Assembly: GCF_000833575.1 (NCBI RefSeq)
Contig: NZ_CP010827.1
Location: 62,001-126,000 of the forward strand
Length of the DNA: 64,000 nt
DNA from: Corynebacterium singulare
GTDB taxonomy: Bacteria; Actinomycetota; Actinomycetes; Mycobacteriales; Mycobacteriaceae
Direction: 5' to 3'
The position numbers and the translations under genes were made by a program. The notes below the pieces were generated by a model, which was given only the letters and a program-made list of their open reading frames with translations, was not told the DNA's origin and searched no databases. Below are positions 1-64,000 of the stretch, piece after piece. How positions within the stretch are numbered: position 1 is the stretch's first letter; each line of letters begins with the position of its first letter.

Positions 1-1
1 C

Positions 2-1177
2 ATCTGGATGGCGGGAATTCTGCAGGTGGTGATGGCGCTGTTGGGCGTCGCTAAGCTCATGCGTTTCATTCCCCGCAGCGTCATGCTGGGCTTCGTCAAC
101 GCTTTGGGCATCCTCATGTTTACCGCGCAGCTGTCCCACCTGTGGAACGTGCCGTGGCTGGTCTATGCGCTCGTGGCGCTGGGCCTGGTCGTCATGGTGC
201 TGTGGCCGCGGGTGACGACGGCTGTGCCCGCCCCGCTCGTGGCGATTCTCGTGGTCAGCGTGCTCACCGTGGCTTTCGGTTGGGATGTGCCCGACGTGGC
301 GGACCAGGGCGAGCTGCCCACGTCGCTGCCTGGGTTCGTGATCCCGGACGTGCCGTGGACGATGGATACCTTCATGTTGTGCCTGCCCTATGCCCTCGGC
401 GTGGCGCTGGTGGGTCTCATGGAGTCCCTGCTCACCGCCAAGCTTGTCGACGACCTCACCGATACCCACTCCGATAAAACCCGCGAATCCGTGGGCCAGG
501 GCATTGGTAATATGCTGGCGGCTGCGATTGGCGGCATGGGCGTGTGCGCGATGATTGGCCAGACCATGATCAACGTCAAGGAATCCCAGGCCCGCACGCG
601 CTTGTCGACGTTCCTCGCCGGCGTCTTCCTCCTCATCCTCATGCTCGTGCTGGGCGATACGGTGGGACGTATCCCCATGGCCGCGCTCGTGGCCGTGATG
701 TTCATGGTGTCCTTCCACACGGTGGACTGGCACTCGGTGCGCACTCTGCACCGCATGCCGTTGGCGGAAACCATCGTCATGCTGGTGACCGTGGTTGGCA
801 CGCTGGTGACGAACAACCTGGCCGTCGGCGTGGTCCTGGGTGTCGTGGCGGCGTCCGTGGCGTTCGCGCGACGGGTGGCGCACGTGGTGTCGGTTGACTT
901 GGTGTCGAGTGAAGGTTCGACGGCCGTGTACGAGGTGCGGGGTCAGCTCTTTTTCGCCTCCTCGAATGATTTGGTGTACTCCTTCGACTACACCCTGCCG
1001 GTGAAGGAGGTCATCGTGGACTTCAGTCGGGCCGATATTTGGGACGCCTCGACTGTTGCGGTGCTCGACTCCGTGGAGAGCAAATACGCTGCGCGCGGAG
1101 TCACGGTGTCCTTCCGTGGGCTGGATGCGGGGAATGAGCAACGGTACCGCCGTTTGAGTCACGGATTGAAGACGTAG
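2..1177 (+). CDS. SulP family anion transporter with C-terminal STAS domain (5' end outside window)
   Basis: The reading frame is open to the left edge, so the N-terminal part is missing; the first ATG at 8 is probably internal. The visible 389 residues hold repeated hydrophobic segments (roughly residues 1-285) followed by a soluble C-terminal region of about 90 residues (from about 300) that fits a STAS domain, as in bacterial sulfate permease/SulP carriers. Known SulP proteins move sulfate, bicarbonate or other anions at the cytoplasmic membrane; the substrate cannot be told here. The gene is followed by ferritin with its own promoter. Family assignment is secure, substrate is not. Confidence 0.85.
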   Translation: MWMAGILQVVMALLGVAKLMRFIPRSVMLGFVNALGILMFTAQLSHLWNVPWLVYALVALGLVVMVLWPRVTTAVPAPLVAILVVSVLTVAFGWDVPDVADQGELPTSLPGFVIPDVPWTMDTFMLCLPYALGVALVGLMESLLTAKLVDDLTDTHSDKTRESVGQGIGNMLAAAIGGMGVCAMIGQTMINVKESQARTRLSTFLAGVFLLILMLVLGDTVGRIPMAALVAVMFMVSFHTVDWHSVRTLHRMPLAETIVMLVTVVGTLVTNNLAVGVVLGVVAASVAFARRVAHVVSVDLVSSEGSTAVYEVRGQLFFASSNDLVYSFDYTLPVKEVIVDFSRADIWDASTVAVLDSVESKYAARGVTVSFRGLDAGNEQRYRRLSHGLKT

Positions 1178-1237
1178 TTCGAGAATCTTTCTGTATGGTG
1201 GGCATCACACAGACGGTTGATGCGAAAGGATTCACCC

Positions 1238-1720
1238 ATGGATGAGAAACTGCAGACCCTGTTGAATGACCAGGTCAACAACGAGTACGGCGCAGCTGCG
1301 ATCTACACCCAGCTGGCCTACGAGATGGCAAACCTGTCCTTTCCGGGGATGAGCGCATGGTTCTTCAAGCAGGCGGAGGAAGAGCGCGAGCACGCGGAGA
1401 AGTTTGCGGAGCACTTGCTGGACCGCGGCTACCGCGTGGAGCTGGAGACTATCGAGGTTGGCGCCGTGAAGGCGGCTACCCCGCTGGATGCCTTCGAGGC
1501 CTCCTTGGAGCACGAGCAGAAGGTTTCGGAGCAGATTCGTGAGATCGTGCGCACGGCCGATTCGGTGGGGGACCTGGATTCCCGCCAGCTGCTCAATTGG
1601 TTCCTCGATGAGCAGGTGGAGGAAGAAGCTAACGTATCGGGCGTCATTGACCAGCTCAAGCTTGTTGGCAACGACGGCGCTGGCCTGCTGAACATCGACA
1701 GCACGCTGGCAGAACGGTAA
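1238..1720 (+). CDS. ftn: Ferritin
   Basis: A 160-residue non-haem ferritin that oxidises Fe(II) and stores it as a mineral core in a 24-subunit cytoplasmic shell. Ferroxidase-type residues are visible: an early NNEYGAAAIY helix, the EEEREHAEKF stretch around residue 50 and a later DEQVEEEANV helix. I chose ATG 1238 because an AAAGGA ribosome site lies about 8 bases upstream; an in-frame ATG exists at 1220. A -10-like TATGGT at 1193-1198 would give a leader of about 33 nt, so this gene, unlike many neighbours, is not leaderless. I saw no clear DtxR box. A strong hairpin follows the stop codon. Confidence 0.93.
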   Translation: MDEKLQTLLNDQVNNEYGAAAIYTQLAYEMANLSFPGMSAWFFKQAEEEREHAEKFAEHLLDRGYRVELETIEVGAVKAATPLDAFEASLEHEQKVSEQIREIVRTADSVGDLDSRQLLNWFLDEQVEEEANVSGVIDQLKLVGNDGAGLLNIDSTLAER

Positions 1721-1728
1721 CGAAGCCA

Positions 1729-1734
1729 TATAAT
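1729..1734 (+). promoter_or_regulatory. Consensus -10 box TATAAT just before the hairpin
   Basis: A perfect TATAAT at 1729-1734 would start transcription near 1741, exactly at the 5' side of the hairpin at 1743-1778. No good -35 box is seen 17 bases upstream. It probably drives the small membrane protein gene at 1785. Confidence 0.5.
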
Positions 1735-1742
1735 TTCGCGCG

Positions 1743-1784
1743 AATTCTCCCACAGCCCTCGCGGTTGATGGGAGAATTGCTTTT
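1743..1784 (+). terminator. Hairpin ending at the next ATG: ferritin terminator and/or 5'-UTR element
   Basis: AATTCTCCCA (1743-1752) pairs perfectly over 10 bp with TGGGAGAATT (1769-1778) and is followed by GCTTTT, so it looks like a rho-independent terminator for ferritin. The U-tract runs straight into the ATG of the next gene at 1785, and the 3' arm contains GGGAG, the only ribosome-binding sequence for that ATG. The same hairpin could therefore hide the Shine-Dalgarno site of a transcript started from TATAAT 1729-1734. Confidence 0.7.
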
Positions 1785-2192
1785 ATGACGAACACGCGGC
1801 TGATGCTCTTGAGTACTGCCCTTGCTGGGTTGGCGGTGGCGCTCGTTGGTGGCATCTGGCTGGCTGCTACGAATGTGGCGTTGGGGACCTTCTTCTTCGC
1901 GCTGGCGATCATGCTGGGCCCGTTTGCGGGCGTGGCTCTCTTGGTGTGTGCCGCGGCGGCGTCGACGGCGCTGAGCCGATCGCTGTTTAGTGTGGGGGGA
2001 TTATTCCTGGTGGGTGCCATTTCTACGTTGGGCGCGCTGCCGTGGGGCCGTGTCAGTGTCTCCCTGCCGTTGTTCATTGTTGGCACGCTGACGGGTGCGG
2101 TGGCAGTGTGGCTACACTGGGCGCATGGCCACTCTGCTCTTCGATCTGTACGGCGTGCTCATGCGCTCAGCCACGCCCGCCGGACACGCTGA
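1785..2192 (+). CDS. Small integral membrane protein of unknown function
   Basis: A 135-residue protein with about four hydrophobic helices (residues about 5-27, 30-57, 65-82 and 90-112) and a basic, Arg/His-rich C-terminal tail. I do not recognise the family. The start is the ATG directly after the T-run of the hairpin at 1743-1784. Its last 68 bases overlap the start of the HAD hydrolase gene in another frame, and the promoter of that gene lies inside this one. Length and hydrophobicity suggest a real gene; function unknown. Confidence 0.6.
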   Translation: MTNTRLMLLSTALAGLAVALVGGIWLAATNVALGTFFFALAIMLGPFAGVALLVCAAAASTALSRSLFSVGGLFLVGAISTLGALPWGRVSVSLPLFIVGTLTGAVAVWLHWAHGHSALRSVRRAHALSHARRTR

Positions 2193-2703
2193 GCTTGAAG
2201 ATTACGTCCGCCCCGCTGATTCGGATCACTTTTGGTCTATTTACGAGGAGTTTCGCCCCGCTTATGACGCCGGGCAACTCAGTGATTCGCAGTATTGGGG
2301 CCGTATCCGCGCCTTGACGGACTTAGGGCCTTTTGAGGTCTCCCACGCGGTGGATCTTGATACTGACCACCTGCTTGCCGCCGACGAGGACATGGTGGAG
2401 ATGGTTTTAGGGTTCATCGGAGAGGGCCACAGCGTGGGTATTTTGTCCAATGTGCCTGCAGCCTTAGGCGCCAAGGTGCGTGAAGCGCAGCCGTGGCTTC
2501 AGGAGTGTGCCGCAGTGACGCTGAGTTGCGATATTGGTGTGGCCAAGCCTGACCCGGAGGCGTACCTCGTGGCTGTCGACGCCCTCGGCGCTCACGCCAA
2601 GGACACCCACTTCTTCGACGATCGCCCTGACTTCGTTGAGGGTGCTCAGCGTGTGGGACTCAACGCCCACGTGTTTACGGGCATCGATTCGGTGCGCTTT
2701 TAG
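2125..2703 (+). CDS. HAD-superfamily hydrolase (subfamily IA-like)
   Basis: A 192-residue cytoplasmic phosphatase-like protein. The N-terminal motif I is LLFDLYGVL; the first catalytic Asp is kept, but the usual second Asp (DxD) position is Tyr, as in some epoxide-hydrolase-type and YihX-like HAD proteins. Motif II is ILSNVP (about residue 110), the lysine is in VAKPDPEAY (about 140) and motif III is FFDDRPDFVEGA. The substrate is unknown. ATG 2125 is chosen because a TACACT box at 2113-2118 places the transcript start at or next to it, giving a leaderless mRNA initiated inside the preceding gene. The upstream in-frame start at 2095 is less likely. Confidence 0.85.
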   Translation: MATLLFDLYGVLMRSATPAGHAELEDYVRPADSDHFWSIYEEFRPAYDAGQLSDSQYWGRIRALTDLGPFEVSHAVDLDTDHLLAADEDMVEMVLGFIGEGHSVGILSNVPAALGAKVREAQPWLQECAAVTLSCDIGVAKPDPEAYLVAVDALGAHAKDTHFFDDRPDFVEGAQRVGLNAHVFTGIDSVRF

Positions 2704-2707
2704 TCTT

Positions 2708-2769
2708 CGGATCGCCGTTTCTCCGGATCCCCGTTTCTGCGGTTGCTGTTTCTGCGATCGCCGATATCG
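2708..2769. repeat. Four degenerate tandem 15-16 bp units
   Basis: Units begin at 2708, 2724, 2740 and 2755 (CGGATCGCCGTTTCTC, CGGATCCCCGTTTCTG, CGGTTGCTGTTTCTG, CGATCGCCGATATCG). They sit between the convergent HAD and HNH genes. No function is evident. Confidence 0.6.
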
Positions 2770-2815
2770 CGGAGGGCCCTGGAGTGGGCGTCCGCGTGGG
2801 CGGCGTTTGGGGGTT

Positions 2816-3880
2816 TTAGCCTGGCCGGGGCAGGTTGTTGCGGGCTTGCTGATAAGCAGCTTGGGTGGTGATTGGTTCTGCCCAGGGCGGGATGTAGTCA
2901 ACCTCGCCGCGCAGGCGGAAGACATAGCCAGCCCCGGTGGGTTTATCCGGGTCATCATCATTAACGCCATTGTGATAGGCACACAACATCGTTAAATTCG
3001 GCGGGTTAGTTTCCCCACCGGCCTTCCACGGCACCAGGTGATGCACCTGGGCAAAATCAGCCGGCTTATTACAACCTTCCCTCGCACACGTGGGATGCTC
3101 CGCACTAGCCATCATGCGTTGCTCAAACCCAGCGAAGCGTTGCATGCGGTGTAGCCATACCGGCCCGATGGTGGGGTGGATTAGGGTGACGTAGCCGATT
3201 TCAGCAAACTTGTAGTTCAAAAACTCAGCCCCGGTCATACGCCCACCATTAGTTAACTCCAGGATGATGTCGTCACCGTCACCGGAGACAATCTTGTCAA
3301 GCTTATCCAAGGTCACCACTACGCTGGTGAGCACCGCAGGCTTTGTTCCACCATGGTTGTTGGTGAAGAAGACCTGTTTGCAAGCCTCTAGCAGGTTGGT
3401 GTGGTTGATGGATTCTAAGGTGCCGTGCATCTCAGTAATCATCAACGCATCACCAGTAATAGTCAGCGAGTGCGGGCCTTGCTTACGGTAGGTCATGCGC
3501 ACCCCAGGTTTTGGCACATGCTTGGGCTTGAGCTCTTTTAAGCGCTTGGTGGCTACTGCTGGGATGTTGTGTGCGTCGGTGCCAGCAAGTCTAAGCCTTA
3601 GGTTCCAGGCATCCAACTGATTCTTGAGTTTCGACGTGTAGGACTCGATAAGGCTTAGCGTGGCCACATCGTGGCCTTGGTCCAGGGCACGCGCACGCGC
3701 GGTGCGTTGCTTACCAGTGAACTTGGTAGCCCCGAAGTAGATGTGGTGCAGGCGTGCTAATTCGGCGGCATCAGCCGGTGCGGCACCGCGTGCGCGTAGG
3801 TGTTGTTCTCCTCCTACCGCCTGCTCCACCAAAGAAATCCCCGAGTTGCGGAAGGAGAAATAGGTCTCTAAATCCCCCAT
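2816..3880 (-). CDS. HNH endonuclease-signature protein (DUF222/13E12-like)
   Basis: A 354-residue protein with the layout of actinobacterial DUF222-HNH (13E12 repeat) proteins: an N-terminal helical region of about 230 residues and a C-terminal HNH nuclease fold with CAREGCNKP, QVHHLVPW (catalytic His pair), NPPNLTMLC and YHNGVND, i.e. two zinc Cys pairs around HH-N-H. Such genes are often multicopy in corynebacteria and mycobacteria, and their cellular role is not settled. ATG 3880 (MGDLETYF) is preferred over the upstream extension to 4012, which would overlap the ROK gene and encode unconserved-looking sequence. Confidence 0.8.
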   Translation of the reverse strand: MGDLETYFSFRNSGISLVEQAVGGEQHLRARGAAPADAAELARLHHIYFGATKFTGKQRTARARALDQGHDVATLSLIESYTSKLKNQLDAWNLRLRLAGTDAHNIPAVATKRLKELKPKHVPKPGVRMTYRKQGPHSLTITGDALMITEMHGTLESINHTNLLEACKQVFFTNNHGGTKPAVLTSVVVTLDKLDKIVSGDGDDIILELTNGGRMTGAEFLNYKFAEIGYVTLIHPTIGPVWLHRMQRFAGFEQRMMASAEHPTCAREGCNKPADFAQVHHLVPWKAGGETNPPNLTMLCAYHNGVNDDDPDKPTGAGYVFRLRGEVDYIPPWAEPITTQAAYQQARNNLPRPG

Positions 3881-3932
3881 GACCCAGAACACTAAACCAC
3901 CACACACCACCCCGCAACCGGAGAGGAAAACT

Positions 3933-5003
3933 TTAGGCAGCCTTGGCCTCGCGGCCCAGCTCAAGCGGCACGCGCAGCAGCGGATCCAAAGCCACAGCAC
4001 GAGTGCACGCACGCACGATCTCTGAAGGCGAAGGAATCATACGCAGTTCCACCGCTTGGTCGGTGTTGTGCCGCACGGCAGAGGCGAAGAGCTTCGGGGC
4101 AGCCGGATCGTCGGAGAATGCGCCTCCTGCGACCACGAGGGTGTCCGGTGCATGCTCAGCCACGAGGGAGGCGGCGATGGTGCCGAGGGAGCGGGCGCGG
4201 TCGTCGAAAAGCGCACGCGCATCTGGGTCCTGCACCGCGTCCGGGAGGGACTCTGCGCCTGCCGCGGTGAGCACGGCCTGGGTGGCCAGAGAATCCGGGG
4301 CAGTGAGCTCCAGCGGGGCAATCTCATCGCCGACGGTAAGCGCCGCACCTACCGTGTCATCCGCATAGAGCACCATGACAGGCTTTTCCGCGCCCATCTC
4401 CGTGGACTGCGTCTCCGAGCCCAGGATGGCGGGGATGACGGAGGAGACCACCACCGGCACGCCGAACTGGTACTGCACGCGGCTTGTAATGTCTATGCTG
4501 TCCCAACCCAGGTTGTGGGCGGTGACGTGGCCAGACTCGTCGACGCTACCGGACGTGGTCACCCCGACCGACACGAGCCGGCGGTCCACGCCAGTCATCA
4601 GACGGTTCATGCCTGCGATGATGTGCTCGATGATGTCGCCCTCGCTGAGGCGGGAAACCGGGGTCGCCACGTCCTCCTCGCAGAGCGTGCGGCCTTTGGT
4701 GTCGAAGAAAGCGATGCGCGTAAATGCCGTGCCCACCGCGATGCCGCCCAGCATCCAGTCATTATCCGCAACCTCCAGCGGAACGGTCGGGCGCCCACGC
4801 CCCCGGGACTGAGTGAGGTCAGTGCGTTCACGGATCAACCCAGCGCCCAGCAGCGCAGCGGTGGCGCGCGTAATCGTGGGTTGGGAGAGCCCAGTGGCTT
4901 CCACCAGCTCGCTGCGGGTGACGACAGGATTGAGTCGAATGATGTGGAGGCACTTCGCCGCAGGGGTACGGGGGCGGGTGAACACGGGGCCGGACTTAAT
5001 CAT
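3933..5003 (-). CDS. ROK-family transcriptional regulator
   Basis: A 356-residue DNA-binding regulator. Residues about 15-65 form a winged helix (TRSELVEATGLSQPTITRATAALLGAGLI) followed by GRGRPTVPLEV, and the rest is a ROK sugar-kinase-like domain (GGIAVG near residue 85). The usual ROK zinc cluster CxCGxxGC is absent, so it probably senses a ligand without kinase activity. ATG 5003 is chosen over ATG 5033 because TATACT (5016-5011 on this strand) lies exactly 7 bases before it, implying a leaderless mRNA, and because the earlier ATG falls inside an operator-like repeat. Divergent from the LOG gene, with which it probably shares control. Confidence 0.85.
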   Translation of the reverse strand: MIKSGPVFTRPRTPAAKCLHIIRLNPVVTRSELVEATGLSQPTITRATAALLGAGLIRERTDLTQSRGRGRPTVPLEVADNDWMLGGIAVGTAFTRIAFFDTKGRTLCEEDVATPVSRLSEGDIIEHIIAGMNRLMTGVDRRLVSVGVTTSGSVDESGHVTAHNLGWDSIDITSRVQYQFGVPVVVSSVIPAILGSETQSTEMGAEKPVMVLYADDTVGAALTVGDEIAPLELTAPDSLATQAVLTAAGAESLPDAVQDPDARALFDDRARSLGTIAASLVAEHAPDTLVVAGGAFSDDPAAPKLFASAVRHNTDQAVELRMIPSPSEIVRACTRAVALDPLLRVPLELGREAKAA

Positions 5004-5024
5004 GGCGTCAAGTATAAATTCAAC

Positions 5025-5073
5025 AGACCGCATTGTCTAATAGAAATTGGGTTCCAGTAGACATCATGGTCTA
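5025..5073. promoter_or_regulatory. Two AGAC-N6-GTCT inverted repeats between ROK and LOG genes
   Basis: AGAC-cgcatt-GTCT at 5025-5038 and TAGAC-atcatg-GTCTA at 5058-5073 have the same arms and spacer and are 34 bp apart centre to centre, about three helical turns. The first covers the likely -35 region of the ROK promoter (-10 TATACT at 5016-5011). The second covers the likely -35 region of the LOG promoter (-10 TAAGGT at 5089-5094). Inferred autoregulatory operators of the ROK protein. Confidence 0.65.
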
Positions 5074-5101
5074 GGGGCGGGGCTGCGATAAGGTTGAAGT
5101 C

Positions 5102-5671
5102 ATGAAATCTGTTGCTGTCTACTGCGGTTCGGCCGCCGGAAACTCGGAAGCTTATGCACAGGCTGCTCACGATCTTGGGGAGGAGCTCGCACGCCGAGAC
5201 CTCACCTTGGTCTACGGCGGCGGCGATGTTGGGCTTATGGGCATCGTCGCGGACGCGTGCCTGGCGGCGGGCGGACACGTCATCGGGGTCATTCCGCAGC
5301 AGCTCGTTGATTTCGAGGTTTCCCACCAGCACATCACGCAGCTCGAGGTCGTGGACACGATGGCGCAGCGCAAGACTCGCATGGAGGAACTCGCGGATGC
5401 GTTCGTGTGCTTGCCGGGCGGCGTGGGCACCTTGGAGGAGCTCACGGAGGTTCTCACCATGCAGCAACTGGGCAACATTCACGGCCCGGTGGGCTTGGTG
5501 GATGTGCAGGGCTTTTGGCAGCCCTTCGTGCACATGTATTCGGCGATGGTGCAGGAGGGCTTCGTTCAACAGCGCTTCCTTGATGCCCTCGTGGTGGAGC
5601 CGACGCCGGTTGGTGTGCTGGACGCTTTCGGTTCCTGGACTAACCCCGGCAGCAAATGGGGCAACAATTAG
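5102..5671 (+). CDS. LOG family protein (cytokinin riboside 5'-monophosphate phosphoribohydrolase-like)
   Basis: A 189-residue Rossmann-fold enzyme of the TIGR00730/LOG family. Visible signatures are YCGSAAGNSEAY near the N-terminus, YGGGDVGLMG (about residue 38) and the diagnostic PGGVGTLEEL (about residue 107), with the preceding MAQRKTRM segment. LOG enzymes remove ribose 5-phosphate from N6-modified AMP to release free cytokinin-type bases; in actinobacteria the physiological substrate is often uncertain. The start codon is exactly 7 bases after TAAGGT (5089-5094), so the mRNA is probably leaderless. It is divergent from the ROK regulator, with operator-like repeats between them. Confidence 0.9.
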   Translation: MKSVAVYCGSAAGNSEAYAQAAHDLGEELARRDLTLVYGGGDVGLMGIVADACLAAGGHVIGVIPQQLVDFEVSHQHITQLEVVDTMAQRKTRMEELADAFVCLPGGVGTLEELTEVLTMQQLGNIHGPVGLVDVQGFWQPFVHMYSAMVQEGFVQQRFLDALVVEPTPVGVLDAFGSWTNPGSKWGNN

Positions 5672-5740
5672 CTAACAACCTGGTAAAAAGGCGCGGCTGG
5701 GTTGGGCGAATGGGGAGGTTCTTCGTTAGACTTCGCCCTT

Positions 5741-7408
5741 ATGAGTTTTGACCAGAACGCAGAGCGCCAGCCGTCGCTGTTGGACGCGTCGTGCGATAAC
5801 TTCGTTCACGATCTCGCGCAGCTCACGCCTACCGACGCCACCGCGTGGGGCATTCCCGGCTTCGATGGGGAGCTGGAGGATTTCTCGCCGGAGTACTACT
5901 CCGCCGTGGCGGATCGCACCCGTGAAATGCTGGCGGATCTCGACGCCCTCGATGACACCACCGACGAGTCTGATGACGATGATGACTTCGACGAGGTGGA
6001 TTACGTCACCGCCGAGGTTTTGCGCGATCGTCTCTGCTTGGACATGGACTTGCACCACGCCGGTGAGGACATCCGCTGCCTCAACAACATCGCCTCCCCG
6101 GTGCAGACTATCCGCGACACGCTCATGCTCATGCCGCATGACACTCCGGAGCAGCTCGACGCGTTGCGTTCACGTCTGTCGAAGGTGCCGGCGTCACTTA
6201 ACGGGTACAAGGACTCCCTGATTGAAGCGGCGTCGCGTGGCATGGTGGCACCGCAGCGCCAGATCTCTGACGTGTTCGTGCAGTGCGAGCGGCTTGCTGA
6301 CGCCGGCTCCATGCTCGAGGACCTTGGCCTCGACGCTGACTCTGCAGAGGTCACCAAGGCCAAGCAAGCGTTCGGTGAGTTCGCCGACTGGCTCTCCAAT
6401 GAGTTGCAGCCGAAGGCCCCGTCGCAGGATGCGGTGGGCCGCGAGCGCTACGAGCGCTTCTCCAAGCTGTTTGTCGGTGACGCCGTGGACCTCGATGAGG
6501 CCTACGACTGGGGCCTGGACCAGGTGCGCTCCATTAAGGCAGAGCAGGAGAAGATTGCCCGTCAGCTCTATGGAGCTGACGTTACGGTCCGTGCGGCGAT
6601 GCGCAAGCTCAACGAGGAGGAGCGTTACCAGCTCCACGGCACGGATGCGCTGGTGGAGTGGATGCAGTCCACGGCGGACCGTGTGATCAAGGACCTCAAC
6701 GGCACCGCCTTCGACATTCCGGACGAGGTGCGCGAGATTGAATGCTGCATCGATCCGGCTGGGACCGGTGGCATTTTCTACACCTCGCCGTCGGATGATT
6801 TCTCCCGCCCGGGCCGCATGTGGTGGTCGGTTCCTGCTGGTCAGGAACTGTTCCACACCTGGCAGGAGCTCACGACCGTCCACCACGAAGGTGCGCCGGG
6901 CCACCACCTGCAGATTGGTGCCGCGCTCACGCAGCCGGACCTGAACCTGTGGCGCCGCGCGGTGACGTGGAACTCCGGCCACGGCGAGGGCTGGGCCCTA
7001 TACGCAGAGGCGCTCATGGCGGAGCTGGGGTACATGGATGACCCGGGCTTCCGCATGGGGCTTCTCGACGCCCAACGCTTCCGCGCCGCCCGTGTCGTCG
7101 TGGACATCGGACTTCACTTGGGCAAGGCGCTGCCGGACTGCACCACCTCCGGCACCTGGGATAAGTCCCACGTCAAAACCTTCATGCGCGAGAACACCGC
7201 GATGGATGACGCCAACCTTAACTTCGAAGTCACCCGTTACCTGGGCTGGCCGGGCCAGGCCCCGTCCTACGCGCTGGGCCAGCGCCTGTGGAAGCAGACG
7301 CGTGATGCGGCCGTGGAGCAGGGCATGGAGGTCCGTGATTTCCACTCTGAGGCCTTGGCGTTGGGCTCGGTGCCGATGTCCATTCTGCGCGAGACCATCT
7401 TGGACTAA
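5741..7408 (+). CDS. DUF885 family metallopeptidase-like protein
   Basis: A 555-residue cytoplasmic protein matching the DUF885 family, which is distantly related to M2/M3-type zinc peptidases. The zinc motif region is HHEGAPGHHLQIG (about residue 390), where HEGxPGHH replaces HExxH, followed by a Glu-containing HGEGWALYAEALM segment that can give the third ligand. An acidic run occurs around residues 80-90. ATG 5741 is taken rather than TTG 5702, because TAGACT at 5727-5732 sits 8 bases before it, consistent with a leaderless transcript. No signal peptide. Substrate unknown; probably peptides. Confidence 0.85.
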   Translation: MSFDQNAERQPSLLDASCDNFVHDLAQLTPTDATAWGIPGFDGELEDFSPEYYSAVADRTREMLADLDALDDTTDESDDDDDFDEVDYVTAEVLRDRLCLDMDLHHAGEDIRCLNNIASPVQTIRDTLMLMPHDTPEQLDALRSRLSKVPASLNGYKDSLIEAASRGMVAPQRQISDVFVQCERLADAGSMLEDLGLDADSAEVTKAKQAFGEFADWLSNELQPKAPSQDAVGRERYERFSKLFVGDAVDLDEAYDWGLDQVRSIKAEQEKIARQLYGADVTVRAAMRKLNEEERYQLHGTDALVEWMQSTADRVIKDLNGTAFDIPDEVREIECCIDPAGTGGIFYTSPSDDFSRPGRMWWSVPAGQELFHTWQELTTVHHEGAPGHHLQIGAALTQPDLNLWRRAVTWNSGHGEGWALYAEALMAELGYMDDPGFRMGLLDAQRFRAARVVVDIGLHLGKALPDCTTSGTWDKSHVKTFMRENTAMDDANLNFEVTRYLGWPGQAPSYALGQRLWKQTRDAAVEQGMEVRDFHSEALALGSVPMSILRETILD

Positions 7409-7417
7409 GTTTTGTCA

Positions 7418-7494
7418 GACTCTTGGATTTATCCACACCTGACTCTTGGATTTATCCACTAGTGGCTCTGTACTTTATCCATCTTTTGGATAAA
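7418..7494. repeat. Repeated TGGAT/ATCCA operator-like motifs upstream of the ATPase gene
   Basis: A 19-bp sequence, GACTCTTGGATTTATCCAC, occurs twice (7418-7436 and 7441-7459) with a 23-bp period. Each copy contains the near-palindrome TGGATttATCCA. A third unit is the perfect 8-bp inverted repeat TTTATCCA-tcttt-TGGATAAA (7474-7481 and 7487-7494), which runs into the -10 box TAAACT (7491-7496). The arrangement fits cooperative repressor binding. Confidence 0.7.
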
Positions 7495-7503
7495 CTACTC
7501 GGC

Positions 7504-8754
7504 ATGTACCTTCCCCGAATCGTTGATGCCGAAGTCGAGAGAGGGCTTCGCGTCGCCGGAGCTCTCTTCCTGAAAGGCCCTCGTGCGAGCGGAAAAACTT
7601 CGACGGCACGCCAGTTTGCTAAGTCTGTCATCCAACTTGACCGTGACACTCCAGAAGCAAACCTTGCGCGCATGCAACCGGCTTTGGGGATTCAGGGCGC
7701 ACGGCCGCGACTAATCGACGAATGGCAGGTTGTTCCTGCAATGTGGAACGAGGTGCGTCATGCGGTCGATGAGTCGCGGGAAAAGGGGCAGTTCCTCCTC
7801 ACGGGTTCTTCGACGCCTGAGGATGATGCCGCTCGGCATTCGGGGGCTGGGCGTATTCGCTCGATCCAGTTGCGTACGTTGAGCTTGGCAGAGCGAGGAG
7901 ATTTGGCTGAACGCGTATCACTGGGCGCGATCATTAATGGCAGTCAGGATCCTACCGCTGGGACAGACGCCACTGTGGAAGACTATGCTCGCTGGATTGT
8001 TGCCGGTGGCTTCCCGGAGTTTTTCGGCCTTGATCCTCTAGATGCCCAAGAGGCGATGGAATCCTATATCACGGAGATGAGCGAGCACGATTACCCAGAG
8101 CTTGGCGGTCCGCGCCGCGATCCGCGCCGCTTCCAGTCTTTTCTTCGCGCGTATGCGGGGCTAGTTGCCCAACCGGCCACCGCTGCAGCGATTCGCAAAC
8201 GCATTGGCGAACTCAGCAGTGCTGCCGCCATGCCGGCAGCAGAAACTGTCAACGTTATTCATGATTTTGCTACACGCCTGTTCCTAGTTGAAGACCAACC
8301 TGCGTGGTCGCCGAGGACGCGATCTAAGACGACTATGGTTCAAATGCCGAAGCGTCAGCTCGCGGATCCTGGTTTGGCAGCTGCATTGTTGGCGGTTGGG
8401 CCAGAAAAACTGCTTGGTGATTTAGAGACCTTGGGGATTCTCTTTGAGGCGCAACTAGTGCACGATCTGCGCGTTTATGCGCAAGCATTAAGGGCACGCG
8501 GAGTATTCCACTTGAGGGATATGAAGGGGCGCGAGGAGATTGACGCGATAGTGGAACTCCGGGACGGTTCGTGGGTGGGCTTTGAGGCGAAACTTTCGCA
8601 CAACGAGGTCGATGCAGCGGCGGCGCATTTGTTAAGAGTGGCAAAGAAGGTGTCCTCGTCACCGGCTGCTCTCATCGTGGTGATTCCTAGCGGTCCGGCA
8701 TTCCAACGATCCGATGGAGTGTGGGTAGTTCCACTAGCGGCGCTTGCGGAATAG
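7504..8754 (+). CDS. AAA ATPase with DUF4143 domain
   Basis: A 416-residue protein of the ATP-binding/DUF4143 family. The P-loop is GPRASGKTS near residue 25, the Walker B-like RLIDEWQ follows around residue 70, and the sensor-like LTGSSTPEDD around 100. The C-terminal half (about 200-416) matches DUF4143, with a nuclease-like ending, EIDAIVELRDGSWVGFEAK, that resembles a PD-(D/E)XK core (D..ExK). The true role of these proteins is unclear; some lie on mobile or defence islands. ATG 7504 lies exactly 7 bases after TAAACT, suggesting a leaderless mRNA. The 3' end overlaps the convergent AbrB gene by 21 bp. Confidence 0.85.
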   Translation: MYLPRIVDAEVERGLRVAGALFLKGPRASGKTSTARQFAKSVIQLDRDTPEANLARMQPALGIQGARPRLIDEWQVVPAMWNEVRHAVDESREKGQFLLTGSSTPEDDAARHSGAGRIRSIQLRTLSLAERGDLAERVSLGAIINGSQDPTAGTDATVEDYARWIVAGGFPEFFGLDPLDAQEAMESYITEMSEHDYPELGGPRRDPRRFQSFLRAYAGLVAQPATAAAIRKRIGELSSAAAMPAAETVNVIHDFATRLFLVEDQPAWSPRTRSKTTMVQMPKRQLADPGLAAALLAVGPEKLLGDLETLGILFEAQLVHDLRVYAQALRARGVFHLRDMKGREEIDAIVELRDGSWVGFEAKLSHNEVDAAAAHLLRVAKKVSSSPAALIVVIPSGPAFQRSDGVWVVPLAALAE

Positions 8755-9786
8755 GCCCAGGATCTGCGGCAAGTAGCCGGCCACGACGAGGACGATGATG
8801 AGCCGGATGATCTGCACCGCCACGACGGCGGGGCCGGCGCCGCCCTCCGCGGACAGAGCGAGGACGGTTTCCAGCGCGCCGGGCGAGGTGGCGAGGTAAG
8901 CCTCGAAGTAGGTGATGTGCAGCCACGCGGTCAGCGGCAGCGCGGTGAGCGCGCAGACGCCGATGACGACGACGATGAAGAGGATCGTGGCGGGAAGCTG
9001 CTTGGCAAAGGACCGCAGTGCCGGCACGGAGAGCCCGCCGCCGCAGACCCAGCCGATGGACATGAACGCCATAATCTTGAACACAAAAAGCGGTTCCAAG
9101 GTGTGCCCGGCAGGCAGGATCTGGGAGACAAGCACGGTCAGAATCAGCGGGCCCAACACCGCGGAAGCGGGCAGGCGGACGAGCTTGCCCAGGCGCTCTC
9201 CGAGGATCGCGATGGCGATGGTGAGCAGCACAATCCACCAGGTGACCTCGCCCTCGATGCTCATGTCGACACCGTGGCCAGCGGGGGCGTCGAGAAGCGA
9301 GACCACCAGCGGCAGCGACACCGACACCGCCAAAAGGCGCAGGTATTGGGTCAGCGCGACATAGCGATAGTCCGCCCCGAGCTCACTGGCCAGGGCTGGC
9401 ATGAGCGAGGCCCCGCCGGGCAGCATGGACAAAATACCCGTCTCCCAGGAAATGTCCTTGGGCTGTGCGCGGTGCAGGAGCACGCCACCGCTGACGCCGA
9501 TGAGCACGGTGATGAGGGACATTGTCACTGCCGCCGGCACGAAGCCGAGGAGCGTGGAGGCAGGCACGAGGGTCAGCGGAATGCCGGCCATCATTCCGAT
9601 GAAACCGCGGGCCATGGCGTAGAAGCGGTCATTGACGGTGAGCTCGGTGCCCGTGGTCAGGGCCATGGCTCCGGAGACCACGATGGCGCCCAGGATCCAC
9701 GCCGCGGGGACGTGCACGTAGCTGAACAGCGCCCCGAGGGCTGCAGACCCCGGGGCAACAATGAACCACCGTGCACGCATAGACAT
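8734..9786 (-). CDS. AbrB-family putative membrane transporter
   Basis: A 350-residue polytopic membrane protein made of two repeated halves of hydrophobic helices, matching the AbrB (putative ammonia monooxygenase, PF05145) family. The half-repeat LPGGASLMPALASELGADYRYVAL is mirrored by a C-terminal ATSPGALETVLALSAEGGAGPAVVAVQ. The transport substrate is not known. The start at 9786 is exactly 7 bases downstream of TAAACT (9799-9794 on this strand), a leaderless promoter whose -10 box overlaps the -10 box of the divergent TauE gene. Confidence 0.8.
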   Translation of the reverse strand: MSMRARWFIVAPGSAALGALFSYVHVPAAWILGAIVVSGAMALTTGTELTVNDRFYAMARGFIGMMAGIPLTLVPASTLLGFVPAAVTMSLITVLIGVSGGVLLHRAQPKDISWETGILSMLPGGASLMPALASELGADYRYVALTQYLRLLAVSVSLPLVVSLLDAPAGHGVDMSIEGEVTWWIVLLTIAIAILGERLGKLVRLPASAVLGPLILTVLVSQILPAGHTLEPLFVFKIMAFMSIGWVCGGGLSVPALRSFAKQLPATILFIVVVIGVCALTALPLTAWLHITYFEAYLATSPGALETVLALSAEGGAGPAVVAVQIIRLIIVLVVAGYLPQILGLFRKRR

Positions 9787-9793
9787 GCCGTCG

Positions 9794-9801
9794 AGTTTAA
9801 T
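9794..9801. promoter_or_regulatory. Overlapping divergent -10 boxes (AbrB and TauE promoters)
   Basis: The bases AGTTTAAT read as TAAACT on the minus strand (9799-9794) and as TTTAAT on the plus strand (9796-9801). Each box is exactly 7 bases from its start codon (9786 minus, 9809 plus). The two promoters thus share four -10 base pairs. Confidence 0.65.
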
Positions 9802-9808
9802 AGTGGCC

Positions 9809-10579
9809 ATGGACTTTGGATTGAGCGGTTGGGCCATTCTCACCATCGGCGCGGGCGTGGCCGGCTGGGTTGACGCCGTGATTGGCGGCGGCGGGCTCGT
9901 GCTTATCCCGCTCATCATGGCGGTGGCACCCCAGCTTGCGCCGGCGACGGCGCTGGCGACAAACAAGGTGGCGGCGGTGTCGGGAACGGCGTCGGCGGCT
10001 TATACCTTGGTCAAGAAGGTTCGCCCGCCGAAAGGTGAACTCATCCGAATGGGGCTCACCGCGCTCGTGTGCTCCGGGCTGGGTGCTGTGGCAGCCGCGC
10101 TCATGAACAAGGACGTCATGCGCCCGCTCATCATCGTTCTCATGGTGGCGGTGGGTATTTTCGTGGCCTTCCGCCCGGATTTCGGCAGCGGCGATGGGGA
10201 GGGCCGGCGCGGTGGCTGGCGCACGTGGGCAGCACTCGGGGCCGTGGCGGCCATCGCCTTCTATGACGGCATCTTCGGCCCCGGCACCGGCATGTTCCTC
10301 ATCATGGCGTTTACCGCTATCTTCTCCCAGAATTTCCTCACCTCCGCGGCGATGGCGAAGGTGGTCAACACGTGCACCAACGTCGGTGCGCTCGTGGTCT
10401 TCATTGCGGGTGGCCACGTGGAGTGGGCGCTCGCGATAGTGCTGGCGGTGGCCAATATCGTGGGCGCGCAGGTCGGCGCCCACACGGTGTTGGGAGGCGG
10501 TGCGAAGCTCATCCGCTACGCGCTGCTCACGCTCGTGGTCGTGATGAGTGTGTACCTGTCCTGGCAGCAGTGGGGTTAG
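9809..10579 (+). CDS. Sulfite exporter TauE/SafE family protein
   Basis: A 256-residue membrane protein with about eight helices and the family's duplicated glycine/asparagine-rich motif: WVDAVIGGGGLVLIPLI with ATALATNKVAAVSGT in the first half, and DGIFGPGTGMFLIMAFT with SAAMAKVVNTCTNVGAL in the second. Members export sulfite, sulfoacetate or related organic anions; the substrate here cannot be read from the sequence. The start ATG 9809 follows TTTAAT by 7 bases. Its stop overlaps the convergent hrpB gene by 4 bp. Confidence 0.88.
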   Translation: MDFGLSGWAILTIGAGVAGWVDAVIGGGGLVLIPLIMAVAPQLAPATALATNKVAAVSGTASAAYTLVKKVRPPKGELIRMGLTALVCSGLGAVAAALMNKDVMRPLIIVLMVAVGIFVAFRPDFGSGDGEGRRGGWRTWAALGAVAAIAFYDGIFGPGTGMFLIMAFTAIFSQNFLTSAAMAKVVNTCTNVGALVVFIAGGHVEWALAIVLAVANIVGAQVGAHTVLGGGAKLIRYALLTLVVVMSVYLSWQQWG

Positions 10580-12792
10580 AGACGGTTCTTCGTTTTCGCC
10601 GTGGCCACTGCGTTCCACGGGTCCTCCGGCCACGGGTGCTTGGGGTAGCGCCCACGCATGTCGGCGCGCACGCCGGCATAGGGCCCGGCCCAGAAGCTGG
10701 CAAGGTCATCGGTGACAGCGAGCGGACGGCCGGCGGGGGAGAGCAGGTGGAATTGCACGCGGTGGCCGCAGTATTCGGGGGATTCCGCCAGGCCGAAGCA
10801 TTCCTGCAGTTTGATGGACACCACGGGGCGCTCACCGGACCAGTCGATGCGTGCATCGCGGCCCGAGGGCACAGGCAGGCGCTCAGGGGCGAGCTCGTCG
10901 AGGTGGCTGGCCTCCGGCCAGGGCAGGAGGCGCTGCAGGGCGGGGTACATGTCGGGCTTCTGCCCTTCGGCCAGCTGGCGCAGTTCCGGTTCGAGCCACT
11001 CTAGGCTGGCGCTATTACTCTCGACGTCCGGCCACGGCTCACCATAGGCCGCCCGCAGGTGGCGCAGGCGATCGCGCAGGTTTTGGGCCTTCTCGCTGAA
11101 GTGGAACAGGCCCAGGCCCTGGCCGGAGTTGCGCAGGGCTTCCACGGCTTCGTCGCCAGAAACCTTCACCGGGGTTTCAGAAAGCACGATGGCGCCCGCC
11201 GCGCGCACGCGCACGCCGCGAACCTTGGAGCCGTCGAGGAAAGCGCGGGTCTCCTCGGTGACGCCGACGATATCGAGGGCGTCTTGTTCCGTGATAGGTT
11301 CGGCCGCGCGGATGATGGCGTTGCCGGCATTGGACAGCGAGACCTCGGCGACGGCGAGCCACTCGTGGCCGCGAAGCCCCCGTGCGTCAGCGGAATCGAG
11401 AAGCCGGGCGCGAGTACCGCTGGCCAGAAGGTACTCCTTTTCCGCCACACGTTTGGCCACGAACTCGGGGAAGGCCGTGGCCACGACCACGCCTGGGTCC
11501 ACCGGACCCTTGTTGGGCACGAGGCGCGCGAGGCGCTTCGGATCGGAATCATCCAGGCGCGCAATCGTGCTGGCCGCACCAGCACCGTGCTGGAGAAGCG
11601 CGGCTCCCCAGCGTGGGTGCGTCGGCAGCAGCGCCAGCTCTTCGGTGGCGTGGAGGGAGGAGAGGGTGCGGTGGGCGTCGGCAAGCGCGGCGGCGGGAGG
11701 GGGATCCAGGAGGGGGAAGTCCGGGCCCGCGCCCCAGCAGTCCATAAAAAGTGCTGCCTGCGTGAGGTCAGCGGAGAGGATCTCCGGGGTAACGTGCGGG
11801 GAAAAGTGCTGGTAATCGTCTTGTGAGTAGCAGCGGATGACGGTGCCGGGCGCCTCACGTCCGGCACGGCCGGCGCGCTGATCCGCGCTGCTTTTCGACG
11901 TCGACACCGTCACCAACCCACTCATCCCGCGCTGCGCATCGCGCTTGGGCACGCGCGAAAGACCAGCATCGATGACGGTGCGCACGCCCGGCACGGTGAG
12001 CGAGGACTCCGCGATGGAGGTCGCGACGACAATGCGCTGCTCGGTGGTGTAGAGCGCGGCGTCCTGCTCTTGGGTGGTCTGACGGCCGTGCAGGGGATAA
12101 GCGTTGTGGCCGGCGAGCGCCTCACAGACGAGGTTCACCTCGCGCACGCCGGGCACGAAGACGAGGGTGGACTCGTGCTGCCTCGCCGCGATGTCTGCCA
12201 CGCCTCGATAGAATTCTCTATCCCCCGCCGCCCGGCCGGGCACGGGTTCATACGTGATGTCGAGCGGGTAGGTCACAGCCTCCGTGGTGTGGATGGGCGC
12301 ACCGCCCATGAGCTGGGAGAAACGGGCGGCGTCGACAGTCGCAGACATGGCGATGACGCGGAAGTCCTCGCGCAGCTGCGACAACTCGAGACACATGCCG
12401 AGGACGAGGTCGGTGTCGAGCTGGCGTTCGTGGACCTCGTCGATAGCCACGGCAGCAACACCCTCGAGCTCCGGATCACGCAGGAGGCGGCGCAGCAGCA
12501 CGCCGGGCGTGACGAACTCGACGTCCTGGCCTTTGCGGGAATCCCCGCGCACGGCATAACCGATGCGCTGGCCGGAGAGCTCCTGGAGGCGGTTGGCCGC
12601 CGCACGCACCGCCACGCGGCGCGGCGCGGTGACGAGTACCTTGCCGTGTACCTGGTTGGCCAAGGCCGGCGGAACGAGGGTGGTCTTACCCGTACCCGGC
12701 GGGGCCTGGACCACCACGTGGCCCTCGGCAGGAAGGGAATCGATGGTCTCCAGGACGGGGAGGCCGCGGCCGATGGTGGCGAGGTCAAACAC
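10576..12792 (-). CDS. hrpB: ATP-dependent RNA helicase HrpB (DEAH-box type)
   Basis: A 738-residue helicase. The P-loop is APPGTGKTTLVPPAL (about residue 30), motif Ia is TAPRRVAVRAAANRL, motif II is DEVHERQLDTD (about 118), motif III is AMSATVD, and the helicase C domain carries ATSIAESSLTVPGV and the DQRAGRAGREAPG motif VI. The C-terminal region (from about 430) is the HrpB-specific domain. It is somewhat shorter than the approximately 800-residue enterobacterial HrpB. The start is a GTG, with TAGAAT 6 bases upstream overlapping the stop of the acetyltransferase gene. HrpB's cellular RNA substrate is poorly defined. Confidence 0.9.
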   Translation of the reverse strand: MFDLATIGRGLPVLETIDSLPAEGHVVVQAPPGTGKTTLVPPALANQVHGKVLVTAPRRVAVRAAANRLQELSGQRIGYAVRGDSRKGQDVEFVTPGVLLRRLLRDPELEGVAAVAIDEVHERQLDTDLVLGMCLELSQLREDFRVIAMSATVDAARFSQLMGGAPIHTTEAVTYPLDITYEPVPGRAAGDREFYRGVADIAARQHESTLVFVPGVREVNLVCEALAGHNAYPLHGRQTTQEQDAALYTTEQRIVVATSIAESSLTVPGVRTVIDAGLSRVPKRDAQRGMSGLVTVSTSKSSADQRAGRAGREAPGTVIRCYSQDDYQHFSPHVTPEILSADLTQAALFMDCWGAGPDFPLLDPPPAAALADAHRTLSSLHATEELALLPTHPRWGAALLQHGAGAASTIARLDDSDPKRLARLVPNKGPVDPGVVVATAFPEFVAKRVAEKEYLLASGTRARLLDSADARGLRGHEWLAVAEVSLSNAGNAIIRAAEPITEQDALDIVGVTEETRAFLDGSKVRGVRVRAAGAIVLSETPVKVSGDEAVEALRNSGQGLGLFHFSEKAQNLRDRLRHLRAAYGEPWPDVESNSASLEWLEPELRQLAEGQKPDMYPALQRLLPWPEASHLDELAPERLPVPSGRDARIDWSGERPVVSIKLQECFGLAESPEYCGHRVQFHLLSPAGRPLAVTDDLASFWAGPYAGVRADMRGRYPKHPWPEDPWNAVATAKTKNRL

Positions 12793-12801
12793 AGTGGAAT
12801 T

Positions 12802-13380
12802 CTAGCCTTCGAGCTTCCGCACCACGCGCCCCGGGGAGCCCAGCACCAGCGACTTGTCCGGAATATCCGTGGTCACCAGCGTATTCGCCCCCACAACGCA
12901 GTCCTCACCGATGGTGACACCCGGCAGGACCGTGACGTTCGCGCCGAACCACGTGTTCTCCCCGATGGTGATGGGCTTGGCTATCTCCCAGCCGTCCGCA
13001 CGCATTTCATGATCATTAACGGGGTGGCCCACCGTGATGAGCGAGCAGTTCGGCCCCAGCATGACACGATCTCCCAGTGTCACGCGTGCTTGGGCCAGGA
13101 TAGTGGCCCCGAAGTTGATGAACACGCCGCGGCCCACCGTGACGTTGCGACCAAACTCCAGGTTGAGCGGTGCATGGAGGCCGGGAATTTCAGACTCGGG
13201 CGAGAGCAGCGCGCGCAGGATCTCCTTCGCGCGTTCATGGTCGGTGTTCTGCAACTCGTTGAGCTCCTTGACCAAGCGAAAGCCGCGTTGGTGCTCCGCG
13301 CGGACCTCCTCATTAACGCCTGGCATGAAACACTGCCCGCTGGCCATGCGTTCAAAGGATCCGGTATCAGGGTGAGTCAT
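12802..13380 (-). CDS. Maltose/galactoside O-acetyltransferase-like protein (hexapeptide repeat)
   Basis: A 192-residue acetyl-CoA-dependent acetyltransferase of the LbH-MAT-GAT type. An N-terminal Mac domain (MASGQCFMPGVNEEV through about residue 70) is followed by a left-handed beta-helix of hexapeptide repeats, with the catalytic His in SLITVGHPVNDHEMR (about residue 117) and ENTWFGANVTVLPGVTIGEDCVVGA. Family members acetylate galactosides, maltose or glucose in the cytoplasm. ATG 13380 follows TAGGAT by exactly 7 bases. The gene ends 9 bp before hrpB on the same strand. Confidence 0.88.
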   Translation of the reverse strand: MTHPDTGSFERMASGQCFMPGVNEEVRAEHQRGFRLVKELNELQNTDHERAKEILRALLSPESEIPGLHAPLNLEFGRNVTVGRGVFINFGATILAQARVTLGDRVMLGPNCSLITVGHPVNDHEMRADGWEIAKPITIGENTWFGANVTVLPGVTIGEDCVVGANTLVTTDIPDKSLVLGSPGRVVRKLEG

Positions 13381-13403
13381 GCTCACCATCCTATTGTTTT
13401 GCC

Positions 13404-14489
13404 CTACTCGCGGGTGAGAACTTCAAGGGCGGCGCGGTGAATGAACACTTTCCCGCGGCCCTGCTGAATCTCTTCCAAAATTCCCAGGTCAACCAAGTGG
13501 GCTAACCATGCGCTGGCGGTTTGGCGCTTGACGACGCCCATCTCCACCACGTCCGAGATGCGGACGTAAGGCTTGATGAGGATTAGTTCAGCCATCTCGT
13601 GTGGCTGGCTAATGACACCCGCAGCGCGTATTTCATGTGCGGTGTTCTCCTGGATGGCACGGAGTTGGGTGATCATCGAGGAAGCGTCGTCCGCCGCCGC
13701 GTACACGCCATGGATCATGAAAAGGAGCCAGTCCTCCCACGCTCCCTCAGCCGTCACGGCATTGAGGTAGCGATAGTACTCAGCCTTATTGCCGACGATA
13801 TAACCGGACAAATACAAGACTGGAAGTTCAAGGAGTTTCTCTTGGATGAGATGGAGGACATTGAGGATACGGCCGGTGCGTCCGTTGCCATCGTAGAAGG
13901 GATGGATTGCCTCGAATTGATAGTGAAGGAGCGCCATTTTTACTAGCGAATCCACGTTATGGGTGGAATAGATATAGTCCTCCCATGCCGCGAGGTGACC
14001 TTCGATAATCTCCTTGCCTTCGGGAGGCGTGTAAAGCCGCTGTTGCGTGACGGGGTTGCCGATGAAAGTTCCCGGCAGGGAACGCACCTCGGCCTGTGTG
14101 TCCAGAAGTGTGCTGCATACGATTTTTGCCGTCTTTTCTGATAGTGGACGCTGCGATAACGAGGACAAACCTGCATGTAACGCGGAGTTATAGCGGAGAG
14201 CCTCCTTCGTGGCAGGGGAGGGCTCGGTATCGACCTGCCACGCTGCACGAAAGAGCTCGTCGTTAGTGGTGACGATGTTTTCGATTTCGGAGGAAGCGCG
14301 CGCCTCGCGCAGCGGGATCGTGGAGGTGATGATCTCCGGATTCGGGATGAGTTGGCACGCGGTACGCAGTTCAGCGAGCTTTTCTTTGGCGTCGATGATG
14401 GCCTTCAGCACCGGGACAGTTTCCACGACGTCCGCAGGCGGGAGGGGAGGAAGCTCGTTGTAGGGAATTTCTGGACTGTAGGTTGCCAT
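13404..14489 (-). CDS. Fic-domain protein with winged-helix C-terminus (putative AMPylase)
   Basis: A 361-residue Fic protein. The catalytic loop HPFYDGNGRTGR is at residues 196-207, matching HPFx(D/E)GNGRxxR. An N-terminal Fic_N region carries SSEIEN (66-71), which fits the class II inhibitory motif (S/T)xxxE(G/N), so activity is probably autoinhibited. The last 60 residues look like a winged helix (YVRISDVVEMGVVKRQTASAWLAHLVDLGILEE), which could bind DNA and autoregulate. Known Fic enzymes transfer AMP to target proteins; the target is unknown. ATG 14489 is preferred over upstream starts that run through inverted repeats. Confidence 0.9.
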   Translation of the reverse strand: MATYSPEIPYNELPPLPPADVVETVPVLKAIIDAKEKLAELRTACQLIPNPEIITSTIPLREARASSEIENIVTTNDELFRAAWQVDTEPSPATKEALRYNSALHAGLSSLSQRPLSEKTAKIVCSTLLDTQAEVRSLPGTFIGNPVTQQRLYTPPEGKEIIEGHLAAWEDYIYSTHNVDSLVKMALLHYQFEAIHPFYDGNGRTGRILNVLHLIQEKLLELPVLYLSGYIVGNKAEYYRYLNAVTAEGAWEDWLLFMIHGVYAAADDASSMITQLRAIQENTAHEIRAAGVISQPHEMAELILIKPYVRISDVVEMGVVKRQTASAWLAHLVDLGILEEIQQGRGKVFIHRAALEVLTRE

Positions 14490-14511
14490 GGCAAAAGAAT
14501 AGACATGTTGG

Positions 14512-14582
14512 GCGGATATGTCGATTTTTTCCGAAATTTTAAACATATCCCGGCGACGTGTCGATTGCGTCGACATATCCGC
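14512..14582. promoter_or_regulatory. GGATATGT / ACATATCC operator-like repeats upstream of fic
   Basis: A 13-bp sequence, GCGGATATGTCGA (14512-14524), returns as its exact reverse complement TCGACATATCCGC (14570-14582). A further ACATATCC lies at 14543-14550, 30 bp from the one at 14573-14580. These three half-sites lie immediately upstream of the fic start and are probable operators. Confidence 0.6.
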
Positions 14583-14613
14583 GTACGCTCGTGGCAGAAC
14601 AAACGTTGACGTG

Positions 14614-14629
14614 CCCACTACCTAGTGGG
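14614..14629. promoter_or_regulatory. CCCACTA-CC-TAGTGGG palindrome upstream of the FMN reductase operon
   Basis: Perfect 7-bp arms with a 2-bp centre, embedded in a longer imperfect repeat (GTGCCC...GGGCAC). It lies 32 bp before the ATG of the NADPH-dependent FMN reductase gene, a position suited to a repressor site or a transcript-leader hairpin. Confidence 0.5.
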
Positions 14630-14661
14630 GGCACACCTTGAGGGCGGAAAGGCTCACTGAC

Positions 14662-15207
14662 ATGGCAAAAATCGGCATCATCCTTGGCTCTACCCGCGAG
14701 GACCGCGCCGGGCAGGCTATTGCTCAGTGGGTCGCTGACCTGGCCCACGGCCGCAACGTCGGCGACGTGGAGTATGAGCTCGTCGATCTCAAGGCCTTCG
14801 ATGTCCCTGTTCTCACGACGTCGGTCATTCCGATGGCGGCCAACAAGAACTATGACGATGAGAGGGTCCAGGCTTGGTCCGATGCGATTGATGCCTGTGA
14901 CGCGTATATCTTCGTCACCCCGGAGTACAACCGCTCCGTGCCGGGCGCATTCAAGAACGCGGTTGATTCCCTGGGCGCCGAGTGGGTAGGCAAGCCCATT
15001 GCCTACGTAGGCTACAGCTTCAGTGGTGGCATCCGTGCGGTGGAGGCCTGGCGCCTCGTCATGGCGAATTTCTCCATGACGCAGCTGCGCACCCAGCTCG
15101 ACATCTCACTCGCCACCGATATGACGGAGGGCGAGTTCACCCCGGCTGATTTCAAGTCTGAGATCGTGGCAAACATCTGCGCCGAGCTGGAAGAAGCCCT
15201 ATCCTAA
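14662..15207 (+). CDS. NADPH-dependent FMN reductase / NAD(P)H oxidoreductase
   Basis: A 181-residue flavodoxin-like flavoprotein. The phosphate-binding loop is GIILGSTREDRAGQAI at the N-terminus and the NADPH/FMN loop is VTPEYNRSVPGAFKNAVD (about residue 85), followed by KPIAYVGYSFSGGIRA. The family reduces FMN, quinones, azo dyes or metal ions in the cytoplasm. ATG 14662 is preceded by GGAAAGG at good spacing; the upstream in-frame start at 14638 is not needed. Five bases separate it from the downstream SDR gene, so the two are probably co-transcribed. Confidence 0.88.
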   Translation: MAKIGIILGSTREDRAGQAIAQWVADLAHGRNVGDVEYELVDLKAFDVPVLTTSVIPMAANKNYDDERVQAWSDAIDACDAYIFVTPEYNRSVPGAFKNAVDSLGAEWVGKPIAYVGYSFSGGIRAVEAWRLVMANFSMTQLRTQLDISLATDMTEGEFTPADFKSEIVANICAELEEALS

Positions 15208-15212
15208 AACGC

Positions 15213-15914
15213 ATGGCAGATACAGCACGCGTCGCGGTCGTAACAGGGGCATCGTCGGGGATTGGGGAGGCGTCGGCAAGAGCATTGGCTGCCGATGGTT
15301 GGCATGTCATCGTCGGCGCGCGCCGCGTGGATCGCCTTGAAGCCCTAGCCAAGGACATCGGCGGCGAGGCCTATGCGCTGGACGTGACCTCAGACGAGTC
15401 TGTGGCGGAGTTTGCCTCCCACCTCGATCATGTTGATCTACTGGTCAACAACGCCGGCGGCGCCAAGGGCCTAGAGCCCCTCGTGGAGACCACCATCGAG
15501 GATTGGCAGTGGATGTACGAGGTGAACGTCCTCGGCACCGTGCGCATGATTCAGGCGCTTATGCCCAAGCTGGAGGGTGGCCTCATTATCAACATGGGCT
15601 CTGTCGCCGGCTGGAATGTCTACGAGGGCGGGTCCGGCTACAACGCCGCGAAGCATGGCGTGCGCGTGATTTCTCGTGCGTTGCGCATTGAGGAGCATGG
15701 CGTCCGCGTTACCGAGCTTGACCCCGGACGCGTAGCCACGGAGGAGTTCTCCCTCAACCGCTTCCGCGGTGACCAAGCGCGCGCGGAGGCCGTCTACGAT
15801 GGCGAACTTAATCTCACCGCGGAGGACATCGCCGAGGCTGTGCGCTGGGTGGCGTCCCTGCCGGAACATGTCAACATTGACACCATGACCATTAAGCCGC
15901 GCACGCAAAGTTAA
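15213..15914 (+). CDS. Short-chain dehydrogenase/reductase (YdfG-like)
   Basis: A 233-residue SDR. The nucleotide-binding TGASSGIGEASARAL (about residues 10-24), LLVNNAGGAKG (about 75), a catalytic Ser in INMGSVAG and the YxxxK motif YNAAKHG (about 145) are all present. It resembles YdfG-type enzymes that oxidise L-serine, 3-hydroxy acids or L-allo-threonine with NADP. The Arg in GARRVDRLE after the second strand favours NADP. It lies 5 bp after the flavin reductase in one operon. Confidence 0.88.
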   Translation: MADTARVAVVTGASSGIGEASARALAADGWHVIVGARRVDRLEALAKDIGGEAYALDVTSDESVAEFASHLDHVDLLVNNAGGAKGLEPLVETTIEDWQWMYEVNVLGTVRMIQALMPKLEGGLIINMGSVAGWNVYEGGSGYNAAKHGVRVISRALRIEEHGVRVTELDPGRVATEEFSLNRFRGDQARAEAVYDGELNLTAEDIAEAVRWVASLPEHVNIDTMTIKPRTQS

Positions 15915-15994
15915 ATTATCTGTTTCGCTGCAGGTGAGATGCTTCCTACACTGACGTGCGTAAATATCAACGCATGTGAACGTGGGGGTGTTAA

Positions 15995-16669
15995 GTGGCT
16001 CTCAGCGCCCTAGTGGCCTTGATGGGTGTGTGGTTCGCGGCGATGGCCTCGCCGGGACCGGATGTGGTGCAGATAATTCGTTTAGGTGCGCGTTCCACGC
16101 GTGCTGCCGTATGGGCAGCCATTGGCAGTACGACGGGCTTGGTGGTGTGGACGGTGGCCTCGCTGGCGGGGTTGACCGCGCTGATTTCGGCGCATCCTGT
16201 CATCCTCGTAGCACTGCAGGTTGCTGGTGGTGGCTATCTGCTGTGGATGGCTTTTTCTGCCATTAGCGGTGGCATTAAGGAGCGTCGGGCGCCGGCGACT
16301 GTGGTGAGCACCGAAAAGAGCGCCCCACAGCCGCGCGGATTTACCCCGGACGGGATCATCAAACTTGGTACCGCGTACCGCATGGGCTTGGTCAGTGATC
16401 TCTCTAACCCCAAGGTGGTCATTTTCTTCGGCGCTATCTTTGCCAATTTTATTGACCCCGGCATGGGATTCGGCGCCAACGCCGTGGTGGGCTCCGTGCT
16501 TATCGTTGAAAGCCTCATGATTTTTGTCGGCGTCGCGCTGTGCACCCGTGCGGTGTCGAAGTGGATGTCGAAGAACTCAGCTAATGTAGATATCTTCAGT
16601 GGCGTGGTGTTCGCGCTGCTTGGTGTGATCATTTTGGCAGAGGGCATTCGCGGGGTCCTGGCTCTCTAG
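15995..16669 (+). CDS. LysE/RhtB-family amino-acid exporter
   Basis: A 224-residue membrane protein with five or six helices and the family hallmark MASPGPDVVQIIRLGARS near the N-terminus (consensus PGP). A central charged loop (about residues 85-120) precedes FxxGLxxDLxNPKxxxFF, here RMGLVSDLSNPKVVIFFGAIF. Such proteins export amino acids, e.g. homoserine, threonine or lysine; the substrate here is unknown. The start is the GTG at 15995; a G-rich stretch lies about 10 bases upstream. It stands alone between the SDR and S4 genes. Confidence 0.87.
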   Translation: MALSALVALMGVWFAAMASPGPDVVQIIRLGARSTRAAVWAAIGSTTGLVVWTVASLAGLTALISAHPVILVALQVAGGGYLLWMAFSAISGGIKERRAPATVVSTEKSAPQPRGFTPDGIIKLGTAYRMGLVSDLSNPKVVIFFGAIFANFIDPGMGFGANAVVGSVLIVESLMIFVGVALCTRAVSKWMSKNSANVDIFSGVVFALLGVIILAEGIRGVLAL

Positions 16670-16699
16670 GCGCACTGGTGGCTGGGTATGCTGGGCGGC

Positions 16700-16984
16700 A
16701 TGCTAGACGTCTCAATTAGGGGAGAATCCATCAAGCTCGGCCAGTTCCTCAAGCTGGCCTCCTTGGTCGCCACTGGCGGCGAGGCGAAGGAGCTCATCGA
16801 GCAAGGCCAGGTTACGGTCAACGGCGAGGTTGTCACGCAGCGCGGGGCCACGCTCGCGCTTGGCGACGTCATCTGTGTCACCGACACCTGCGTCCGCGTC
16901 GCCGCCGAGGACGACGACGATGATTACTTCGACGAAGCCACCGCCGACGATGACTTTGACCCGGAGAAGTGGAGGAACCTCTAA
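16700..16984 (+). CDS. S4-domain RNA-binding protein (YbcJ/RlbA-like)
   Basis: A 94-residue protein. Residues 1-65 form a single S4 fold (IKLGQFLKLASLVATGGEAKELIEQGQVTVNGEVVTQRGATL), typical of small YbcJ/YaaA-like RNA-binding proteins. The C-terminus is an acidic tail of Asp residues. ATG 16700 lies exactly 7 bases after TATGCT (16687-16692), so the mRNA is probably leaderless; the first ATG at 16688 overlaps the -10 box. Its stop overlaps the ATG of the VOC gene, indicating translational coupling. Confidence 0.85.
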   Translation: MLDVSIRGESIKLGQFLKLASLVATGGEAKELIEQGQVTVNGEVVTQRGATLALGDVICVTDTCVRVAAEDDDDDYFDEATADDDFDPEKWRNL

Positions 16985-17688
16985 TGCCGGCTTTTGAAGC
17001 AGAAGTGGGAATGCCCTACTGGATTACTCTGGCGTCCTCCGATGTGAAGGCTTCGGAGAAGTTCTACTCGGCCGTGTTGGGCTGGGAGTTTGAGGAGGGC
17101 ATCGCCCGCCTGCAAGGCCTGCCCATCGCGGAGATTGTTCCTGGTCAGGACACGTGGGCTACATACTTCCTCTCCCGCGATCTGGAGGCCGATTGTGCCC
17201 GAGTGGAGAAGCTCGGTGGAAAGATCTTGGCGCTGGGTGCGCCGCTTGCCCTCGTGCTCGATAACAGCGGCGCCATGTTCGGCTTGGTCCAGCCGGAGCT
17301 CGATCGTTTCGTGGCTGGTGGTGAGCCGGGTACCCCGGTGTGGCACGAGCTGGCAGTCTCGGAGAACCTCCGTTCCGCTGTTGACTTCTACGGTGAGCTC
17401 TTTGACTGGGAGATCCGCGGCGATGAACACTACGCCGTCGCTGAAGAAGAAGGTGCCGCCTTCGCCGGGTTCTGGCATGCGGAGGACCTCCCCAGCTTCT
17501 GGCAGACCTACCTGGGCGTGCGGGATGTGGACCAGGCAGCCAAGGCCACCGTGGACAATGGTGGTGAGGTTATCCGTGAACCTTATGAGTCCCCCTTCGG
17601 CCGCCTGTGCCTCATCGCCGATTCGACGGGTGCCACGCTGACCTTGTGCGAGGTCGAGGACGCCCCCGACGAGCCCATCGAGATCTAA
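16984..17688 (+). CDS. VOC family protein with two glyoxalase/bleomycin-resistance-like domains
   Basis: A 234-residue protein built of two VOC modules: residues about 8-110 (PYWITLASSDVKASEKFYSAVLGWEF) and about 120-228 (PVWHELAVSENLRSAVDFYGELFDWEI). The repeated pattern 'S.....a..FY...f.We' is typical of glyoxalase-like dioxygenase-family proteins with tandem domains. No specific substrate can be assigned. The start ATG shares a base with the stop of the S4 gene, and the next gene follows within 11 bp, so this is part of a small operon. Confidence 0.82.
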   Translation: MPAFEAEVGMPYWITLASSDVKASEKFYSAVLGWEFEEGIARLQGLPIAEIVPGQDTWATYFLSRDLEADCARVEKLGGKILALGAPLALVLDNSGAMFGLVQPELDRFVAGGEPGTPVWHELAVSENLRSAVDFYGELFDWEIRGDEHYAVAEEEGAAFAGFWHAEDLPSFWQTYLGVRDVDQAAKATVDNGGEVIREPYESPFGRLCLIADSTGATLTLCEVEDAPDEPIEI

Positions 17689-17698
17689 AGAACAAAAA

Positions 17699-18007
17699 AT
17701 GAGCACCGATACGCGCGTGGATGATGTGCGGGCAGTCGTGCGCCGCATCCCGCCCGGCAACGTCTCCACCTACGGCGAAATTGCCAAGGTGGCTGGCGTG
17801 GGCGCACGCTATGTGGGTTGGGTGATGTCGAAGGGAGCTGACCTGCCCTGGTGGCGCGTGGTCAACAGCACAGGCCGTACCCACTCTTCTGCTGCCCAGG
17901 ACCACTGGGATGCGGAGGGGATTCCACACAACGGAAATCGTGTAGTGCTGGCGGAGTGTGGGCTGGATGCGGGGGATCTGGGGGACGTCGGCAAGCATGC
18001 CCCATAA
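17699..18007 (+). CDS. Alkyltransferase-like protein (MGMT family without catalytic Cys)
   Basis: A 102-residue protein matching the DNA-binding domain of O6-methylguanine-DNA methyltransferase: VRRIPPGNVSTYGEIAKVAG, GARYVGWVMSKG (recognition helix and Arg finger region) and LPWWRVVNSTG where the methyltransferase has PCHRV. The catalytic Cys is replaced by Trp, as in ATL proteins. These bind alkylated guanine and hand the lesion to nucleotide excision repair rather than repairing it themselves. It sits 10 bp after the VOC gene in the same operon. Confidence 0.85.
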   Translation: MSTDTRVDDVRAVVRRIPPGNVSTYGEIAKVAGVGARYVGWVMSKGADLPWWRVVNSTGRTHSSAAQDHWDAEGIPHNGNRVVLAECGLDAGDLGDVGKHAP

Positions 18008-18022
18008 GTGAAAGGACACGTG

Positions 18023-18373
18023 ATGCGCGCCTGGTTTTTCCTCACCGTCGCCATCCTCAGCGAGGTCACCGCGACGCTGTGTCTCAAAGTAGCGCTGGAG
18101 CACCCGGTGGTCTACGGCGTCGTGGTGGTGGGCTATATCGTGGCCTTTTCTTCGCTGCACCAGGTGCTGCGCTGCGGCATGCATGTGGGCGCGGCCTATG
18201 GCATCTGGGGTGCCACGGGTGTGGTCCTTACCGCGGGGTTGTCCGCGCTTTTCTTCGGTGAGCAGCTCACACCGCTCATGGTGGTGGGCATGGGCTGCAT
18301 CATCGCTGGCGTGGCCTGCGTGGAGATGGGCGGGCGCGAGCCGAAGCCTGAGCTGACGGAGGTGACGCCGTGA
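18023..18373 (+). CDS. SMR-family efflux subunit (first of pair)
   Basis: A 116-residue four-helix membrane protein: MRAWFFLTVAILSEVTATLCLK carries the membrane-embedded Glu of SMR pumps, followed by YGIWGATGVVLTAGLSALFFGEQLTPLMVVGMGCIIAGV. SMR proteins export cationic drugs or guanidinium by proton antiport. The start is set at ATG 18023 behind AAAGGA; a GTG at 18020 is possible. The last 4 bases overlap the next SMR gene, so the products probably form a heterodimer, as in other paired SMR systems such as EbrAB or YkkCD. Confidence 0.88.
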   Translation: MRAWFFLTVAILSEVTATLCLKVALEHPVVYGVVVVGYIVAFSSLHQVLRCGMHVGAAYGIWGATGVVLTAGLSALFFGEQLTPLMVVGMGCIIAGVACVEMGGREPKPELTEVTP

Positions 18374-18678
18374 TCTGGCTTGCTCTTGCCATCCTGATTG
18401 AAGTGGCCGGAACATTGGGCTTACGGATGCTTGCCGTACACGGCCACAAGGCGTGGATTGCGTGGGTCGTGGTGGCGTACGTGTCCTCCTACGTCTTCCT
18501 TTCGCTGGCCCTGCGGGAGGGGATGCCGCTCGGCGTAGCGTATGGCATCTGGACCGCATCCGGCGTCGCGCTCACCGCGCTGGCCTCCTATGCGCTGTTC
18601 CGCGAGCCTTTTACGTGGCTCAAAGGACTGGGCGTGGCGCTGATTATTGGGGGAGTACTCCTTGTGGACATGGGGTAA
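18370..18678 (+). CDS. SMR-family efflux subunit (second of pair)
   Basis: A 102-residue four-helix SMR protein beginning with GTG in the overlap GTGA with the preceding gene. The essential Glu is in IWLALAILIEVAGTLGLRML, and the conserved SMR loop is in LREGMPLGVAYGIWTASGVALTALASYALFREPF. Paired, slightly different SMR genes usually encode the two opposite-facing subunits of one pump. It is probably translated by coupling from the upstream subunit. Substrate unknown. Confidence 0.88.
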   Translation: MIWLALAILIEVAGTLGLRMLAVHGHKAWIAWVVVAYVSSYVFLSLALREGMPLGVAYGIWTASGVALTALASYALFREPFTWLKGLGVALIIGGVLLVDMG

Positions 18679-18707
18679 ACGCTGTGGCGAGGACTAGGCT
18701 GTGACGG

Positions 18708-19493
18708 GTGTTGACAAAAACTGGAGCTTTCGCGCTCGCCCTCACCGCCACCCTCGCTGCTGCGCCAGCAGCCCAGGGCATGACCTTTGACCCAAACAAG
18801 GTTCCGCCGCGCACGCAGATGACCGTGCGCTATGCCGACGGCAACGTCGTCTCCACGCCCAACAGCCACGAGTCACGCCCAGCCTTGAGCCTGGTGAAGT
18901 TGTACCTGGGCACGTGGGTGCTCAAATACGGTGCGCCGGAGGACAAAGCCCGCGTGGAGAACATGATTCGCTTCTCCGAAGATGCCACTGCGGGTGACCT
19001 GGAGCGGAAATATCCGCAGGCTATCCCGTCCATCATCGCGGAGTATCACCTGGGAGAGACCCACCACAACGGCTACTGGGGTCAGACCACGACGTCAACA
19101 GAGGATCTCGCGCGCTTCGTGGGCGTTATTTCAACGGATCCGGCTGCCGCTCCCATTATGAAGGGCATGGCCACGGCAGCGCCCGCAGCGGCCGATGGTT
19201 ACCGCCAAGATTTCGGCACCGCGCAGATACCCGGCATTCTGGGGACGAAGTTTGGCTGGTCGGATGACCGCCAGGTGCATGCCACCGCTTCCTTTGGCCC
19301 GGGCTATACCGTGGCGGCGAACACCTATGGCTCCCCAGCCGACCTCACCGCGGATGTCCTTGGGGCCGTCGAGGTCCTGCCCGCATCACCCCAGGTGCCC
19401 GCGCCACCAGCCGCGCCGACGCCGCAGGACCTGCGCGATCGAGCCTGCGAGGAGCTCAAGCGCCGTGTACCGAGCTCCTCCCATGTGTGCTAA
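18708..19493 (+). CDS. Secreted beta-lactamase-fold protein (LppW-like, inferred)
   Basis: A 261-residue protein with a signal peptide (about residues 1-24, ending AAPAAQG). It shows a diverged serine beta-lactamase/penicillin-recognising pattern: SLVK (SxxK, about residue 61), SEDATAGDLE at an SxN-like position (about 90) and GTKFGWSDD at the KTG position (about 180). A Pro/Ala-rich stretch and a two-Cys tail (ACEELKRR...SHVC) close the protein. It resembles mycobacterial LppW-type proteins of unknown function; activity on penicillin is not implied. GTG 18708 follows TAGGCT by exactly 7 bases. Confidence 0.65.
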   Translation: MLTKTGAFALALTATLAAAPAAQGMTFDPNKVPPRTQMTVRYADGNVVSTPNSHESRPALSLVKLYLGTWVLKYGAPEDKARVENMIRFSEDATAGDLERKYPQAIPSIIAEYHLGETHHNGYWGQTTTSTEDLARFVGVISTDPAAAPIMKGMATAAPAAADGYRQDFGTAQIPGILGTKFGWSDDRQVHATASFGPGYTVAANTYGSPADLTADVLGAVEVLPASPQVPAPPAAPTPQDLRDRACEELKRRVPSSSHVC

Positions 19494-19646
19494 TCATACG
19501 AACCTAATATATGTTCGCCCGGGTGATTTTCACCCTCCAGCCGCGCCGCGCCGGGGGACGCCCTACAGTCCTGAAGGAACCCCTGCGCTCCCTTACCACG
19601 ATCGCCGCCACCGTCGCGGCGATTGTGCAGGGCCCGTTCGACTAAG

Positions 19647-20489
19647 TCACTGCAGGCTCACTGCTCCCGGCGAGTGTGAATAGGTGTCATCGGCCTTGGC
19701 AAGGCGGTGGGCGCGGATGCCAAGGTAGATGACCAACGGGTACATGATGAGTGCCACCAGGATGTACTGCGTAATCAGCTGCCAGGTCGCATCCCACATG
19801 TAGTTCCACGCGAAGTGGAGACAGAAGGAGACGAACAGCGCGCCCACGCCGATGCCGAGGCGCCACCACCAGGGCTTATGGGCGGCATAGATAGCCCAGC
19901 CAATGCCGAAACCGGCGATGGCCGTAAAACTCATGTGCAGGCACGGACCTGCCACGAGGCGCAGGCCCCACATTTGCAGCATGCCAATCCAGTCCGAGGT
20001 GGGGTGCATCAAGGCGCCCATGGAAGCGTAGAGGGTATTTTCTAAGACTTCGAAGCCCCAGCCCACGAGCGCGCCCACGATAAACCCGTGCCAGGGGCGG
20101 TTGAGCTGGCGGAAGCTCAGCAGGACGAAAACCACGCCGAGGGCCTTGGCGAATTCCTCCGGATAGGCGCCGCCCCAGGACATCATGGACTCCTCCCAGC
20201 CGATGCCGACGCTGAGATCGGTAAGTGGTGTGGCGGTAAGTAACGCGAGAGATACCGCGGCGCCGGCGCCCCACAGCACGCTTGCCGACGCCCACCCTTT
20301 CCCCGGCCGCGCCCACATCGGACTCCGGCTCCACAGGAAAAGGCCCAGTGCGAGGAAGCCCACGCCGATGAGCACGCTGACTAGGCCTGGCAGCGGCGCG
20401 ACGAAGAAGGTCACGGCTAGGTTGAGCAGTGACCACGGCAAGCACAGGCCAATGATGATCCACAGGGTGACTCGGAAAATCTTGCTCAT
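19647..20489 (-). CDS. PrsW-family intramembrane metalloprotease
   Basis: A 280-residue polytopic membrane protein. The PrsW signatures are YPEEFAKALGVVFVL (E-E-x-x-K; about residue 110), GFEVLENTLYAS (about 145) and GPCLHMSFTAIAGFGIG (His ligand, about 185), followed by SFCLHFAWNYMWD. PrsW-type proteases cleave membrane proteins, e.g. anti-sigma factors, within the bilayer. The ATG overlaps the stop of the upstream gene by 4 bases (ATGA), so both are co-translated. The target is unknown. Confidence 0.85.
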   Translation of the reverse strand: MSKIFRVTLWIIIGLCLPWSLLNLAVTFFVAPLPGLVSVLIGVGFLALGLFLWSRSPMWARPGKGWASASVLWGAGAAVSLALLTATPLTDLSVGIGWEESMMSWGGAYPEEFAKALGVVFVLLSFRQLNRPWHGFIVGALVGWGFEVLENTLYASMGALMHPTSDWIGMLQMWGLRLVAGPCLHMSFTAIAGFGIGWAIYAAHKPWWWRLGIGVGALFVSFCLHFAWNYMWDATWQLITQYILVALIMYPLVIYLGIRAHRLAKADDTYSHSPGAVSLQ

Positions 20490-20980
20490 CGGAAGGCCTC
20501 CATAAACTGTTCGGCGAGATCGGTGGGCTCACCATCGGAGAAGATGATCTGATAGTTGAGGTCGCCTTTGGCGACGCTGAAGGCGTAGATCGGAACGACG
20601 TCATACGTTCCAAGGACAAGGATGCCGTCCTGATCCGTGACCTCCGATTCCGCCGGCATGCGTCCAAAGGATGTGGCGCGTACCCCTCGGCGCAGGGCGA
20701 GAGCATCGTCATCGACGCCCTCGGTCACATAGGCCTCGACCAAGGTATCGCCACAGTCCCACGCCTGGTTGGCCATGGAATCATGGTTGACGCTGCACTT
20801 GAGGCCGTCGATGGGCTGGCGCCAGTCGGGGTCATCCAGCACCACGTCTTCAAGCTCAGGTTCCTGTTCTGGCAGGGCCAGGCTCAGCACTGCGGGCGTA
20901 CCGAGGACGAGGACGGTTGCGCCCAGCACCGCGAAGAAGGGCCCTGTCATCTTCGCCGGCGGGAAACGATAGGAAGTCAT
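20486..20980 (-). CDS. Membrane-anchored hypothetical protein, partner gene of prsW
   Basis: A 164-residue protein with one N-terminal transmembrane segment (about residues 10-32, GPFFAVLGATVLVLGTPAVLSLAL) and an extracytoplasmic domain of about 125 residues containing two Cys (KCSVNH and WDCGDTL), which could form a disulfide. I do not recognise the domain. ATG 20980 is taken; the longer frame to 21193 runs under the divergent M13 peptidase gene. It overlaps prsW by 4 bases, so it may be a substrate or helper of the protease, which is inference. Confidence 0.7.
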   Translation of the reverse strand: MTSYRFPPAKMTGPFFAVLGATVLVLGTPAVLSLALPEQEPELEDVVLDDPDWRQPIDGLKCSVNHDSMANQAWDCGDTLVEAYVTEGVDDDALALRRGVRATSFGRMPAESEVTDQDGILVLGTYDVVPIYAFSVAKGDLNYQIIFSDGEPTDLAEQFMEAFR

Positions 20981-21022
20981 GGGCACCACATTAACGCGTG
21001 CTTCTGACATAGAGTGAAGTGC

Positions 21023-22939
21023 ATGAAGGATCTGTACCAATTTGTTAATGGCCCCTGGATTGAGTCCCACGTGATCCCCGATGACCGCGCCGTCGATGGC
21101 ACGTTCCACGCGCTGCGCGACGAAGCCGAGGAGCTCGTCCACGAGATTGTCAAGGAGGACACCGGACGCCCCGGCACCCTGTATGCCTCCCACATGGATA
21201 CCGAGGGTGTGAACGCTGCTGGCACCGCACCGCTGGCCGCCGATCTAGACAAGCTGGTTGCCGCCACCCCGGAAGAGCTGGCCCACAACCTGGGCAAACT
21301 CGAGCGCGAGGGCATTGGCGCTCCGGTGACGTTCTGGGTGGAGAAGGACTCCGGCTCCGAGGAGGCGGTGGCCTACATTATTCAGTCTGGCCTGGGTCTG
21401 CCCGATGAGGCCTACTACCGCGAGGAGGCCCACGCGGAGATCCTGGATGCCTATGAAAAGCACGTGGCTACCATGCTGGGCTTCCTTGACCCAGCGCGCC
21501 TCTTCGGCCTCGGCGCGGAGGCAGCTGCAACCCGCATCGTGGCTCTGGAGAAGGAGATCGCGGCCGGGCACTGGGATGTGGTGGCCGCCCGCGATGCGGT
21601 GAAGACGTACAACCCGGGGGACGTCGATAAGCTGCCGAGCATTACCCGTGCCATCCTGAACGGTGGGGGCCTGCCCGAGCACCGCGTGGTGGCCATGATG
21701 CCCTCCTACTTTGAGCACCTCGAGGGCCTGTTTACCGTCGGCCGTATGGCGGATTGGCAGCTGTGGGCCACGTGGCACATCCTGCTCTCCCGCGCGCCGT
21801 ACCTTACCGAGGAGATTGGCCGTAAGAACTTCGAGTTCTATGGCACCACGCTCTCTGGCGCCACAGAGCAGCGCGATCGCTGGAAGCGCGCCGTGGGCTT
21901 GGCGGAGAACATGGTGGGCCAGGAAATTGGCAAGGTCTTTGTGGATAAGCACTTCCCGCCCTCCTCGAAGTCGGAGATGGATGAGCTCGTGGACTACCTC
22001 ACGGCTGCCTACCGCGAGCGCATCTCCCAGCTGGAGTGGATGACCCCTGCCACTCGCGAGCGCGCGTTGGAGAAGCTGTCCCAGTTCAAGGCCAAGATTG
22101 GCTACCCCGACACGTGGCGCGACTACTCTGACCTGGAATTCTCGCCGAAGGGCGCGGACCTTGTGGCCAATGTGCGCGCAGGTAGCGCCTGGAACCACGA
22201 CTATGAGCTGGCCAAGATTGGCAAGCCGGCTGATCGCGATGAGTGGTTCTCCACCCCGCAAACCGTCAACGCCTTCTATAACCCGGTGGTCAATGACATC
22301 ACTTTCCCGGCCGCCATCCTGCGCCCGCCGTTTTATAACCCGGACGCAGATGCCGCGGAGAACTTCGGCGCGATTGGCGCGGTCATCGGCCATGAAATCG
22401 GCCACGGCTTTGACGATCAGGGCTCGCAGTATGACGGCCAGGGCAACCTCAATTCCTGGTGGACCGAGGAGGACCGCGCCGCTTTTGAGAAGCTCACCGC
22501 CAAGCTCGTGGATCAGTATCAGGGAAAGGTGCCGAAGGTGCTTGAGGGCACCGATTCCGCGGGTGTGAACGGCAGCTTTACCCTCGGAGAGAACATCGGT
22601 GACCTGGGCGGACTCGGCATCGCCGTGGTGGCCTACAAGAACTACTGCGCAGACAAGGGCCTAGACATCAACGGCCAGGTTGCGCCGTTCGAGGCCGAGG
22701 GTGCCGAGCCGGAACTGGCGGAGCACGAGTACACCGGCCTGCAGCGTTTCTTCCTGGCATGGGCGCGGGTGTGGCGCACGGCTATCCGCCCAGAGATGGC
22801 GACCCAGTACCTTGCCATCGACCCGCACTCCCCGGCGGAGTTCCGCTGCAACATTATTGCGGACAACATTGATGAGTTCTACGAGGCTTTCGATGTGGAG
22901 GGCGGCATCGCGCCGGAGGAGCGCGTCACTATCTGGTAG
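21023..22939 (+). CDS. M13-family (neprilysin-like) zinc metallopeptidase
   Basis: A 638-residue peptidase with the full M13 layout: an N-terminal helical domain and a C-terminal catalytic domain carrying NAFYNPVVNDITFPAAIL, the zinc motif VIGHEIGHGFDDQG (about residue 455), ENIGDLGGLGIA (ExxxD, third ligand, about 520) and the terminal FRCN substrate-binding motif. It has no signal peptide, unlike eukaryotic neprilysins, so it likely degrades oligopeptides in the cytoplasm, like other bacterial PepO-type enzymes. ATG 21023 is exactly 7 bases after TAGAGT (21010-21015), a leaderless promoter. Confidence 0.92.
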   Translation: MKDLYQFVNGPWIESHVIPDDRAVDGTFHALRDEAEELVHEIVKEDTGRPGTLYASHMDTEGVNAAGTAPLAADLDKLVAATPEELAHNLGKLEREGIGAPVTFWVEKDSGSEEAVAYIIQSGLGLPDEAYYREEAHAEILDAYEKHVATMLGFLDPARLFGLGAEAAATRIVALEKEIAAGHWDVVAARDAVKTYNPGDVDKLPSITRAILNGGGLPEHRVVAMMPSYFEHLEGLFTVGRMADWQLWATWHILLSRAPYLTEEIGRKNFEFYGTTLSGATEQRDRWKRAVGLAENMVGQEIGKVFVDKHFPPSSKSEMDELVDYLTAAYRERISQLEWMTPATRERALEKLSQFKAKIGYPDTWRDYSDLEFSPKGADLVANVRAGSAWNHDYELAKIGKPADRDEWFSTPQTVNAFYNPVVNDITFPAAILRPPFYNPDADAAENFGAIGAVIGHEIGHGFDDQGSQYDGQGNLNSWWTEEDRAAFEKLTAKLVDQYQGKVPKVLEGTDSAGVNGSFTLGENIGDLGGLGIAVVAYKNYCADKGLDINGQVAPFEAEGAEPELAEHEYTGLQRFFLAWARVWRTAIRPEMATQYLAIDPHSPAEFRCNIIADNIDEFYEAFDVEGGIAPEERVTIW

Positions 22940-22953
22940 TACCCTTGGGGGCC

Positions 22954-23799
22954 ATGAGTGAGTGGACCATCGGCGGCCAAGACCGCCAGCTAACGCCGGA
23001 ACAGCAGCTGGAGCAGCTCTCCTCCTACATGGAGGTGCACTACCCGCTGCCGGACTTCCGCCCACCGTGGGCCGGTGGTGGCTCGCCGGAGGCGGATCGC
23101 TATTGCGCACTGCTGCCGGACCGTATCGTGCAGGCCTCCATGATGGTGCTGGGCTCTGCGGTGGATCATTCGCTGCCCGGAACCGCCTTCACGGAGGGCG
23201 TGACGGTCACGGAGTCTGAGGTCGGCGCGGTCTTTACCCCGTCCGATGCTGACGGCAGCCGCTGGGCGGTATCCCTGCATTCGGGTGGCTGGTGGCGCGG
23301 TGATGGGCAGGCACTGGAGATGCAGTGGCGCCCTGAGGTTGCCGCGGCGGCGCAGCTGTCGGGCACGACCATCATTGATGTGGACTATCCGCTCGCGCCC
23401 GAGCACACCGTGGCGCAGATGGTCGAGTCCGTTCAGAAAGCCATCGACTATGCCCGCGCCCAGGGCGCTGAGCACGTCACGGTGTGGGGTTATTCTTCCG
23501 GCGCGGCCCTTGCGGCGCTGGTGCCTGCCGACGCCCTCCTGGCCACCTACCCCGACTTTGGCGCCCTAGCCAAGCTGCCGGAGGATATCCGCAATAACTA
23601 CGCCATTGACGTGGAAAAGCTCCCCGGTGTTTACTCGCGCATCCTTGTGCAGACCGCGCTGCAGGACGAGATTGCTCAGCGCGTGGAGATCCCCGGGGCG
23701 GAAACAGCCGAGTACGTGTCGATGCACCGCATCTCCACCCCAGCGGTAGCTCGCCAGCGCATTACAGAGACGGCGGAGTTTTTGAAGTCCGCCGTCTAA
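22954..23799 (+). CDS. Alpha/beta-hydrolase fold esterase (HSL-like)
   Basis: A 281-residue hydrolase. SLHSGGWWRGDG replaces the classic HGGG oxyanion motif, IIDVDYPLAPEHTV is the HSL-family DYxLAPE motif (about residue 145), and VWGYSSGAALAAL is the GxSxG nucleophile elbow (about 180). A His near the C-terminus (SMHRISTPA) may complete the triad. Acts on short acyl esters or related substrates; the exact one is unknown. It lies 14 bp after the M13 peptidase gene and converges on emb. Confidence 0.8.
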   Translation: MSEWTIGGQDRQLTPEQQLEQLSSYMEVHYPLPDFRPPWAGGGSPEADRYCALLPDRIVQASMMVLGSAVDHSLPGTAFTEGVTVTESEVGAVFTPSDADGSRWAVSLHSGGWWRGDGQALEMQWRPEVAAAAQLSGTTIIDVDYPLAPEHTVAQMVESVQKAIDYARAQGAEHVTVWGYSSGAALAALVPADALLATYPDFGALAKLPEDIRNNYAIDVEKLPGVYSRILVQTALQDEIAQRVEIPGAETAEYVSMHRISTPAVARQRITETAEFLKSAV

Positions 23800-23811
23800 G
23801 AGGCTCGAGAT

Positions 23812-26800
23812 TTACTGCTCCCACTCGGGGCGAATTTTCATCTCTGAGTTCTTCCACAGCCCGGAGCGCTGGATGACCTCGAGGTCGATTTCCGCCTCCG
23901 CTGGGGCCTCGCCCAGGGAGTTGGTGCGCAGCTCGTATTTCTCAATCGAGCCCCAGTCGCGCGCCCAATCGTTGTTGAGGTAGCTCGGGATCTCGTAGGA
24001 ATAGTTCACGGCCTCCGCTGTGGCCATCGCACCGCCACCGGAGAAGGACTGGAAGTCCGTCAGGGAGGTCTGCGCGGCGGCGTCGGGAAGAATGCGGAAC
24101 TCCGGAATCTCCGTCACGCCCGCATAGTGGTCAAAGGTCCGCTGGCATGGGAACTGCAGCGCCACCGACCAGTCCAGCAGGGCCGGGGTCTCGGCATTGA
24201 ACTGCGAGTTGATAGAGGCCAGCTCCGGAACGCGCGGCGGGGTAAATGCCATCCAGTCGTCCTCGTCGGTGGAATCATCAACCGCAACGAGGCGCACAAC
24301 GTTGGCCTCCTCAGGAAGGTCCTTGCGGGCGATGCGGAGGTTGCGCCACTTGGGGGTTGCGCCGACGTCGGAAAGCTCGGCTTCACCTTTGTTCGTCACG
24401 GTGCCATCCTTGAGCGTGCCGTACTCCAAGGTGAGTTCGGTGCCCTCCTGCTCCACGCCGTTGACATCATGGTGGTAGATCTTGCCGGCGGCGGACACCG
24501 CCAGAACGGGGGTATCCTCGGTCTCCTCCGGCAGGTTGTACCACTGTGTCGTGATGGTGGCGGTGGAGCGCTGGGATTCCGAATAGGAGCCCATGACCGG
24601 GACCTTCGTGTAATCCAAGTTGAAGGGCAGGTGCATCTCCGAACCATTCACGCCGCGGGTACCACGCACACCACCCGCGGAGGAATCGGTGACCTCGGTG
24701 GCCTTCTCCTCGTGTTCGGCGGTGCCGGTGGTGGTGGCCTCCTTCTGTTCATTGGAGGTGGCGGCGCTATCCCCGGTGCTGTTCGCAATGGCGCCTACCG
24801 ACGCCGAGTTGAGGTTCTCCGGCTCGATATCCTCCTTGATCAGGTTGGGGCCGAAACCGTAGTTGTCTTCCTTCTTGTCAACGAGCGAATCCTTGAATTC
24901 TCCCTTGACGGGCGTGAGGAAGGCGTCGTTGGTGTTGGTCTCCACCAGGGTGGAATCTGCCAGTGAGCAGGTGTCTCCACGCAGGGACGCCAGGTTGCCC
25001 TTGCCCACCGAGTAGGAATCTGCTTGGGCCACATAGCCTTTGGCAAAGGAAGCGCAGGAGAACGCCACGATGAGGGCGCAGGCGATAGCGATCGGCGCTG
25101 ACATAGCACCAGCCCAGCGCGAAACCTTGGCCGCGGACGCTTTCTCAAAGTCTTCGAGTGTGCCGTTGGCCTCGGCCTTGTTCTTGCGGTAATCGTGGAT
25201 GAGTGACTGGTACAGGCCAATCGCCAGTACCACCATGCCGATGGCCAGGACGACGGTATTGGCCTCAATAGCCTTGAACTGGACGGTGCGGTCCCACCAC
25301 GGGATGCCGAAGGAGGACACGTACCACCAGGCATTCCAGCCGCCCAACGAGATAGCCATGAGGAAAATGACCGCGGCGATGGAGAAGGTGCGCGCACGGG
25401 GCGAGCGCAGGGCGATCTGGGAGAGCACCACGGAGCCAAGCGCGGCGATGACACCGGCAATACCTGCATAGATACCGAAGTGGTGCGTCCACTTCGTTGG
25501 GGTAAACATGAGGAAGAAAGCCGAGAGCGCCATGATGGCCAGCAGGCGCTGGGTAGGTCCGACCTCCGCGCCGACCACGCGGTGGTTCTTGATGAAGGCG
25601 TAGATGATGAGCGCCAAGCAGAAGATCATGGTGAACATGGCAAAGCGGCGCGTGAGCGAACCATCCACGGAAGGCTCAAAGAGCGTGGCGTAGCGCACGA
25701 ACTCGGAATACCACGGCAGGGAGGGACCGACCTGGGAGCGCACGCGTGTGGACTCGAGGACGCTGGCCAGGGTCTGGTCACCAAAGGCCGCCACCATAAC
25801 GGCCGTGCCGCTGGCGAGGAAAGGCGCAATGAGAGCTAGCCAGCCCACCTGCGGGGCGCGCTCGCCCATGATGCGGAAGAGCGCCGGGAGGCAGACCAGG
25901 AAGATTCCCACAGCGGTGAGGCCCGTGGGGCCTGCCGCCAAGGTAATGCTGGCCACGATGGTGCCCACGGCAGCAGGCAGAAGGCGGTGCGTGGAAATCG
26001 CGCGTTCAAAGGAAGCCCAGGTCACCATGACGCCCAACGCCACGATGGGCTCGGGGCGAATGCCGTTGTTGTAGGGCAGCCAGAAGGCCAGGAACATTAA
26101 CGCCGCGGTCCAGTGCGCGAGGCGCCGGTCATTGACGCGACCGCCAAAGCGCGGCAGCATCTCCCGCGAGAGGATAAACCAAATGATGAGCGCGGAGATG
26201 AGCGATGGCAGGCGCACAACAACAGACGTGCTGGACAGCTGCGCCAGCCAGGCGACGAGGTCATAGTAGGGCGCGCCAAACGGTGCCTCAGGAACGCCGT
26301 ACCAGCGGTAGTAGTTCGCCATGTAGGTCGCGTGATCCGATACGCGGCCCATCGTGAGGATGAAGCCATCATCGGATGTGTTGGAGCCGAAGATGTACCA
26401 CCAGCCCAGGACTGCGGCCACCACGCCATCGAGCGGGCGAATCTGCGTCCACGTCTCCGGCATAAAGCCGAAGCGCTTGCCGTCGAGACGGTCGATGCGC
26501 CACAGACATACAAGGCTGATCACGACCATGGCCAAGCCCAGCCACATGGCGATGAGCTTCAGTGCTGTTGGTGACGAGGTGAAGCGGGAGTTGACCTCCA
26601 CGTGGATGCGCAGGTCGCTGTCCAGCGCCTGCAGGTTCTCCGGAGTGTTATCGATCTCGGTGTAGACACCGGTGACCTGCGGGCGCAGGTCCTCCTCGGA
26701 GGTCTTCGAGTACGTGCCCAGTGAGACAGTGGTGGCCTCTTCGGTGGAATCGATGCGGAGGGAGGCGTCGTCAGGCAGCTTGGCCACCTGCTCCGGGGTA

Positions 26801-27162
26801 AGGGAGAACACTACTTCATCGAGGCTGGTCACCGACAAGCCATCCTCGCCGGCACGGACGAACATGCCGCGGTTGGAGGCCTTCTTCGACTCCGGCGGGA
26901 TGGTGCCGTAGAGCAGGTCCTGGCCATCGCGCAGCTTGTCGACGGCCCCCAGTGGGATCTCTGCTTCAATCTCCTCCGGCGCCACTGAGATGAGCGGTGC
27001 GTTGATGGATTGCAGGGAGTCCTGCTGCGGCCAGTCGAAGGAGGACTGGGTCTGATTGACCGGCAGCAGTGGCGTGGCTACAAAGCACAGGAAGCCGATG
27101 AGTCCGGCAATGATGGCGGTGAGCCGCAGGGACTGCGGTGCTGAGGTTTTCCTATCTGACAC
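23812..27162 (-). CDS. emb: Arabinosyltransferase Emb (cell-wall arabinan synthesis)
   Basis: A 1,116-residue GT-C glycosyltransferase, the single corynebacterial counterpart of mycobacterial EmbA/B/C. It uses decaprenyl-phospho-arabinose to extend the arabinan of arabinogalactan on the outer membrane face. The GT-C acidic motif is SNTSDDGFILTMGRVSDHATYMANYYRWYG (about residue 250), followed by many membrane helices. A large C-terminal extracytoplasmic carbohydrate-binding region contains a Ser/Thr/Glu-rich linker (about 760-800). GTG start exactly 7 bases after TAGACT. It lies 44 bp downstream of aftA. Target of ethambutol in related bacteria. Confidence 0.95.
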   Translation of the reverse strand: MSDRKTSAPQSLRLTAIIAGLIGFLCFVATPLLPVNQTQSSFDWPQQDSLQSINAPLISVAPEEIEAEIPLGAVDKLRDGQDLLYGTIPPESKKASNRGMFVRAGEDGLSVTSLDEVVFSLTPEQVAKLPDDASLRIDSTEEATTVSLGTYSKTSEEDLRPQVTGVYTEIDNTPENLQALDSDLRIHVEVNSRFTSSPTALKLIAMWLGLAMVVISLVCLWRIDRLDGKRFGFMPETWTQIRPLDGVVAAVLGWWYIFGSNTSDDGFILTMGRVSDHATYMANYYRWYGVPEAPFGAPYYDLVAWLAQLSSTSVVVRLPSLISALIIWFILSREMLPRFGGRVNDRRLAHWTAALMFLAFWLPYNNGIRPEPIVALGVMVTWASFERAISTHRLLPAAVGTIVASITLAAGPTGLTAVGIFLVCLPALFRIMGERAPQVGWLALIAPFLASGTAVMVAAFGDQTLASVLESTRVRSQVGPSLPWYSEFVRYATLFEPSVDGSLTRRFAMFTMIFCLALIIYAFIKNHRVVGAEVGPTQRLLAIMALSAFFLMFTPTKWTHHFGIYAGIAGVIAALGSVVLSQIALRSPRARTFSIAAVIFLMAISLGGWNAWWYVSSFGIPWWDRTVQFKAIEANTVVLAIGMVVLAIGLYQSLIHDYRKNKAEANGTLEDFEKASAAKVSRWAGAMSAPIAIACALIVAFSCASFAKGYVAQADSYSVGKGNLASLRGDTCSLADSTLVETNTNDAFLTPVKGEFKDSLVDKKEDNYGFGPNLIKEDIEPENLNSASVGAIANSTGDSAATSNEQKEATTTGTAEHEEKATEVTDSSAGGVRGTRGVNGSEMHLPFNLDYTKVPVMGSYSESQRSTATITTQWYNLPEETEDTPVLAVSAAGKIYHHDVNGVEQEGTELTLEYGTLKDGTVTNKGEAELSDVGATPKWRNLRIARKDLPEEANVVRLVAVDDSTDEDDWMAFTPPRVPELASINSQFNAETPALLDWSVALQFPCQRTFDHYAGVTEIPEFRILPDAAAQTSLTDFQSFSGGGAMATAEAVNYSYEIPSYLNNDWARDWGSIEKYELRTNSLGEAPAEAEIDLEVIQRSGLWKNSEMKIRPEWEQ

Positions 27163-27206
27163 GGCGATCAGTCTACGTCACTGCCTCGCCTTATTGAGAA
27201 ACGCTC

Positions 27207-29144
27207 TTAGGAACGTGCCGCCACAATGAAGGGACCGATCTGGGTGGTTTCCCAGCCCTTCTCAAAGACATCTGGGTTGAAGAAGACGGCGCGGTAGCGC
27301 ACGTTGGGCTGGTTCGGGTAGATGTCTTCCGCCAAGTGCGTCTTGTAGCCATCGCCCGGCTCTTCCAGATCGCCGCGGAAAATGAGGACATCCGGCCCAC
27401 GCCACGGAGATGAATCGAGAGACTTCGCAAATTCCTCTGGGTTCTGCTCCCAGGACCGCTTAGCCCAATCTTCAATCTGCAGGTTGCGGGTGTTGAACTC
27501 ACCGAGCGGGTTGGCGTAGTGACTGGTGAATGCGTTGAACCCGTAGTAGGGGTTGTACGCCATGAAGAGTTTTTCATCCGTGAGCACCACGGTGTCCGCG
27601 GCTTCGTAACCTTGTGCATCGATAAACTGGCGAATCTTGCCGTAGTTGGCAGCAGAATCACTGGTGTAGCGGTCAGCGCGTTCGCCGTAGCCGTCGGTGT
27701 CGGTGTAGGCATGATCCAGCGCTGTCTCGTTGGTGGCCGGAATCTGCTGTGCGTAGTAAATGCCACCAATGCCCAAGATGAGGGCAAAGGCCGCCGTAAC
27801 GCGCTTGCTCATGCTTTCAGTGAAGCGCTCCGGATACAGCGTGGGAAGGCCCATGAGGCGGACGTCCGCGAGCGCGAGGATACCGGCTGTGGCGAAGAGG
27901 ACAACCACCATAACTTCGAGGCGGAATCCCAGCAGCGTGTGACCTGCCAGCGTCATGACCATGGACGCCACCGTCCACAGGTAGGTTCCTACGAGCGCGG
28001 TGCTCAGTGCGCGGAGATCTGGCTCATCGATGCGCAGCACGAGGTAGACCAGGCCGATGATGCTGAGCAGTCCGATGACGGACAGCGACAGGAATGGCGC
28101 TGGGATTTGGGTGCCTTCCTCCGGAAGGTAATGCTGCGCTGCGGATTCTAAGGGCGCGGAGGCACGGAGGACGCCGTTGATGTAGGGAGCCCAGGCAATG
28201 GCTGCGATGGCCAGCGAGCCTGCGGCAATCGCAGCGAGGCGCACGAGGGGCTGCCACGTGCGCTCGGAGACGCAGACGACAAGGGCGATGAGGCTGACGA
28301 TGGTGAGCGCGACAGCACCCGTGTACAGCGTGTAGAAACACGCGGAGATGCCCAGGTAGAGGGCAATGGCAAGAGTGGAAAGCCAGGAGCCGTCATATGC
28401 GCGGGAACACAGGATGGCTACGGCTGGAACGCCCATGGCGATAACCGCCGAGTAGGGCTCTTCAGCACCGATGGTGAGCGTGATTGCAGTGGTGGTCAGC
28501 GCGATGGCGGTGGCCACGGGCAGAGAAGCGACTAGGCGCTGCCACAGCGGAACCAAGATGCAGCCGGCCACCGACAGGGAGATCAGCGCCCATGGCTGAT
28601 ACACCTCCCAGCCGGGCATAGAGAGAAGGTTGGCCAAGCGGCCGCCCATCCAGAACCAACCCAGGGGGTAGAAGGTGGGCAGGCCCTCGTAGTTCATGTC
28701 CGCATACGAGCTTGTCTCCGTCAGTCGCGTCAGGAACTGGGTGCGGAACACCTGGTCCACCTGGACGCCGTCGAGCCAGAGGCGCGAGGCTGATAGCGGC
28801 AGGCCGATGGTGGCCAGGGTGAGGAGCGCGGGGGAGAGGTAACACACGGCAGTGGTGAGCCAGGTGCGCCAGCGCGGGCGCTGGTTGACCGCATCTTTGT
28901 GCTCATCGAAGAGCCACCACACGCACAGAGCCCCGACGAGACCGACAGTGAGCACCGTGCCCGTCGTGCTCAACGCACGAGTGACCATGGACGTGCTAAA
29001 CGCCGGTAGAGAGACCGTCTTGAAGGCAAAGAACCCTAGAAGGGTGACAAGGCCGCCGCCGAAAGCGGCGGCGACGATGCCCACGAGGCAGGCGCGACGT
29101 GACAGACGGTCGACGTCATATTCCATGGCGGGGGACTCAGTCAT
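27207..29144 (-). CDS. aftA: Galactan 5-O-arabinofuranosyltransferase AftA
   Basis: A 645-residue GT-C enzyme that adds the first arabinofuranose from decaprenyl-phospho-arabinose to galactan, priming the arabinan later extended by Emb. It shows about eleven N-terminal membrane helices, an acidic loop with GVQVDQVFRTQFLTRL and NYEGLPTFYPLGWFWMGGR, and a C-terminal extracytoplasmic domain of about 190 residues (AYTDTDGYGERADRYTSDSA onwards). ATG 29144 (MTESPAMEYD) is used; a TTG further upstream is less likely. It is embedded in the dprE1-dprE2-aftA-emb order, typical of Corynebacteriales. Confidence 0.93.
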   Translation of the reverse strand: MTESPAMEYDVDRLSRRACLVGIVAAAFGGGLVTLLGFFAFKTVSLPAFSTSMVTRALSTTGTVLTVGLVGALCVWWLFDEHKDAVNQRPRWRTWLTTAVCYLSPALLTLATIGLPLSASRLWLDGVQVDQVFRTQFLTRLTETSSYADMNYEGLPTFYPLGWFWMGGRLANLLSMPGWEVYQPWALISLSVAGCILVPLWQRLVASLPVATAIALTTTAITLTIGAEEPYSAVIAMGVPAVAILCSRAYDGSWLSTLAIALYLGISACFYTLYTGAVALTIVSLIALVVCVSERTWQPLVRLAAIAAGSLAIAAIAWAPYINGVLRASAPLESAAQHYLPEEGTQIPAPFLSLSVIGLLSIIGLVYLVLRIDEPDLRALSTALVGTYLWTVASMVMTLAGHTLLGFRLEVMVVVLFATAGILALADVRLMGLPTLYPERFTESMSKRVTAAFALILGIGGIYYAQQIPATNETALDHAYTDTDGYGERADRYTSDSAANYGKIRQFIDAQGYEAADTVVLTDEKLFMAYNPYYGFNAFTSHYANPLGEFNTRNLQIEDWAKRSWEQNPEEFAKSLDSSPWRGPDVLIFRGDLEEPGDGYKTHLAEDIYPNQPNVRYRAVFFNPDVFEKGWETTQIGPFIVAARS

Positions 29145-29182
29145 GCTACAAGTCTCCCACACGCCACGGACTTAGAGGAACT

Positions 29183-29941
29183 TTAGAACGGTAGCTTTCG
29201 GAAGATCGCCTGTGGGATGAACTTGAAGCCCAAGGACACGTACTCGAAGAGCGGGTGCACGTAGATGGATTGCTTACCGTCCAGAACGGCCTTGACGGTG
29301 GCCTTGGCCACGTCAGAGACGTTGACGGTCAGCGGAGCTTCGCCGGCATCCGCCGACATCTTCGTGCGGACTTGGCCCGGGCGGACTACAAGCACCTTAG
29401 CGCCGGAACCGCGCAGGGCCTCACCGAGATTGATGAAGAAGCCATCGACACCAGCCTTGGAGGCACCGTAGACAAAGTTGGAGCGACGCACGCGCATGCC
29501 CGCGACGGAGGACAGCGCCACGATGGTGCCGTGGCCCTGCTCCTTGAACTTCTGCCCCAGGAGCACGCCGAGGGACACCGGTGCGGTGTAGTTGGTCTGC
29601 GCAGAAGCCACGGCCTTGGCCTGGTCCTGCCACAGTTCTTCCTGGTCGCCCAAGGTGCCGAAGGCGACGATGGCGATGTCGACGTCACCACGCTCAAACG
29701 CGCGCTTGATGACGCCCGGGTGGGCCTCGAAGTCCGTAGCGTCAAAATCGATGACCTCAACGTCAGCACCGCGGGATTCCAGGGTGGCCTGTGCCTGCGC
29801 GATGCGCGGGGAGTCCGGGCGAGCAGCGAGGGTGACCTTGGCGGGGCCGCGATCGAGGAATTCCTCGACGATGCCCAGGCCGATCTCGGAGGTACCACCG
29901 AGAAGGAGGATGTGTTGTGCTTGGCCTACTGCATTCAGCAT
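29183..29941 (-). CDS. dprE2: Decaprenylphospho-beta-D-erythro-pentofuranosid-2-ulose 2-reductase DprE2
   Basis: A 252-residue SDR that reduces the 2-keto intermediate made by DprE1, giving decaprenyl-phospho-arabinose, the only arabinose donor for the cell wall. The nucleotide site is LLLGGTSEIGLGI; the catalytic region is ALSSVAGMRVRRSNFVYGASKAG with Ser and YxxxK; LVVRPGQVRTKM follows. ATG 29941 has AAAGGA about 8 bases upstream. The gene follows dprE1 by 14 bp and the two act as a complex in related organisms. The usual catalytic Tyr and Lys are both present. Confidence 0.95.
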   Translation of the reverse strand: MLNAVGQAQHILLLGGTSEIGLGIVEEFLDRGPAKVTLAARPDSPRIAQAQATLESRGADVEVIDFDATDFEAHPGVIKRAFERGDVDIAIVAFGTLGDQEELWQDQAKAVASAQTNYTAPVSLGVLLGQKFKEQGHGTIVALSSVAGMRVRRSNFVYGASKAGVDGFFINLGEALRGSGAKVLVVRPGQVRTKMSADAGEAPLTVNVSDVAKATVKAVLDGKQSIYVHPLFEYVSLGFKFIPQAIFRKLPF

Positions 29942-29955
29942 GAGGTGATTCCTTT

Positions 29956-31371
29956 CTAGTGCAGCTCGAGGCGGCGGGACATGTCGGAGGCGAAGACACC
30001 GGTCGGGTCGATGTCGTTGCGGGTCTTGAGCCAACCTTCCAGGCCTGGGTACATCGTGTGGAAGTTTTCCGCCGAGGTGCGGGACTCCTTAGCCAGGTAG
30101 AGGCGGCCGCCGAACTCCATGACGCGCTTGTCCAGATCATCGAGGAAGGCACCCAAGCCCGGCTTGATGGGGAAGTCCACGCAGACGTTCCAGCCCGGCA
30201 TCGGGTAGGACAGCGGGGCCCTGTTGCCCGGGCCGAAGAGCTTAAACACGTTGAGCGCGGAGTAGTGGCCGGACTTTTGTATGTCGCGGATGATGTCCTT
30301 GAAAGGCTCGACCGCGTCCATCGGCACGACGAACTGGTACTGCAGGAAGCCATTGGATCCGTAGCCGCGGTTCCACTCGCCGATGAGATCCAGCGGCTGG
30401 TAGAACTGCGTGAGGTTCTTGACTTGGTTACGGGCTGGAGAGCCCATGAGGTAGTAGGCCTCACCAATGGCCATGAGAGACAGCTTGTTCATGGTGAAGT
30501 TCGGGAAGATGTCCGGAACGGTCATGAGTTGCGGAGCATTGAACTTCAGCGGATCCTTGGCCAGCTTCGGGGCCAGCTCCTCGAGCTGTGCCAGGGTGGC
30601 CAAGGAGCCACGGGAAATAGTGGAGCGTCCGAGCTTCGGTTCCGGGGAGATGACGTCGAACCACGCGGAGGAGTATGTGTAGTTGTGCTCCGAACCGTCA
30701 GAGTGGAAGGCGACGGTCTCGTCAAGGTTATCCGTGCGGTCGGTGTCCGCGATGAAGTACGCGGTCTCCGTCTTGGTCATCTTGATCTGCGCGCGCAGGA
30801 TGATGCCGGTCAGGCCCATGCCACCAACAGTGGCCCAGAAGAGTTCTCCTGTTGGATCCTCATCTGATCCATCCGGGGTCAGATGGAGGACGCGACCGTC
30901 GGCAACGAGCAGCTCCATAGAGGTGACGTGATTACCGAAGGAACCGGCGGAGTGGTGGTTCTTGCCGTGAATGTCCGGACCAATGGCGCCACCGATGGTG
31001 ACCTGGCGGGTGCCCGGCAGAACCGGTACCCACAGGCCGTACGGCAGGGCAGCCTTCATGAGTTGGTCCAGGGTGACGCCGCCGTCGACGTCAACGATGC
31101 CCGACTCCGGATCGATGGAGTGGATCTTGTTGAGGGCCTGCATGTCGATGACCAAGCCGCCGCCGTTTTGAGCGGGGTCACCGTAGGAGCGGCCCATGCC
31201 TCGGGCGATGACACCGCGACGGAGGTGGGAAGGCTTGTCGGCGTTGTCCTCAGCAACCTGGGCAACGGCGGACTTGATGACGTCGATGTCCGGGGTGGAC
31301 AGGACGTGGGCGGTTGACGGCGCAGTGCGGCCCCAACCGTAGAGGGACTTCTCAGTAGTATGCAGTTCCAT
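29956..31371 (-). CDS. dprE1: Decaprenylphosphoryl-beta-D-ribose 2'-oxidase DprE1
   Basis: A 471-residue FAD enzyme of the VAO type, oxidising decaprenyl-phospho-ribose at C2'. The FAD-binding part has [22 protein letters not shown] (about residues 56-77), [32 protein letters not shown] (about 118-149) and [10 protein letters not shown]. The residue attacked by benzothiazinones in mycobacteria (Cys387) corresponds to Cys397 in [10 protein letters not shown]. The start ATG 31371 has a purine-rich AAGAAGAG ribosome site. It is the first gene of the dprE1-dprE2-aftA-emb run, perhaps preceded by the small gene at 31522. Confidence 0.96.
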
Positions 31372-31481
31372 CTCTTCTTCTTTTGACTCGATGTGATGGG
31401 TCGATTCTCCACCCTACATAGCAAGAGAGACAGATGGCGTGAGGGAAAACGTGAGATTAGGTACACATACAAAACAAACCG

Positions 31482-31496
31482 GACAGGCGTACTGTC
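31482..31496. promoter_or_regulatory. GACAG-gcgta-CTGTC inverted repeat between dprE1 and the small upstream gene
   Basis: A perfect 5-bp inverted repeat about 110 bp upstream of dprE1 and 26 bp beyond the stop codon of the small upstream gene. It could be an operator or a weak hairpin; no U-tract follows on either strand. Confidence 0.3.
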
Positions 31497-31521
31497 TGAT
31501 CGTGTGGGGTGTGGTGATGGG

Positions 31522-31800
31522 CTAGTGCAGATCCATGATGTCCCGAATCTCGTCTGGGAGCTCCTCCTGAGTAGTGATCTCGGGCCCCTCATATTCGCGA
31601 AGAATCTCGTACACCCGGCCGCGTGAAGCGGAATCGAGGATCGGCAGTTCCTCAGCAATGAGCCTGGTCATGAAGCCGTCGAGAGGCAGCGCGGTGTGTT
31701 CAGTGGCCAGGAAGTGGCCGTGGCGCTTGTCATCTTCGGCGCGGTCGTCGTGAGCCGCGCGCTGTGCTGGGGTGAGGTGCTCTTTTTTAGAGGAGTACAT
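31522..31800 (-). CDS. Small conserved-looking hypothetical protein upstream of dprE1
   Basis: A 92-residue hydrophilic protein, with a His/Asp/Arg-rich first third (TPAQRAAHDDRAEDDKRHGH) and an acidic C-terminal half (EYEGPEITTQEELPDEIRDIMDLH). No transmembrane segment and no recognised domain. ATG 31800 follows TAGGCT by exactly 7 bases, so a leaderless promoter supports the gene. It is divergent from the membrane protein gene at 31837 and lies on the same strand as dprE1, 150 bp upstream. Confidence 0.6.
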   Translation of the reverse strand: MYSSKKEHLTPAQRAAHDDRAEDDKRHGHFLATEHTALPLDGFMTRLIAEELPILDSASRGRVYEILREYEGPEITTQEELPDEIRDIMDLH

Positions 31801-31836
31801 GCACGGTAGCCTACCGCCCGCCTACAGTAGGGCGAT

Positions 31837-32259
31837 ATGACTACTCCCAAGACTGACAACTACGCGCTGGATGACACCCTGCCCGGCCGCATTACACAGG
31901 CCGCTGCAGTAGGAATTATGACGGCATTCCCGGATTGGATTAAGAACAAGACCGCGCTTGTGTGCGCCTACATCTTGTCTTTCCTCGGATTCGGCGCGCT
32001 GGTGGCTATTACTAATGCAGAAAGCCACGAGGACCGACCAGAGCCGGAGCTTCCCGACGTCCCTGCGTGGGCCATCCCCGTAGCCTTTGCCATTCTGGTA
32101 CTCGGTGGCTGGTTGAACATCAAGATCCAACAGGGCATCGTGAGCTTCACCCGCCGCCGCGGCGTGTCCAAGCCGTGGACCCTGTGGGGCGCCATTGGTG
32201 CTGCTCTAACCTTCCTTTTCAGTGAGCTGGAGGCCCGCGAGCACGCCGCCCACAGCTAA
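31837..32259 (+). CDS. Hypothetical membrane protein in the cell-wall locus
   Basis: A 140-residue protein with two clear transmembrane helices (about residues 40-62, LVCAYILSFLGFGALVAI, and about 78-97, AIPVAFAILVLGGWLNI), an acidic loop between them and a possible third near 115-130. I do not recognise a named domain. The start is ATG 31837, 8 bases after TACAGT (31823-31828). Its location beside dprE1 and gtrA suggests a cell-envelope role, which is only inference. Confidence 0.65.
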   Translation: MTTPKTDNYALDDTLPGRITQAAAVGIMTAFPDWIKNKTALVCAYILSFLGFGALVAITNAESHEDRPEPELPDVPAWAIPVAFAILVLGGWLNIKIQQGIVSFTRRRGVSKPWTLWGAIGAALTFLFSELEAREHAAHS

Positions 32260-32279
32260 AAGTGCGTATGGTGGGGCCC

Positions 32280-33155
32280 ATGAGCTCAAAGGTCACAGAT
32301 CTGGCGCAGGTCCGCGCCGATCGTGGCGACGCCGCTCGCACCTTGCTCTGCCAAGTCTCTAATGTCCGTGCGGAAGCCGAGGTGCACCGCCAGATTGGTT
32401 TCTCCGATGCGCTGACGCTGGAAGAGCTCCACCGCATCCTCGAGGTGTGTTTCGGATTGCCGGAAGAGAGCTCCCCTTGGCACTTCTTTGAACACCGCGA
32501 TGCTCGGGGCCAGCGCATTGATCCAAGCCATACCGTGCGTGAGTTCCTTCGCCGCGAGGGTGAACAGATTGATTATGCGTGGGGCTTGTGGGATTTCGAG
32601 ATTGTTGTGGTCGAGACCTATCCGCGCGATGGCGGCACGCCAGAAGCCCTCTGTGTGGGCGGTTCTGGTTCTTTCCAGACTCCGTTCGATCTCACTGCCG
32701 TCAATGCGGAACTTACCGGCCAAGAAACAATCGATGAGGTCCTTGACCTCGTTGCCGCTCCCATTCGCGCGCTCATTGAGCGTTCGCGGCTCTATGACTT
32801 CGTACCGCTCCTTCAAGCACTTGACCTGCACCGTGGGATTAACGTCGATGGCGCCACGCTCAACCAGTTGCGCACCCTGCCGCGAGAGGTCACCAATGAG
32901 GGTAAGGATGCTTTCTGGTCCATGGCGTTGGCCTTGTCCTGTATGGGTGGGCGCGCACTGACTGATTCGGTGGTGGAGACCTCTATGGCAGCATTGGGCT
33001 GGGTGGATGATGACGGCGAGGAGCTTCATGGCTCTGACATCCGGGAATTATGTACCGCGTCTCTCGACGTTTTGGCGTCCTTGGGGGCCTATGGTGTCGA
33101 TGCCGCCGCACCGGTTGATCGCCTAGACATTTACCGGGCTCTCGTGCGCGGGTAG
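32280..33155 (+). CDS. Hypothetical protein, N-terminal part resembling plasmid pRiA4b ORF-3 domain
   Basis: A 291-residue cytoplasmic protein. The N-terminal half contains LTLEELHRILEVCFGLPEESSPWHFFEH and YAWGLWDFEIVVVETYP, a pattern similar to the pRiA4b ORF-3-like fold (LxxLHxxIQxxxGWxxxHLHxF). The C-terminal half is helical and unassigned. Function unknown. ATG 32280 lies exactly 7 bases after TATGGT (32267-32272), supporting the shorter start over 32262. The TAG stop overlaps the TAGAGT -10 box of the following gtrA gene. Confidence 0.6.
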   Translation: MSSKVTDLAQVRADRGDAARTLLCQVSNVRAEAEVHRQIGFSDALTLEELHRILEVCFGLPEESSPWHFFEHRDARGQRIDPSHTVREFLRREGEQIDYAWGLWDFEIVVVETYPRDGGTPEALCVGGSGSFQTPFDLTAVNAELTGQETIDEVLDLVAAPIRALIERSRLYDFVPLLQALDLHRGINVDGATLNQLRTLPREVTNEGKDAFWSMALALSCMGGRALTDSVVETSMAALGWVDDDGEELHGSDIRELCTASLDVLASLGAYGVDAAAPVDRLDIYRALVRG

Positions 33156-33166
33156 AGTATTGCGCC

Positions 33167-33589
33167 GTGACTAAACCAACCTCTACCGGTGACTCCACTC
33201 TGAAGACGCAGCTCGTGCGCTTCGTATCCGTCGGCGTGTTCACCGCGGCCATTGATTATGGTCTCACTCTATTCCTTACTTATCTGGGCCTGCATCGCTC
33301 GTTGGCGAAGGCCATCGGCTGGGTCTTCGGCACGATCGCCGCCTACATCGCTAACGCTCGGTGGACTTTCGGTGCCCACGTGTCCGGTCGCACCGCGGGC
33401 GCGGTGGGCATGCTGTACCTCGCCACCTTTGCGGTTCAGAATTTCTTGTATTGGGTTCTCAACGCTCCGCTCATCAGCATGGGCTTTGAGGGAGCGCTCA
33501 AAGACACCATTGCCTTCGTCATTGCGCAGGGTGTGGCAACGGTAACGAACTTTGCTATTCAGCGCGTGTTCATTTTTAAGGACAAGTAA
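33167..33589 (+). CDS. GtrA-family membrane protein (first copy)
   Basis: A 140-residue protein with four transmembrane helices of the GtrA type, starting LVRFVSVGVFTAAIDYGLTLFL and including NARWTFG after helix 2 and a C-terminal TNFAIQRVFIFKDK, the typical 'N.....r...F' ending. GtrA proteins are linked to polyprenyl-phosphate sugar handling; in mycobacteria the GtrA protein next to dprE1 (Rv3789) is tied to arabinan synthesis. GTG start with TAGAGT 8 bases upstream. Followed after 10 bp by a second GtrA gene. Confidence 0.85.
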   Translation: MTKPTSTGDSTLKTQLVRFVSVGVFTAAIDYGLTLFLTYLGLHRSLAKAIGWVFGTIAAYIANARWTFGAHVSGRTAGAVGMLYLATFAVQNFLYWVLNAPLISMGFEGALKDTIAFVIAQGVATVTNFAIQRVFIFKDK

Positions 33590-33599
33590 AATTCCTGAC

Positions 33600-34058
33600 A
33601 TGCCCAACCATGCCGAACGCCTTTCCCGGTCGAACTCCCTGCAGGCGCAGGGAACAAAGTTCGCCATCACGGGCGCAATCTCTGCGGTCATTGACGTCGG
33701 TATTACGTGGCTTTTTCAAATCGGCTTAGACCTCTTCGGCGGGGTAACGTCGCGCACCTTGGGCTTTGTGGCCGGTACCTTGGTGGCGTACCTGCTCAAT
33801 CGGCGGTGGACCTTCAACGCGAATGCGTCGAAGCGTCGCTTTGCGGCCGTTATCGCTACCTACGCCATGACTTATGCGATCAATATCCTTCTGTATCGCT
33901 GGGCGTTTCCCTTCTTTGACCACAACCTGGAATGGCCGTCCTCGTGGGCGCTGGCCATGGCTTTTGTTATTGCCCAGGGTACGGCCACGCTCATTAACTT
34001 CTTTGTTCAACGCTGGGTTATTTTCCGCAGCACACGCAAGTCCTTTCAGGTGGACTAG
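33600..34058 (+). CDS. GtrA-family membrane protein (second copy)
   Basis: A 152-residue GtrA protein paralogous to the gene just upstream: KFAITGAISAVIDVGITWLFQ, LLNRRWTFNANASKRRF, and TATLINFFVQRWVIFRS at the C-terminus. The two share the helix order and ending but differ widely in sequence, so the duplication is old. ATG 33600 lies 10 bp after the first gtrA, so they are co-transcribed and may act as a heteromer. Likely role in lipid-linked sugar transport for the cell wall; not proven by sequence. Confidence 0.85.
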   Translation: MPNHAERLSRSNSLQAQGTKFAITGAISAVIDVGITWLFQIGLDLFGGVTSRTLGFVAGTLVAYLLNRRWTFNANASKRRFAAVIATYAMTYAINILLYRWAFPFFDHNLEWPSSWALAMAFVIAQGTATLINFFVQRWVIFRSTRKSFQVD

Positions 34059-34082
34059 CTCCGCAGTTGAGGGCGCGGCGGA

Positions 34083-34997
34083 TTAGGGGCGGCGGAAATC
34101 TTCCTTGCGGCCGCGGTTGTGCAGGCGCAGCCACTCCACAAAGCCCTTGACGTCATGCTGCTGGACTAGGAAGAACCAGCCGAAGCGCGCGAACTCCTGT
34201 GGCAGGAGCTTGCGCATTCCGCGCTGCCACAGCAGGTAGCCGCGGTTGCGGTAGGTGAAGAAGCGCTTGAACTCGCCCTCCGGGTATTGCGTGTGCATCG
34301 TGCCGCCGAGGATGGGCTTGAACTCATCGGAACCGTCTGGGTGTAGGTAGCTCGTGGTCAGGGCGGTGCCGAAGTTTAATCCCGAGTTGACCAGGCGGCG
34401 GTGATATTCCACTTCATCGCCGCGGATGAACAGGCGGTAGTCCGGAACGCCGATGATTTCCATCGCCTCAGCGGAGATCAGCGCGCCGTTGAAGAGGGAG
34501 GCGATTCCGGGTAGAAAGTCCCCCTCCAACTCGCTCATGTAGCGGCGCCACACCAGGCCCTGGCGCAGCGGGAAGGCGAGCTTGGCTGGTTCATCGATGT
34601 TGCACACGGCGGGAGAGACCTCGTGCAGGTTGTTCTTCTCAGCCACGCGGTAGAGCTCCTCCAACACGTGGTGGTCGGCGGGGCGGCCGTCATCGTCCGC
34701 GCACCACACCGCGTCCGCGCCCAGGGCGAGTGCAGTCAGAAAGCCCAGCGCAAAGCCGCCCGCACCGCCTAGATTGGTTTCCGAAGGAACGTAGACGGCG
34801 CGCTCGCCCGCCAGTTCGTGGAGCAGATCCTCTACTGCGTGCTCCGCACCGTTATCCACCACGATGACCCACTGCACTGGGTGCGTTTGGTTCACCACCT
34901 GCTCAAGCGAGGCGCGCAGCAGCTCTACGCGCTGGTGGGTGACGATCACAGCGGCCGTTGTTCCGGCCGGGGACAGGGTGGCAGTCATGCGTTCCAT
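34083..34997 (-). CDS. glfT1: Galactofuranosyltransferase GlfT1
   Basis: A 304-residue GT2 glycosyltransferase that adds the first galactofuranose residues to the rhamnosyl-GlcNAc linker lipid on the inner membrane face, initiating galactan. Motifs: AVIVTHQRVELL, VVDNGAEHA, ETNLGGAGGFALGF and the metal-binding WCADDDGRP (about residue 95), then FIRGDEVEYHRRL (about 190). Start at ATG 34997 is supported by TATGCG on the minus strand about 9 bases upstream; ATG 34988 is an alternative. It lies next to wzm/wzt, as expected for galactan synthesis. Confidence 0.93.
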   Translation of the reverse strand: MERMTATLSPAGTTAAVIVTHQRVELLRASLEQVVNQTHPVQWVIVVDNGAEHAVEDLLHELAGERAVYVPSETNLGGAGGFALGFLTALALGADAVWCADDDGRPADHHVLEELYRVAEKNNLHEVSPAVCNIDEPAKLAFPLRQGLVWRRYMSELEGDFLPGIASLFNGALISAEAMEIIGVPDYRLFIRGDEVEYHRRLVNSGLNFGTALTTSYLHPDGSDEFKPILGGTMHTQYPEGEFKRFFTYRNRGYLLWQRGMRKLLPQEFARFGWFFLVQQHDVKGFVEWLRLHNRGRKEDFRRP

Positions 34998-35030
34998 TGT
35001 GCCACCCGCATAGCTCAATACAATGTTGCC

Positions 35031-35636
35031 ATGACTGTGAAAAGCGTCGAAGACATGTGGGCACCTTTTAAGCTCTCCCTACAAGTAGGAGACCTGACTT
35101 TGCGGGTGTTGCGTGATGGCGACATCGCCGCCATCCATGGCGTCACGGCTGCTGAGATTTTTGGAGAGCCGCTACCGGAGTACACCTTCCCGTGGCTGAA
35201 GGAGAAACCTGATCCGAGCTTCCGGTGGGCGCACCGTGCTCAGATGTCCCCGGAAGAATGGTCGCTGGACTTCGGTGTCCACCTCGACGGTGAGGTCATT
35301 GGTTCGGTAGATCTGCGGGCGAAGAATTTTCCCGATAACCATGAGGTCGAAACCGGATCGTGGATCTACCGCCGCTTCCAAGGACGCGGCATTGGCACGA
35401 AGATTCGCCATGCGGCTGCGGTCTTCTGCTTTGAGTACTTGGGCGCGCATCGGTTGTGCTCCGAGTGGGATCCCGGCAACGCGGCTTCCCAGGCGGTATC
35501 ACGCAAGCTGCGCTACTCCATCGAAGGCAACAAGGCAGTGCTGCGCAAAGAGGATTACCATCCGGGGCCGGAAGTGACTGTCAGTGGCATGACCGAGGAG
35601 CTGGGTGCGATGCTCGGGGTGAGGTGCCCTAAGTGA
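35031..35636 (+). CDS. GNAT-family N-acetyltransferase (RimJ/RimL-like)
   Basis: A 201-residue acetyltransferase. The acetyl-CoA site is in YRRFQGRGIGTKIRHAAAVFCFEYLGAHRLCSEWDPGNAASQAVSRKLRY (Q/RxxGxG/A near residue 123), with the RimJ-type 'N..S..v..klGy' pattern. It may acetylate ribosomal protein N-termini, antibiotics or small amines; not decided. ATG 35031 lies 6 bases after TACAAT (35019-35024), so the mRNA is probably leaderless, divergent from glfT1. Confidence 0.85.
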   Translation: MTVKSVEDMWAPFKLSLQVGDLTLRVLRDGDIAAIHGVTAAEIFGEPLPEYTFPWLKEKPDPSFRWAHRAQMSPEEWSLDFGVHLDGEVIGSVDLRAKNFPDNHEVETGSWIYRRFQGRGIGTKIRHAAAVFCFEYLGAHRLCSEWDPGNAASQAVSRKLRYSIEGNKAVLRKEDYHPGPEVTVSGMTEELGAMLGVRCPK

Positions 35637-35747
35637 CGAAAGTTTGGTCAGCCATTCGCTGAGGGCCGGCAAGATTGGCAGCTAGGGCAGTAGGAACAGC
35701 GAGGATTTCGTGAAAACAAGTGAATAGTTGCCTGTTTTCACGGAAAC

Positions 35748-36545
35748 TTAGGCGTTCTCCTCGTTGTCGAAGCGCCGACGCAGGTCGCGCACGTACTCGC
35801 CAACCTCGGGGCCCTCGTACTCGCCCACGACGTCAGAGACCTCGCCCACCGAGCGGATCTGGCCGTGGTCGATCCACAGGGCGGTATCGCACAGTTGGGC
35901 CAGGAAGTCATTGGAGTGGGAGGCAAAGACCAGGATGCCGGAGCGCTTCACCAGGTCTTGGAGCCGCACGCGGGCCTTGGCCATGAAGGCGGCGTCGACG
36001 GCGCCAATGCCTTCGTCGAGAAGCAGGATCTCCGGCTCAATGGAGGTCACCACGCCCAGCGCTAGGCGCACGCGCATACCGGTGGAGTAGGTGCGCAGCG
36101 GCATGGAGAGGTAATCACCCAGTTCAGAGAACTCGGCAATCTCATCCATCTTGGCTTTCATTTGTTTGATGGTCTGACCCAAAAAGAGGCCGCGGATGAT
36201 GATGTTGTCGTAGCCGGAGACCTCCGGGTCCATGCCTACGCCGAGGTCAAAGACAGGAGCCACGCGCCCGCGCACATCGGCAGCGCCGCGGGTGGGCTCA
36301 TAGATCCCGGAGAGCAGACGCAGCAACGTCGTCTTACCGGCACCGTTGTGGCCCACGAGGCCCACGCGGTCACCTTCACGCAGGTGAAGGTTGATGTCCT
36401 TGAGGGCTTCAACCATGACCACGTTCTGGTCATTCTTCCCAATGGAGCCACCGGCGGTGGAGAGCATGGCCTTTTTTAATGAGCGGGACTTGGCGTCAAA
36501 GATGGGAAAGTCCACGCAGGCGTTGTACGTATCAATGGAAACCAT
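35748..36545 (-). CDS. wzt: Wzt-type ABC transporter ATPase (galactan export)
   Basis: A 265-residue ABC ATPase. Walker A is GHNGAGKTTLLRLL (about residue 67), the signature motif is TYSTGMRVRLALG (about 155), Walker B is ILLLDEGIGAVD (about 178) and the switch His is in FASHSND. The VSGYDNIIIRG loop is typical of Wzt/TagH-type exporters of lipid-linked glycans. With the upstream permease it should flip the lipid-linked galactan. No C-terminal carbohydrate-binding domain is present. ATG 36545 is preceded by AAAGG; the upstream TTG is less likely. Confidence 0.93.
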   Translation of the reverse strand: MVSIDTYNACVDFPIFDAKSRSLKKAMLSTAGGSIGKNDQNVVMVEALKDINLHLREGDRVGLVGHNGAGKTTLLRLLSGIYEPTRGAADVRGRVAPVFDLGVGMDPEVSGYDNIIIRGLFLGQTIKQMKAKMDEIAEFSELGDYLSMPLRTYSTGMRVRLALGVVTSIEPEILLLDEGIGAVDAAFMAKARVRLQDLVKRSGILVFASHSNDFLAQLCDTALWIDHGQIRSVGEVSDVVGEYEGPEVGEYVRDLRRRFDNEENA

Positions 36546-36557
36546 GGACAAACCTTT

Positions 36558-37448
36558 CTAGACCCAATAGGAGACGCGGAAGCGCCACTGCTTCATGGCA
36601 AGACCGGCGATAAGCAGGCCCACAACCGTGCAGCCCAGGACAATGAACCAGTGATAGGCGGGAACGTGCACACCAATGAGCGGGCCGCGGACAATCTCCA
36701 TGTAGTGATACAGCGGGTTGAGCTCCGCAATGCGCGCACGGCTGGCAACAGCCTCACCCTGGTCCTTCAAGGTAGAGGTCATCCATACGATCGGCGTGAC
36801 GTAGAAGAGCAGCTGGGTGAGAGCCTCCAGCAGCGGGGCAACGTCACGGAAACGGGTGGCGATAATGCCGAAGAACATGGCTACCCACACGCCGTTGACC
36901 AGCAGCAAGGCCAGCGCCGGGATGCACAGGAAGAACTCCCACCCCAGGTGCCGAGGAAAGATAATGATGAGCAGCAACCAAATGATGAGGTTGTGGCCCA
37001 AGAACAAAGTCTGGCGCCACACTAGGCGGTAGACGTGGACCGACAACGGGGCAGGCAGCTGCTTGATCAGGCCCTCATTATCAATGAAGACCGTCGAGCC
37101 CTCTTTGATTGCGCCGGAGATGAAGTTCCACATAATCAGGCCCACGGTGACGTGGGGCAGGAACTCCGCCACGGGAATCTGGAAGAGCATGGAATACAGC
37201 AGGCCCAGAGCGGCGGCCATGACGCCGGTCGCGATGGTAATCCAGAACGGGCCCAGCACCGAGCGGCGGTAGCGCTGCTTGATGTCCTGAATGCCCAGCT
37301 TGAACCACAGCTCGCGCTGGCGAGCGCCTTGCAGCAGGTCGGCGAAAGCCGCCGACATGGTCATTGACCGCGAGGCCGGCTCCTCGCCGGGTGCAGGCGC
37401 GGTGGTCATGCGGGCGACGTCGTCACGCAGGTTTTTCTTGTCTTGCAC
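36558..37448 (-). CDS. wzm: Wzm-type ABC transporter permease (galactan export)
   Basis: A 296-residue ABC-2 type permease with six transmembrane helices (from about residue 65 on) after a cytoplasmic start containing RQRELWFKLGIQDIKQRYRRSVLGPFW, the conserved amphipathic region of Wzm/TagG exporters. It forms the channel for lipid-linked galactan with Wzt, encoded 12 bp downstream. The start is uncertain: GTG 37448 is exactly 7 bases after TAGGGT, which fits a leaderless mRNA; ATG 37409 is the alternative. Confidence 0.9.
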   Translation of the reverse strand: MQDKKNLRDDVARMTTAPAPGEEPASRSMTMSAAFADLLQGARQRELWFKLGIQDIKQRYRRSVLGPFWITIATGVMAAALGLLYSMLFQIPVAEFLPHVTVGLIMWNFISGAIKEGSTVFIDNEGLIKQLPAPLSVHVYRLVWRQTLFLGHNLIIWLLLIIIFPRHLGWEFFLCIPALALLLVNGVWVAMFFGIIATRFRDVAPLLEALTQLLFYVTPIVWMTSTLKDQGEAVASRARIAELNPLYHYMEIVRGPLIGVHVPAYHWFIVLGCTVVGLLIAGLAMKQWRFRVSYWV

Positions 37449-37605
37449 GCCCTTCACCCTAGCGCGCACGATACCTAAACACCTAGACACACGCCCGTAA
37501 CCAGCGAAAACGGTGACGAGCAGGGGAAATCACGGGTTAGGAAAGATTTACGTGAGACGTATAGAGTAGGGAGGCGATCATCCGCTTGAGGAGGAAGGGT
37601 TAACC

Positions 37606-38817
37606 ATGACAGAACAGTATGACGTCGCCAGTGTGCGAGGTCTCTACACTGGTCTGTCCGATGGATGGACCTACCTCAATGCCCACTCTTCACCGCAAAT
37701 TGCGGAGCGCGTGGCCTCGGGCGTGGCGCGGTCCTTCCGTACATCCGCTACGGTAAAGCCGCAGGAGGATACCGTCGGCGCGCACTCGGCTCGCCGCGCG
37801 CCGGGCGAATTGCTGGCGGATGACATGTATTCTTCTGCGCGCCGTGCCGTGGCCGACCTCACGGGTGCGACGGCAGAGCGCGTTATCCTCGGCCCGTCCC
37901 TGCCGGTGCTCTACCAGTCCCTGGCGGCAGCGTTACGTCCGCTTGTACGCCGTCAGTCCTCAGTGGTGCTCTCGCGCCTCGATCCTCCGGAGCTGTCCAG
38001 GGCATTCGCGCACCTCGACGCAGACATCCGCTGGGCCCAGCCAGACCTGGGCACGGGTGAGCTGCCGGCGTTCCAGTACGCCGAGTTGGTCGATGGTTCC
38101 ACGCGGTTCGTGGCCTTCCCCGCCGCGCATGAGCTGCTGGGCACGGTCACGCCGACGGCGGACATTATTGATGCGGTCCATGAGCGTTCCCGGGCCTGGG
38201 CGCTTGTCGACGTCTCCTCGGTAGCCCCCTACCGTCGCATCGAATTCGACTCTGTGGGCGCGGATATCCTCGGCGTAGATTTAGGCAAACTGGGCGGGCC
38301 GCAGCTGGCGGCGCTGGTCTTCCGCGATACCGCAATGTTCCGCCGCCTCGATGACCTAGTGGTTGGCCCGGTATCGCCGGGCCTGGCCGGTGGCGTGGGG
38401 CCGCTGGCGGATCACCTAGCTGCCTTGGCCGGCGGCGAGCGCGGCTCACGGCGTGTGCGCTTGGGACGCTCGCTCGATGCACTGTCGTCCTACATGGAGG
38501 AGCTCTGCGGTGATCTCTATAGTCTGCTGGGCACCCTGCCGGCAGTCCACATCTTGGGCGTAACAGGCGAGGCGGCTGCCGATGCCTCCGATGACCGCCT
38601 CCCGCGGCTTACTTTCGCCGTGCGCGACGTTCCGGCGGAAGTCATTCACCGCCGGCTCTTCGACAACGGCCTTGTCACCACGACAGCTCCGCACACACCT
38701 CTGCTGACGGAGATGGGTGTGGAGGAAATCGGCGGCGCCGTGACAGTTTCCCTGAGCCCGTTCAGCACCTACCACGACATTGAGCACTTGACCCGTGTCG
38801 TGGCCTCCCTGGCTTAG
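37606..38817 (+). CDS. Class V aminotransferase / cysteine desulfurase-like protein
   Basis: A 403-residue PLP fold type I protein. The region GADILGVDLGKLGGPQLAALVF (about residue 226) carries a Lys where cysteine desulfurases have SxHKxxGP, so PLP binding is plausible though the His is missing. The segment WALVDVSSVAPYRRIEF supplies the PLP-nitrogen Asp. A homologous gene lies next to the Wzm/Wzt genes in mycobacteria (Rv3778c), with unknown substrate. ATG 37606 has a strong GAGGAGGAAGG ribosome site. Function beyond the family is not assigned. Confidence 0.8.
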   Translation: MTEQYDVASVRGLYTGLSDGWTYLNAHSSPQIAERVASGVARSFRTSATVKPQEDTVGAHSARRAPGELLADDMYSSARRAVADLTGATAERVILGPSLPVLYQSLAAALRPLVRRQSSVVLSRLDPPELSRAFAHLDADIRWAQPDLGTGELPAFQYAELVDGSTRFVAFPAAHELLGTVTPTADIIDAVHERSRAWALVDVSSVAPYRRIEFDSVGADILGVDLGKLGGPQLAALVFRDTAMFRRLDDLVVGPVSPGLAGGVGPLADHLAALAGGERGSRRVRLGRSLDALSSYMEELCGDLYSLLGTLPAVHILGVTGEAAADASDDRLPRLTFAVRDVPAEVIHRRLFDNGLVTTTAPHTPLLTEMGVEEIGGAVTVSLSPFSTYHDIEHLTRVVASLA

Positions 38818-38827
38818 GGCTTAAGTT

Positions 38828-39784
38828 CTAGACCTCGAGGACGAGCTTGCCCGTGACCTCGCCGGAGTCGAGGGCCTTGTGGGCCTTGGCGGCGTCGGCA
38901 AGCGGGTACGTGCCGTGGAGGTGGTGCTTCACGCTGCCGTCCTCCAGCCAGGGCCAGACATTCGTGATGGTGTCGGCCACGATGGCGGCCTTGTCCTCCA
39001 CCGAGCGGGAGCGCAGCGTCGTGCCCTGCAGGGTCAGGCGCTTGTTGAGCAGAATCCCCATGTTGAGCTCAGCCTTCGTGCCGCCTTGCATGCCGATGGT
39101 AACCATGTGGCCACCCTTGGCCAGCGCGATGAGGTTTTTCTTGAGGTACTTCGCGCCCATGATGTCCAGAATGACATCACACTGATTCTTTAGTTCCTCG
39201 GCGAAGTCCTGCTCGTTGTAGTTGATGAGGATATCCGCGCCGAGCTCCTTACACGTCTCGAGCTTCTCATCGGATCCGGCGGTCACGGCAACGGTGGCGC
39301 CCAGCTGCTTGGCCACCTGGATGGCGAAGGTGCCGATGCCGCCCGCACCGCCGTGGATGAGGATGGTCTGGCCTTCTGTGAGGCCGGCCTCCATGGCGAT
39401 GTTGGACCACACGGTGCAGGCCACTTCGACGACGGAAGCTGCCTCGGCAAAGGAGTAGCCGGTGGGGATGGGCACAAGCTGGCCCTTCGGCACGGCCACG
39501 TACTCGGCATAGCCGCCGCCGGCCAGAAGTGCGCCGACCTTTGACCCAACTGTGATGTCGGTATCACCTGCATCGACGACCTCGCCGGCGACTTCCAGCC
39601 CGATAATTTCTGAAGCACCCGGCGGTGGCGGGTAATGCCCACGGGCTTGGAGCAGGTCGGCGCGGTTCACGCCGGCGGCCCTGACCTGGACCAGCACTTC
39701 GCCGTCTTTGAGCTGCGGCTTATCAGCGTCCCCCAGCTCCAGCGAGCTTGGGTCTTCCAGATTGGTCTGAATGATGGCTTTCAT
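38828..39784 (-). CDS. NAD(P)H:quinone oxidoreductase-like MDR protein
   Basis: A 318-residue zinc-free medium-chain dehydrogenase of the quinone oxidoreductase/PIG3 type. The N-terminal GroES-like domain includes VRAAGVNRADLLQARGHYPPPPGASEIIGLEVAG, and the Rossmann site is ILIHGGAGGIGTFAIQVAKQLGA (about residue 150). Reduces quinones or enones with NADPH. It follows the FAD oxidoreductase gene by 13 bp on the same strand, so they form one operon. The order next to the class V aminotransferase gene matches mycobacterial Rv3777-Rv3778c. Confidence 0.88.
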   Translation of the reverse strand: MKAIIQTNLEDPSSLELGDADKPQLKDGEVLVQVRAAGVNRADLLQARGHYPPPPGASEIIGLEVAGEVVDAGDTDITVGSKVGALLAGGGYAEYVAVPKGQLVPIPTGYSFAEAASVVEVACTVWSNIAMEAGLTEGQTILIHGGAGGIGTFAIQVAKQLGATVAVTAGSDEKLETCKELGADILINYNEQDFAEELKNQCDVILDIMGAKYLKKNLIALAKGGHMVTIGMQGGTKAELNMGILLNKRLTLQGTTLRSRSVEDKAAIVADTITNVWPWLEDGSVKHHLHGTYPLADAAKAHKALDSGEVTGKLVLEV

Positions 39785-39797
39785 GCCACCACCGTAC

Positions 39798-40694
39798 TTA
39801 AATCCAATCATCCTCGACGAGGAAAGCGTTGACCGCGATGGCGGCGGCGTTCGCTTCTCCCATGGCCATCGCCACCTGTGCTGGTGGGTTTACCACGTTG
39901 CCCACGGCCCAGATGCGCGCGTGGCTGGTGGCGCCGGCTGGGCCCACCTTGATGAGGCTTCCGCCCATCCCTGACGGAGGACTGTGGCGCTCGAGGTTGA
40001 GGTCAGCGAGGAACTCATCGTGCGGGTGGGGGATAGGCATGTAGAACAGCGCATCAACAGCATGGTCGTCGTCTCCAACCTGGACTTTTCCGTCGTGGAA
40101 GGCGGTGATGGGGCCGTCGACAAGCGCCATGCCTCGCCGGGTGAGGTGTGAACGCTGTTGCTCGTTGAGCTCCATGCCGTTGGTGAAGAAGGTGATGTTC
40201 TGCGACCACTGGCGCAGAATTGCCGCGTGCTGCAGGGAGAACTCGCCGATGCAGAGAACGCCAAGATTCTTGTCCGCCACCTCGTAACCGTGGCAATAGG
40301 GGCAGTGGAGGACCGTATTTCCCCAGTTTTCTTCCAGGCCCGGGATGGCTGGGTGCACGTCCTCGACACCACTAGCAACGATGATGGAGCGCGCCGCGAC
40401 GGTGTCTCCGTTGCTCAATGTTGCGGTCAACGTGCGGTCATTATCGGTGACAGAATCCACGGTGGCCTTCACGATCTGCACGCCGTAGTTGCGCACGTGC
40501 TCCTTGCCGCGCTCCTGGAACTCAAGCGGAGGTGTGCCCTCGAGAGCGATAACTCCGTGGATTTCATGGGCAAAGCGGTTACGGGGAGTGGCGGAATCAA
40601 CAACGAGGACGCTGCGGCGTGCGCGGACCATGACCAGGGCTGCCTGAAGGCCGGCCGCGCCACCGCCGATGATGAGGGTATCGACTGTCTGCAT
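39798..40694 (-). CDS. Thioredoxin reductase-like NAD(P)/FAD oxidoreductase
   Basis: A 298-residue flavoprotein. FAD site LIIGGGAAGLQAALVMVRARRSVLVVDS, redox-active disulfide CPYCHGYEV (about residue 135) and a C-terminal IWAVGNVVNPPAQVAMAMGEANAAAIAVNAFL. It lacks a convincing NADPH GxGxxA motif (GVLCIGEFSLQHA is seen), so it may belong to the thioredoxin-reductase-like group without true TrxR activity. ATG 40694 follows TTTAAT by exactly 7 bases; the longer frame runs under tRNA-proximal sequence and is rejected. Confidence 0.85.
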   Translation of the reverse strand: MQTVDTLIIGGGAAGLQAALVMVRARRSVLVVDSATPRNRFAHEIHGVIALEGTPPLEFQERGKEHVRNYGVQIVKATVDSVTDNDRTLTATLSNGDTVAARSIIVASGVEDVHPAIPGLEENWGNTVLHCPYCHGYEVADKNLGVLCIGEFSLQHAAILRQWSQNITFFTNGMELNEQQRSHLTRRGMALVDGPITAFHDGKVQVGDDDHAVDALFYMPIPHPHDEFLADLNLERHSPPSGMGGSLIKVGPAGATSHARIWAVGNVVNPPAQVAMAMGEANAAAIAVNAFLVEDDWI

Positions 40695-40862
40695 GGGCCC
40701 GATTAAACCATGCAGGGAGTTTTTCAATTGCTTTTCTTCGACGTCATACGATTTCGGATGCTTCTCACTAGACTGCAGTGCGCGGTTGGGGCGAATTCTT
40801 CTCCTGCGGCGGAGTCTAGTACTCTGAACGTGTTGCGCGCGGTGCATGCTGACGCGTGACGA

Positions 40863-40950
40863 GGAGGCGTGGCAGAGCGGCCGAATGCACTGGTCTTGAA
40901 AACCAGCGTGGGGAAACTCACCGCGGGTTCAAATCCCGCCGCCTCCGCCA
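40863..40950 (+). tRNA. tRNA-Ser (anticodon TGA)
   Basis: Acceptor arms GGAGGCG (40863-40869) and CGCCTCC (40940-40946) pair fully, followed by G and an encoded CCA. The anticodon loop CTTGAAA gives anticodon TGA. A long variable arm, typical of serine tRNAs, follows, then the T arm GCGGG-TTCAAAT-CCCGC. Confidence 0.96.
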
Positions 40951-40995
40951 AAATCTTGCGTATTTTTAGCAGTGACGCTGGGCTATTCTAGTGCC

Positions 40996-41436
40996 ATGGC
41001 CAATCGGCAAATATTCCTCCGCCCAGAGTTCAGCCATCCAAGTTCGTTGTGGCCGTCTGAAGAACTCATAGTTTCTGGGGCTAACAGAGTCGGATTTTAT
41101 CTGCCTGAAGACTTAGGAATTGAGTCCGATCTGGGGCGCGAAATCCTTGAGTGGACGGAGGAGTTTCATCAGAATTTCCTCGAGAAACCCGATAGCTTTC
41201 GCCAGCGTCCGCGTTGGAAGGACCAATTCGATAGATTTCGATGGTACGACGCGGGATGGCGTATTACTCACCAATTAAGGGAGCTTTTTCCATCGGTACA
41301 GATTGTTCCCCAGTTCGCTCAATTCGTTTTCTCCGTTAATGAGCGAAGAGAAAATGCAGGGAAGAAGCCCATATGCCTTCCAGGAGAACAACTCACAGGG
41401 TTTGTGTCCATAAGGGATGTGAGGAATGACGACTAA
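40996..41436 (+). CDS. Hypothetical protein downstream of tRNA-Ser
   Basis: A 146-residue soluble protein rich in aromatic residues, Arg and Pro (ALA-free stretches such as RWKDQFDRFRWYDAGWRITHQL). No transmembrane segment, no recognised domain. Base composition is lower in G+C than the neighbouring core genes, hinting at acquisition beside the tRNA gene. ATG 40996 lies 6 bases after TATTCT (40984-40989), which supports expression from a leaderless promoter. Confidence 0.6.
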   Translation: MANRQIFLRPEFSHPSSLWPSEELIVSGANRVGFYLPEDLGIESDLGREILEWTEEFHQNFLEKPDSFRQRPRWKDQFDRFRWYDAGWRITHQLRELFPSVQIVPQFAQFVFSVNERRENAGKKPICLPGEQLTGFVSIRDVRNDD

Positions 41437-41458
41437 GGGAAGTTATCGCTCCACGGAT

Positions 41459-41737
41459 TCAGGAATTCTCTCGGCTGCTCCTCGCTGCAGTCACCCAGCT
41501 CAGAACGCATCCTGCCAATAGGAATCCGCTAACTTGCAGGTGCGTGGCCCAGTTCCCGCCGCCGCCAGCAACGGCGAGAAAGATCGAAAACGCGATAGCA
41601 ACTAAGCAGTGGATGGCCAACCGGCTATGTGCGCCTAGACGTCGTTGTGGCCAGGCTTTCCCGATTGCCCAGCTCACTACTGTGAGGATGGCGTAAAAGA
41701 TGATCCCGGCTAGGGCTCCTGGAACAAGGTAGAGCAT
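41459..41737 (-). CDS. Hypothetical small membrane protein
   Basis: A 92-residue protein with three hydrophobic segments (about residues 3-25, 40-60 and 66-85), the middle one followed by a glycine run (AVAGGGGNW). No named family. The ATG has a very good GGAGGAG ribosome site 8 bases upstream, which supports the start and the gene. It overlaps the left extension of the small plus-strand ORF at 41793 only if that ORF used an upstream start. Confidence 0.6.
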   Translation of the reverse strand: MLYLVPGALAGIIFYAILTVVSWAIGKAWPQRRLGAHSRLAIHCLVAIAFSIFLAVAGGGGNWATHLQVSGFLLAGCVLSWVTAARSSRENS

Positions 41738-41792
41738 GGATTCATCTCCTCCCGGGGGGAATAATGGTTGTGGTAAGGAAGGCGGTTTCGTG

Positions 41793-41933
41793 ATGTCAGA
41801 GGATAGCTATTCGGCGTGGGTAGAGACTGATTATCTTTTCGGCTCCCCAGTCAATGCTCGCCGGCTATTGGAGTCTTATGAGCAAGTGCTGGACGGGAAG
41901 GCTAAGGAGCACGACATCGATCTGGATGTTTAA
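41793..41933 (+). CDS. 46-residue protein resembling the C-terminal half of a YefM-type antitoxin
   Basis: The sequence SAWVETDYLFGSPVNARRLLESYEQVLDG matches the C-terminal toxin-binding segment of YefM/Phd antitoxins (pattern 'ETxYLLxSPaNAxRLLeSixQ'). The N-terminal DNA-binding half is absent, so it is either a truncated remnant or a free toxin-neutralising peptide. ATG 41793 (after GTG) has AAGGAAGG upstream. Its stop overlaps the stop region of the convergent Phd-like gene by 4 bp. No YoeB toxin gene is next to it. Confidence 0.55.
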   Translation: MSEDSYSAWVETDYLFGSPVNARRLLESYEQVLDGKAKEHDIDLDV

Positions 41934-42226
41934 GAACTATCTTCCAATCGAAGTGGAGTATTCACCTTCTGGCAGGGTGGAACCAGTTTTGTTTTAAGGT
42001 CTTCGTGTGAAATCTCTACGGACTCTCCTCGGGCAAGCTCAGCGGCCTGAACGTCCTCACGATCTTCCAGTGCTTCGACTGCGCGGGCGAAAAATGAAGG
42101 AGAGACGACAAAAGCGCGAACACGGCTTCCACGACTAGTGATGGCGACGGGTGTGTGCTGTGCCTCTTCGAAAATTTGGCTTTGGGATTGGCGGAATTGG
42201 CTGGACGTCACTGACATCGTTTTCAT
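41930..42226 (-). CDS. Phd/YefM-family antitoxin, no adjacent toxin
   Basis: A 98-residue protein with the Phd N-terminal fold: TSSQFRQSQSQIFEEAQHTPVAITSRGSRVRAFVVSPSFFARAVEALED (pattern 'vsaxexrxxxxxxxxxaxxxPVxItxrGxxxaVlvs'), then an acidic tail. Normally such proteins bind DNA and neutralise a RelE/Doc toxin, but no toxin gene follows or precedes it. ATG 42226 is placed by TACATT 6 bases upstream, which lies inside a perfect 9-bp inverted repeat (42232-42252). Orphan antitoxin or degraded module. Confidence 0.75.
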   Translation of the reverse strand: MKTMSVTSSQFRQSQSQIFEEAQHTPVAITSRGSRVRAFVVSPSFFARAVEALEDREDVQAAELARGESVEISHEDLKTKLVPPCQKVNTPLRLEDSS

Positions 42227-42231
42227 ACTGA

Positions 42232-42252
42232 AAATGTACATCTTGTACATTT
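42232..42252. promoter_or_regulatory. AAATGTACA-tct-TGTACATTT operator of the Phd-like gene
   Basis: A perfect 9-bp inverted repeat with a 3-bp centre, starting 6 bases upstream of the antitoxin start codon and covering its -10 box. Phd-type antitoxins bind such palindromes to repress themselves. Confidence 0.75.
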
Positions 42253-42283
42253 CGGTGGGCAAGAGCCGCGGTATTTCCGGCTG

Positions 42284-43039
42284 CTACTCGTCTTTGCCAT
42301 CGATCCGCCCCGCTAAGATGCGTGGCAGCGCCTCCGCCGCGGTGGCGGTGACCATGACGTCCGCAAGCGGTGAGAGATCCGTTGGCTGCGGGGTAACTTC
42401 CACAATCGGGATGCCGCGCGCGTGGGCAATCTGTGGCAGGCCGGCGGCGGGGTAGACCACGCCGGAGGTGCCCACAATGAGCAGCGCGTCCGCGGTGGAC
42501 ATGCGGCGCTCGGCCTCGGCCCATTCGTCGTTGGGCAAAGCCTCACCGAACCACACCACGCCCGGGCGCACGAGGCCGCCGCACACGGGGCACTCGGGTG
42601 GCGTGATGCTTTCAACTGGCTCTGTTGGGAACGCAATGTCCTCGTCATATGGCGTATCGCACTCGGTGCAGCGGAAGGCAAACAAGGAGCCGTGCAGGTG
42701 GACTACGTCCTGGTTTCCGGCGCGCTCGTGCAGGTTATCGATGTTTTGGGTGGTCACCGTCATGCCGCGTGCGGCAGCAATCGCGCGGTGCCCAGCGTTG
42801 GGTTCCGCCCGCTGCGCCAGCTGGGCGCGCCACAGGTACCAGGCGAACATCGGCTCAGGATCGCTGCGCCATGCGCTTATCGACGCCATCGCCACCGGAT
42901 CCACGTTCTCCCAGATCCCTGTCTGCGCATCGCGGTACGTGGCGATGCCGCTGTCCGCGCTCATGCCCGCGCCGGTGAAAACTTCGACGTGGGTGGCATC
43001 AGAAAGAATCGAGTGCGCGCGCTCAAACAGGTGCTCCAT
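42284..43039 (-). CDS. cobB: Sir2-family NAD-dependent protein deacylase
   Basis: A 251-residue sirtuin. NAD-binding TGAGMSADSGIATYRD (about residues 22-37), catalytic TQNIDNLHERAG and HLHG (His about 115), zinc Cys pairs RCTEC and CPVCGG, RPGVVWFGEALP, and GTSGVVYPAAGLP. It removes acyl groups from lysines, using NAD. The presence of class III-type features cannot be decided with certainty; the AxxxYRxxR desuccinylase signature is not evident. A TACTCT box 6 bases before ATG 43039 suggests a leaderless mRNA starting just upstream of the DUF1648 gene. Confidence 0.92.
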   Translation of the reverse strand: MEHLFERAHSILSDATHVEVFTGAGMSADSGIATYRDAQTGIWENVDPVAMASISAWRSDPEPMFAWYLWRAQLAQRAEPNAGHRAIAAARGMTVTTQNIDNLHERAGNQDVVHLHGSLFAFRCTECDTPYDEDIAFPTEPVESITPPECPVCGGLVRPGVVWFGEALPNDEWAEAERRMSTADALLIVGTSGVVYPAAGLPQIAHARGIPIVEVTPQPTDLSPLADVMVTATAAEALPRILAGRIDGKDE

Positions 43040-43043
43040 GCAT

Positions 43044-43775
43044 CTAGAGTACGGTGATGAGCACGCAGAATGCTATGGATGCGGCGAGAGCGATGCCCAT
43101 GCGCCACAGGTAGCGGCGGCCCGGTTCGTGCGCGGTGTTGATCTGCAGCTTCGAAGGATTCATGGAAAAGACTGCCATGCACATCGGGTCTTTGGGTTCT
43201 TTGTAGACTCCCATGCCACCGGCAAGGCGGAGTGCTTCGTTGCGAACGTGTTCATCCTGGTCGGTGGGTATGGCTTTCACGTCCTTCGCGGATGTCAGCG
43301 TCAATCGGACGCCCTGAATCATGATGAACAGGGTGAAGCCTACCCACGCGGTCACGAGGAGAAAGCCCGAGAAGGGGATATCCGGTATGACGGTACCGAC
43401 GGCGGAAAGGCATAAACAGATCGTCATGGCAAACACTGTCTGGGCGATGAACGTGGCGGTCTTTTCAGCGAGCAGCTCCGCGCGCTGTGCGGTGGCCTCG
43501 GAGAAAGGAAGCGCTGACTCCGCCGGAACCTGCACTGTCTTTCGCGCCAGCGAGATCGGCGGCACGCACAACGGCAGCGCGATGGCGAATACAACGCCGA
43601 TCCACACCAAAGCGGTGGCGTTGAAGAAAGACTTGGGCTCGAAGCGGTCCGGGTTGCCCGAGCCATCGAAGTGGACCGGGATGGGATCGGGGACCGAGTC
43701 CCAGCGCAGCAGAATGTACATCAGTGTGAGAGCACACACCACAGCGGTGGCGACGTAATACTGGCGGATCCTCAT
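43044..43775 (-). CDS. DUF1648-domain membrane protein
   Basis: A 243-residue membrane protein. The N-terminus is DUF1648-like: a first helix, then WDSVPDPIPVHFDGSGNPDRFEPKSFFNATALVWIGVVFAIALPL (pattern 'lPd.iP.Hf...G.pdr...k'). Further helices lie at about residues 105-130, 138-158 and 220-242. The role of DUF1648 proteins is not settled; some are linked to immunity to bacteriocins. ATG 43775 follows TAAGCT by exactly 7 bases. A broken second copy of its beginning lies at 44171-44330. Confidence 0.8.
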   Translation of the reverse strand: MRIRQYYVATAVVCALTLMYILLRWDSVPDPIPVHFDGSGNPDRFEPKSFFNATALVWIGVVFAIALPLCVPPISLARKTVQVPAESALPFSEATAQRAELLAEKTATFIAQTVFAMTICLCLSAVGTVIPDIPFSGFLLVTAWVGFTLFIMIQGVRLTLTSAKDVKAIPTDQDEHVRNEALRLAGGMGVYKEPKDPMCMAVFSMNPSKLQINTAHEPGRRYLWRMGIALAASIAFCVLITVL

Positions 43776-43827
43776 GGCAGTGAGCTTACAAAGGGGGTGA
43801 CTGGTTGTTCGATGAAGGGGGCAAAGA

Positions 43828-43963
43828 TGGTCCCTTCATAGTGGTCTCTTTACTTTGGTCCTTTCACTGAGCAAAAGGACCATCTGGGCGCAGGAAACTG
43901 GCTGTAAAAGGTCCCTTTGCAGTGAGTAGGGACCAGAGTATGGGGACCAAACTAGAGGGACCA
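43828..43963. repeat. Cluster of eight TGGTCCC/GGGACCA motifs
   Basis: The motif occurs at 43828, 43842 (TGGTCTCTT variant), 43856 and 43909 in one orientation, and at 43874, 43928, 43942 and 43956 in the other. TGGTCCTTT (43856-43864) and AAAGGACCA (43874-43882) make a perfect 9-bp stem. No ORF is supported here. It lies upstream of the DUF1648 gene and downstream of the rhodanese remnant. Confidence 0.65.
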
Positions 43964-44008
43964 TGTGGCACGGCGGCGTAGAGATGGTGGGAGCCGCCGG
44001 CTGAGGGG

Positions 44009-44170
44009 TTAGAGAATGTCGCGGCGGGCGGCCTCGGCCTCGGACTCAAGCTCGGAAATGTGTTCTTGCCAGGCGGTGATGCCGCCGCGCAGCGAGTAGA
44101 CGTTGCTGAAGCCGCGGGCGCGCAGGGCGTCGACTGCTTGCGCGGAGTAGAAGATGGTGACACCTGCAGC
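44009..44170 (-). pseudogene. 3' remnant of a second moeB/rhodanese gene
   Basis: On the minus strand the frame ending in TAA at 44011-44009 reads AQAVDALRARGFSNVYSLRGG, nearly identical to the end of the intact rhodanese domain at 45269 (AQAVEALRARGFSNVYSLRGG), with strong DNA identity over about 90 bp. Only the last 45 or so codons remain, without the active-site Cys. The tail beyond the match (WQEHISELESEAEAARRDIL) differs from the intact gene. It is joined directly to a DUF1648 fragment. Confidence 0.8.
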
Positions 44171-44330
44171 GGTAACGCTATAGCGCATATCAGAGCCGTT
44201 GCGTTGAGGACAGACTTCGGATCGAAGCGGTCAGGGATGGGACCTGGGGCCGAGTCCTTGCGCCGCAGTTTGGCCCCAGCGTAAGAGCACACACCGCAGT
44301 GGTGGCGACGTAATACTGGCGGGTCTGCAT
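44171..44330 (-). pseudogene. 5' remnant of a second DUF1648 gene
   Basis: Starting at ATG 44330 the minus strand reads MQTRQYYVATTAVCALTL, closely matching the start of the intact DUF1648 gene (MRIRQYYVATAVVCALTL). An internal deletion and frameshifts then follow; another frame keeps DRFDPKSVLNATAL, matching DRFEPKSFFNATAL. The fragment ends where the rhodanese remnant begins, so the junction is a deletion point. Not expected to be functional. Confidence 0.8.
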
Positions 44331-44440
44331 GACAGTGAGCTTTTAAGGCGGCCGGCTGAGTTTTCCGCGTTACATGGTCTGGGTGAGCAGGTAGAGTCGA
44401 GTCCAATCTGACCTAGAACCGGAAAGGACAGTAGCCGGCA

Positions 44441-44755
44441 ATGGAACCTTATGTTGGAATTGTCGTGATGGAGCTTGCTAAGAAGTCCAGTTCATCTGCC
44501 CAAAGCTTCTTCCGCGAGGACTTTTATATTGTGTATGCGGAGTCGGACGAGAAGGCTCGAGAACGCGTTGAAGCGATGGCGAACGAGCAGGCTGATGGTG
44601 AGGACGTGAAGGTACGGCACATCGTGGACGTCGCGCCAGCCCTCTATGGTTATGTAGATCGCGATTGTGATCTCTACTCGCGGCACTTTGCGAACCTAGA
44701 GGACTACGAGCGTTTCGAGATGAAGCTCGGCGGAACCGACCCGTTGGCTGATTAA
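44441..44755 (+). CDS. Hypothetical protein (DUF4288-like)
   Basis: A 104-residue soluble protein. The middle segment (FREDFYIVYAESDEKARERVEAMANEQ) resembles DUF4288-type proteins, in which a beta strand is followed by 'a.s.deA..ka'. Confidence in the family is only moderate. Function unknown. GAAAGGAC lies about 12 bases before the ATG. Its 3' end overlaps the convergent RelE toxin gene by 4 bp. The gene and the RelBE module lie between intact moeB and the duplication fossil. Confidence 0.6.
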   Translation: MEPYVGIVVMELAKKSSSSAQSFFREDFYIVYAESDEKARERVEAMANEQADGEDVKVRHIVDVAPALYGYVDRDCDLYSRHFANLEDYERFEMKLGGTDPLAD

Positions 44756-45015
44756 TCGTAGACTTCGCGTCGGTGACCTAAGTCAACAACAGTGACAGTG
44801 ACTGTGTTTTCGTATATTGCCGCGATAACGCGGTAGTCCCCGACTCGCCAGCGCCACAGACCGGATTTATCCCCCACGAGACCCTTGCCGCGCGAGCGCG
44901 GGTCTTCGAGTTCTGCCACTTCGCGAAGAAACCTGCTGACTCTCTTCTGCGTTGGTTTGTCTAACTTTCGGAAGGCTTTCGCACCGCGCGGCGTGAAGCT
45001 AATTCTCCACGCCAC
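44752..45015 (-). CDS. RelE/ParE-family toxin
   Basis: An 87-residue toxin: WRISFTPRGAKAFRKLDKPTQKRVSRFLREV, GLVGDKSGLWRWRVGDYRVIAAI and VVDLGHRREVYD, the full RelE-type fold with the C-terminal HRxxVY motif. RelE toxins cut mRNA in the ribosome A site. It overlaps the antitoxin gene by 17 bp, so production is coupled. The fold looks intact, with the basic residues K/R kept, so the toxin is probably active when free. Confidence 0.9.
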   Translation of the reverse strand: MAWRISFTPRGAKAFRKLDKPTQKRVSRFLREVAELEDPRSRGKGLVGDKSGLWRWRVGDYRVIAAIYENTVTVTVVDLGHRREVYD

Positions 45016-45235
45016 ATTCAGCCTCTAGGTCTTCAAGAGAAATGGTCTCTAGCTCGCCACGGCGTGCGGCCTCGGCCTCGGCCTCCAGCGCATAGACGTA
45101 TTCCAACTGGTCCAAGTAAGCGTCAAGTGCCTTTCGGAGGTAAAACGCGCCAGAACGTCCAGTCTTGGACGCCAAAGAATCAAGGCGCTCCTTTTGCTCT
45201 GCGTCAATACGCAAACTGATAACTGAACTACTCAT
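44999..45235 (-). CDS. Ribbon-helix-helix antitoxin (RelB-like, DUF6290 type)
   Basis: A 78-residue antitoxin. The N-terminus is a ribbon-helix-helix, SVISLRIDAEQKERLDSLASKTGRSGAFYLRKALDAYLDQLEYVYA, followed by a Glu-rich toxin-binding tail (EAEAEAARRGELETISLEDLEAECGV). The dimer should bind its own promoter; the inverted repeat TGTAA-acatga-TTACA overlaps the start codon. It is translated just before the toxin. Standard type II module. Confidence 0.9.
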   Translation of the reverse strand: MSSSVISLRIDAEQKERLDSLASKTGRSGAFYLRKALDAYLDQLEYVYALEAEAEAARRGELETISLEDLEAECGVEN

Positions 45236-45250
45236 GTAAACATGATTACA
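45235..45250. promoter_or_regulatory. TGTAA-acatga-TTACA operator of the RelBE module
   Basis: Perfect 5-bp arms with a 6-bp centre; the left arm overlaps the first base of the antitoxin start codon. On the minus strand TGTAAT can act as the -10 box. Typical position for antitoxin autorepression. Confidence 0.6.
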
Positions 45251-45268
45251 CGAGGTGAAGTCCCATGT

Positions 45269-46270
45269 CTAGACCCCATCGCGATGAGATTCTTGCCAGG
45301 CGTCGATGCCGCCGCGCAGTGAGTAGACGTTGCTGAAGCCGCGGGCACGCAGAGCTTCGACGGCTTGGGCGGAGCGCAGGCCGCTGGCGCAGTAGAGGAC
45401 GGCGAGGTCGGCGGGGTCGATGGGCGGGTTGTGGCCGGTGAGGATGTCATCGAGCGGGAGGTGCTGCGAGCCGGGGATGAGGGAAGCGGCGCGCTCGGGG
45501 GCGGTGCGGACGTCGATGAGCGTGGCGCCCTCTGGAACGTCGCGGACGTCGGTGGGGTTGGCCGGGCGCGCCGGGATGACGCCGCTTGCGCGCACGGGGA
45601 TGTATTCCCAGGTCCCGGCGAGGGAATCGTAGTATCCCAGCGTGCCGATGAGCGGGGTGCCGATGCCCGTGAGGAGCTTGATTGCTTCTACCGCCAGGGC
45701 GGAGCCGGCCACGCCGACGACCGGACCCAATACGCCGGCCTGCGAGCAGGAGGGCACCTGCGGATCGGTGGGGAAGAGATCCTCATAGACCGGTCCGTGG
45801 CCGGAGTGGAAAACGGAAAGCTGCGCGTCATAGCCCAGGAGCGAGGCCCACACGTGTGGAATGCCCAGTTCGTGGGCGGCCCAGGAAGCCAAGTGGCGGG
45901 AGTAGAAGTTATCGGTGCCGTCGATGATGAGGTCGGCCCCGCGCAGCTGCGCCAGGGCGGTATCAGGCGTGAGGCGCGAGAACTGCTCGATGGTGCATTC
46001 CGGGTTGAGAGCGTTCAAGGCTGCTGCGGCGGATTCGGTTTTGGGCTGGCCCACGGTCGCCGTGGTGTGGATGACCTGGCGGTGCAGGTTGGAGAGGGAG
46101 ACGAGGTCGTCGTCGAAAAGCAGGATGCGCCCCACGCCCGCGCCTGCCAGGTAGAGCAGGGCAGGTGAGCCGAGGCCGCCAGCACCAATGACGGCGACTG
46201 TGGAAGTGTGAAGCCGTTGCTGTGTGGAGGTTCCCCAGAGGGCTTCCTGTCGTGCGTAGCGTGAACTCAT
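45269..46270 (-). CDS. moeB: MoeB/MoeZ-type adenylyltransferase with C-terminal rhodanese domain
   Basis: A 333-residue E1-like enzyme that adenylates the C-terminal glycine of MoaD (or other sulfur-carrier proteins), with a rhodanese domain to supply sulfur. ThiF part: VAVIGAGGLGSPALLYLAGAGVGRI (about residue 27), DLVSLSNLHRQ (Asp and Arg) and IDGTDNFYSRHL (catalytic Asp). The zinc Cys motifs are missing. Rhodanese part from about residue 235: LIDVRTAPERAAS and active-site loop YCASGLRS (Cys about 300). It belongs with moaE, mog, moeA and moaD, from which it is separated by the lipoprotein/IS block. Confidence 0.9.
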   Translation of the reverse strand: MSSRYARQEALWGTSTQQRLHTSTVAVIGAGGLGSPALLYLAGAGVGRILLFDDDLVSLSNLHRQVIHTTATVGQPKTESAAAALNALNPECTIEQFSRLTPDTALAQLRGADLIIDGTDNFYSRHLASWAAHELGIPHVWASLLGYDAQLSVFHSGHGPVYEDLFPTDPQVPSCSQAGVLGPVVGVAGSALAVEAIKLLTGIGTPLIGTLGYYDSLAGTWEYIPVRASGVIPARPANPTDVRDVPEGATLIDVRTAPERAASLIPGSQHLPLDDILTGHNPPIDPADLAVLYCASGLRSAQAVEALRARGFSNVYSLRGGIDAWQESHRDGV

Positions 46271-46292
46271 TTTGAAGTGCTCCGAGCTCTTC

Positions 46293-46508
46293 CTAGGCTT
46301 TTGCCTTGATTTCTATTGTTTCCTGCAGCGGATTCTGATTAAAGAATTCGGTTTCAATCCCGGTTGGTGTCGATATTCTAAGCTTCGGCGGAATCGTGCT
46401 TCGTCCTACCTCGACGCTCACTCGAACGTTATCCACGCCCTTGATGGCCATCAGTGTGTTGACCTTGATGACGAGTTTACCTTTGCCAGGAACGCCGGCT
46501 AGGCGCAT
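46293..46508 (-). CDS. Small hypothetical protein upstream of moeB
   Basis: A 71-residue protein, basic N-terminus (MRLAGVPGKGKLVIKVNTLMAIKGVDNVRVSVEVGR broken into short beta-type segments) and no membrane segment. The frame continues open upstream to the hairpin at 46545, where a stop lies, so a longer product without ATG is conceivable. AT-richer than moeB. It ends 22 bp before moeB on the same strand. No family recognised; it may be a remnant of the acquired block. Confidence 0.4.
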   Translation of the reverse strand: MRLAGVPGKGKLVIKVNTLMAIKGVDNVRVSVEVGRSTIPPKLRISTPTGIETEFFNQNPLQETIEIKAKA

Positions 46509-46544
46509 CAGCCAGGCAGTAGACTTGCGATTTCCACGCGAGGT

Positions 46545-46569
46545 GAAGAGCCGAAAAATAATGCTCTTC
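46545..46569. terminator. GAAGAGC/GCTCTTC hairpin behind the lipoprotein gene
   Basis: GAAGAGC (46545-46551) and GCTCTTC (46563-46569) form a 7-bp stem with an A-rich 11-base loop, 6 bp past the lipoprotein stop. There is no clear U-tract. The left edge of the 1,198-bp repeat (46551) cuts through this hairpin; in the second copy (near 49423) its first arm is replaced by the IS end. Confidence 0.5.
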
Positions 46570-47748
46570 TAGACGTTAATCCGTCCGTTTATCGAAAGGG
46601 TAAATAGACATCGGAATTGTGTATGCCCCATGTGCAGTACTACCTTGCATAAGCTGGCTAAGCTTCGCGATATGCGTGCCATCCTTATCCGCAACTGGGT
46701 CCTTGAATGAAAAAGAATGTACGCGAAGCTCCTCAGCACCGTCAATCGGCTGAGTCACGATGTGTACATTTCCGCCGTCGATCGTTGCAGATACAGGACG
46801 GCGATCTGTGCCGATTAGGGGTTCAGTTTCTTTAACTTCCTGATGCTCGAGATCAACTGCCACGATCGTTCCTCGACTTGTAAAGTACGACACGCTTCCT
46901 TCTTCGTAGCGAGATGACCTATTTACGCCTGGTATCGGCAGCCCTTCGATCCTTCCTTCATGCATCAAAGTTGGTTTTTCATTCGGGCTACCAACCGAGA
47001 CAACGTCCGCACCGCCAATATCGTCAGGAAATGAAATATATGATTTTTCTTTCCCACAGCCAAGAGTAGAGAAGTATTCGGATGCGACTGTTCCGGCAGG
47101 CGTATCAAGGCGAGATTCAGACAACAACCCGTCGGTTCCCATACGCACAAGTGTTAATCCGCTTCCGTCATCTTCATCACGTTCTAGCCAGACAGCTGTT
47201 TCATTAGTACAAGCCCTTAACGCGACTGGTCTCCTATCGCGAGGTACCGCGCTTGTAGTTTCCTTAGTTGCGAGCACAATGCGGCTCGAATACGGACTAT
47301 CACTCGTGCTTTCATTAAAAACAAATACTGCTGTTTTATTGTCCACAGAACCAGCAGAAGTTGTTTGGGTTGGTAGGCCTAAACCTTCGAGTGGTTTCTC
47401 AGATTGCTTGCGAAAATCTGAATCGAAGACAACCAACTGATCCTTATCTGGAGCTACATACCCTTCACCAAGTCTTTCCATCGAAGGGTTATACACCGAT
47501 GCAAGTTCAGCGAGAGAGCCTACCTCGTCAGTGCTCGTTCCAAAAACATAATTGGGATTGCTTGCGGAAGGAGCTGCAGAGACAGCTCTAGCGATCCCAC
47601 CCCATTCCCAAGTGGCAAAAGATTTCGATGTTTGTGAACGCTCTTGCGCACACGAAGAAACGACAAGTGCACAGACGCCTAGAGCGTAAACCGCTAGGAG
47701 TTTTCGAAGTAGTGCTATGAGCATTGCGCTTTCACTTTCTGAATCTAA
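46551..47748. repeat. 1,198-bp direct repeat, copy A (inferred IS target duplication)
   Basis: This segment is repeated at 49423-50620 with identical length and, at every place I compared, identical sequence; the encoded 382-residue proteins are identical. It abuts the left end of the IS element. The boundary with outside sequence is ambiguous by one base (a shared G). It carries the entire lipoprotein gene, 25 bp after its stop and 24 bp before its start. Confidence 0.9.
46576..47724 (-). CDS. Lipoprotein of unknown function, copy A
   Basis: A 382-residue secreted lipoprotein: short basic start, hydrophobic core (LLAVYALGVCALVVSSC) and lipobox VSSC with Cys25. The mature part is rich in Ser/Thr/Asp and beta-type repeats (RDRRPVALRA, TDRRPVSATI), suggesting a beta-propeller-like fold, which is inference. 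Identical to copy B at 49448. In this copy the upstream DNA is the IS end, so the native promoter is lost and expression would rely on read-through or an IS promoter. Lower G+C than the flanking molybdopterin genes. Confidence 0.85.
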   Translation of the reverse strand: MLIALLRKLLAVYALGVCALVVSSCAQERSQTSKSFATWEWGGIARAVSAAPSASNPNYVFGTSTDEVGSLAELASVYNPSMERLGEGYVAPDKDQLVVFDSDFRKQSEKPLEGLGLPTQTTSAGSVDNKTAVFVFNESTSDSPYSSRIVLATKETTSAVPRDRRPVALRACTNETAVWLERDEDDGSGLTLVRMGTDGLLSESRLDTPAGTVASEYFSTLGCGKEKSYISFPDDIGGADVVSVGSPNEKPTLMHEGRIEGLPIPGVNRSSRYEEGSVSYFTSRGTIVAVDLEHQEVKETEPLIGTDRRPVSATIDGGNVHIVTQPIDGAEELRVHSFSFKDPVADKDGTHIAKLSQLMQGSTAHGAYTIPMSIYPFDKRTD

Positions 47749-49422
47749 CCTGACTTAGGCCAATTTAGTGCGGAAGTTCGTGGCCGGTGATTGCCTGGAT
47801 GGTGGCGGTGAGGTCGGGCGGGAGTGGTACGGCGGCGTGAATGGTTTCGCTGCCAATGACGAGTTGAAAGCTGCGGTATTTCTTGAGTGTTCTCACGAGG
47901 CGCTTGATGGATTGACCACTGCGGGTCTCCATCAGGTGGGCCACGGCTAGTGCTGCCATCACAATATGGAGATGTGCTGTGATCGAGTCTTGTTTCCTGG
48001 CGTAGATTGGGCGTGCTTTCAGGTCTGATTTCGACATCCGAAACGATTTCTCAATGTTGAATAGCCTGCGGTAATGCCCGATAACCTCCTGGGCGTCAAG
48101 AGCGGTCAGGTCGGTTTCATAGCCTTTAATTCCGGCTAGGGCTCGGTGTTTGGCAGCAAGAGCGTAGTTGACCTTCTTGTTCGGGGCGGAAAGATCGATA
48201 TAGCGGTTGCGCTTGATAGCGATATCGCCGTCAACAGCGCGTTTGGCTTTTGCGACTTGCTCTTTGATTCCGCGCAGGCTGCGTCTGGCCCGGTCGTGGG
48301 AGTACTGGTAATGCGTCACCGTATTTGGGGTTGTGTGTTTGCGCCCATCGCTTGCCGAGGCTTGTGTCCAGATCTGGCCGTGGGTGTAGTCTTCACCGGG
48401 GTTTTCCCGCCGCCAGGTTTCAATTACCTCTGGCACGGTGGGGGTTTTCACCGACAAAATGTAGTGCAGCCCTGCGTCAATGAGTGCTTGTTTGTTCGCT
48501 GCTGAAAACATGCCTGCATCAGCAACGACGGTGACCTCGTCGAGCTGGTAGGCCTCTTGGAACCGTGTGATCATCGGCAGCATCGTGTGGGTTTCTGCCG
48601 AGTTGCCAGCAAACGCGCCAACATGCAGTGGAAACCCGGTGGCATCAGTAAGCAGCCCGACAAGGATTTGTGGCTCTACACGGCGCTCTTTGGAAAACCC
48701 GGGTTTGCGAAGCTCATCAGGAGTATCGGTTTCAAAGTACAAGGTGGTCACGTCGTACAAGATGAATGCGCCTGGCCCGATACCTGCATGATGGGCCAAC
48801 ACTTGGGTTAGTGTCTCCCCAAACGATTCGGTCGCGAAGGTGGGAAGACGCCTCTGGATAGTGCGGTAGCTTGCGCTGGTGATGCCAACCTCGGCAAGAG
48901 TCTCGATGGAATCCAGCTTTGAGCCGGGATGGATGATCCGGGCACGCACCAGATCGCGAAACACCGGATCATCACCGCTTGCTGCAGCAAGGCCTAACTC
49001 GTTGAAACACGCATCAATACAGTCCAGCAAGTATCCGGCACGCTGACCGACTACCGGCAGCGGGTTGGAAACGCTGCCTGTTGCCGGTGGGATGTGTTTC
49101 ACCTCGCCGAAGTCCATTGCGAGTTGGTCACCATCGACGATGCGTTGAGCTTCAGCTCTTAAAAGCGCAAGCTCAGACTCTGAATGTGCTGAGCCGATAT
49201 GCTTCATCCTTTTCGCACCTTTGCGTTCAGAGAACACCACCTGCACCGCCGTCGCCCCAGAAGCGGTCTTGACGGTGCGAATATAAGGACTCACAAAAAT
49301 CAGACTACTGAACACCCCCGGCACTACCCACTTAGTGCGGAAAAATTCCTCCCCGCCGATGAAAACCAACAGGTAACAGTGTCAAGAGTGACGTTACTCA
49401 CCCACCCATGACCTAAGTCAGG
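47749..49422 (-). mobile_element. IS1634/IS1549-type insertion sequence
   Basis: A 1,674-bp element with terminal inverted repeats CCTGACTTAGG at 47749 and CCTAAGTCAGG ending at 49422; similarity extends to about 14 bp with one mismatch. It contains one transposase gene. It is flanked on both sides by the same 1,198-bp sequence. IS1549 and IS1634 are known to make long, variable direct repeats on insertion, which fits this picture. Confidence 0.92.
47765..49294 (-). CDS. IS1634-family DDE transposase
   Basis: A 509-residue transposase starting at GTG 49294 (VSPYIRTVKTASGATAVQVV, the family's usual beginning); a TTG frame extends to 49369 but looks less likely. Catalytic acids are in LYDVTTLYFET (about residue 180), TVVADAGMFSAANKQAL (about 258) and YRRLFNIEKSFRMSKSDLK (Glu and Lys of the E-6-K pattern, about 435). 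The frame is intact, so the element may still be mobile. The stop lies 16 bp from the left end of the element. Confidence 0.92.
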   Translation of the reverse strand: MSPYIRTVKTASGATAVQVVFSERKGAKRMKHIGSAHSESELALLRAEAQRIVDGDQLAMDFGEVKHIPPATGSVSNPLPVVGQRAGYLLDCIDACFNELGLAAASGDDPVFRDLVRARIIHPGSKLDSIETLAEVGITSASYRTIQRRLPTFATESFGETLTQVLAHHAGIGPGAFILYDVTTLYFETDTPDELRKPGFSKERRVEPQILVGLLTDATGFPLHVGAFAGNSAETHTMLPMITRFQEAYQLDEVTVVADAGMFSAANKQALIDAGLHYILSVKTPTVPEVIETWRRENPGEDYTHGQIWTQASASDGRKHTTPNTVTHYQYSHDRARRSLRGIKEQVAKAKRAVDGDIAIKRNRYIDLSAPNKKVNYALAAKHRALAGIKGYETDLTALDAQEVIGHYRRLFNIEKSFRMSKSDLKARPIYARKQDSITAHLHIVMAALAVAHLMETRSGQSIKRLVRTLKKYRSFQLVIGSETIHAAVPLPPDLTATIQAITGHELPH

Positions 49423-50620
49423 CCGAAAAATAATGCTCTTCTAGACGTTAATCCGTCCGTTTATCGAAAGGGTAAATAGACATCGGAATTGTGTATGCCC
49501 CATGTGCAGTACTACCTTGCATAAGCTGGCTAAGCTTCGCGATATGCGTGCCATCCTTATCCGCAACTGGGTCCTTGAATGAAAAAGAATGTACGCGAAG
49601 CTCCTCAGCACCGTCAATCGGCTGAGTCACGATGTGTACATTTCCGCCGTCGATCGTTGCAGATACAGGACGGCGATCTGTGCCGATTAGGGGTTCAGTT
49701 TCTTTAACTTCCTGATGCTCGAGATCAACTGCCACGATCGTTCCTCGACTTGTAAAGTACGACACGCTTCCTTCTTCGTAGCGAGATGACCTATTTACGC
49801 CTGGTATCGGCAGCCCTTCGATCCTTCCTTCATGCATCAAAGTTGGTTTTTCATTCGGGCTACCAACCGAGACAACGTCCGCACCGCCAATATCGTCAGG
49901 AAATGAAATATATGATTTTTCTTTCCCACAGCCAAGAGTAGAGAAGTATTCGGATGCGACTGTTCCGGCAGGCGTATCAAGGCGAGATTCAGACAACAAC
50001 CCGTCGGTTCCCATACGCACAAGTGTTAATCCGCTTCCGTCATCTTCATCACGTTCTAGCCAGACAGCTGTTTCATTAGTACAAGCCCTTAACGCGACTG
50101 GTCTCCTATCGCGAGGTACCGCGCTTGTAGTTTCCTTAGTTGCGAGCACAATGCGGCTCGAATACGGACTATCACTCGTGCTTTCATTAAAAACAAATAC
50201 TGCTGTTTTATTGTCCACAGAACCAGCAGAAGTTGTTTGGGTTGGTAGGCCTAAACCTTCGAGTGGTTTCTCAGATTGCTTGCGAAAATCTGAATCGAAG
50301 ACAACCAACTGATCCTTATCTGGAGCTACATACCCTTCACCAAGTCTTTCCATCGAAGGGTTATACACCGATGCAAGTTCAGCGAGAGAGCCTACCTCGT
50401 CAGTGCTCGTTCCAAAAACATAATTGGGATTGCTTGCGGAAGGAGCTGCAGAGACAGCTCTAGCGATCCCACCCCATTCCCAAGTGGCAAAAGATTTCGA
50501 TGTTTGTGAACGCTCTTGCGCACACGAAGAAACGACAAGTGCACAGACGCCTAGAGCGTAAACCGCTAGGAGTTTTCGAAGTAGTGCTATGAGCATTGCG
50601 CTTTCACTTTCTGAATCTAA
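49423..50620. repeat. 1,198-bp direct repeat, copy B (inferred IS target duplication)
   Basis: Second copy of 46551-47748, abutting the right end of the IS element. Its outer boundary is at GAATCTAA|GCCC (50620/50621), whereas copy A continues GAATCTAA|CCTG into the IS. This copy keeps the native upstream sequence of the lipoprotein gene but lacks the left hairpin arm downstream. Confidence 0.9.
49448..50596 (-). CDS. Lipoprotein of unknown function, copy B (native 5' context)
   Basis: Same 382-residue lipoprotein as copy A. In this copy the frame extends 10 codons upstream to an ATG at 50626 (MGLDSESESA), but a signal peptide beginning at ATG 50596 is more natural, and copy A lacks the upstream ATG. 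It follows moaE by about 70 bp on the same strand. Its AT-richer sequence suggests insertion into the moaE-moeB interval. The downstream hairpin is destroyed by the IS end. Confidence 0.85.
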   Translation of the reverse strand: MLIALLRKLLAVYALGVCALVVSSCAQERSQTSKSFATWEWGGIARAVSAAPSASNPNYVFGTSTDEVGSLAELASVYNPSMERLGEGYVAPDKDQLVVFDSDFRKQSEKPLEGLGLPTQTTSAGSVDNKTAVFVFNESTSDSPYSSRIVLATKETTSAVPRDRRPVALRACTNETAVWLERDEDDGSGLTLVRMGTDGLLSESRLDTPAGTVASEYFSTLGCGKEKSYISFPDDIGGADVVSVGSPNEKPTLMHEGRIEGLPIPGVNRSSRYEEGSVSYFTSRGTIVAVDLEHQEVKETEPLIGTDRRPVSATIDGGNVHIVTQPIDGAEELRVHSFSFKDPVADKDGTHIAKLSQLMQGSTAHGAYTIPMSIYPFDKRTD

Positions 50621-50665
50621 GCCCATTTCCCGTCCACACCGAATGCTGACAGTGCATACAGCGGT

Positions 50666-51085
50666 TCATTCCAAGCCTACCCACGTGGTGGTGTCATCGG
50701 TGTGGAGCTGTTCTTTCCAGATGGGGACTTCCGCTTTGACGCGGTCGGCGCAGGTCGAGGCGGCCTCGAAGGCGTCCTTGCGGTGTGCGGAGGCGGCGGC
50801 GACGATGAAAGCGGATTCGCCAATTTCTAGTGTTCCAGTCCGGTGCGTGCACCACAGGCGCACGGCGGGAAAGGCAGCGGCGACGTCAGCGGCCACGCGC
50901 TCGATTTCCTGCTGGGCGCTGGGATGCGCGGTGTAGGTCAGGAGTTTGACCCCGCGGCCGGAATCGTGGTTGCGCACAATGCCGTCGAATACAACGACGG
51001 CGCCGGTTTCAGCGGTGGCGATGTCGGGGGCAGTGATGGGCTCAGCGCTGATGTGGGCGCCGAGTAGGCCGAAATCAGTGCTCAT
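50666..51085 (-). CDS. moaE: Molybdopterin synthase catalytic subunit MoaE
   Basis: A 139-residue large subunit of molybdopterin synthase, which uses MoaD thiocarboxylate to insert the dithiolene sulfurs into precursor Z. Signatures: GAVVVFDGIVRNHDSGRGVKLLTYTAHPSA, VRLWCTHRTGTLEIGESAFIVAAASAHRKDAFEA and the catalytic lysine region VKAEVPIWKEQ near residue 123. ATG 51085 overlaps the mog stop by 11 bp, so translation is coupled. The small subunit moaD is encoded divergently at 52734. Confidence 0.95.
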   Translation of the reverse strand: MSTDFGLLGAHISAEPITAPDIATAETGAVVVFDGIVRNHDSGRGVKLLTYTAHPSAQQEIERVAADVAAAFPAVRLWCTHRTGTLEIGESAFIVAAASAHRKDAFEAASTCADRVKAEVPIWKEQLHTDDTTTWVGLE

Positions 51086-51545
51086 GAATGCCTTCCAACT
51101 GGTTGATGATGTGGTGAAGAACTGGTTCGAGTACCGCGCAGCCGTCCTTGGCCGCGCCCGTGGAGCCGGGCAGGGCCATGGCGAAAGTGGGCCCGGTGAC
51201 TCCGGCAACCGTACGCGAGAGTGCCGCGGTGGGGATGGCGGCGGAGTGCGCGTAGAAGGCGTGGGCCAGGCCGGGGAGCTCGCGCTCGAGGTGTGGGGTT
51301 AGTGCTTCGACAGTCTGGTCATCCGGGCTGATGCCCGTGCCGCCGGAAGTGAGGATGACGGAGGGGGCCTCGGCGAAGGCGGTGGCCAAGGCGGCGTCCA
51401 TGTCGGCGTCTGCGACGACGACAGGCTCCGGGGTATCGAAGTCCTGCTCACGCAGGAAGTTCACCAAGATGGGGCCGGAACGGTCCTCGTACTCGCCGGC
51501 GGCGGCGCGGTTGGAGGCAACGATAACGAGTGCACGACGGGTCAT
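51075..51545 (-). CDS. mog: Molybdopterin adenylyltransferase-type protein (Mog/MoaB)
   Basis: A 156-residue trimeric enzyme that adenylates molybdopterin ahead of molybdenum insertion by MoeA. The hallmark loop is ILTSGGTGISPDDQTVEAL (about residue 65-83) and the second is VTGPTFAMALPGSTGAAKDG. Overlaps moeA upstream by 4 bp (ATGA type) and moaE downstream by 11 bp. MogA and MoaB types cannot be told apart with certainty. Confidence 0.92.
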   Translation of the reverse strand: MTRRALVIVASNRAAAGEYEDRSGPILVNFLREQDFDTPEPVVVADADMDAALATAFAEAPSVILTSGGTGISPDDQTVEALTPHLERELPGLAHAFYAHSAAIPTAALSRTVAGVTGPTFAMALPGSTGAAKDGCAVLEPVLHHIINQLEGIHEH

Positions 51546-52693
51546 GAGAGCGGAAACACCTCCACGAGGTCGCCGGCTGAAAGCTGTGAGCCGGCGGGGA
51601 TACGAATAAGGGCTGTTGCGCCGATGGCCTGGGACATCAGGTGGGAGCTGGTGCCGCCGAGGAAGGAGGCGTGGGCTGTGCCATCGGCGATGCTGATAGT
51701 TCCGCGGCGGAACTGCTCGCGGTTGTTAAGGCCATCCGCGGGCTCAGTAAGGTGCGCGTGAAAAGGAGCCGGCGTGCGGCCAAGGACGGGTGCCAAGTAG
51801 AGGCGGAAGCTCACCAGCGTGGAGATGGGGTTGCCGGGGAAGCAGACTACGGGGACGTCGCCAAGGCGGGACAGGCCCTGCGGGCCACCCGGCTGCTGCG
51901 CCACGTGGCCGAACCAACCGTCTTCCTCGAAGATTTGGCGGATGACCTCGAATTTTCCGTGCGAGATGCCGCCGGAGGTGACGATGACATCGGGGCGGTG
52001 GGTGATAACTGCTTCGGCGAGGTCCGCGCGCAGGGCAGAAGGATCGTCATTCGTGCGCACGAAGCCGGCCACGTCGATGCCATACTGTGTGGCCAGGGCC
52101 GCGAGCATCGGCGCATTGGAATCGGGGATGGTGGCCTCGCCGTCGCCACCGATTTCAGCGCCGCCGGTGCAGATGAGGATGCGGGCGGGCGCGAAGGTGA
52201 GGACCTCGGTGAGACCTTGGGAGGCGAGGGTGGCGATGGAGGGGGCGTCGAGAAGCGCGTGCTCGTTGATGAGGATGGTCCCCGCCTGGACATCGGACCC
52301 CGCGCGCCGGATGAACTGCTCGGGAGCTGCCGGCACGGTGACGGTAGCGCCTTCTTCCGGGAAGTGCGGGGGCTCGCAGTGCTCGACGGGCACGATGGTG
52401 GCGGTGCCCGCGGGAACTTTGGCGCCGGTCATAATGGGCAGGGCGGAGCCGTCCGTGAGCTCACCAGGAACGTTTCCCGCCGCGATGGTGCGGCCCACGG
52501 TGAAGGTTCCGCCGTCACACGTGGGCAGCGCGTAGCCGTCCATCTGCGAGTTATCAAAGGGCGGCAGGTCCGCCTCCGCGCGGTAGGTGGTCGCAGCGCG
52601 GCGTCCGAAGGCGCTGGTCAGCGGAGTGGAGACAGCCCGCGGCTGCGGAAGAGCCGCGCGAACGGCGGCGAGGTGCTCCTCATAAGTGCGCAT
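51542..52693 (-). CDS. moeA: Molybdopterin molybdenumtransferase MoeA
   Basis: A 383-residue enzyme that inserts molybdate into adenylated molybdopterin. Domains in order: N-terminal PFDNSQMDGYAL (substrate loop, about residue 45-56), IMTGAKVPAGTATIVPVEHCE, the molybdopterin-binding fold VIVTSGGISHGKFEVIRQ (about 230), VVCFPGNPISTLVSFRLYLAPVL (about 280) and a C-terminal beta domain. ATG 52693 has AGGAAGG 7 bases upstream, which favours it over upstream starts. First gene of the moeA-mog-moaE run. Confidence 0.95.
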   Translation of the reverse strand: MRTYEEHLAAVRAALPQPRAVSTPLTSAFGRRAATTYRAEADLPPFDNSQMDGYALPTCDGGTFTVGRTIAAGNVPGELTDGSALPIMTGAKVPAGTATIVPVEHCEPPHFPEEGATVTVPAAPEQFIRRAGSDVQAGTILINEHALLDAPSIATLASQGLTEVLTFAPARILICTGGAEIGGDGEATIPDSNAPMLAALATQYGIDVAGFVRTNDDPSALRADLAEAVITHRPDVIVTSGGISHGKFEVIRQIFEEDGWFGHVAQQPGGPQGLSRLGDVPVVCFPGNPISTLVSFRLYLAPVLGRTPAPFHAHLTEPADGLNNREQFRRGTISIADGTAHASFLGGTSSHLMSQAIGATALIRIPAGSQLSAGDLVEVFPLS

Positions 52694-52733
52694 CGGGTTC
52701 CTTCCTGTCGCAGAGGCTGGCATAGTAGCAGCC

Positions 52734-52988
52734 ATGGTTGATGTTCACTATTTTGCCGCAGCCCGCGCCGCCGCGGGGCGCGCGCAGGACACAGCGGAGG
52801 CGTCCACCTTGGGGGAGCTGCTCGACGTGTTGCGCCAGCGCCACACCGGCAGCACGGAGGCCGGCATGAGCTTTGCGCAAGTGCTGGAACGCTGCACATT
52901 CCTCGTTGATGGCGCGAGAGCTACGGAGGACGCAGTGCTTTCCGACGCCTCCCGCGTCGACGTCCTCCCGCCCTTCGCAGGGGGTTAG
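52734..52988 (+). CDS. moaD: Molybdopterin synthase sulfur-carrier subunit MoaD
   Basis: An 84-residue ubiquitin-fold protein ending in the essential Gly-Gly (VLPPFAGG). Its C-terminus is adenylated by MoeB and turned into a thiocarboxylate for MoaE. ATG 52734 is 7 bases after CATAGT (52721-52726), suggesting a leaderless mRNA divergent from moeA. Its stop overlaps the convergent phage-holin-like gene by 4 bp. Confidence 0.93.
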   Translation: MVDVHYFAAARAAAGRAQDTAEASTLGELLDVLRQRHTGSTEAGMSFAQVLERCTFLVDGARATEDAVLSDASRVDVLPPFAGG

Positions 52989-53356
52989 TTTCGGCTCCGC
53001 AAGGGACTGGTGAAGAAGTTCACCACGCCGGATACGATCGCGAGGACAATCGCGCCGATGATGGCGGCGCCCCAGCCGTCGATGACGAGTGAATCCATCA
53101 GCGCGCTGACAAGCAGCAGGACCGCACCGTTGATGACGAGCGCGAAGAGGCCCAGCGTCAGGCAGGTCAGCGGGGCGCCGAGGAAGCGGAGGACTGGTGT
53201 GACCACCTCGTTGACGATGATGAAGACCGCCGCGATGAGCAGAAAATTCTGGGTGGTCGCGGGAACGATATCGATTCCGGGGACAATCGCCACCACGGCC
53301 CAGAAGGCCACCGCGACGGCAATGACGTTGAGTGCAAAATTGATCAATGTCTTCAC
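52985..53356 (-). CDS. Phage-holin-family (PF04020-like) membrane protein
   Basis: A 123-residue protein with four transmembrane helices (about residues 5-25, 35-58, 63-85, 92-115) and the family pattern NEVVTPVLRFLGAPLTCLTLGLFALVINGAVLLLVSAL ('P.l..l..Pl..lTlGlf.lviN...l'). Despite the name, these are widespread chromosomal proteins without proven holin activity. It converges on moaD. Start at ATG 53356. Confidence 0.85.
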   Translation of the reverse strand: MKTLINFALNVIAVAVAFWAVVAIVPGIDIVPATTQNFLLIAAVFIIVNEVVTPVLRFLGAPLTCLTLGLFALVINGAVLLLVSALMDSLVIDGWGAAIIGAIVLAIVSGVVNFFTSPLRSRN

Positions 53357-53377
53357 AACTGCACTCTAACGCGGAAA

Positions 53378-54436
53378 CTAATTCTGTGCACCGAAGGCTG
53401 CGTCCCAAGCCTTGAGCAGCGTCTCGGTTTCCTCCGCCGTGGTGACGGTGACGCGCACGCCCTCGGGGAAGGCGCGGACGAGGACATCGTGCTGTGCTAG
53501 CTTTTCGGCGACCTCTTGCGGAGACCCAAGCGCGGCGATGTTCTCCGTGGCAAACCAGATGTGGTTGGCCTGGGACTCCGGCACGCCATAATCCGCGAAG
53601 TGCTGCACCAGGCGGTCGCGCTGCTCCACGGTCTCATCGGTGCGCTCGCGCAACTCCTTCTGGGAGGCCAGCGAGGCCTGGGCACCCGCCTGCGCTACCG
53701 AGTTCACCGAGAAGGGGATGGCCACCTTGCTCAGGGCGGAGATAATCTCCTCATTGCCAAAGGCATAACCCAAGCGAATGCCGGCCAAGCCGTAGGCCTT
53801 GGAGAAGGTGCGCAGGCCAATGACGTTGTCGTGGGTGTGAACGTAGTCCGTGGCCAGCGGAATGGCATCATTGCGGTTGTATTCAATGTAGGCCTCATCG
53901 AGCGCCACGATGATGTTGTCCGGAACCTTGGCCAGGAAGGCGTCGAACTCCTCCTTGGTGATGATGGAGCCAGTCGGGTTGTTCGGGTTGCACACGAAGA
54001 TCAGCCGGGTCTTCTCCGTGATTGCTGCAGCCATGGCGTCTAGGTCCACGCGGTGGTCGGCGGTGAGCGGCACCTTCACCGGGGTGGCGCCCACGACCTG
54101 GGCGAAGATGGGGTAGGCCTCGAAAGAGCGCCAAGGGAAGATGACCTCATCGCCCGGCACGGAGGTGATTTCCACTAGCTCTTGGCAAATGGCGGAGGAG
54201 CCAGCACCAGTGGTGACCTGCTCCGGGGTGACACCGAGGTTCTCCGCCAGGGCCTTGCGGATTTCCACCGCGCCCATGTCTGGGTAGCGGTTGACGTGTG
54301 CCACGGCGGCTTCCATGGCCTTGAGCGCGCCCGGCAGCGGCTCTTGAGTTGCCTCGTTGGAGGAGAGTTTCAAGGCAGTCTCGGAATTCTTGCCGGGAAC
54401 ATAGATGGGCAGGGACGAAAGATCTGGGCGAATCAT
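53378..54436 (-). CDS. pat: Class I/II aminotransferase, HisC-like (probable aromatic amino-acid aminotransferase)
   Basis: A 352-residue PLP enzyme. Signatures: SSNEATQEPLPGALKAME, NRYPDMGAVEIRKALAENLGV, FVCNPNNPTGSIITKEEF (about 165), DEAYIEYNR and the PLP lysine TFSKAYGLAGIRLGYAFG (about 217). HisC-like enzymes of this type in corynebacteria (Pat) act on phenylalanine and other aromatic amino acids; a histidinol-phosphate role is not excluded. It lies 10 bp after the decarboxylase gene on the same strand; together they could convert an aromatic amino acid to the 2-oxo acid and then the aldehyde. Confidence 0.85.
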   Translation of the reverse strand: MIRPDLSSLPIYVPGKNSETALKLSSNEATQEPLPGALKAMEAAVAHVNRYPDMGAVEIRKALAENLGVTPEQVTTGAGSSAICQELVEITSVPGDEVIFPWRSFEAYPIFAQVVGATPVKVPLTADHRVDLDAMAAAITEKTRLIFVCNPNNPTGSIITKEEFDAFLAKVPDNIIVALDEAYIEYNRNDAIPLATDYVHTHDNVIGLRTFSKAYGLAGIRLGYAFGNEEIISALSKVAIPFSVNSVAQAGAQASLASQKELRERTDETVEQRDRLVQHFADYGVPESQANHIWFATENIAALGSPQEVAEKLAQHDVLVRAFPEGVRVTVTTAEETETLLKAWDAAFGAQN

Positions 54437-54446
54437 GTTTTCCACC

Positions 54447-56123
54447 TTAGGCGTTGCGCGGGCCACGTGGCCCGAAGTCGAAGTCAGCGGTTTGGGGGCC
54501 AAAGGCTTGCAGGCCCTTAGGGGCATCGAGAGGATCGAGTCGAACCTCGAGGAAGGCGCCGCGCTCCGGGTGGGCAGCGATATCCTCCAAGGCGTGGGCG
54601 AGCTCGCCCTCCGTGGCAGCGGTGTAGGTCTGCATCGTCGTGTCCTGCATGAAGGCCTTCGGCAGGGCGGTGTAGTCCCACATTTGAATCTCGTTGTATT
54701 CGCGTTCCATGCCTAGGATGAAGCGCTCAATGGTGTAGCCATCGTTGTTGACCAGCACAATGATGGGCTTGAGGTCCTGGCGCACGATGGTGGATAGTTC
54801 CTGGGCAGTGAGCTGGAAGGAGCCGTCACCGATGAAGAGGACATGTCGGCGCTCCGGGTTCGCTAGCTGGGAGCCGAGCACGCACGGCAGGGTGAAACCG
54901 ATGGAGCCCCAGATGGTGGAGTTGATGTACTGCACGCCTTCGGGCATGCGCTGTTGACCCAGGCCGATGTTGGAGGTGCCGGCTTCGGCGATGACCACGT
55001 CATCTTCTTGAATAAAACTCAGCATCTGTGGCCAGATGCGCTCTTGGGTGAGCGGGGCATCCGGGTTCGGTTCGAAGGGCTCGGGTTCGAAGCCAGCAGT
55101 GCTTGGCGACGTCTCGGCTTCCGGGATGCGGTTAAGGAGGACGTCGAGAAGCTCCAGCGTTTGAATGCCCACGAAGAACTCACCATCGGCGTTGAGGTGC
55201 TGGTCACCGAAGTTGTAGACGCGGGCGTTCGCCAGGTTGTGGGTGAAAGAGCCGGAGTTCACCTCGATAAAACGCGGGTTCGTGGTGACCAGGAAATCGG
55301 AGTTCTCAATGCGCTCCTGCACGCCCGGGGCAGATGCGGCGCCGTTGTAGGTGCCAATGAACAGCGGGTGGCGCTCCGACAGGATGGCCTTGCCGGAGGA
55401 GAGCTGGGAGTAGGGCAGCTGGGCCTTGTCGATGATGGCGCGGAATTTCTCCGTGAAACCGTGGCGGTTGGTGTCCTGGTCGATGAGGATGATGGGATCC
55501 TTGGCCTTTGCGAGGTGCTCGAGCAGGTAATTCGCGGCGGCTTCCAAGCGCTCCGGATCGGAGGGCATGAGAGCGGTGGAGAAAGGCTCATCAGGCACCT
55601 CGACGGTGAGGTGCGTGATGTCGGAGGGGATCTGGATGTGCACCGGGCGCTTCTCGCGCAGGCACGCATGCAGGGCGCGGTCGAACTCCTCGACCACGTT
55701 CATCGGGGAAACGCGCGTGGCAACTTCCGTAAACGGTGCGATGGAGTCAAGCATGTTGGCAAAGTCGCCGTCGGCAAGCGAGTGGTGCAGGTTCCACCGG
55801 AACTCCGTGGCGTACTGCGGCGGCGCGCCAGCCAGTGACACCAGCGGGACGTGCTCGGCGCGCGCCCCCGCAATGCCGTTGAGGGCGGAGAGCTCGCCCA
55901 CGCCGTAGGTGGTGAGCAGGCAGCCCACGCCCTTCTGGCGGGCATAGCCATCTGCCGCATACGCCGCGTTGAGCTCGTTGCAGGCGCCGACGAAGCGGAT
56001 GCCGTCAGCAGCCTCGATTTGTTCAAGGAAGCTTAAGTTGAAGTCACCGGGCACGCCGATGATCTCCGTGATGCCGATGGCCTTGAGTCGGTCAATAATG
56101 AAATCACCAATGGTGGTCTGCAT
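54447..56123 (-). CDS. TPP-dependent 2-oxo acid decarboxylase (indolepyruvate/pyruvate decarboxylase family)
   Basis: A 558-residue decarboxylase. N-terminal GVPGDFNLSFLEQIEA with the catalytic Glu in ACNELNAAYAADGYAR (about 50), the HH motif in RWNLHHSLADGDF (about 113), and the TPP site IGDGSFQLTAQELSTIVRQDLKPIIVLVNNDGYTIE (GDG...NN, about 430-465). The family includes pyruvate, phenylpyruvate and indolepyruvate decarboxylases. Genomic context (aminotransferase and amino-acid permease) favours an aromatic or branched 2-oxo acid. GAAAGG about 12 bases before the ATG. Confidence 0.9.
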   Translation of the reverse strand: MQTTIGDFIIDRLKAIGITEIIGVPGDFNLSFLEQIEAADGIRFVGACNELNAAYAADGYARQKGVGCLLTTYGVGELSALNGIAGARAEHVPLVSLAGAPPQYATEFRWNLHHSLADGDFANMLDSIAPFTEVATRVSPMNVVEEFDRALHACLREKRPVHIQIPSDITHLTVEVPDEPFSTALMPSDPERLEAAANYLLEHLAKAKDPIILIDQDTNRHGFTEKFRAIIDKAQLPYSQLSSGKAILSERHPLFIGTYNGAASAPGVQERIENSDFLVTTNPRFIEVNSGSFTHNLANARVYNFGDQHLNADGEFFVGIQTLELLDVLLNRIPEAETSPSTAGFEPEPFEPNPDAPLTQERIWPQMLSFIQEDDVVIAEAGTSNIGLGQQRMPEGVQYINSTIWGSIGFTLPCVLGSQLANPERRHVLFIGDGSFQLTAQELSTIVRQDLKPIIVLVNNDGYTIERFILGMEREYNEIQMWDYTALPKAFMQDTTMQTYTAATEGELAHALEDIAAHPERGAFLEVRLDPLDAPKGLQAFGPQTADFDFGPRGPRNA

Positions 56124-56140
56124 GATAGGAGGAAACCTTT

Positions 56141-57538
56141 CTATTTTTTACGTGCGTCGTGGCGCTTCTTGCCTACCCAGATCAGTCCCAGGGCCATAAT
56201 CCACAAGGGTAAGACAATAGCGCCGGTGCGGTAATCGGGCAGGAAGAACATCAGCACGATGACGAAGGCAAAGAAGCCTAAGCATAGGTAGTTCGCAAAG
56301 GGATACAGCGGTGCGCGGAAGGCAGCGTTGGGGTAGCGGCGACGGAACTTGAGATGCGCAATAGCAATGGCGGACCACGAAATGAGCTCCGCCCCCACAA
56401 TGATGGCCAGCAAGATGATGAGGATCTTGCCCTCGAAGAGGAAGTTGAGCAGCACCGCCGAACCCATGAGCAGGGCGTTAAACAGCAGAGCGCGCACCGG
56501 CACGCCTTTGGCGTTGACTGAATCGAATAAAGGCGGGGCCTGGCCGCCGCGGGAGAGATCCCGCAACATGCGCGCACCGGAGAAGGTCATGGTGTTGAAC
56601 ACTGATACGGCAGCCACCAGCACGATGAGGTTCAGGCCCGTGGCGGCGGCGCCAATGCCAAGGGTGCTCAGCGCGCGCACGAAAGGCGAAGTGGAAGTAT
56701 CCAACTCATTCCAGGGAGCCAGCAGCACGATGATGCCGATGCCGCCGATGTAGAAGATAAGGATGCGCCAGATCACGTTGTTGATGGCCTTGGGCAGGGA
56801 CTCGGAAGGATCCTGTGCTTCACCGGCAGCGGTGCCGATGGAGATGATGCCGCCGAAGGAGAAGATCACCGCGACGAGGGAGAAGATGACGCCGCTAGCG
56901 CCGTTGGGGAACATGCCGCCGTGCTCAGTGATGTTGCTTAGGCCCAGTGCGGGTTCTGGGGTCAGGCCCAAGACGATGGCGACGCCGACGATGATCATGA
57001 GGATCAGTGCGGCCACCTTGATGAGGGAAAGCCAAAACTCCGCTTCGGCGAAAGCCCCAACGTGCACCAAGTTAATAGCGGTGACGATGACAAGCGCAAT
57101 GAGCGCAGTGAGCCAGTGCGGGATGCCGGGGAACCAGAAGTCCATAATGGTGCCGGCCGCGGTGAGCTCCACCATGCCCACGACGATGGTGGTAAACCAC
57201 CAGTTCCAGCCGGTGACAAAGCCGGCGATGGGGCCGATGTACTCGCGGGCATACGCGCTGAAGGAACCCGCGACGGGATTCTCCACGGCCATCTCACCCA
57301 GCATGCGCATGATGAGGAAGATGATGAAACCACCGATGGCGTAGGCGGCGATAACGCCTGGCCCGGCCTCCTGGATGGAGGCACCGGAACCAAGGAAGAG
57401 GCCCGTGCCGATGCAGGAGCCGAAGGCGATCATCTGCAGGTGGCGTGATTTCATGCCGCGCTGCAGGCCGTCGTCTGCACCAGCGCTGGTACCGGTGTTC
57501 ACGTCCTGTGCTCTGACGGAATTATTGGTTGTGGTCAT
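56141..57538 (-). CDS. Amino-acid permease (APC superfamily, AAT type)
   Basis: A 465-residue transporter with 12 helices. The N-terminus is LQRGMKSRHLQMIAFGSCIGTGLFLGSGASIQEAGPGVIAAY, the amino-acid/proton symporter signature, followed by GEMAVENPVAGSFSAYAREYIGPIAGFVTGWNWW. ATG 57538 follows GAAGGG at 8 bases. It belongs to the AroP/GabP/LysP-like set, so the substrate may be aromatic or a neutral amino acid. It is 17 bp upstream of the decarboxylase gene, forming permease-decarboxylase-aminotransferase. Confidence 0.9.
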   Translation of the reverse strand: MTTTNNSVRAQDVNTGTSAGADDGLQRGMKSRHLQMIAFGSCIGTGLFLGSGASIQEAGPGVIAAYAIGGFIIFLIMRMLGEMAVENPVAGSFSAYAREYIGPIAGFVTGWNWWFTTIVVGMVELTAAGTIMDFWFPGIPHWLTALIALVIVTAINLVHVGAFAEAEFWLSLIKVAALILMIIVGVAIVLGLTPEPALGLSNITEHGGMFPNGASGVIFSLVAVIFSFGGIISIGTAAGEAQDPSESLPKAINNVIWRILIFYIGGIGIIVLLAPWNELDTSTSPFVRALSTLGIGAAATGLNLIVLVAAVSVFNTMTFSGARMLRDLSRGGQAPPLFDSVNAKGVPVRALLFNALLMGSAVLLNFLFEGKILIILLAIIVGAELISWSAIAIAHLKFRRRYPNAAFRAPLYPFANYLCLGFFAFVIVLMFFLPDYRTGAIVLPLWIMALGLIWVGKKRHDARKK

Positions 57539-57615
57539 GTAGACGCCCTTCATGAACGTATATGTGTGACGAGTGTCATTGAACTGTAGGAGATTATCGC
57601 CCACCACAGTTTTGT

Positions 57616-57659
57616 TTGTCACTAGACAATTTTCGTAAGTATCTTTGACATATGTCAAA
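57616..57659. promoter_or_regulatory. Operator-like palindromes between permease operon and PucR gene
   Basis: TTTGACATATGTCAAA (57644-57659) is a perfect 16-bp palindrome that contains the regulator's start codon ATG 57652. TTGTC-acta-GACAA (57616-57629) is a second inverted repeat with similar arms (TTG-C/G-CAA). Both lie in the 113-bp divergent interval, so the regulator could control itself and the permease operon. Confidence 0.6.
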
Positions 57660-58788
57660 AGTGTCTCCCCCGCAGCTGACGAACATTCAGGACATCGTCG
57701 ACGATTGCGCCCAGATCCTGCAGCGCTCCGTTGAGGTGACTACCCCCACCATCGCCGTGATTGCTGCCAGCGCTCAGATCGGCGCCATCGACAACAATCG
57801 TGCCCGGTCCATCCTTAACCGCACGCCACCGCCGGAGCCGATTCCGTGGATGCTGAGCTTCGGCATTCAGGAAGCGGTCCTGCCGGTGCGCCTGCCCGCC
57901 AACCCGCGCTACGACATGTTGCCTCGTTTGGTTATTCCGCTGCGTCACCAGGGGAGACTGGTGGGGTATCTGTGGGCTATTGATGAGCCCGCGCTGGGTG
58001 ATGCCCCCGTGGTCAAGCTCGGCTCTCTTCTTACCCGCTTGGCTCGGCTTATCGACGAACACGATGCTCCACTGGCCGCCCATGCGCAACAGTTAGGTGA
58101 CATGGCCCGCGAAGTCCTCGCGGGCGATCCTGCCGCGCTGGCGGCAGCCCGGGAACGTGACCTCTTGCCCTCCGATGGCGAGTTGACCATACACCGCGTG
58201 CTGATAGAAGGTGATCAGCGCGCGCTTGCTGTGGAGCTTTCGCGTCCCTTGGTTCGCCGGCCTTTCTTGGTAGCGGACTCCCACGATTCCCTCGTTCTCA
58301 TCGAATGCCGCCGCAGTGTGCTGGACACGGAAGCGCTGATGGAGGAACTGCACAACGCTGCCCTCGTGGTTGGCGCGGCCGTCGTGGCGCGTGGGTCGGC
58401 GCCCACTGCTCGGCAGGCGCGACTCATGGCGGATGTGGCCAGGTTGTGTGGCCACGAGGCTATGAGCTGGGATGAAGCTGGTGCTTGGCGGCTGCTGCGC
58501 GGGTGGGAGCTGACTCCAGAGACGGTAGAGGAGATAAGCCCGGATGCCGCTGTGCTTCTCGACGAGCCCCGCAACTCCTACTGGGAGACTCTCCTTACCT
58601 ATTTTGAGCACTCTCGCAACGTGTCTGAAACCGCCGATGCTCTCTATATTCACCGCGCTACGCTGCACTACCGCCTAGACCGCGTGCGCGACATTCTCGG
58701 GCCCAGTGTACTGGATGACGGCTGGCGCTGCGCTGCACTGTATGTGGCCCTTAAGCTGCACGCGGCCCTTATAGGGAAAGAAAAGTGA
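57652..58788 (+). CDS. PucR-family transcriptional regulator
   Basis: A 378-residue regulator. The C-terminal helix-turn-helix of the PucR type is YFEHSRNVSETADALYIHRATLHYRLDRVRDILG (about residues 325-358). The N-terminal two-thirds are an effector domain resembling a GAF-like fold, with no recognised ligand site. PucR/CdaR-type proteins usually activate catabolic or transport genes. The start ATG lies inside a 16-bp palindrome, so autoregulation is likely. Divergent from the permease-decarboxylase-aminotransferase genes. Confidence 0.87.
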   Translation: MSKVSPPQLTNIQDIVDDCAQILQRSVEVTTPTIAVIAASAQIGAIDNNRARSILNRTPPPEPIPWMLSFGIQEAVLPVRLPANPRYDMLPRLVIPLRHQGRLVGYLWAIDEPALGDAPVVKLGSLLTRLARLIDEHDAPLAAHAQQLGDMAREVLAGDPAALAAARERDLLPSDGELTIHRVLIEGDQRALAVELSRPLVRRPFLVADSHDSLVLIECRRSVLDTEALMEELHNAALVVGAAVVARGSAPTARQARLMADVARLCGHEAMSWDEAGAWRLLRGWELTPETVEEISPDAAVLLDEPRNSYWETLLTYFEHSRNVSETADALYIHRATLHYRLDRVRDILGPSVLDDGWRCAALYVALKLHAALIGKEK

Positions 58789-58852
58789 AGCCCCATTTTG
58801 TTCCTAGGGGAAGCGCTCAGGTAGAGTGATGGACGATTCATTGCGAATCGCT

Positions 58853-58941
58853 GGAGACGTGCCAGAGCGGCCGAATGGGGCTCCCTGCTAAGGAGTTGAC
58901 TTACTTGCGTAGGTCCGGAGGTTCAAATCCTCTCGTCTCCG
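58853..58941 (+). tRNA. tRNA-Ser (anticodon GCT)
   Basis: Acceptor GGAGACG (58853-58859) pairs with CGTCTCC (58934-58940), discriminator G. Anticodon arm CTCC-CTGCTAA-GGAG gives anticodon GCT. A long variable arm follows, as in serine tRNAs, then the T arm with TTCAAAT. CCA is not encoded (GCAAA follows). Confidence 0.95.
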
Positions 58942-58993
58942 CAAATGTCATGAGTTGCGACCTGCTAGACAAGTGAGTCGCGGCATCGTTGAC

Positions 58994-59035
58994 AAACCGG
59001 CATTTCAGCATGTTTTGTTCTGGGGTGCCGGTTTT
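58994..59035 (+). terminator. Rho-independent terminator after tRNA-Ser(GCT)
   Basis: AAACCGGCA (58994-59002) pairs perfectly with TGCCGGTTT (59026-59034) across a 23-base loop containing an inner CAG/CTG stem, and is followed by a T-run. It should end tRNA transcription. Confidence 0.8.
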
Positions 59036-59041
59036 GCGTTG

Positions 59042-59349
59042 AACCCCCCTAATGCGGTCAGATGCGCTTCATCCAGTTTTCCTGAAATACCCCGCCGCTT
59101 AAGGGAGCTGGATAGCCTAAAGGCCTTGCTCTCGGTAGGTCGAAGTGCGGATGGTACACAGGACTCTGCTAATTGGACCGTGCTGTTTAAGCAGGTAACC
59201 AACGGTATCAAGTGTCGAAGGTTACCCAGGTTGCCACTCTCTACCATGATGCTGGCTCCAAGTTCGTGTCGCTACCTAGCGAGCATATGTGGTTCCATTG
59301 CCTCGGAGTGCAGGCCCATTTAATGAAGCAGTGGTCCTGATCGCCCTAG
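59042..59349. other. Unassigned stretch between terminator and IS21 element
   Basis: About 310 bp with several short ORFs (longest 122 codons, plus strand from 58955) that have no recognisable domain, no good ribosome site and stop-rich alternatives. I see no RNA gene or repeat in it. It may be debris of earlier integrations at the tRNA gene. Confidence 0.4.
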
Positions 59350-59491
59350 ATATGAGTGTTGCGCGGGGGTATCTAGTAACACCGTGGTGACTATCTAGTA
59401 ACGGGATGGTGAGTATCGAGTAACACTTTGGGGGAAGATTCTTCTGACCGCGTGACAAAAGGGCTCGCGGCATAATCAGAGGAGTCCGATC

Positions 59492-61126
59492 GTGACTGAT
59501 TACCGGGCCGTGATGGACCTTGTCTTACAAGGCTGGTCCGTCCGTCAAATCTGCTCGACTGTGCGTTGCTCACATACCACAGTCCAAAAGGCCCGCCAGA
59601 CAATGGCGGCACACCAGATCACAACCCATGAACAACTCGCCGGCATCACCGACGAAGAAATGGCCACATGGTTTGTTGATGGTCGAAGTCTTGCCCAAGG
59701 AGACTTCGTGCCCATCGACTTCGACGCGGTGGCCAAAGCACGTACCGGCCGAAACAAAGTCACTCTCCAAGTCTTGTGGGGCCGCTACACCACCCAACCT
59801 GCCCGTCCGTCTCAGCGTTACTACAGCTACGAGCGGTTCCGCCAGCTTGTCGCCGAACACGTTGATGCCACAGGACTTACCGCACGCATTACGCATATCC
59901 CGGCACACACTATGCAAGTCGACTGGGCCGGTACCACAATGCGGCTGTTTGACCCGATTGATGCCCGGGGTGCAAAAGTCAGTATTTTCGTGGCGTCACT
60001 GCCGTATTCCGGAATGTTGTTTGCCTGTGCTTGCCCGAACCAGCGGCAAGCAGCATGGCTGTGGGCGCATATCCAAGCGTTTGAATACTTCGGTGGCGTC
60101 GCTGAAGTCATTGTGCCTGATAATGCTTCGACAGCGTCACACGCAATCGGTGCTGCTGACCGCAACCGGCAGGTTAATTCCACCTACGAGGAATTCCTCG
60201 AGCATTACAACACTGCCGCGCTGCCTGCTCGCGCTCGGCGTCCGAAGGACAAGGCGAACGTGGAAGCGGCAGTCAAGATCATCACCCAAAAAGTCATCCA
60301 TACCCTCCACGGGCATCAATGCGTTGGGCTCGATGAACTCAATGCACGCATCCGCAGCCTAGTTGACGGTATCAATGACGCGGTACCCTTTCGTGGCACC
60401 TGCACCAGCAGAAGAATGCTCTTTAATGAGTTTGAACGTGATGTGCTTGGCCAACTTCCCGCATCACCGTGGCAGCATACCGAATGGAAACGCGCGAAAG
60501 TCGCCCCCAACTTCCACATCACCGTCAATACTGCTCACTATTCGGTGCCCTACCAGCTCGTCGGCCGCACTGTCGATGTACGCATCACCGGCAACGAAGT
60601 AACCGTCTTTGACGCTGGGCAGCGTGTTGCCACCCACCAGCTAGCCCAAGCCCGGGGGATCTATGTCACTGACGTGGATCATATTCCTGCCACCATGGCT
60701 GATACCACAGGACTGTGGACCAGTGACTACTTCTACCGTGAAGCAGCCAAGATCGGGCCAGCGACCCAGAAAGTCATCGCAGAACTCATCAGCGCAAAGG
60801 CAATCCCTGCCCAGGCATATCAGTCGTGTCGAAACGTACTAAATATGGGCAAGCACGCCAACAAGGCGATTTTGGAACAAGCCTGTGCCCGCCTGATCGC
60901 ACCTGATGGCGCAAGGAGGGCCGTGTCGTATACCGCGGTGAAAAACATGATGGCTGCGGTACGCAAAGACCAATCCACCCGCCCGACAGGCCATGATCTT
61001 CTGCCAACAACACCGCCTGAAACACCACCAGCAGTACACGCACGTGATACCCGCGGCGCGTATCTGGGTGGGTCTGCTCAGTTCAGCATGGAAAACCTTA
61101 GGAAGAAAGGACCTTCGCAGTCATGA
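59492..61126 (+). CDS. istA: IS21-family transposase IstA
   Basis: A 544-residue DDE transposase. N-terminal helix-turn-helix WSVRQICSTVRCSHTTVQKARQ (about residues 15-36); catalytic acids in MQVDWAGTTMRLFD (about 148), VIVPDNASTASH (about 210) and RRPKDKANVEAAVKII (Glu about 255). The C-terminal part is a beta-rich DNA-binding region. The start is a GTG with GAGGAG upstream. Its stop overlaps the start of istB by 4 bases (ATGA). Works with IstB to insert the element. Confidence 0.95.
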   Translation: MTDYRAVMDLVLQGWSVRQICSTVRCSHTTVQKARQTMAAHQITTHEQLAGITDEEMATWFVDGRSLAQGDFVPIDFDAVAKARTGRNKVTLQVLWGRYTTQPARPSQRYYSYERFRQLVAEHVDATGLTARITHIPAHTMQVDWAGTTMRLFDPIDARGAKVSIFVASLPYSGMLFACACPNQRQAAWLWAHIQAFEYFGGVAEVIVPDNASTASHAIGAADRNRQVNSTYEEFLEHYNTAALPARARRPKDKANVEAAVKIITQKVIHTLHGHQCVGLDELNARIRSLVDGINDAVPFRGTCTSRRMLFNEFERDVLGQLPASPWQHTEWKRAKVAPNFHITVNTAHYSVPYQLVGRTVDVRITGNEVTVFDAGQRVATHQLAQARGIYVTDVDHIPATMADTTGLWTSDYFYREAAKIGPATQKVIAELISAKAIPAQAYQSCRNVLNMGKHANKAILEQACARLIAPDGARRAVSYTAVKNMMAAVRKDQSTRPTGHDLLPTTPPETPPAVHARDTRGAYLGGSAQFSMENLRKKGPSQS

Positions 61127-61899
61127 CACAGCCACAACCAGCATCGGCATCAGCACGCTTTCTAGATGAATCGGTCCTGCCGGTCTTTACCGATCTGCGA
61201 ATGACGGCCTTCGGCCGAACCGTGATTGATATTGCCGCAGATCCCGTCTTCGACTCGTGGAGCTTTTCTGACAAGGTGCTCCACGCACTCGATAAAGAAG
61301 TCGCGGCCAAGCGTGAGAGACGAGTCAACAAACTACTCAAAGCATCCCGATCGCCAAATCTTGATGCATGTATCGAAGACATCACCTACGCACCCGGCCG
61401 CAACCTCAACAAAGAGCAAATCACCAGACTCGCTCACTGCCAATGGTGTCAAAAAGCGCAAAGCATTGTCATCCTCGGCAAATCATCCGTCGGCAAAACC
61501 TACCTGGCCCAAGCACTGCTAACCGCCGCGTGCAGAAACGACTACTCCGCCCGCTTCTTCCGCACAGACACACTAGCCAACCAGCTGATGGTGCTACGCC
61601 ATAATGACGCAGCACGCATGGAATTTCTTCAAGACCTACACCTGGCAGACGTACTCGTTCTTGACGACTTCCTAACAACCCCGATTGATGCAGCCACAGC
61701 ACACCAGCTACTCAATATTCTTGCGGAACGTGAACACCGGGGATCAACGATCGTGACCTCACAGTTCACGCCCGACGAGTGGTACAAATCCATCCCGGAT
61801 GCTGTCATCGCCGAGTCGATACTGAATCGGCTTGTCGTTGGCGCTGAGATCATCACACTGGAAGGACCCAACATGCGCCTAGAAGGCAACGCAGAGTAG
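61123..61899 (+). CDS. istB: IS21-family helper ATPase IstB
   Basis: A 258-residue AAA+ ATPase related to DnaC. Walker A is ILGKSSVGKTYLAQAL (about residue 118), Walker B is DVLVLDDFLTTP (about 180), and the sensor I region is STIVTSQFTPDEWYK. The N-terminal region is helical. IstB selects target DNA and stimulates IstA. Starts in the ATGA overlap with istA. The gene ends about 90 bp before the right end of the element. Confidence 0.95.
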   Translation: MTQPQPASASARFLDESVLPVFTDLRMTAFGRTVIDIAADPVFDSWSFSDKVLHALDKEVAAKRERRVNKLLKASRSPNLDACIEDITYAPGRNLNKEQITRLAHCQWCQKAQSIVILGKSSVGKTYLAQALLTAACRNDYSARFFRTDTLANQLMVLRHNDAARMEFLQDLHLADVLVLDDFLTTPIDAATAHQLLNILAEREHRGSTIVTSQFTPDEWYKSIPDAVIAESILNRLVVGAEIITLEGPNMRLEGNAE

Positions 61900-62128
61900 T
61901 TGCTCATAAGCAACGCCCGGGTGTTACTCAATACTCACCCGGGCGTTACTGCTTGCTCACCACGGCGTTACTAAATACGTGGTCCTAACAATATGAGGCC
62001 AACGTATTGGGTATCCCTCTGGGCTGCAAAAGTGGGAACGGCTAAGCCCCATATGTCTGAGGAGCGATGAGCCTCCTGGTCGAAATCGCACGACCGATTC
62101 CAGTTTTGTATACAAACCCGTTCTGTAT

Positions 62129-62148
62129 CCAAAAGTTTTTGGTAGGCT
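62129..62148 (+). promoter_or_regulatory. Probable promoter region of the peptide-ThiF-MFS operon
   Basis: A CCAAAA-gt-TTTTGG inverted repeat (62129-62142) is followed at once by TAGGCT (62143-62148), a common corynebacterial -10 box, giving a transcript start near 62155 and a leader of about 33 nt before the peptide gene. The repeat covers the -35 side, as an operator might. Inference only. Confidence 0.45.
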
Positions 62149-62187
62149 AGGCGGTTGTAACAGTTATTTATCCTGAAGGGAGTGAAA

Positions 62188-62265
62188 ATGGAAGGCCTGA
62201 CTTTCGAAAACTTGAAAGCTGAAGATTTCGTATTGTTATGCGGCGGTTGCTGTACCGACGGATAA
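62188..62265 (+). CDS. 25-residue putative RiPP precursor peptide
   Basis: ATG 62188 is preceded by GAAGGGAG at 7 bases, an excellent ribosome site. The product has an acidic, Leu/Phe-containing leader-like part (LTFENLKAEDFVLL) and a Cys/Gly-rich tail, CGGCCTDG, ending in glycine directly before TAA. It lies 18 bp before a ThiF-like gene with a peptide-recognition-like domain. This is the layout of a ribosomally made, modified peptide. The gene is too short for usual gene finders. No known precursor family is recognised. Confidence 0.75.
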   Translation: MEGLTFENLKAEDFVLLCGGCCTDG

Positions 62266-62283
62266 TCCCAGAAAGAGTTGAGT

Positions 62284-63366
62284 ATGTATCGTCTGAAATA
62301 CGCTCATAGGCCACTCGCTGTTGGTAAGGACTCCTTGATCATTGGCGGAGTTTCCTACGGGAGCTCTAGGAAGGTAAGGGATTCCGATGGGAGAATCAAG
62401 GCGATCTTAACTCGGTTAGATGGAACTAGGACCCTTGAGCAGATCTATTTCGAGCTTGAGGGGTCCTTTCCGTCGCTAAGCTATCAATTTGTCGAGGAGC
62501 TCGTTTCCGCACTTGCAGACTTTGGATTTCTTGAAGAGTCGGAGTATCCCTCCGAACTTGATACTAGGTTCGAACTATGGTCTAGAGCGCAAAACCTGTA
62601 TCAAGGGATGGATAACCAGTTGCGAGAGCATCCATGGTATGTGCAGGAGAAATTATCAAATAGCGCAGCTGCCATAGTAGGGCTTGGGGGAGTCGGGTCA
62701 GAAGTGGCCGTTCTTCTTGCCCGAGCTGGCATTGGAAAGCTCGTCCTTATTGACCCAGATACAGTTGAGCCGACAAATATTGTTCGCCAGCATTTCAAAT
62801 TTACCGATATTGGAGATGCAAAGAGTAAGGCGTTAGCTAGTCAAATAGCGGAAATTGGACTTGAGACAGAGATAGACTGCTTGCAGAAAAGCTTATGTAC
62901 AACGAGTGACTTCGAGCGTACGCTGAATTCGGTAGATACTTTCGCACTGTCAGCGGACTACCCTGAGAGAATAAGATTCACGGCGAATGACTTTGCATTA
63001 CGTCATGAAATGCCGTGGGCGCACTGCGGGTACCAAGGTCCCGAGATTATCCTAGGTATTCATGATAGCTGTGGTGCCTGTTTTAGATGCATAAAAGACT
63101 ATCAGACGATCGAGCGTGCCGACCGTGATCTGCACATCCGAGAGTACTCACGTCCTCTAAGGCAAGCGGGTAATTCCGTTTCTTCCTCAATTTCAGCAGC
63201 CTTTCTCGCGCACGGAATAATTAGTCTACTCACGGGAGTTCCTTGTATAAAAACAAACGTAGAGTATTGGTTTTCTATGCAATCAATGACGATAAACAAA
63301 GTTGAAGTACCTAACTTCGAAACTTGCGCCCATAAAGGAGTTGGTGTTGTCGCTTTGGAAAAATAG
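62284..63366 (+). CDS. ThiF/MccB-like E1 adenylating enzyme with N-terminal peptide-binding-like domain
   Basis: A 360-residue protein. Residues about 1-85 (PLAVGKDSLIIGG... LEQIYFELEGSFPS... LVSALADFGFLEE) resemble a PqqD/RRE-type recognition domain. Residues 125-345 are ThiF-like: GLGGVGS (133-139), Asp157, NIVRQ with Arg168, GDAKSK (177-182) and a catalytic-Asp region ADYPERIRFTAND (Asp225). Zinc-type Cys are in CGACFRC (263-269), with a second partial cluster TCAHKG (Cys348, His350). MccB in microcin C and PaaA in pantocin have this design and activate carboxyl groups of short peptides with ATP. ATG 62284 has AGAAAGAG upstream. AT-rich, unlike the core genome. Confidence 0.85.
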   Translation: MYRLKYAHRPLAVGKDSLIIGGVSYGSSRKVRDSDGRIKAILTRLDGTRTLEQIYFELEGSFPSLSYQFVEELVSALADFGFLEESEYPSELDTRFELWSRAQNLYQGMDNQLREHPWYVQEKLSNSAAAIVGLGGVGSEVAVLLARAGIGKLVLIDPDTVEPTNIVRQHFKFTDIGDAKSKALASQIAEIGLETEIDCLQKSLCTTSDFERTLNSVDTFALSADYPERIRFTANDFALRHEMPWAHCGYQGPEIILGIHDSCGACFRCIKDYQTIERADRDLHIREYSRPLRQAGNSVSSSISAAFLAHGIISLLTGVPCIKTNVEYWFSMQSMTINKVEVPNFETCAHKGVGVVALEK

Positions 63367-64000
63367 AGACTACAAATTGCTAATGTCGGGGCAAACAGTA
63401 AATGTAGTCGGTAATCAAATTACTACTTTCGCCCTATTTCTTGTAGTTCTTAATGTTACCAACTCTCCATCCGCTGCAAGTTTTTCGTCAGGATTATTTG
63501 TCTTAAGTATGGTTGTTTTGGGGCTGCCAATCGGTCGCCTAGTGGACAGATATTCAAGATTAGTAATTCTTAAAATTTCCGCCACACTTGGCGTCGTTGG
63601 TTCCCTGTTATGCGTCTTTGCGGCCAATGGACATTATCCGATATCTCTTTTTGCAGTTTCAGCTTTCTTGCTAGGGGGTATCTCCTCGGCTTTTGGTACG
63701 GCAGAACGCGCATTTCTTAAAGAACTAATCCCCCCGAGTTTGCTAGCAAAAGCCATGGCTGTTAATCAAGGTCGATACTCGATCGGAACCTTACTTGGGC
63801 CACCAATTGCCGGTCTGCTTATCTCGCATTCGGCGCAAGCTCCTTTTTGGGTTGATGCAGCTTCATTCTGCTGGGTTCTAGCTTGCCTTTTGCTTATTCG
63901 TTTCCGGTCAAGCGAAACAGACTCTTCGAATACCCCCAGCGAAACACCTCCGCTACGCCCAGCATGGGATTGGCTACGTGGTCAAAAGCAGCTCTTCTCC
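63347..64000 (+). CDS. MFS transporter, probable peptide exporter (3' end outside window)
   Basis: The frame is open to the right edge (218 codons). It begins MSLWKNRDYKLLMSGQTVNVVGN when read from TTG 63347, matching the usual 'LWxNrdfxlLxxgqtvsxlG' start of MFS exporters; later come GRLVDRYSR (motif A-like) and FGTAERAFLKELIPP with NQGRYSIGTLLGPPIAG. About six helices are visible. AAAGGAG at 63334-63340, inside the ThiF gene, supports TTG 63347 (or GTG 63344), giving a 20-bp overlap and translational coupling. MccC, the microcin C exporter, is also an MFS protein. Confidence 0.85.
   Translation, partial: MSLWKNRDYKLLMSGQTVNVVGNQITTFALFLVVLNVTNSPSAASFSSGLFVLSMVVLGLPIGRLVDRYSRLVILKISATLGVVGSLLCVFAANGHYPISLFAVSAFLLGGISSAFGTAERAFLKELIPPSLLAKAMAVNQGRYSIGTLLGPPIAGLLISHSAQAPFWVDAASFCWVLACLLLIRFRSSETDSSNTPSETPPLRPAWDWLRGQKQLFS

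Follow-up and report, generated by a model that had tools for sequence, protein, structure and literature searches.

A peptide gene, an RRE-ThiF enzyme and an MFS gene in an AT-rich island

The window, the whole 64,000-nucleotide stretch of Corynebacterium singulare DNA analyzed here, corresponds to positions 62001-126000 of a genome that consists of one 2.83-Mb contig. At its right end lie three closely spaced genes, encoding a candidate precursor peptide, an E1-like enzyme and an MFS transporter. These genes and their surroundings comprise the following features, in window positions except for the last.

59492..61126, + strand: istA, an IS21-type transposase gene bordering the island on the left
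61123..61899, + strand: istB, the IS21 helper gene, also on the left border of the island
62175..62182, + strand: ribosome-binding site of the precursor gene, GAAGGGAG, read from the sequence, 5 nt before the ATG
62188..62265, + strand: precursor peptide gene, 25 aa, MEGLTFENLKAEDFVLLCGGCCTDG; ATG at 62188, stop at 62263-62265
62239..62262, + strand: codons of the proposed ring, C18-G-G-C-C-T-D-G25, a putative core placed by the Cys/Ser pattern of MIEF-type peptides (see below)
62284..63366, + strand: RRE-ThiF (E1-like) adenylating enzyme, 360 aa
62284..62541, + strand: N-terminal RRE-like domain, residues 1-86, modeled as strands followed by three helices and matched by the PaaA profile from profile position 3
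62566..63309, + strand: E1 adenylation domain, residues about 95-342, with invariant ATP-site residues
63353..64000, + strand: MFS transporter, 392 aa from TTG 63353, extending 531 bases past the window end
L005 8061-9286, - strand: IS3-type two-gene transposase, right of the operon

A first-pass annotation had described a 25-codon gene with a good ribosome-binding site, 18 nt before a ThiF-like enzyme gene that in turn overlaps an MFS gene, and the coordinates bear this out. The precursor stop is separated from the enzyme ATG (62284) by 18 nt, and the MFS start overlaps the enzyme stop by 14 nt if translation begins at TTG 63353, the likely start judging by the AAAGGAG before it. A longer MFS frame, from TTG 63302, is also open, and an in-frame GTG at 62182 provides an alternative start for the precursor ORF that would add MK. 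Extending the contig rightward, as that annotation had suggested, completed the MFS gene (MFS_1, 2.7e-37; end at contig position 126531) and then reached IS3-type genes; the protease that it had listed among genes to look for is missing from the three, as is a sulfurtransferase. A promoter scan at the operon left the + strand empty and returned a sole promoter-like site, below the shuffle mean of 3.9.

The AT-richness noted earlier is marked, at 45-47% G+C (peptide gene 0.449, enzyme 0.468, MFS part 0.461) versus 60.6% (0.606) for window positions 1-62000. This island is bracketed by insertion-sequence genes, IS21 on the left and IS3-type on the right. Low G+C, the flanking insertion-sequence genes and absence from other genomes of the genus argue for a horizontal origin, and the sequence of the region fits a mobile, horizontally acquired island.

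The precursor gene itself is short, and we compared it with ORFs arising in 2000 dinucleotide shuffles of the 200-nt stretch upstream of the enzyme, counting those with an ATG, 20-45 codons, a ribosome-binding site and an end within 60 nt of the enzyme. A comparable ORF appeared in 58 of 2000 shuffles, or in 166 of 2000 when GTG and TTG were allowed; on its own, the ORF is therefore just moderately beyond chance. Pfam-A and NCBIfam contain no curated model that its product matches, and a plasmid search identified no homologue, its single match being at chance level (E 5). The tail pattern CGGCCTDG was matched once in viral contigs, inside a longer frame, as judged from the three frames of its strand, with no ThiF relative near.

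The small ORF might thus be spurious or not the substrate, with the enzyme acting on another peptide or persisting as a relic on a mobile island. The shuffle frequency, the peptide's lack of homologues, its single occurrence among 242 genus genomes and its mismatch to both rules derived from relatives (below) fit such an account; the ribosome-binding site, the 18-nt spacing, the matching low G+C and the intact enzyme and MFS genes speak against it. Stronger evidence for the ORF comes from the small ORFs that lie beside related enzymes, and we consider it improbable that this one is spurious or unconnected.

An E1 enzyme with a recognition domain and an intact ATP site

The enzyme matches Pfam ThiF at 1e-31. 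The N-terminal recognition-like domain claimed for it is seen both in the structure model and in the PaaA profile match; the Pfam PaaA-like_N match, at 15.2 bits, lies below the cut-off of 27. Residues N165, R168, Q169, K180 and D225 are invariant across 42 aligned rows. The predicted fold is of the MccB/PaaA type, and an RRE that, according to the model, is fused to an E1/ThiF domain with an intact ATP site is characteristic of RRE-ThiF RiPP pathways. The rest of such a pathway, as read from the sequence, would be the short putative precursor gene adjoining the enzyme and the candidate exporter.

Alone among the 42 rows, this enzyme carries Cys248, Ser262, Cys263 and Phe345, differing at these positions from all 41 relatives. 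The Cys pair near the C terminus is no longer intact, and the first pair has a new Cys next to it. Given these four departures and the enzyme's long branch in our tree (3.29), its chemistry may differ from that of the relatives.

The first-pass annotation had allowed two further products. In one, a thiocarboxylate, the enzyme would load sulfur onto the Gly tail of the peptide, as ThiF and MoeB do with ThiS and MoaD. Membership in the ThiF family, the C-terminal Gly and the unique Cys248 and Cys263 would suit a sulfur carrier, but the Cys of the CSxAG motif, carried by the genome's own E1-type proteins L002 and L003, is replaced in this enzyme, and the three genes include none for sulfur transfer; we regard this outcome as very improbable. 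The other, a heterocycle, is not supported for want of a YcaO protein: the reported lack of YcaO in the window extends to the whole genome (0 matches; control positive in 5 of 14 genomes), which also removes an azole RiPP of the ocin-ThiF/YcaO kind from consideration.

The enzyme has distant relatives across actinobacteria

Searches with exact 8-residue stretches of the enzyme found no close relative in the genome collection (16 pattern matches, 0 relatives), and a single pattern match in viral contigs was not a relative. The DNA of positions 61950-64000 has no similarity in plasmids. Among 242 genomes of the genus, the enzyme is present only in the window's own and in none of the other 241. 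Relatives were found in 3 of 401 genomes of the family, 30 of 397 of the order, 13 of 394 of the class and 2 of 396 of the phylum; all of these counts, from genus to phylum, include the window's own genome, and the samples overlap. A scan with alignment A2 yielded at least 498 relatives among the 587 matched stretches listed, and 80 were kept; the top listed identity of any relative to the window enzyme is 34%. We examined upstream ORFs in 53 of the 80 and added loci from whole-genome samples and plasmids.

A quick tree was computed from 93 proteins, 90 of them distinct. With support 99, though with long branches and an unsure place for the window, it splits 82 rows, all actinobacterial and including the window, from eight others: MccB, L. 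plantarum, Moraxella, Salmonella, Exiguobacterium, Macrococcus, L064 and L065, the last two from the window's own order. The window enzyme pairs with a second long branch and falls in none of the starred subsets that comprise up to half the rows.

An adjoining MFS gene is rare among the relatives. We surveyed 140 loci (from L036 on) that have a ThiF-type match, using five MFS queries that other MFS proteins may escape; the set includes repeated genes and plain ThiF/MoeB-type matches and leaves out the window's own locus. An MFS match within 200 bases of ThiF occurs in just four loci (L065, L151, L155 and L156), three of which supplied queries, leaving L065 as one independent case; there, a 426-codon open frame begins 23 nt after ThiF.

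Small peptides encoded beside related enzymes

Comparison of the loci exposed two coherent types of candidate precursor beside actinobacterial RRE-ThiFs. We refer to them as MIEF type and LETT, names coined in this analysis, with rules written after seeing examples. A MIEF-type peptide, of the 20-aa class (for example, MIEIVMVERTDAVHHVYSHDNG, MIEFIEVHRETTFSSPTQQS and MIEFVEYEQRMTFCSKDSS), is encoded just before the enzyme in 22 of 22 rows of a Pseudonocardiaceae clade (support 98), 19 by rule and L042, L073 and L103 by eye, a count that takes in near-duplicates (for example, L043/L080 and L046/L084). Outside the clade, the rule matches 0 of 68 rows, which include the window; it also matches 4 of 1100 triplet shuffles. 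The LETT leader, [IV]xIRxL[DE]KxETT, was sought on both strands in the region between 1.5 kb upstream and 2.5 kb downstream of the enzyme. It occurs in 48 of the 90 rows, and of 19 further loci 15 have it; controls gave 0 of 90 with letters reversed and 0 of 90 in each of three triplet shuffles.

The window peptide matches neither rule at its locus. Its leader resembles those of both types suggestively by eye, a likeness that fails a shuffle test, since a fraction of 0.13 of 5000 shuffles reaches it for each type. We therefore assign the peptide neither to LETT nor to the MIEF type, from whose clade the enzyme is likewise excluded in the quick tree, long branches notwithstanding. The conditions that the first-pass annotation had named as refuting its proposal gave a mixed outcome: small ORFs do lie near homologues, but the window peptide's tail is conserved in no locus found. 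When this peptide and six from relatives were compared with Pfam-A and NCBIfam, no curated model was matched, and one Pfam match was at chance level.

What the peptides have in common is a small last residue: of 70 distinct peptides, 69 have G, A, S, T, N or C in that position, and the window peptide, with Gly25, conforms to this. The C termini are S (9), G (5), A (4) and N (2) in 20 distinct MIEF-type peptides, and G (16), A (10), T (8), N (7), S (7), C (1) and D (1) in 50 distinct LETT-type ones. Because this residue is near-universally small while the cores differ widely, we think it likely that the C-terminal carboxylate is the group that is adenylated and so activated.

An alternative is activation of a side chain, that of Asp24 or another residue, with Cys as the nucleophile, giving a thiolactone through the side chain, or else an aspartimide between Asp24 and Gly25. 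GrcB provides a precedent, joining an internal Glu side chain to a C-terminal Cys (PMC12250964), and an Asp or Glu is found within the last nine residues of 16 of 20 MIEF-type peptides and in 33 of 50 LETT-type cores. It is missing, however, from the remaining 4 of 20 and 17 of 50, respectively, in a set where only one peptide departs from the small C-terminal residue, making side-chain activation rather unlikely.

The nucleophile is a separate matter. Every MIEF-type peptide (20 of 20) has a Cys or Ser 5-9 residues from its end, preceded in 17 of 20 by F, Y, L, V, I, M or W, and 12 of 20 have a Cys within the last nine residues. Ser and Cys versions of such a tail are both seen, as in HVYSHDNG and HVYCHDNN. 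Among LETT-type cores, 13 of 50 contain Cys, and 6 of 50 lack all three of Cys, Ser and Thr. Core-region Cys is thus present in just 25 of 70 peptides and absent from 45. Since Cys is not the rule, the relatives' pattern lends more support to C-terminal activation than to thiol attack.

Those 45 peptides are consistent with another possibility for the window operon, in which the activated Gly is attacked by a backbone amide or other nucleophile. The product would be an imide like that of enterofaecin, an amide, or an adduct with a nucleotide like that of microcin C. EnfB forms a macrocyclic imide or amide from an activated C terminus (PMC12250964), and IndF forms an indolylamide (PMC12150305). 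The window peptide, however, has no Trp, its three Cys near the C terminus offer a better nucleophile, and it does not end in Asn, the residue from whose side chain the succinimide of microcin C arises. We consider attack by a group other than Cys unlikely, if worth keeping in mind.

Several features of the relatives' loci are of interest in themselves. In Nonomuraea sp. SBT364 (L086), the sister of the MIEF clade, a tandem of three precursor genes lies 84-433 nt before ThiF; their peptides (for example, MQIIEIRELDRVETTQACPANNPGCGAG) share one leader and have differing Cys-containing cores; judged by sequence, these peptides may link the MIEF and LETT types. The LETT leader, a 6-15-residue core with a small C terminus and an RRE-ThiF make up an unnamed, actinobacterial RiPP-like system, with loci among L036-L039, L048-L054, L057, L060-L063, L066-L070, L072-L121 and L158-L176. 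Five LETT-type precursors that were scanned matched no curated model, and our literature search found nothing on this system. In 37 of 91 loci, duplicates included, a HExxH-containing frame of 360-520 aa directly follows the RRE-ThiF; the one scanned matches Peptidase_M50, just over the cut-off.

Many Pseudonocardiaceae peptide-ThiF pairs are followed by a convergent gene of 490-950 codons (L044, L046, L053, L055, L058, L071, L073, L077, L088, L094, L098 and L103). The six that were read are NB-ARC/TPR-like, and the remainder are assigned by size and place. The one in L088, which was scanned, has NB-ARC and TPR matches, along with partial matches below cut-off to AfsR and to HaaT and FxSxx, TPR proteins of RiPP systems; in L041, a gene for an XRE/DUF5753 regulator is found there instead. 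We speculate that these are cassettes for a peptide signal or for a regulated RiPP.

A model for the operon product

We conclude that the three genes very probably constitute a RiPP operon, consisting of a precursor, an RRE-E1 enzyme and an MFS exporter, and that it probably makes a small ring-shaped peptide. In our model, the RRE of the enzyme would bind the precursor (25 residues) in its N-terminal part, and the adenylation domain, with ATP-Mg, would form a peptidyl-AMP at Gly25. An internal Cys thiol would then attack and AMP would leave, producing a C-terminal macrothiolactone with the loss of one water. Cys18 is our first choice of nucleophile because it follows Leu-Leu, the same register as in MIEF-type peptides (a hydrophobic residue, then Cys or Ser); it would close an eight-residue ring, CGGCCTDG, while Cys21 or Cys22 would give rings of five or four residues. 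With no protease among the three genes, we leave removal of the leader to a host protease. The MFS protein would export the product and protect the cell.

These steps are held with differing confidence. Activation of the C-terminal Gly followed by Cys attack, one of the options given in the first-pass annotation, emerges as the likeliest single chemistry, and we put forward a thiolactone as the product only tentatively, since core Cys is confined to the 25 peptides mentioned above and the window peptide has no relative. The best overall explanation, advanced with similar reserve, is a horizontally acquired minimal RiPP operon that makes a Gly25-Cys macrothiolactone exported by the MFS protein. 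We are more hesitant about the broader idea that one E1-like enzyme, alone, closes an autoinducer-type macrothiolactone from the C-terminal Gly to an upstream Cys, within a mobile three-gene cassette that includes its exporter.

Published work makes the bond itself plausible. According to PMC13255007, MccA-N7G is still adenylated by MccB and captured by added thiols as thioesters. From this and from PMC12250964, PMC12150305, PMC12710340 and PMC7470986, taken together, a Gly-Cys thiolactone appears chemically ordinary for this enzyme class; a natural one made by an E1 enzyme was not found in the literature searched. If our reading is correct, a natural E1 with a short, Gly-ended, Cys-rich precursor would be a one-enzyme route to C-terminal thiolactones and would allow a direct test of nucleophile choice by E1 enzymes.

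Comparison with known systems

The first-pass annotation had called the locus a possible new RiPP. The RiPP reading is likely, and its newness is weakened because RRE-ThiF RiPP pathways are already known: PMC12150305 describes such pathways and counts 27,400 RRE-ThiF candidates in RefSeq. Five characterized RRE-ThiF reactions are named in PMC12150305 and PMC12250964, those of microcin C, pantocin, GrcB, EnfB and IndF.

The resemblance to microcin C proposed at first holds for gene order and fold and stops there. MccA has 7 aa and ends in Asn, whereas the window peptide has 25 and ends in Gly25. The enzyme, predicted to share the MccB fold, is placed among actinobacterial RRE-ThiFs and away from MccB (support 99), a position that the quick tree, with its long branches, leaves unsure, and BLASTP detects no significant similarity between the window MFS protein and MccC (best E 0.45, to MccC of L155), although both are MFS proteins. 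Lacking the C-terminal Asn and a recognizable MccC, the locus is not a microcin C operon.

PaaA of the pantocin A system (PaaP/PaaA/PaaB/PaaC), also an RRE-E1 enzyme, is the best profile match with the RRE included, and FENL in the window peptide resembles, by eye, the first half of the PaaP recognition motif FXXLXXRI given in PMC12250964. Pantocin A involves a Glu-Glu core, a 2OG-Fe(II) oxygenase and an EamA-family transporter, whereas the window peptide has no EE and its gene is surrounded by IS21, MFS and IS3 genes; we do not place it in this group. IndA/IndF and EnfA/EnfB likewise pair an RRE-ThiF with a small precursor whose C-terminal carboxylate is activated, as proposed here, but IndA and EnfA end in NWYFI and WWIVI, with Trp cores and without Cys chemistry, unlike the window peptide.

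The same order of peptide, ThiF and MFS genes is found on a Lactiplantibacillus plantarum plasmid (L151, NZ_CP028335.1). Positions 3650-5062 encode two near-identical 19-aa peptides, M[EK]KVSEVKVLAHEEKNGSC, ending in NGSC, followed by ThiF and MFS. It differs from the window in the C-terminal Cys and in its enzyme, about 25% identical and on the MccB side of the quick tree. To our knowledge, this locus has not been characterized.

GRC of Streptococcus shares with the window an RRE-ThiF, a short precursor and an ATP-driven thiolactone, shown there and proposed here. GrcA has 39 aa, with an internal Glu35 and a C-terminal Cys39; in the window peptide, the Gly is C-terminal and the Cys upstream, so that the proposed ring runs in the reverse sense and membership in GRC is rejected. 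The GRC cluster further encodes a pair of radical SAM enzymes, and its RRE is a separate one, whereas here the peptide-enzyme pair has only an MFS gene beside it, with no radical SAM gene in the three-gene operon between the IS21 and IS3 genes.

Staphylococcal autoinducing peptides contain a thiolactone between a Cys and the C-terminal carboxylate, made through AgrB rather than an E1 enzyme. The proposed window product would share this Cys to C-terminal thiolactone, with an E1 enzyme in the place of AgrB. If so, it would be the natural counterpart of the engineered thioester reaction of MccB with Gly, and the reverse, in sense, of GrcB.
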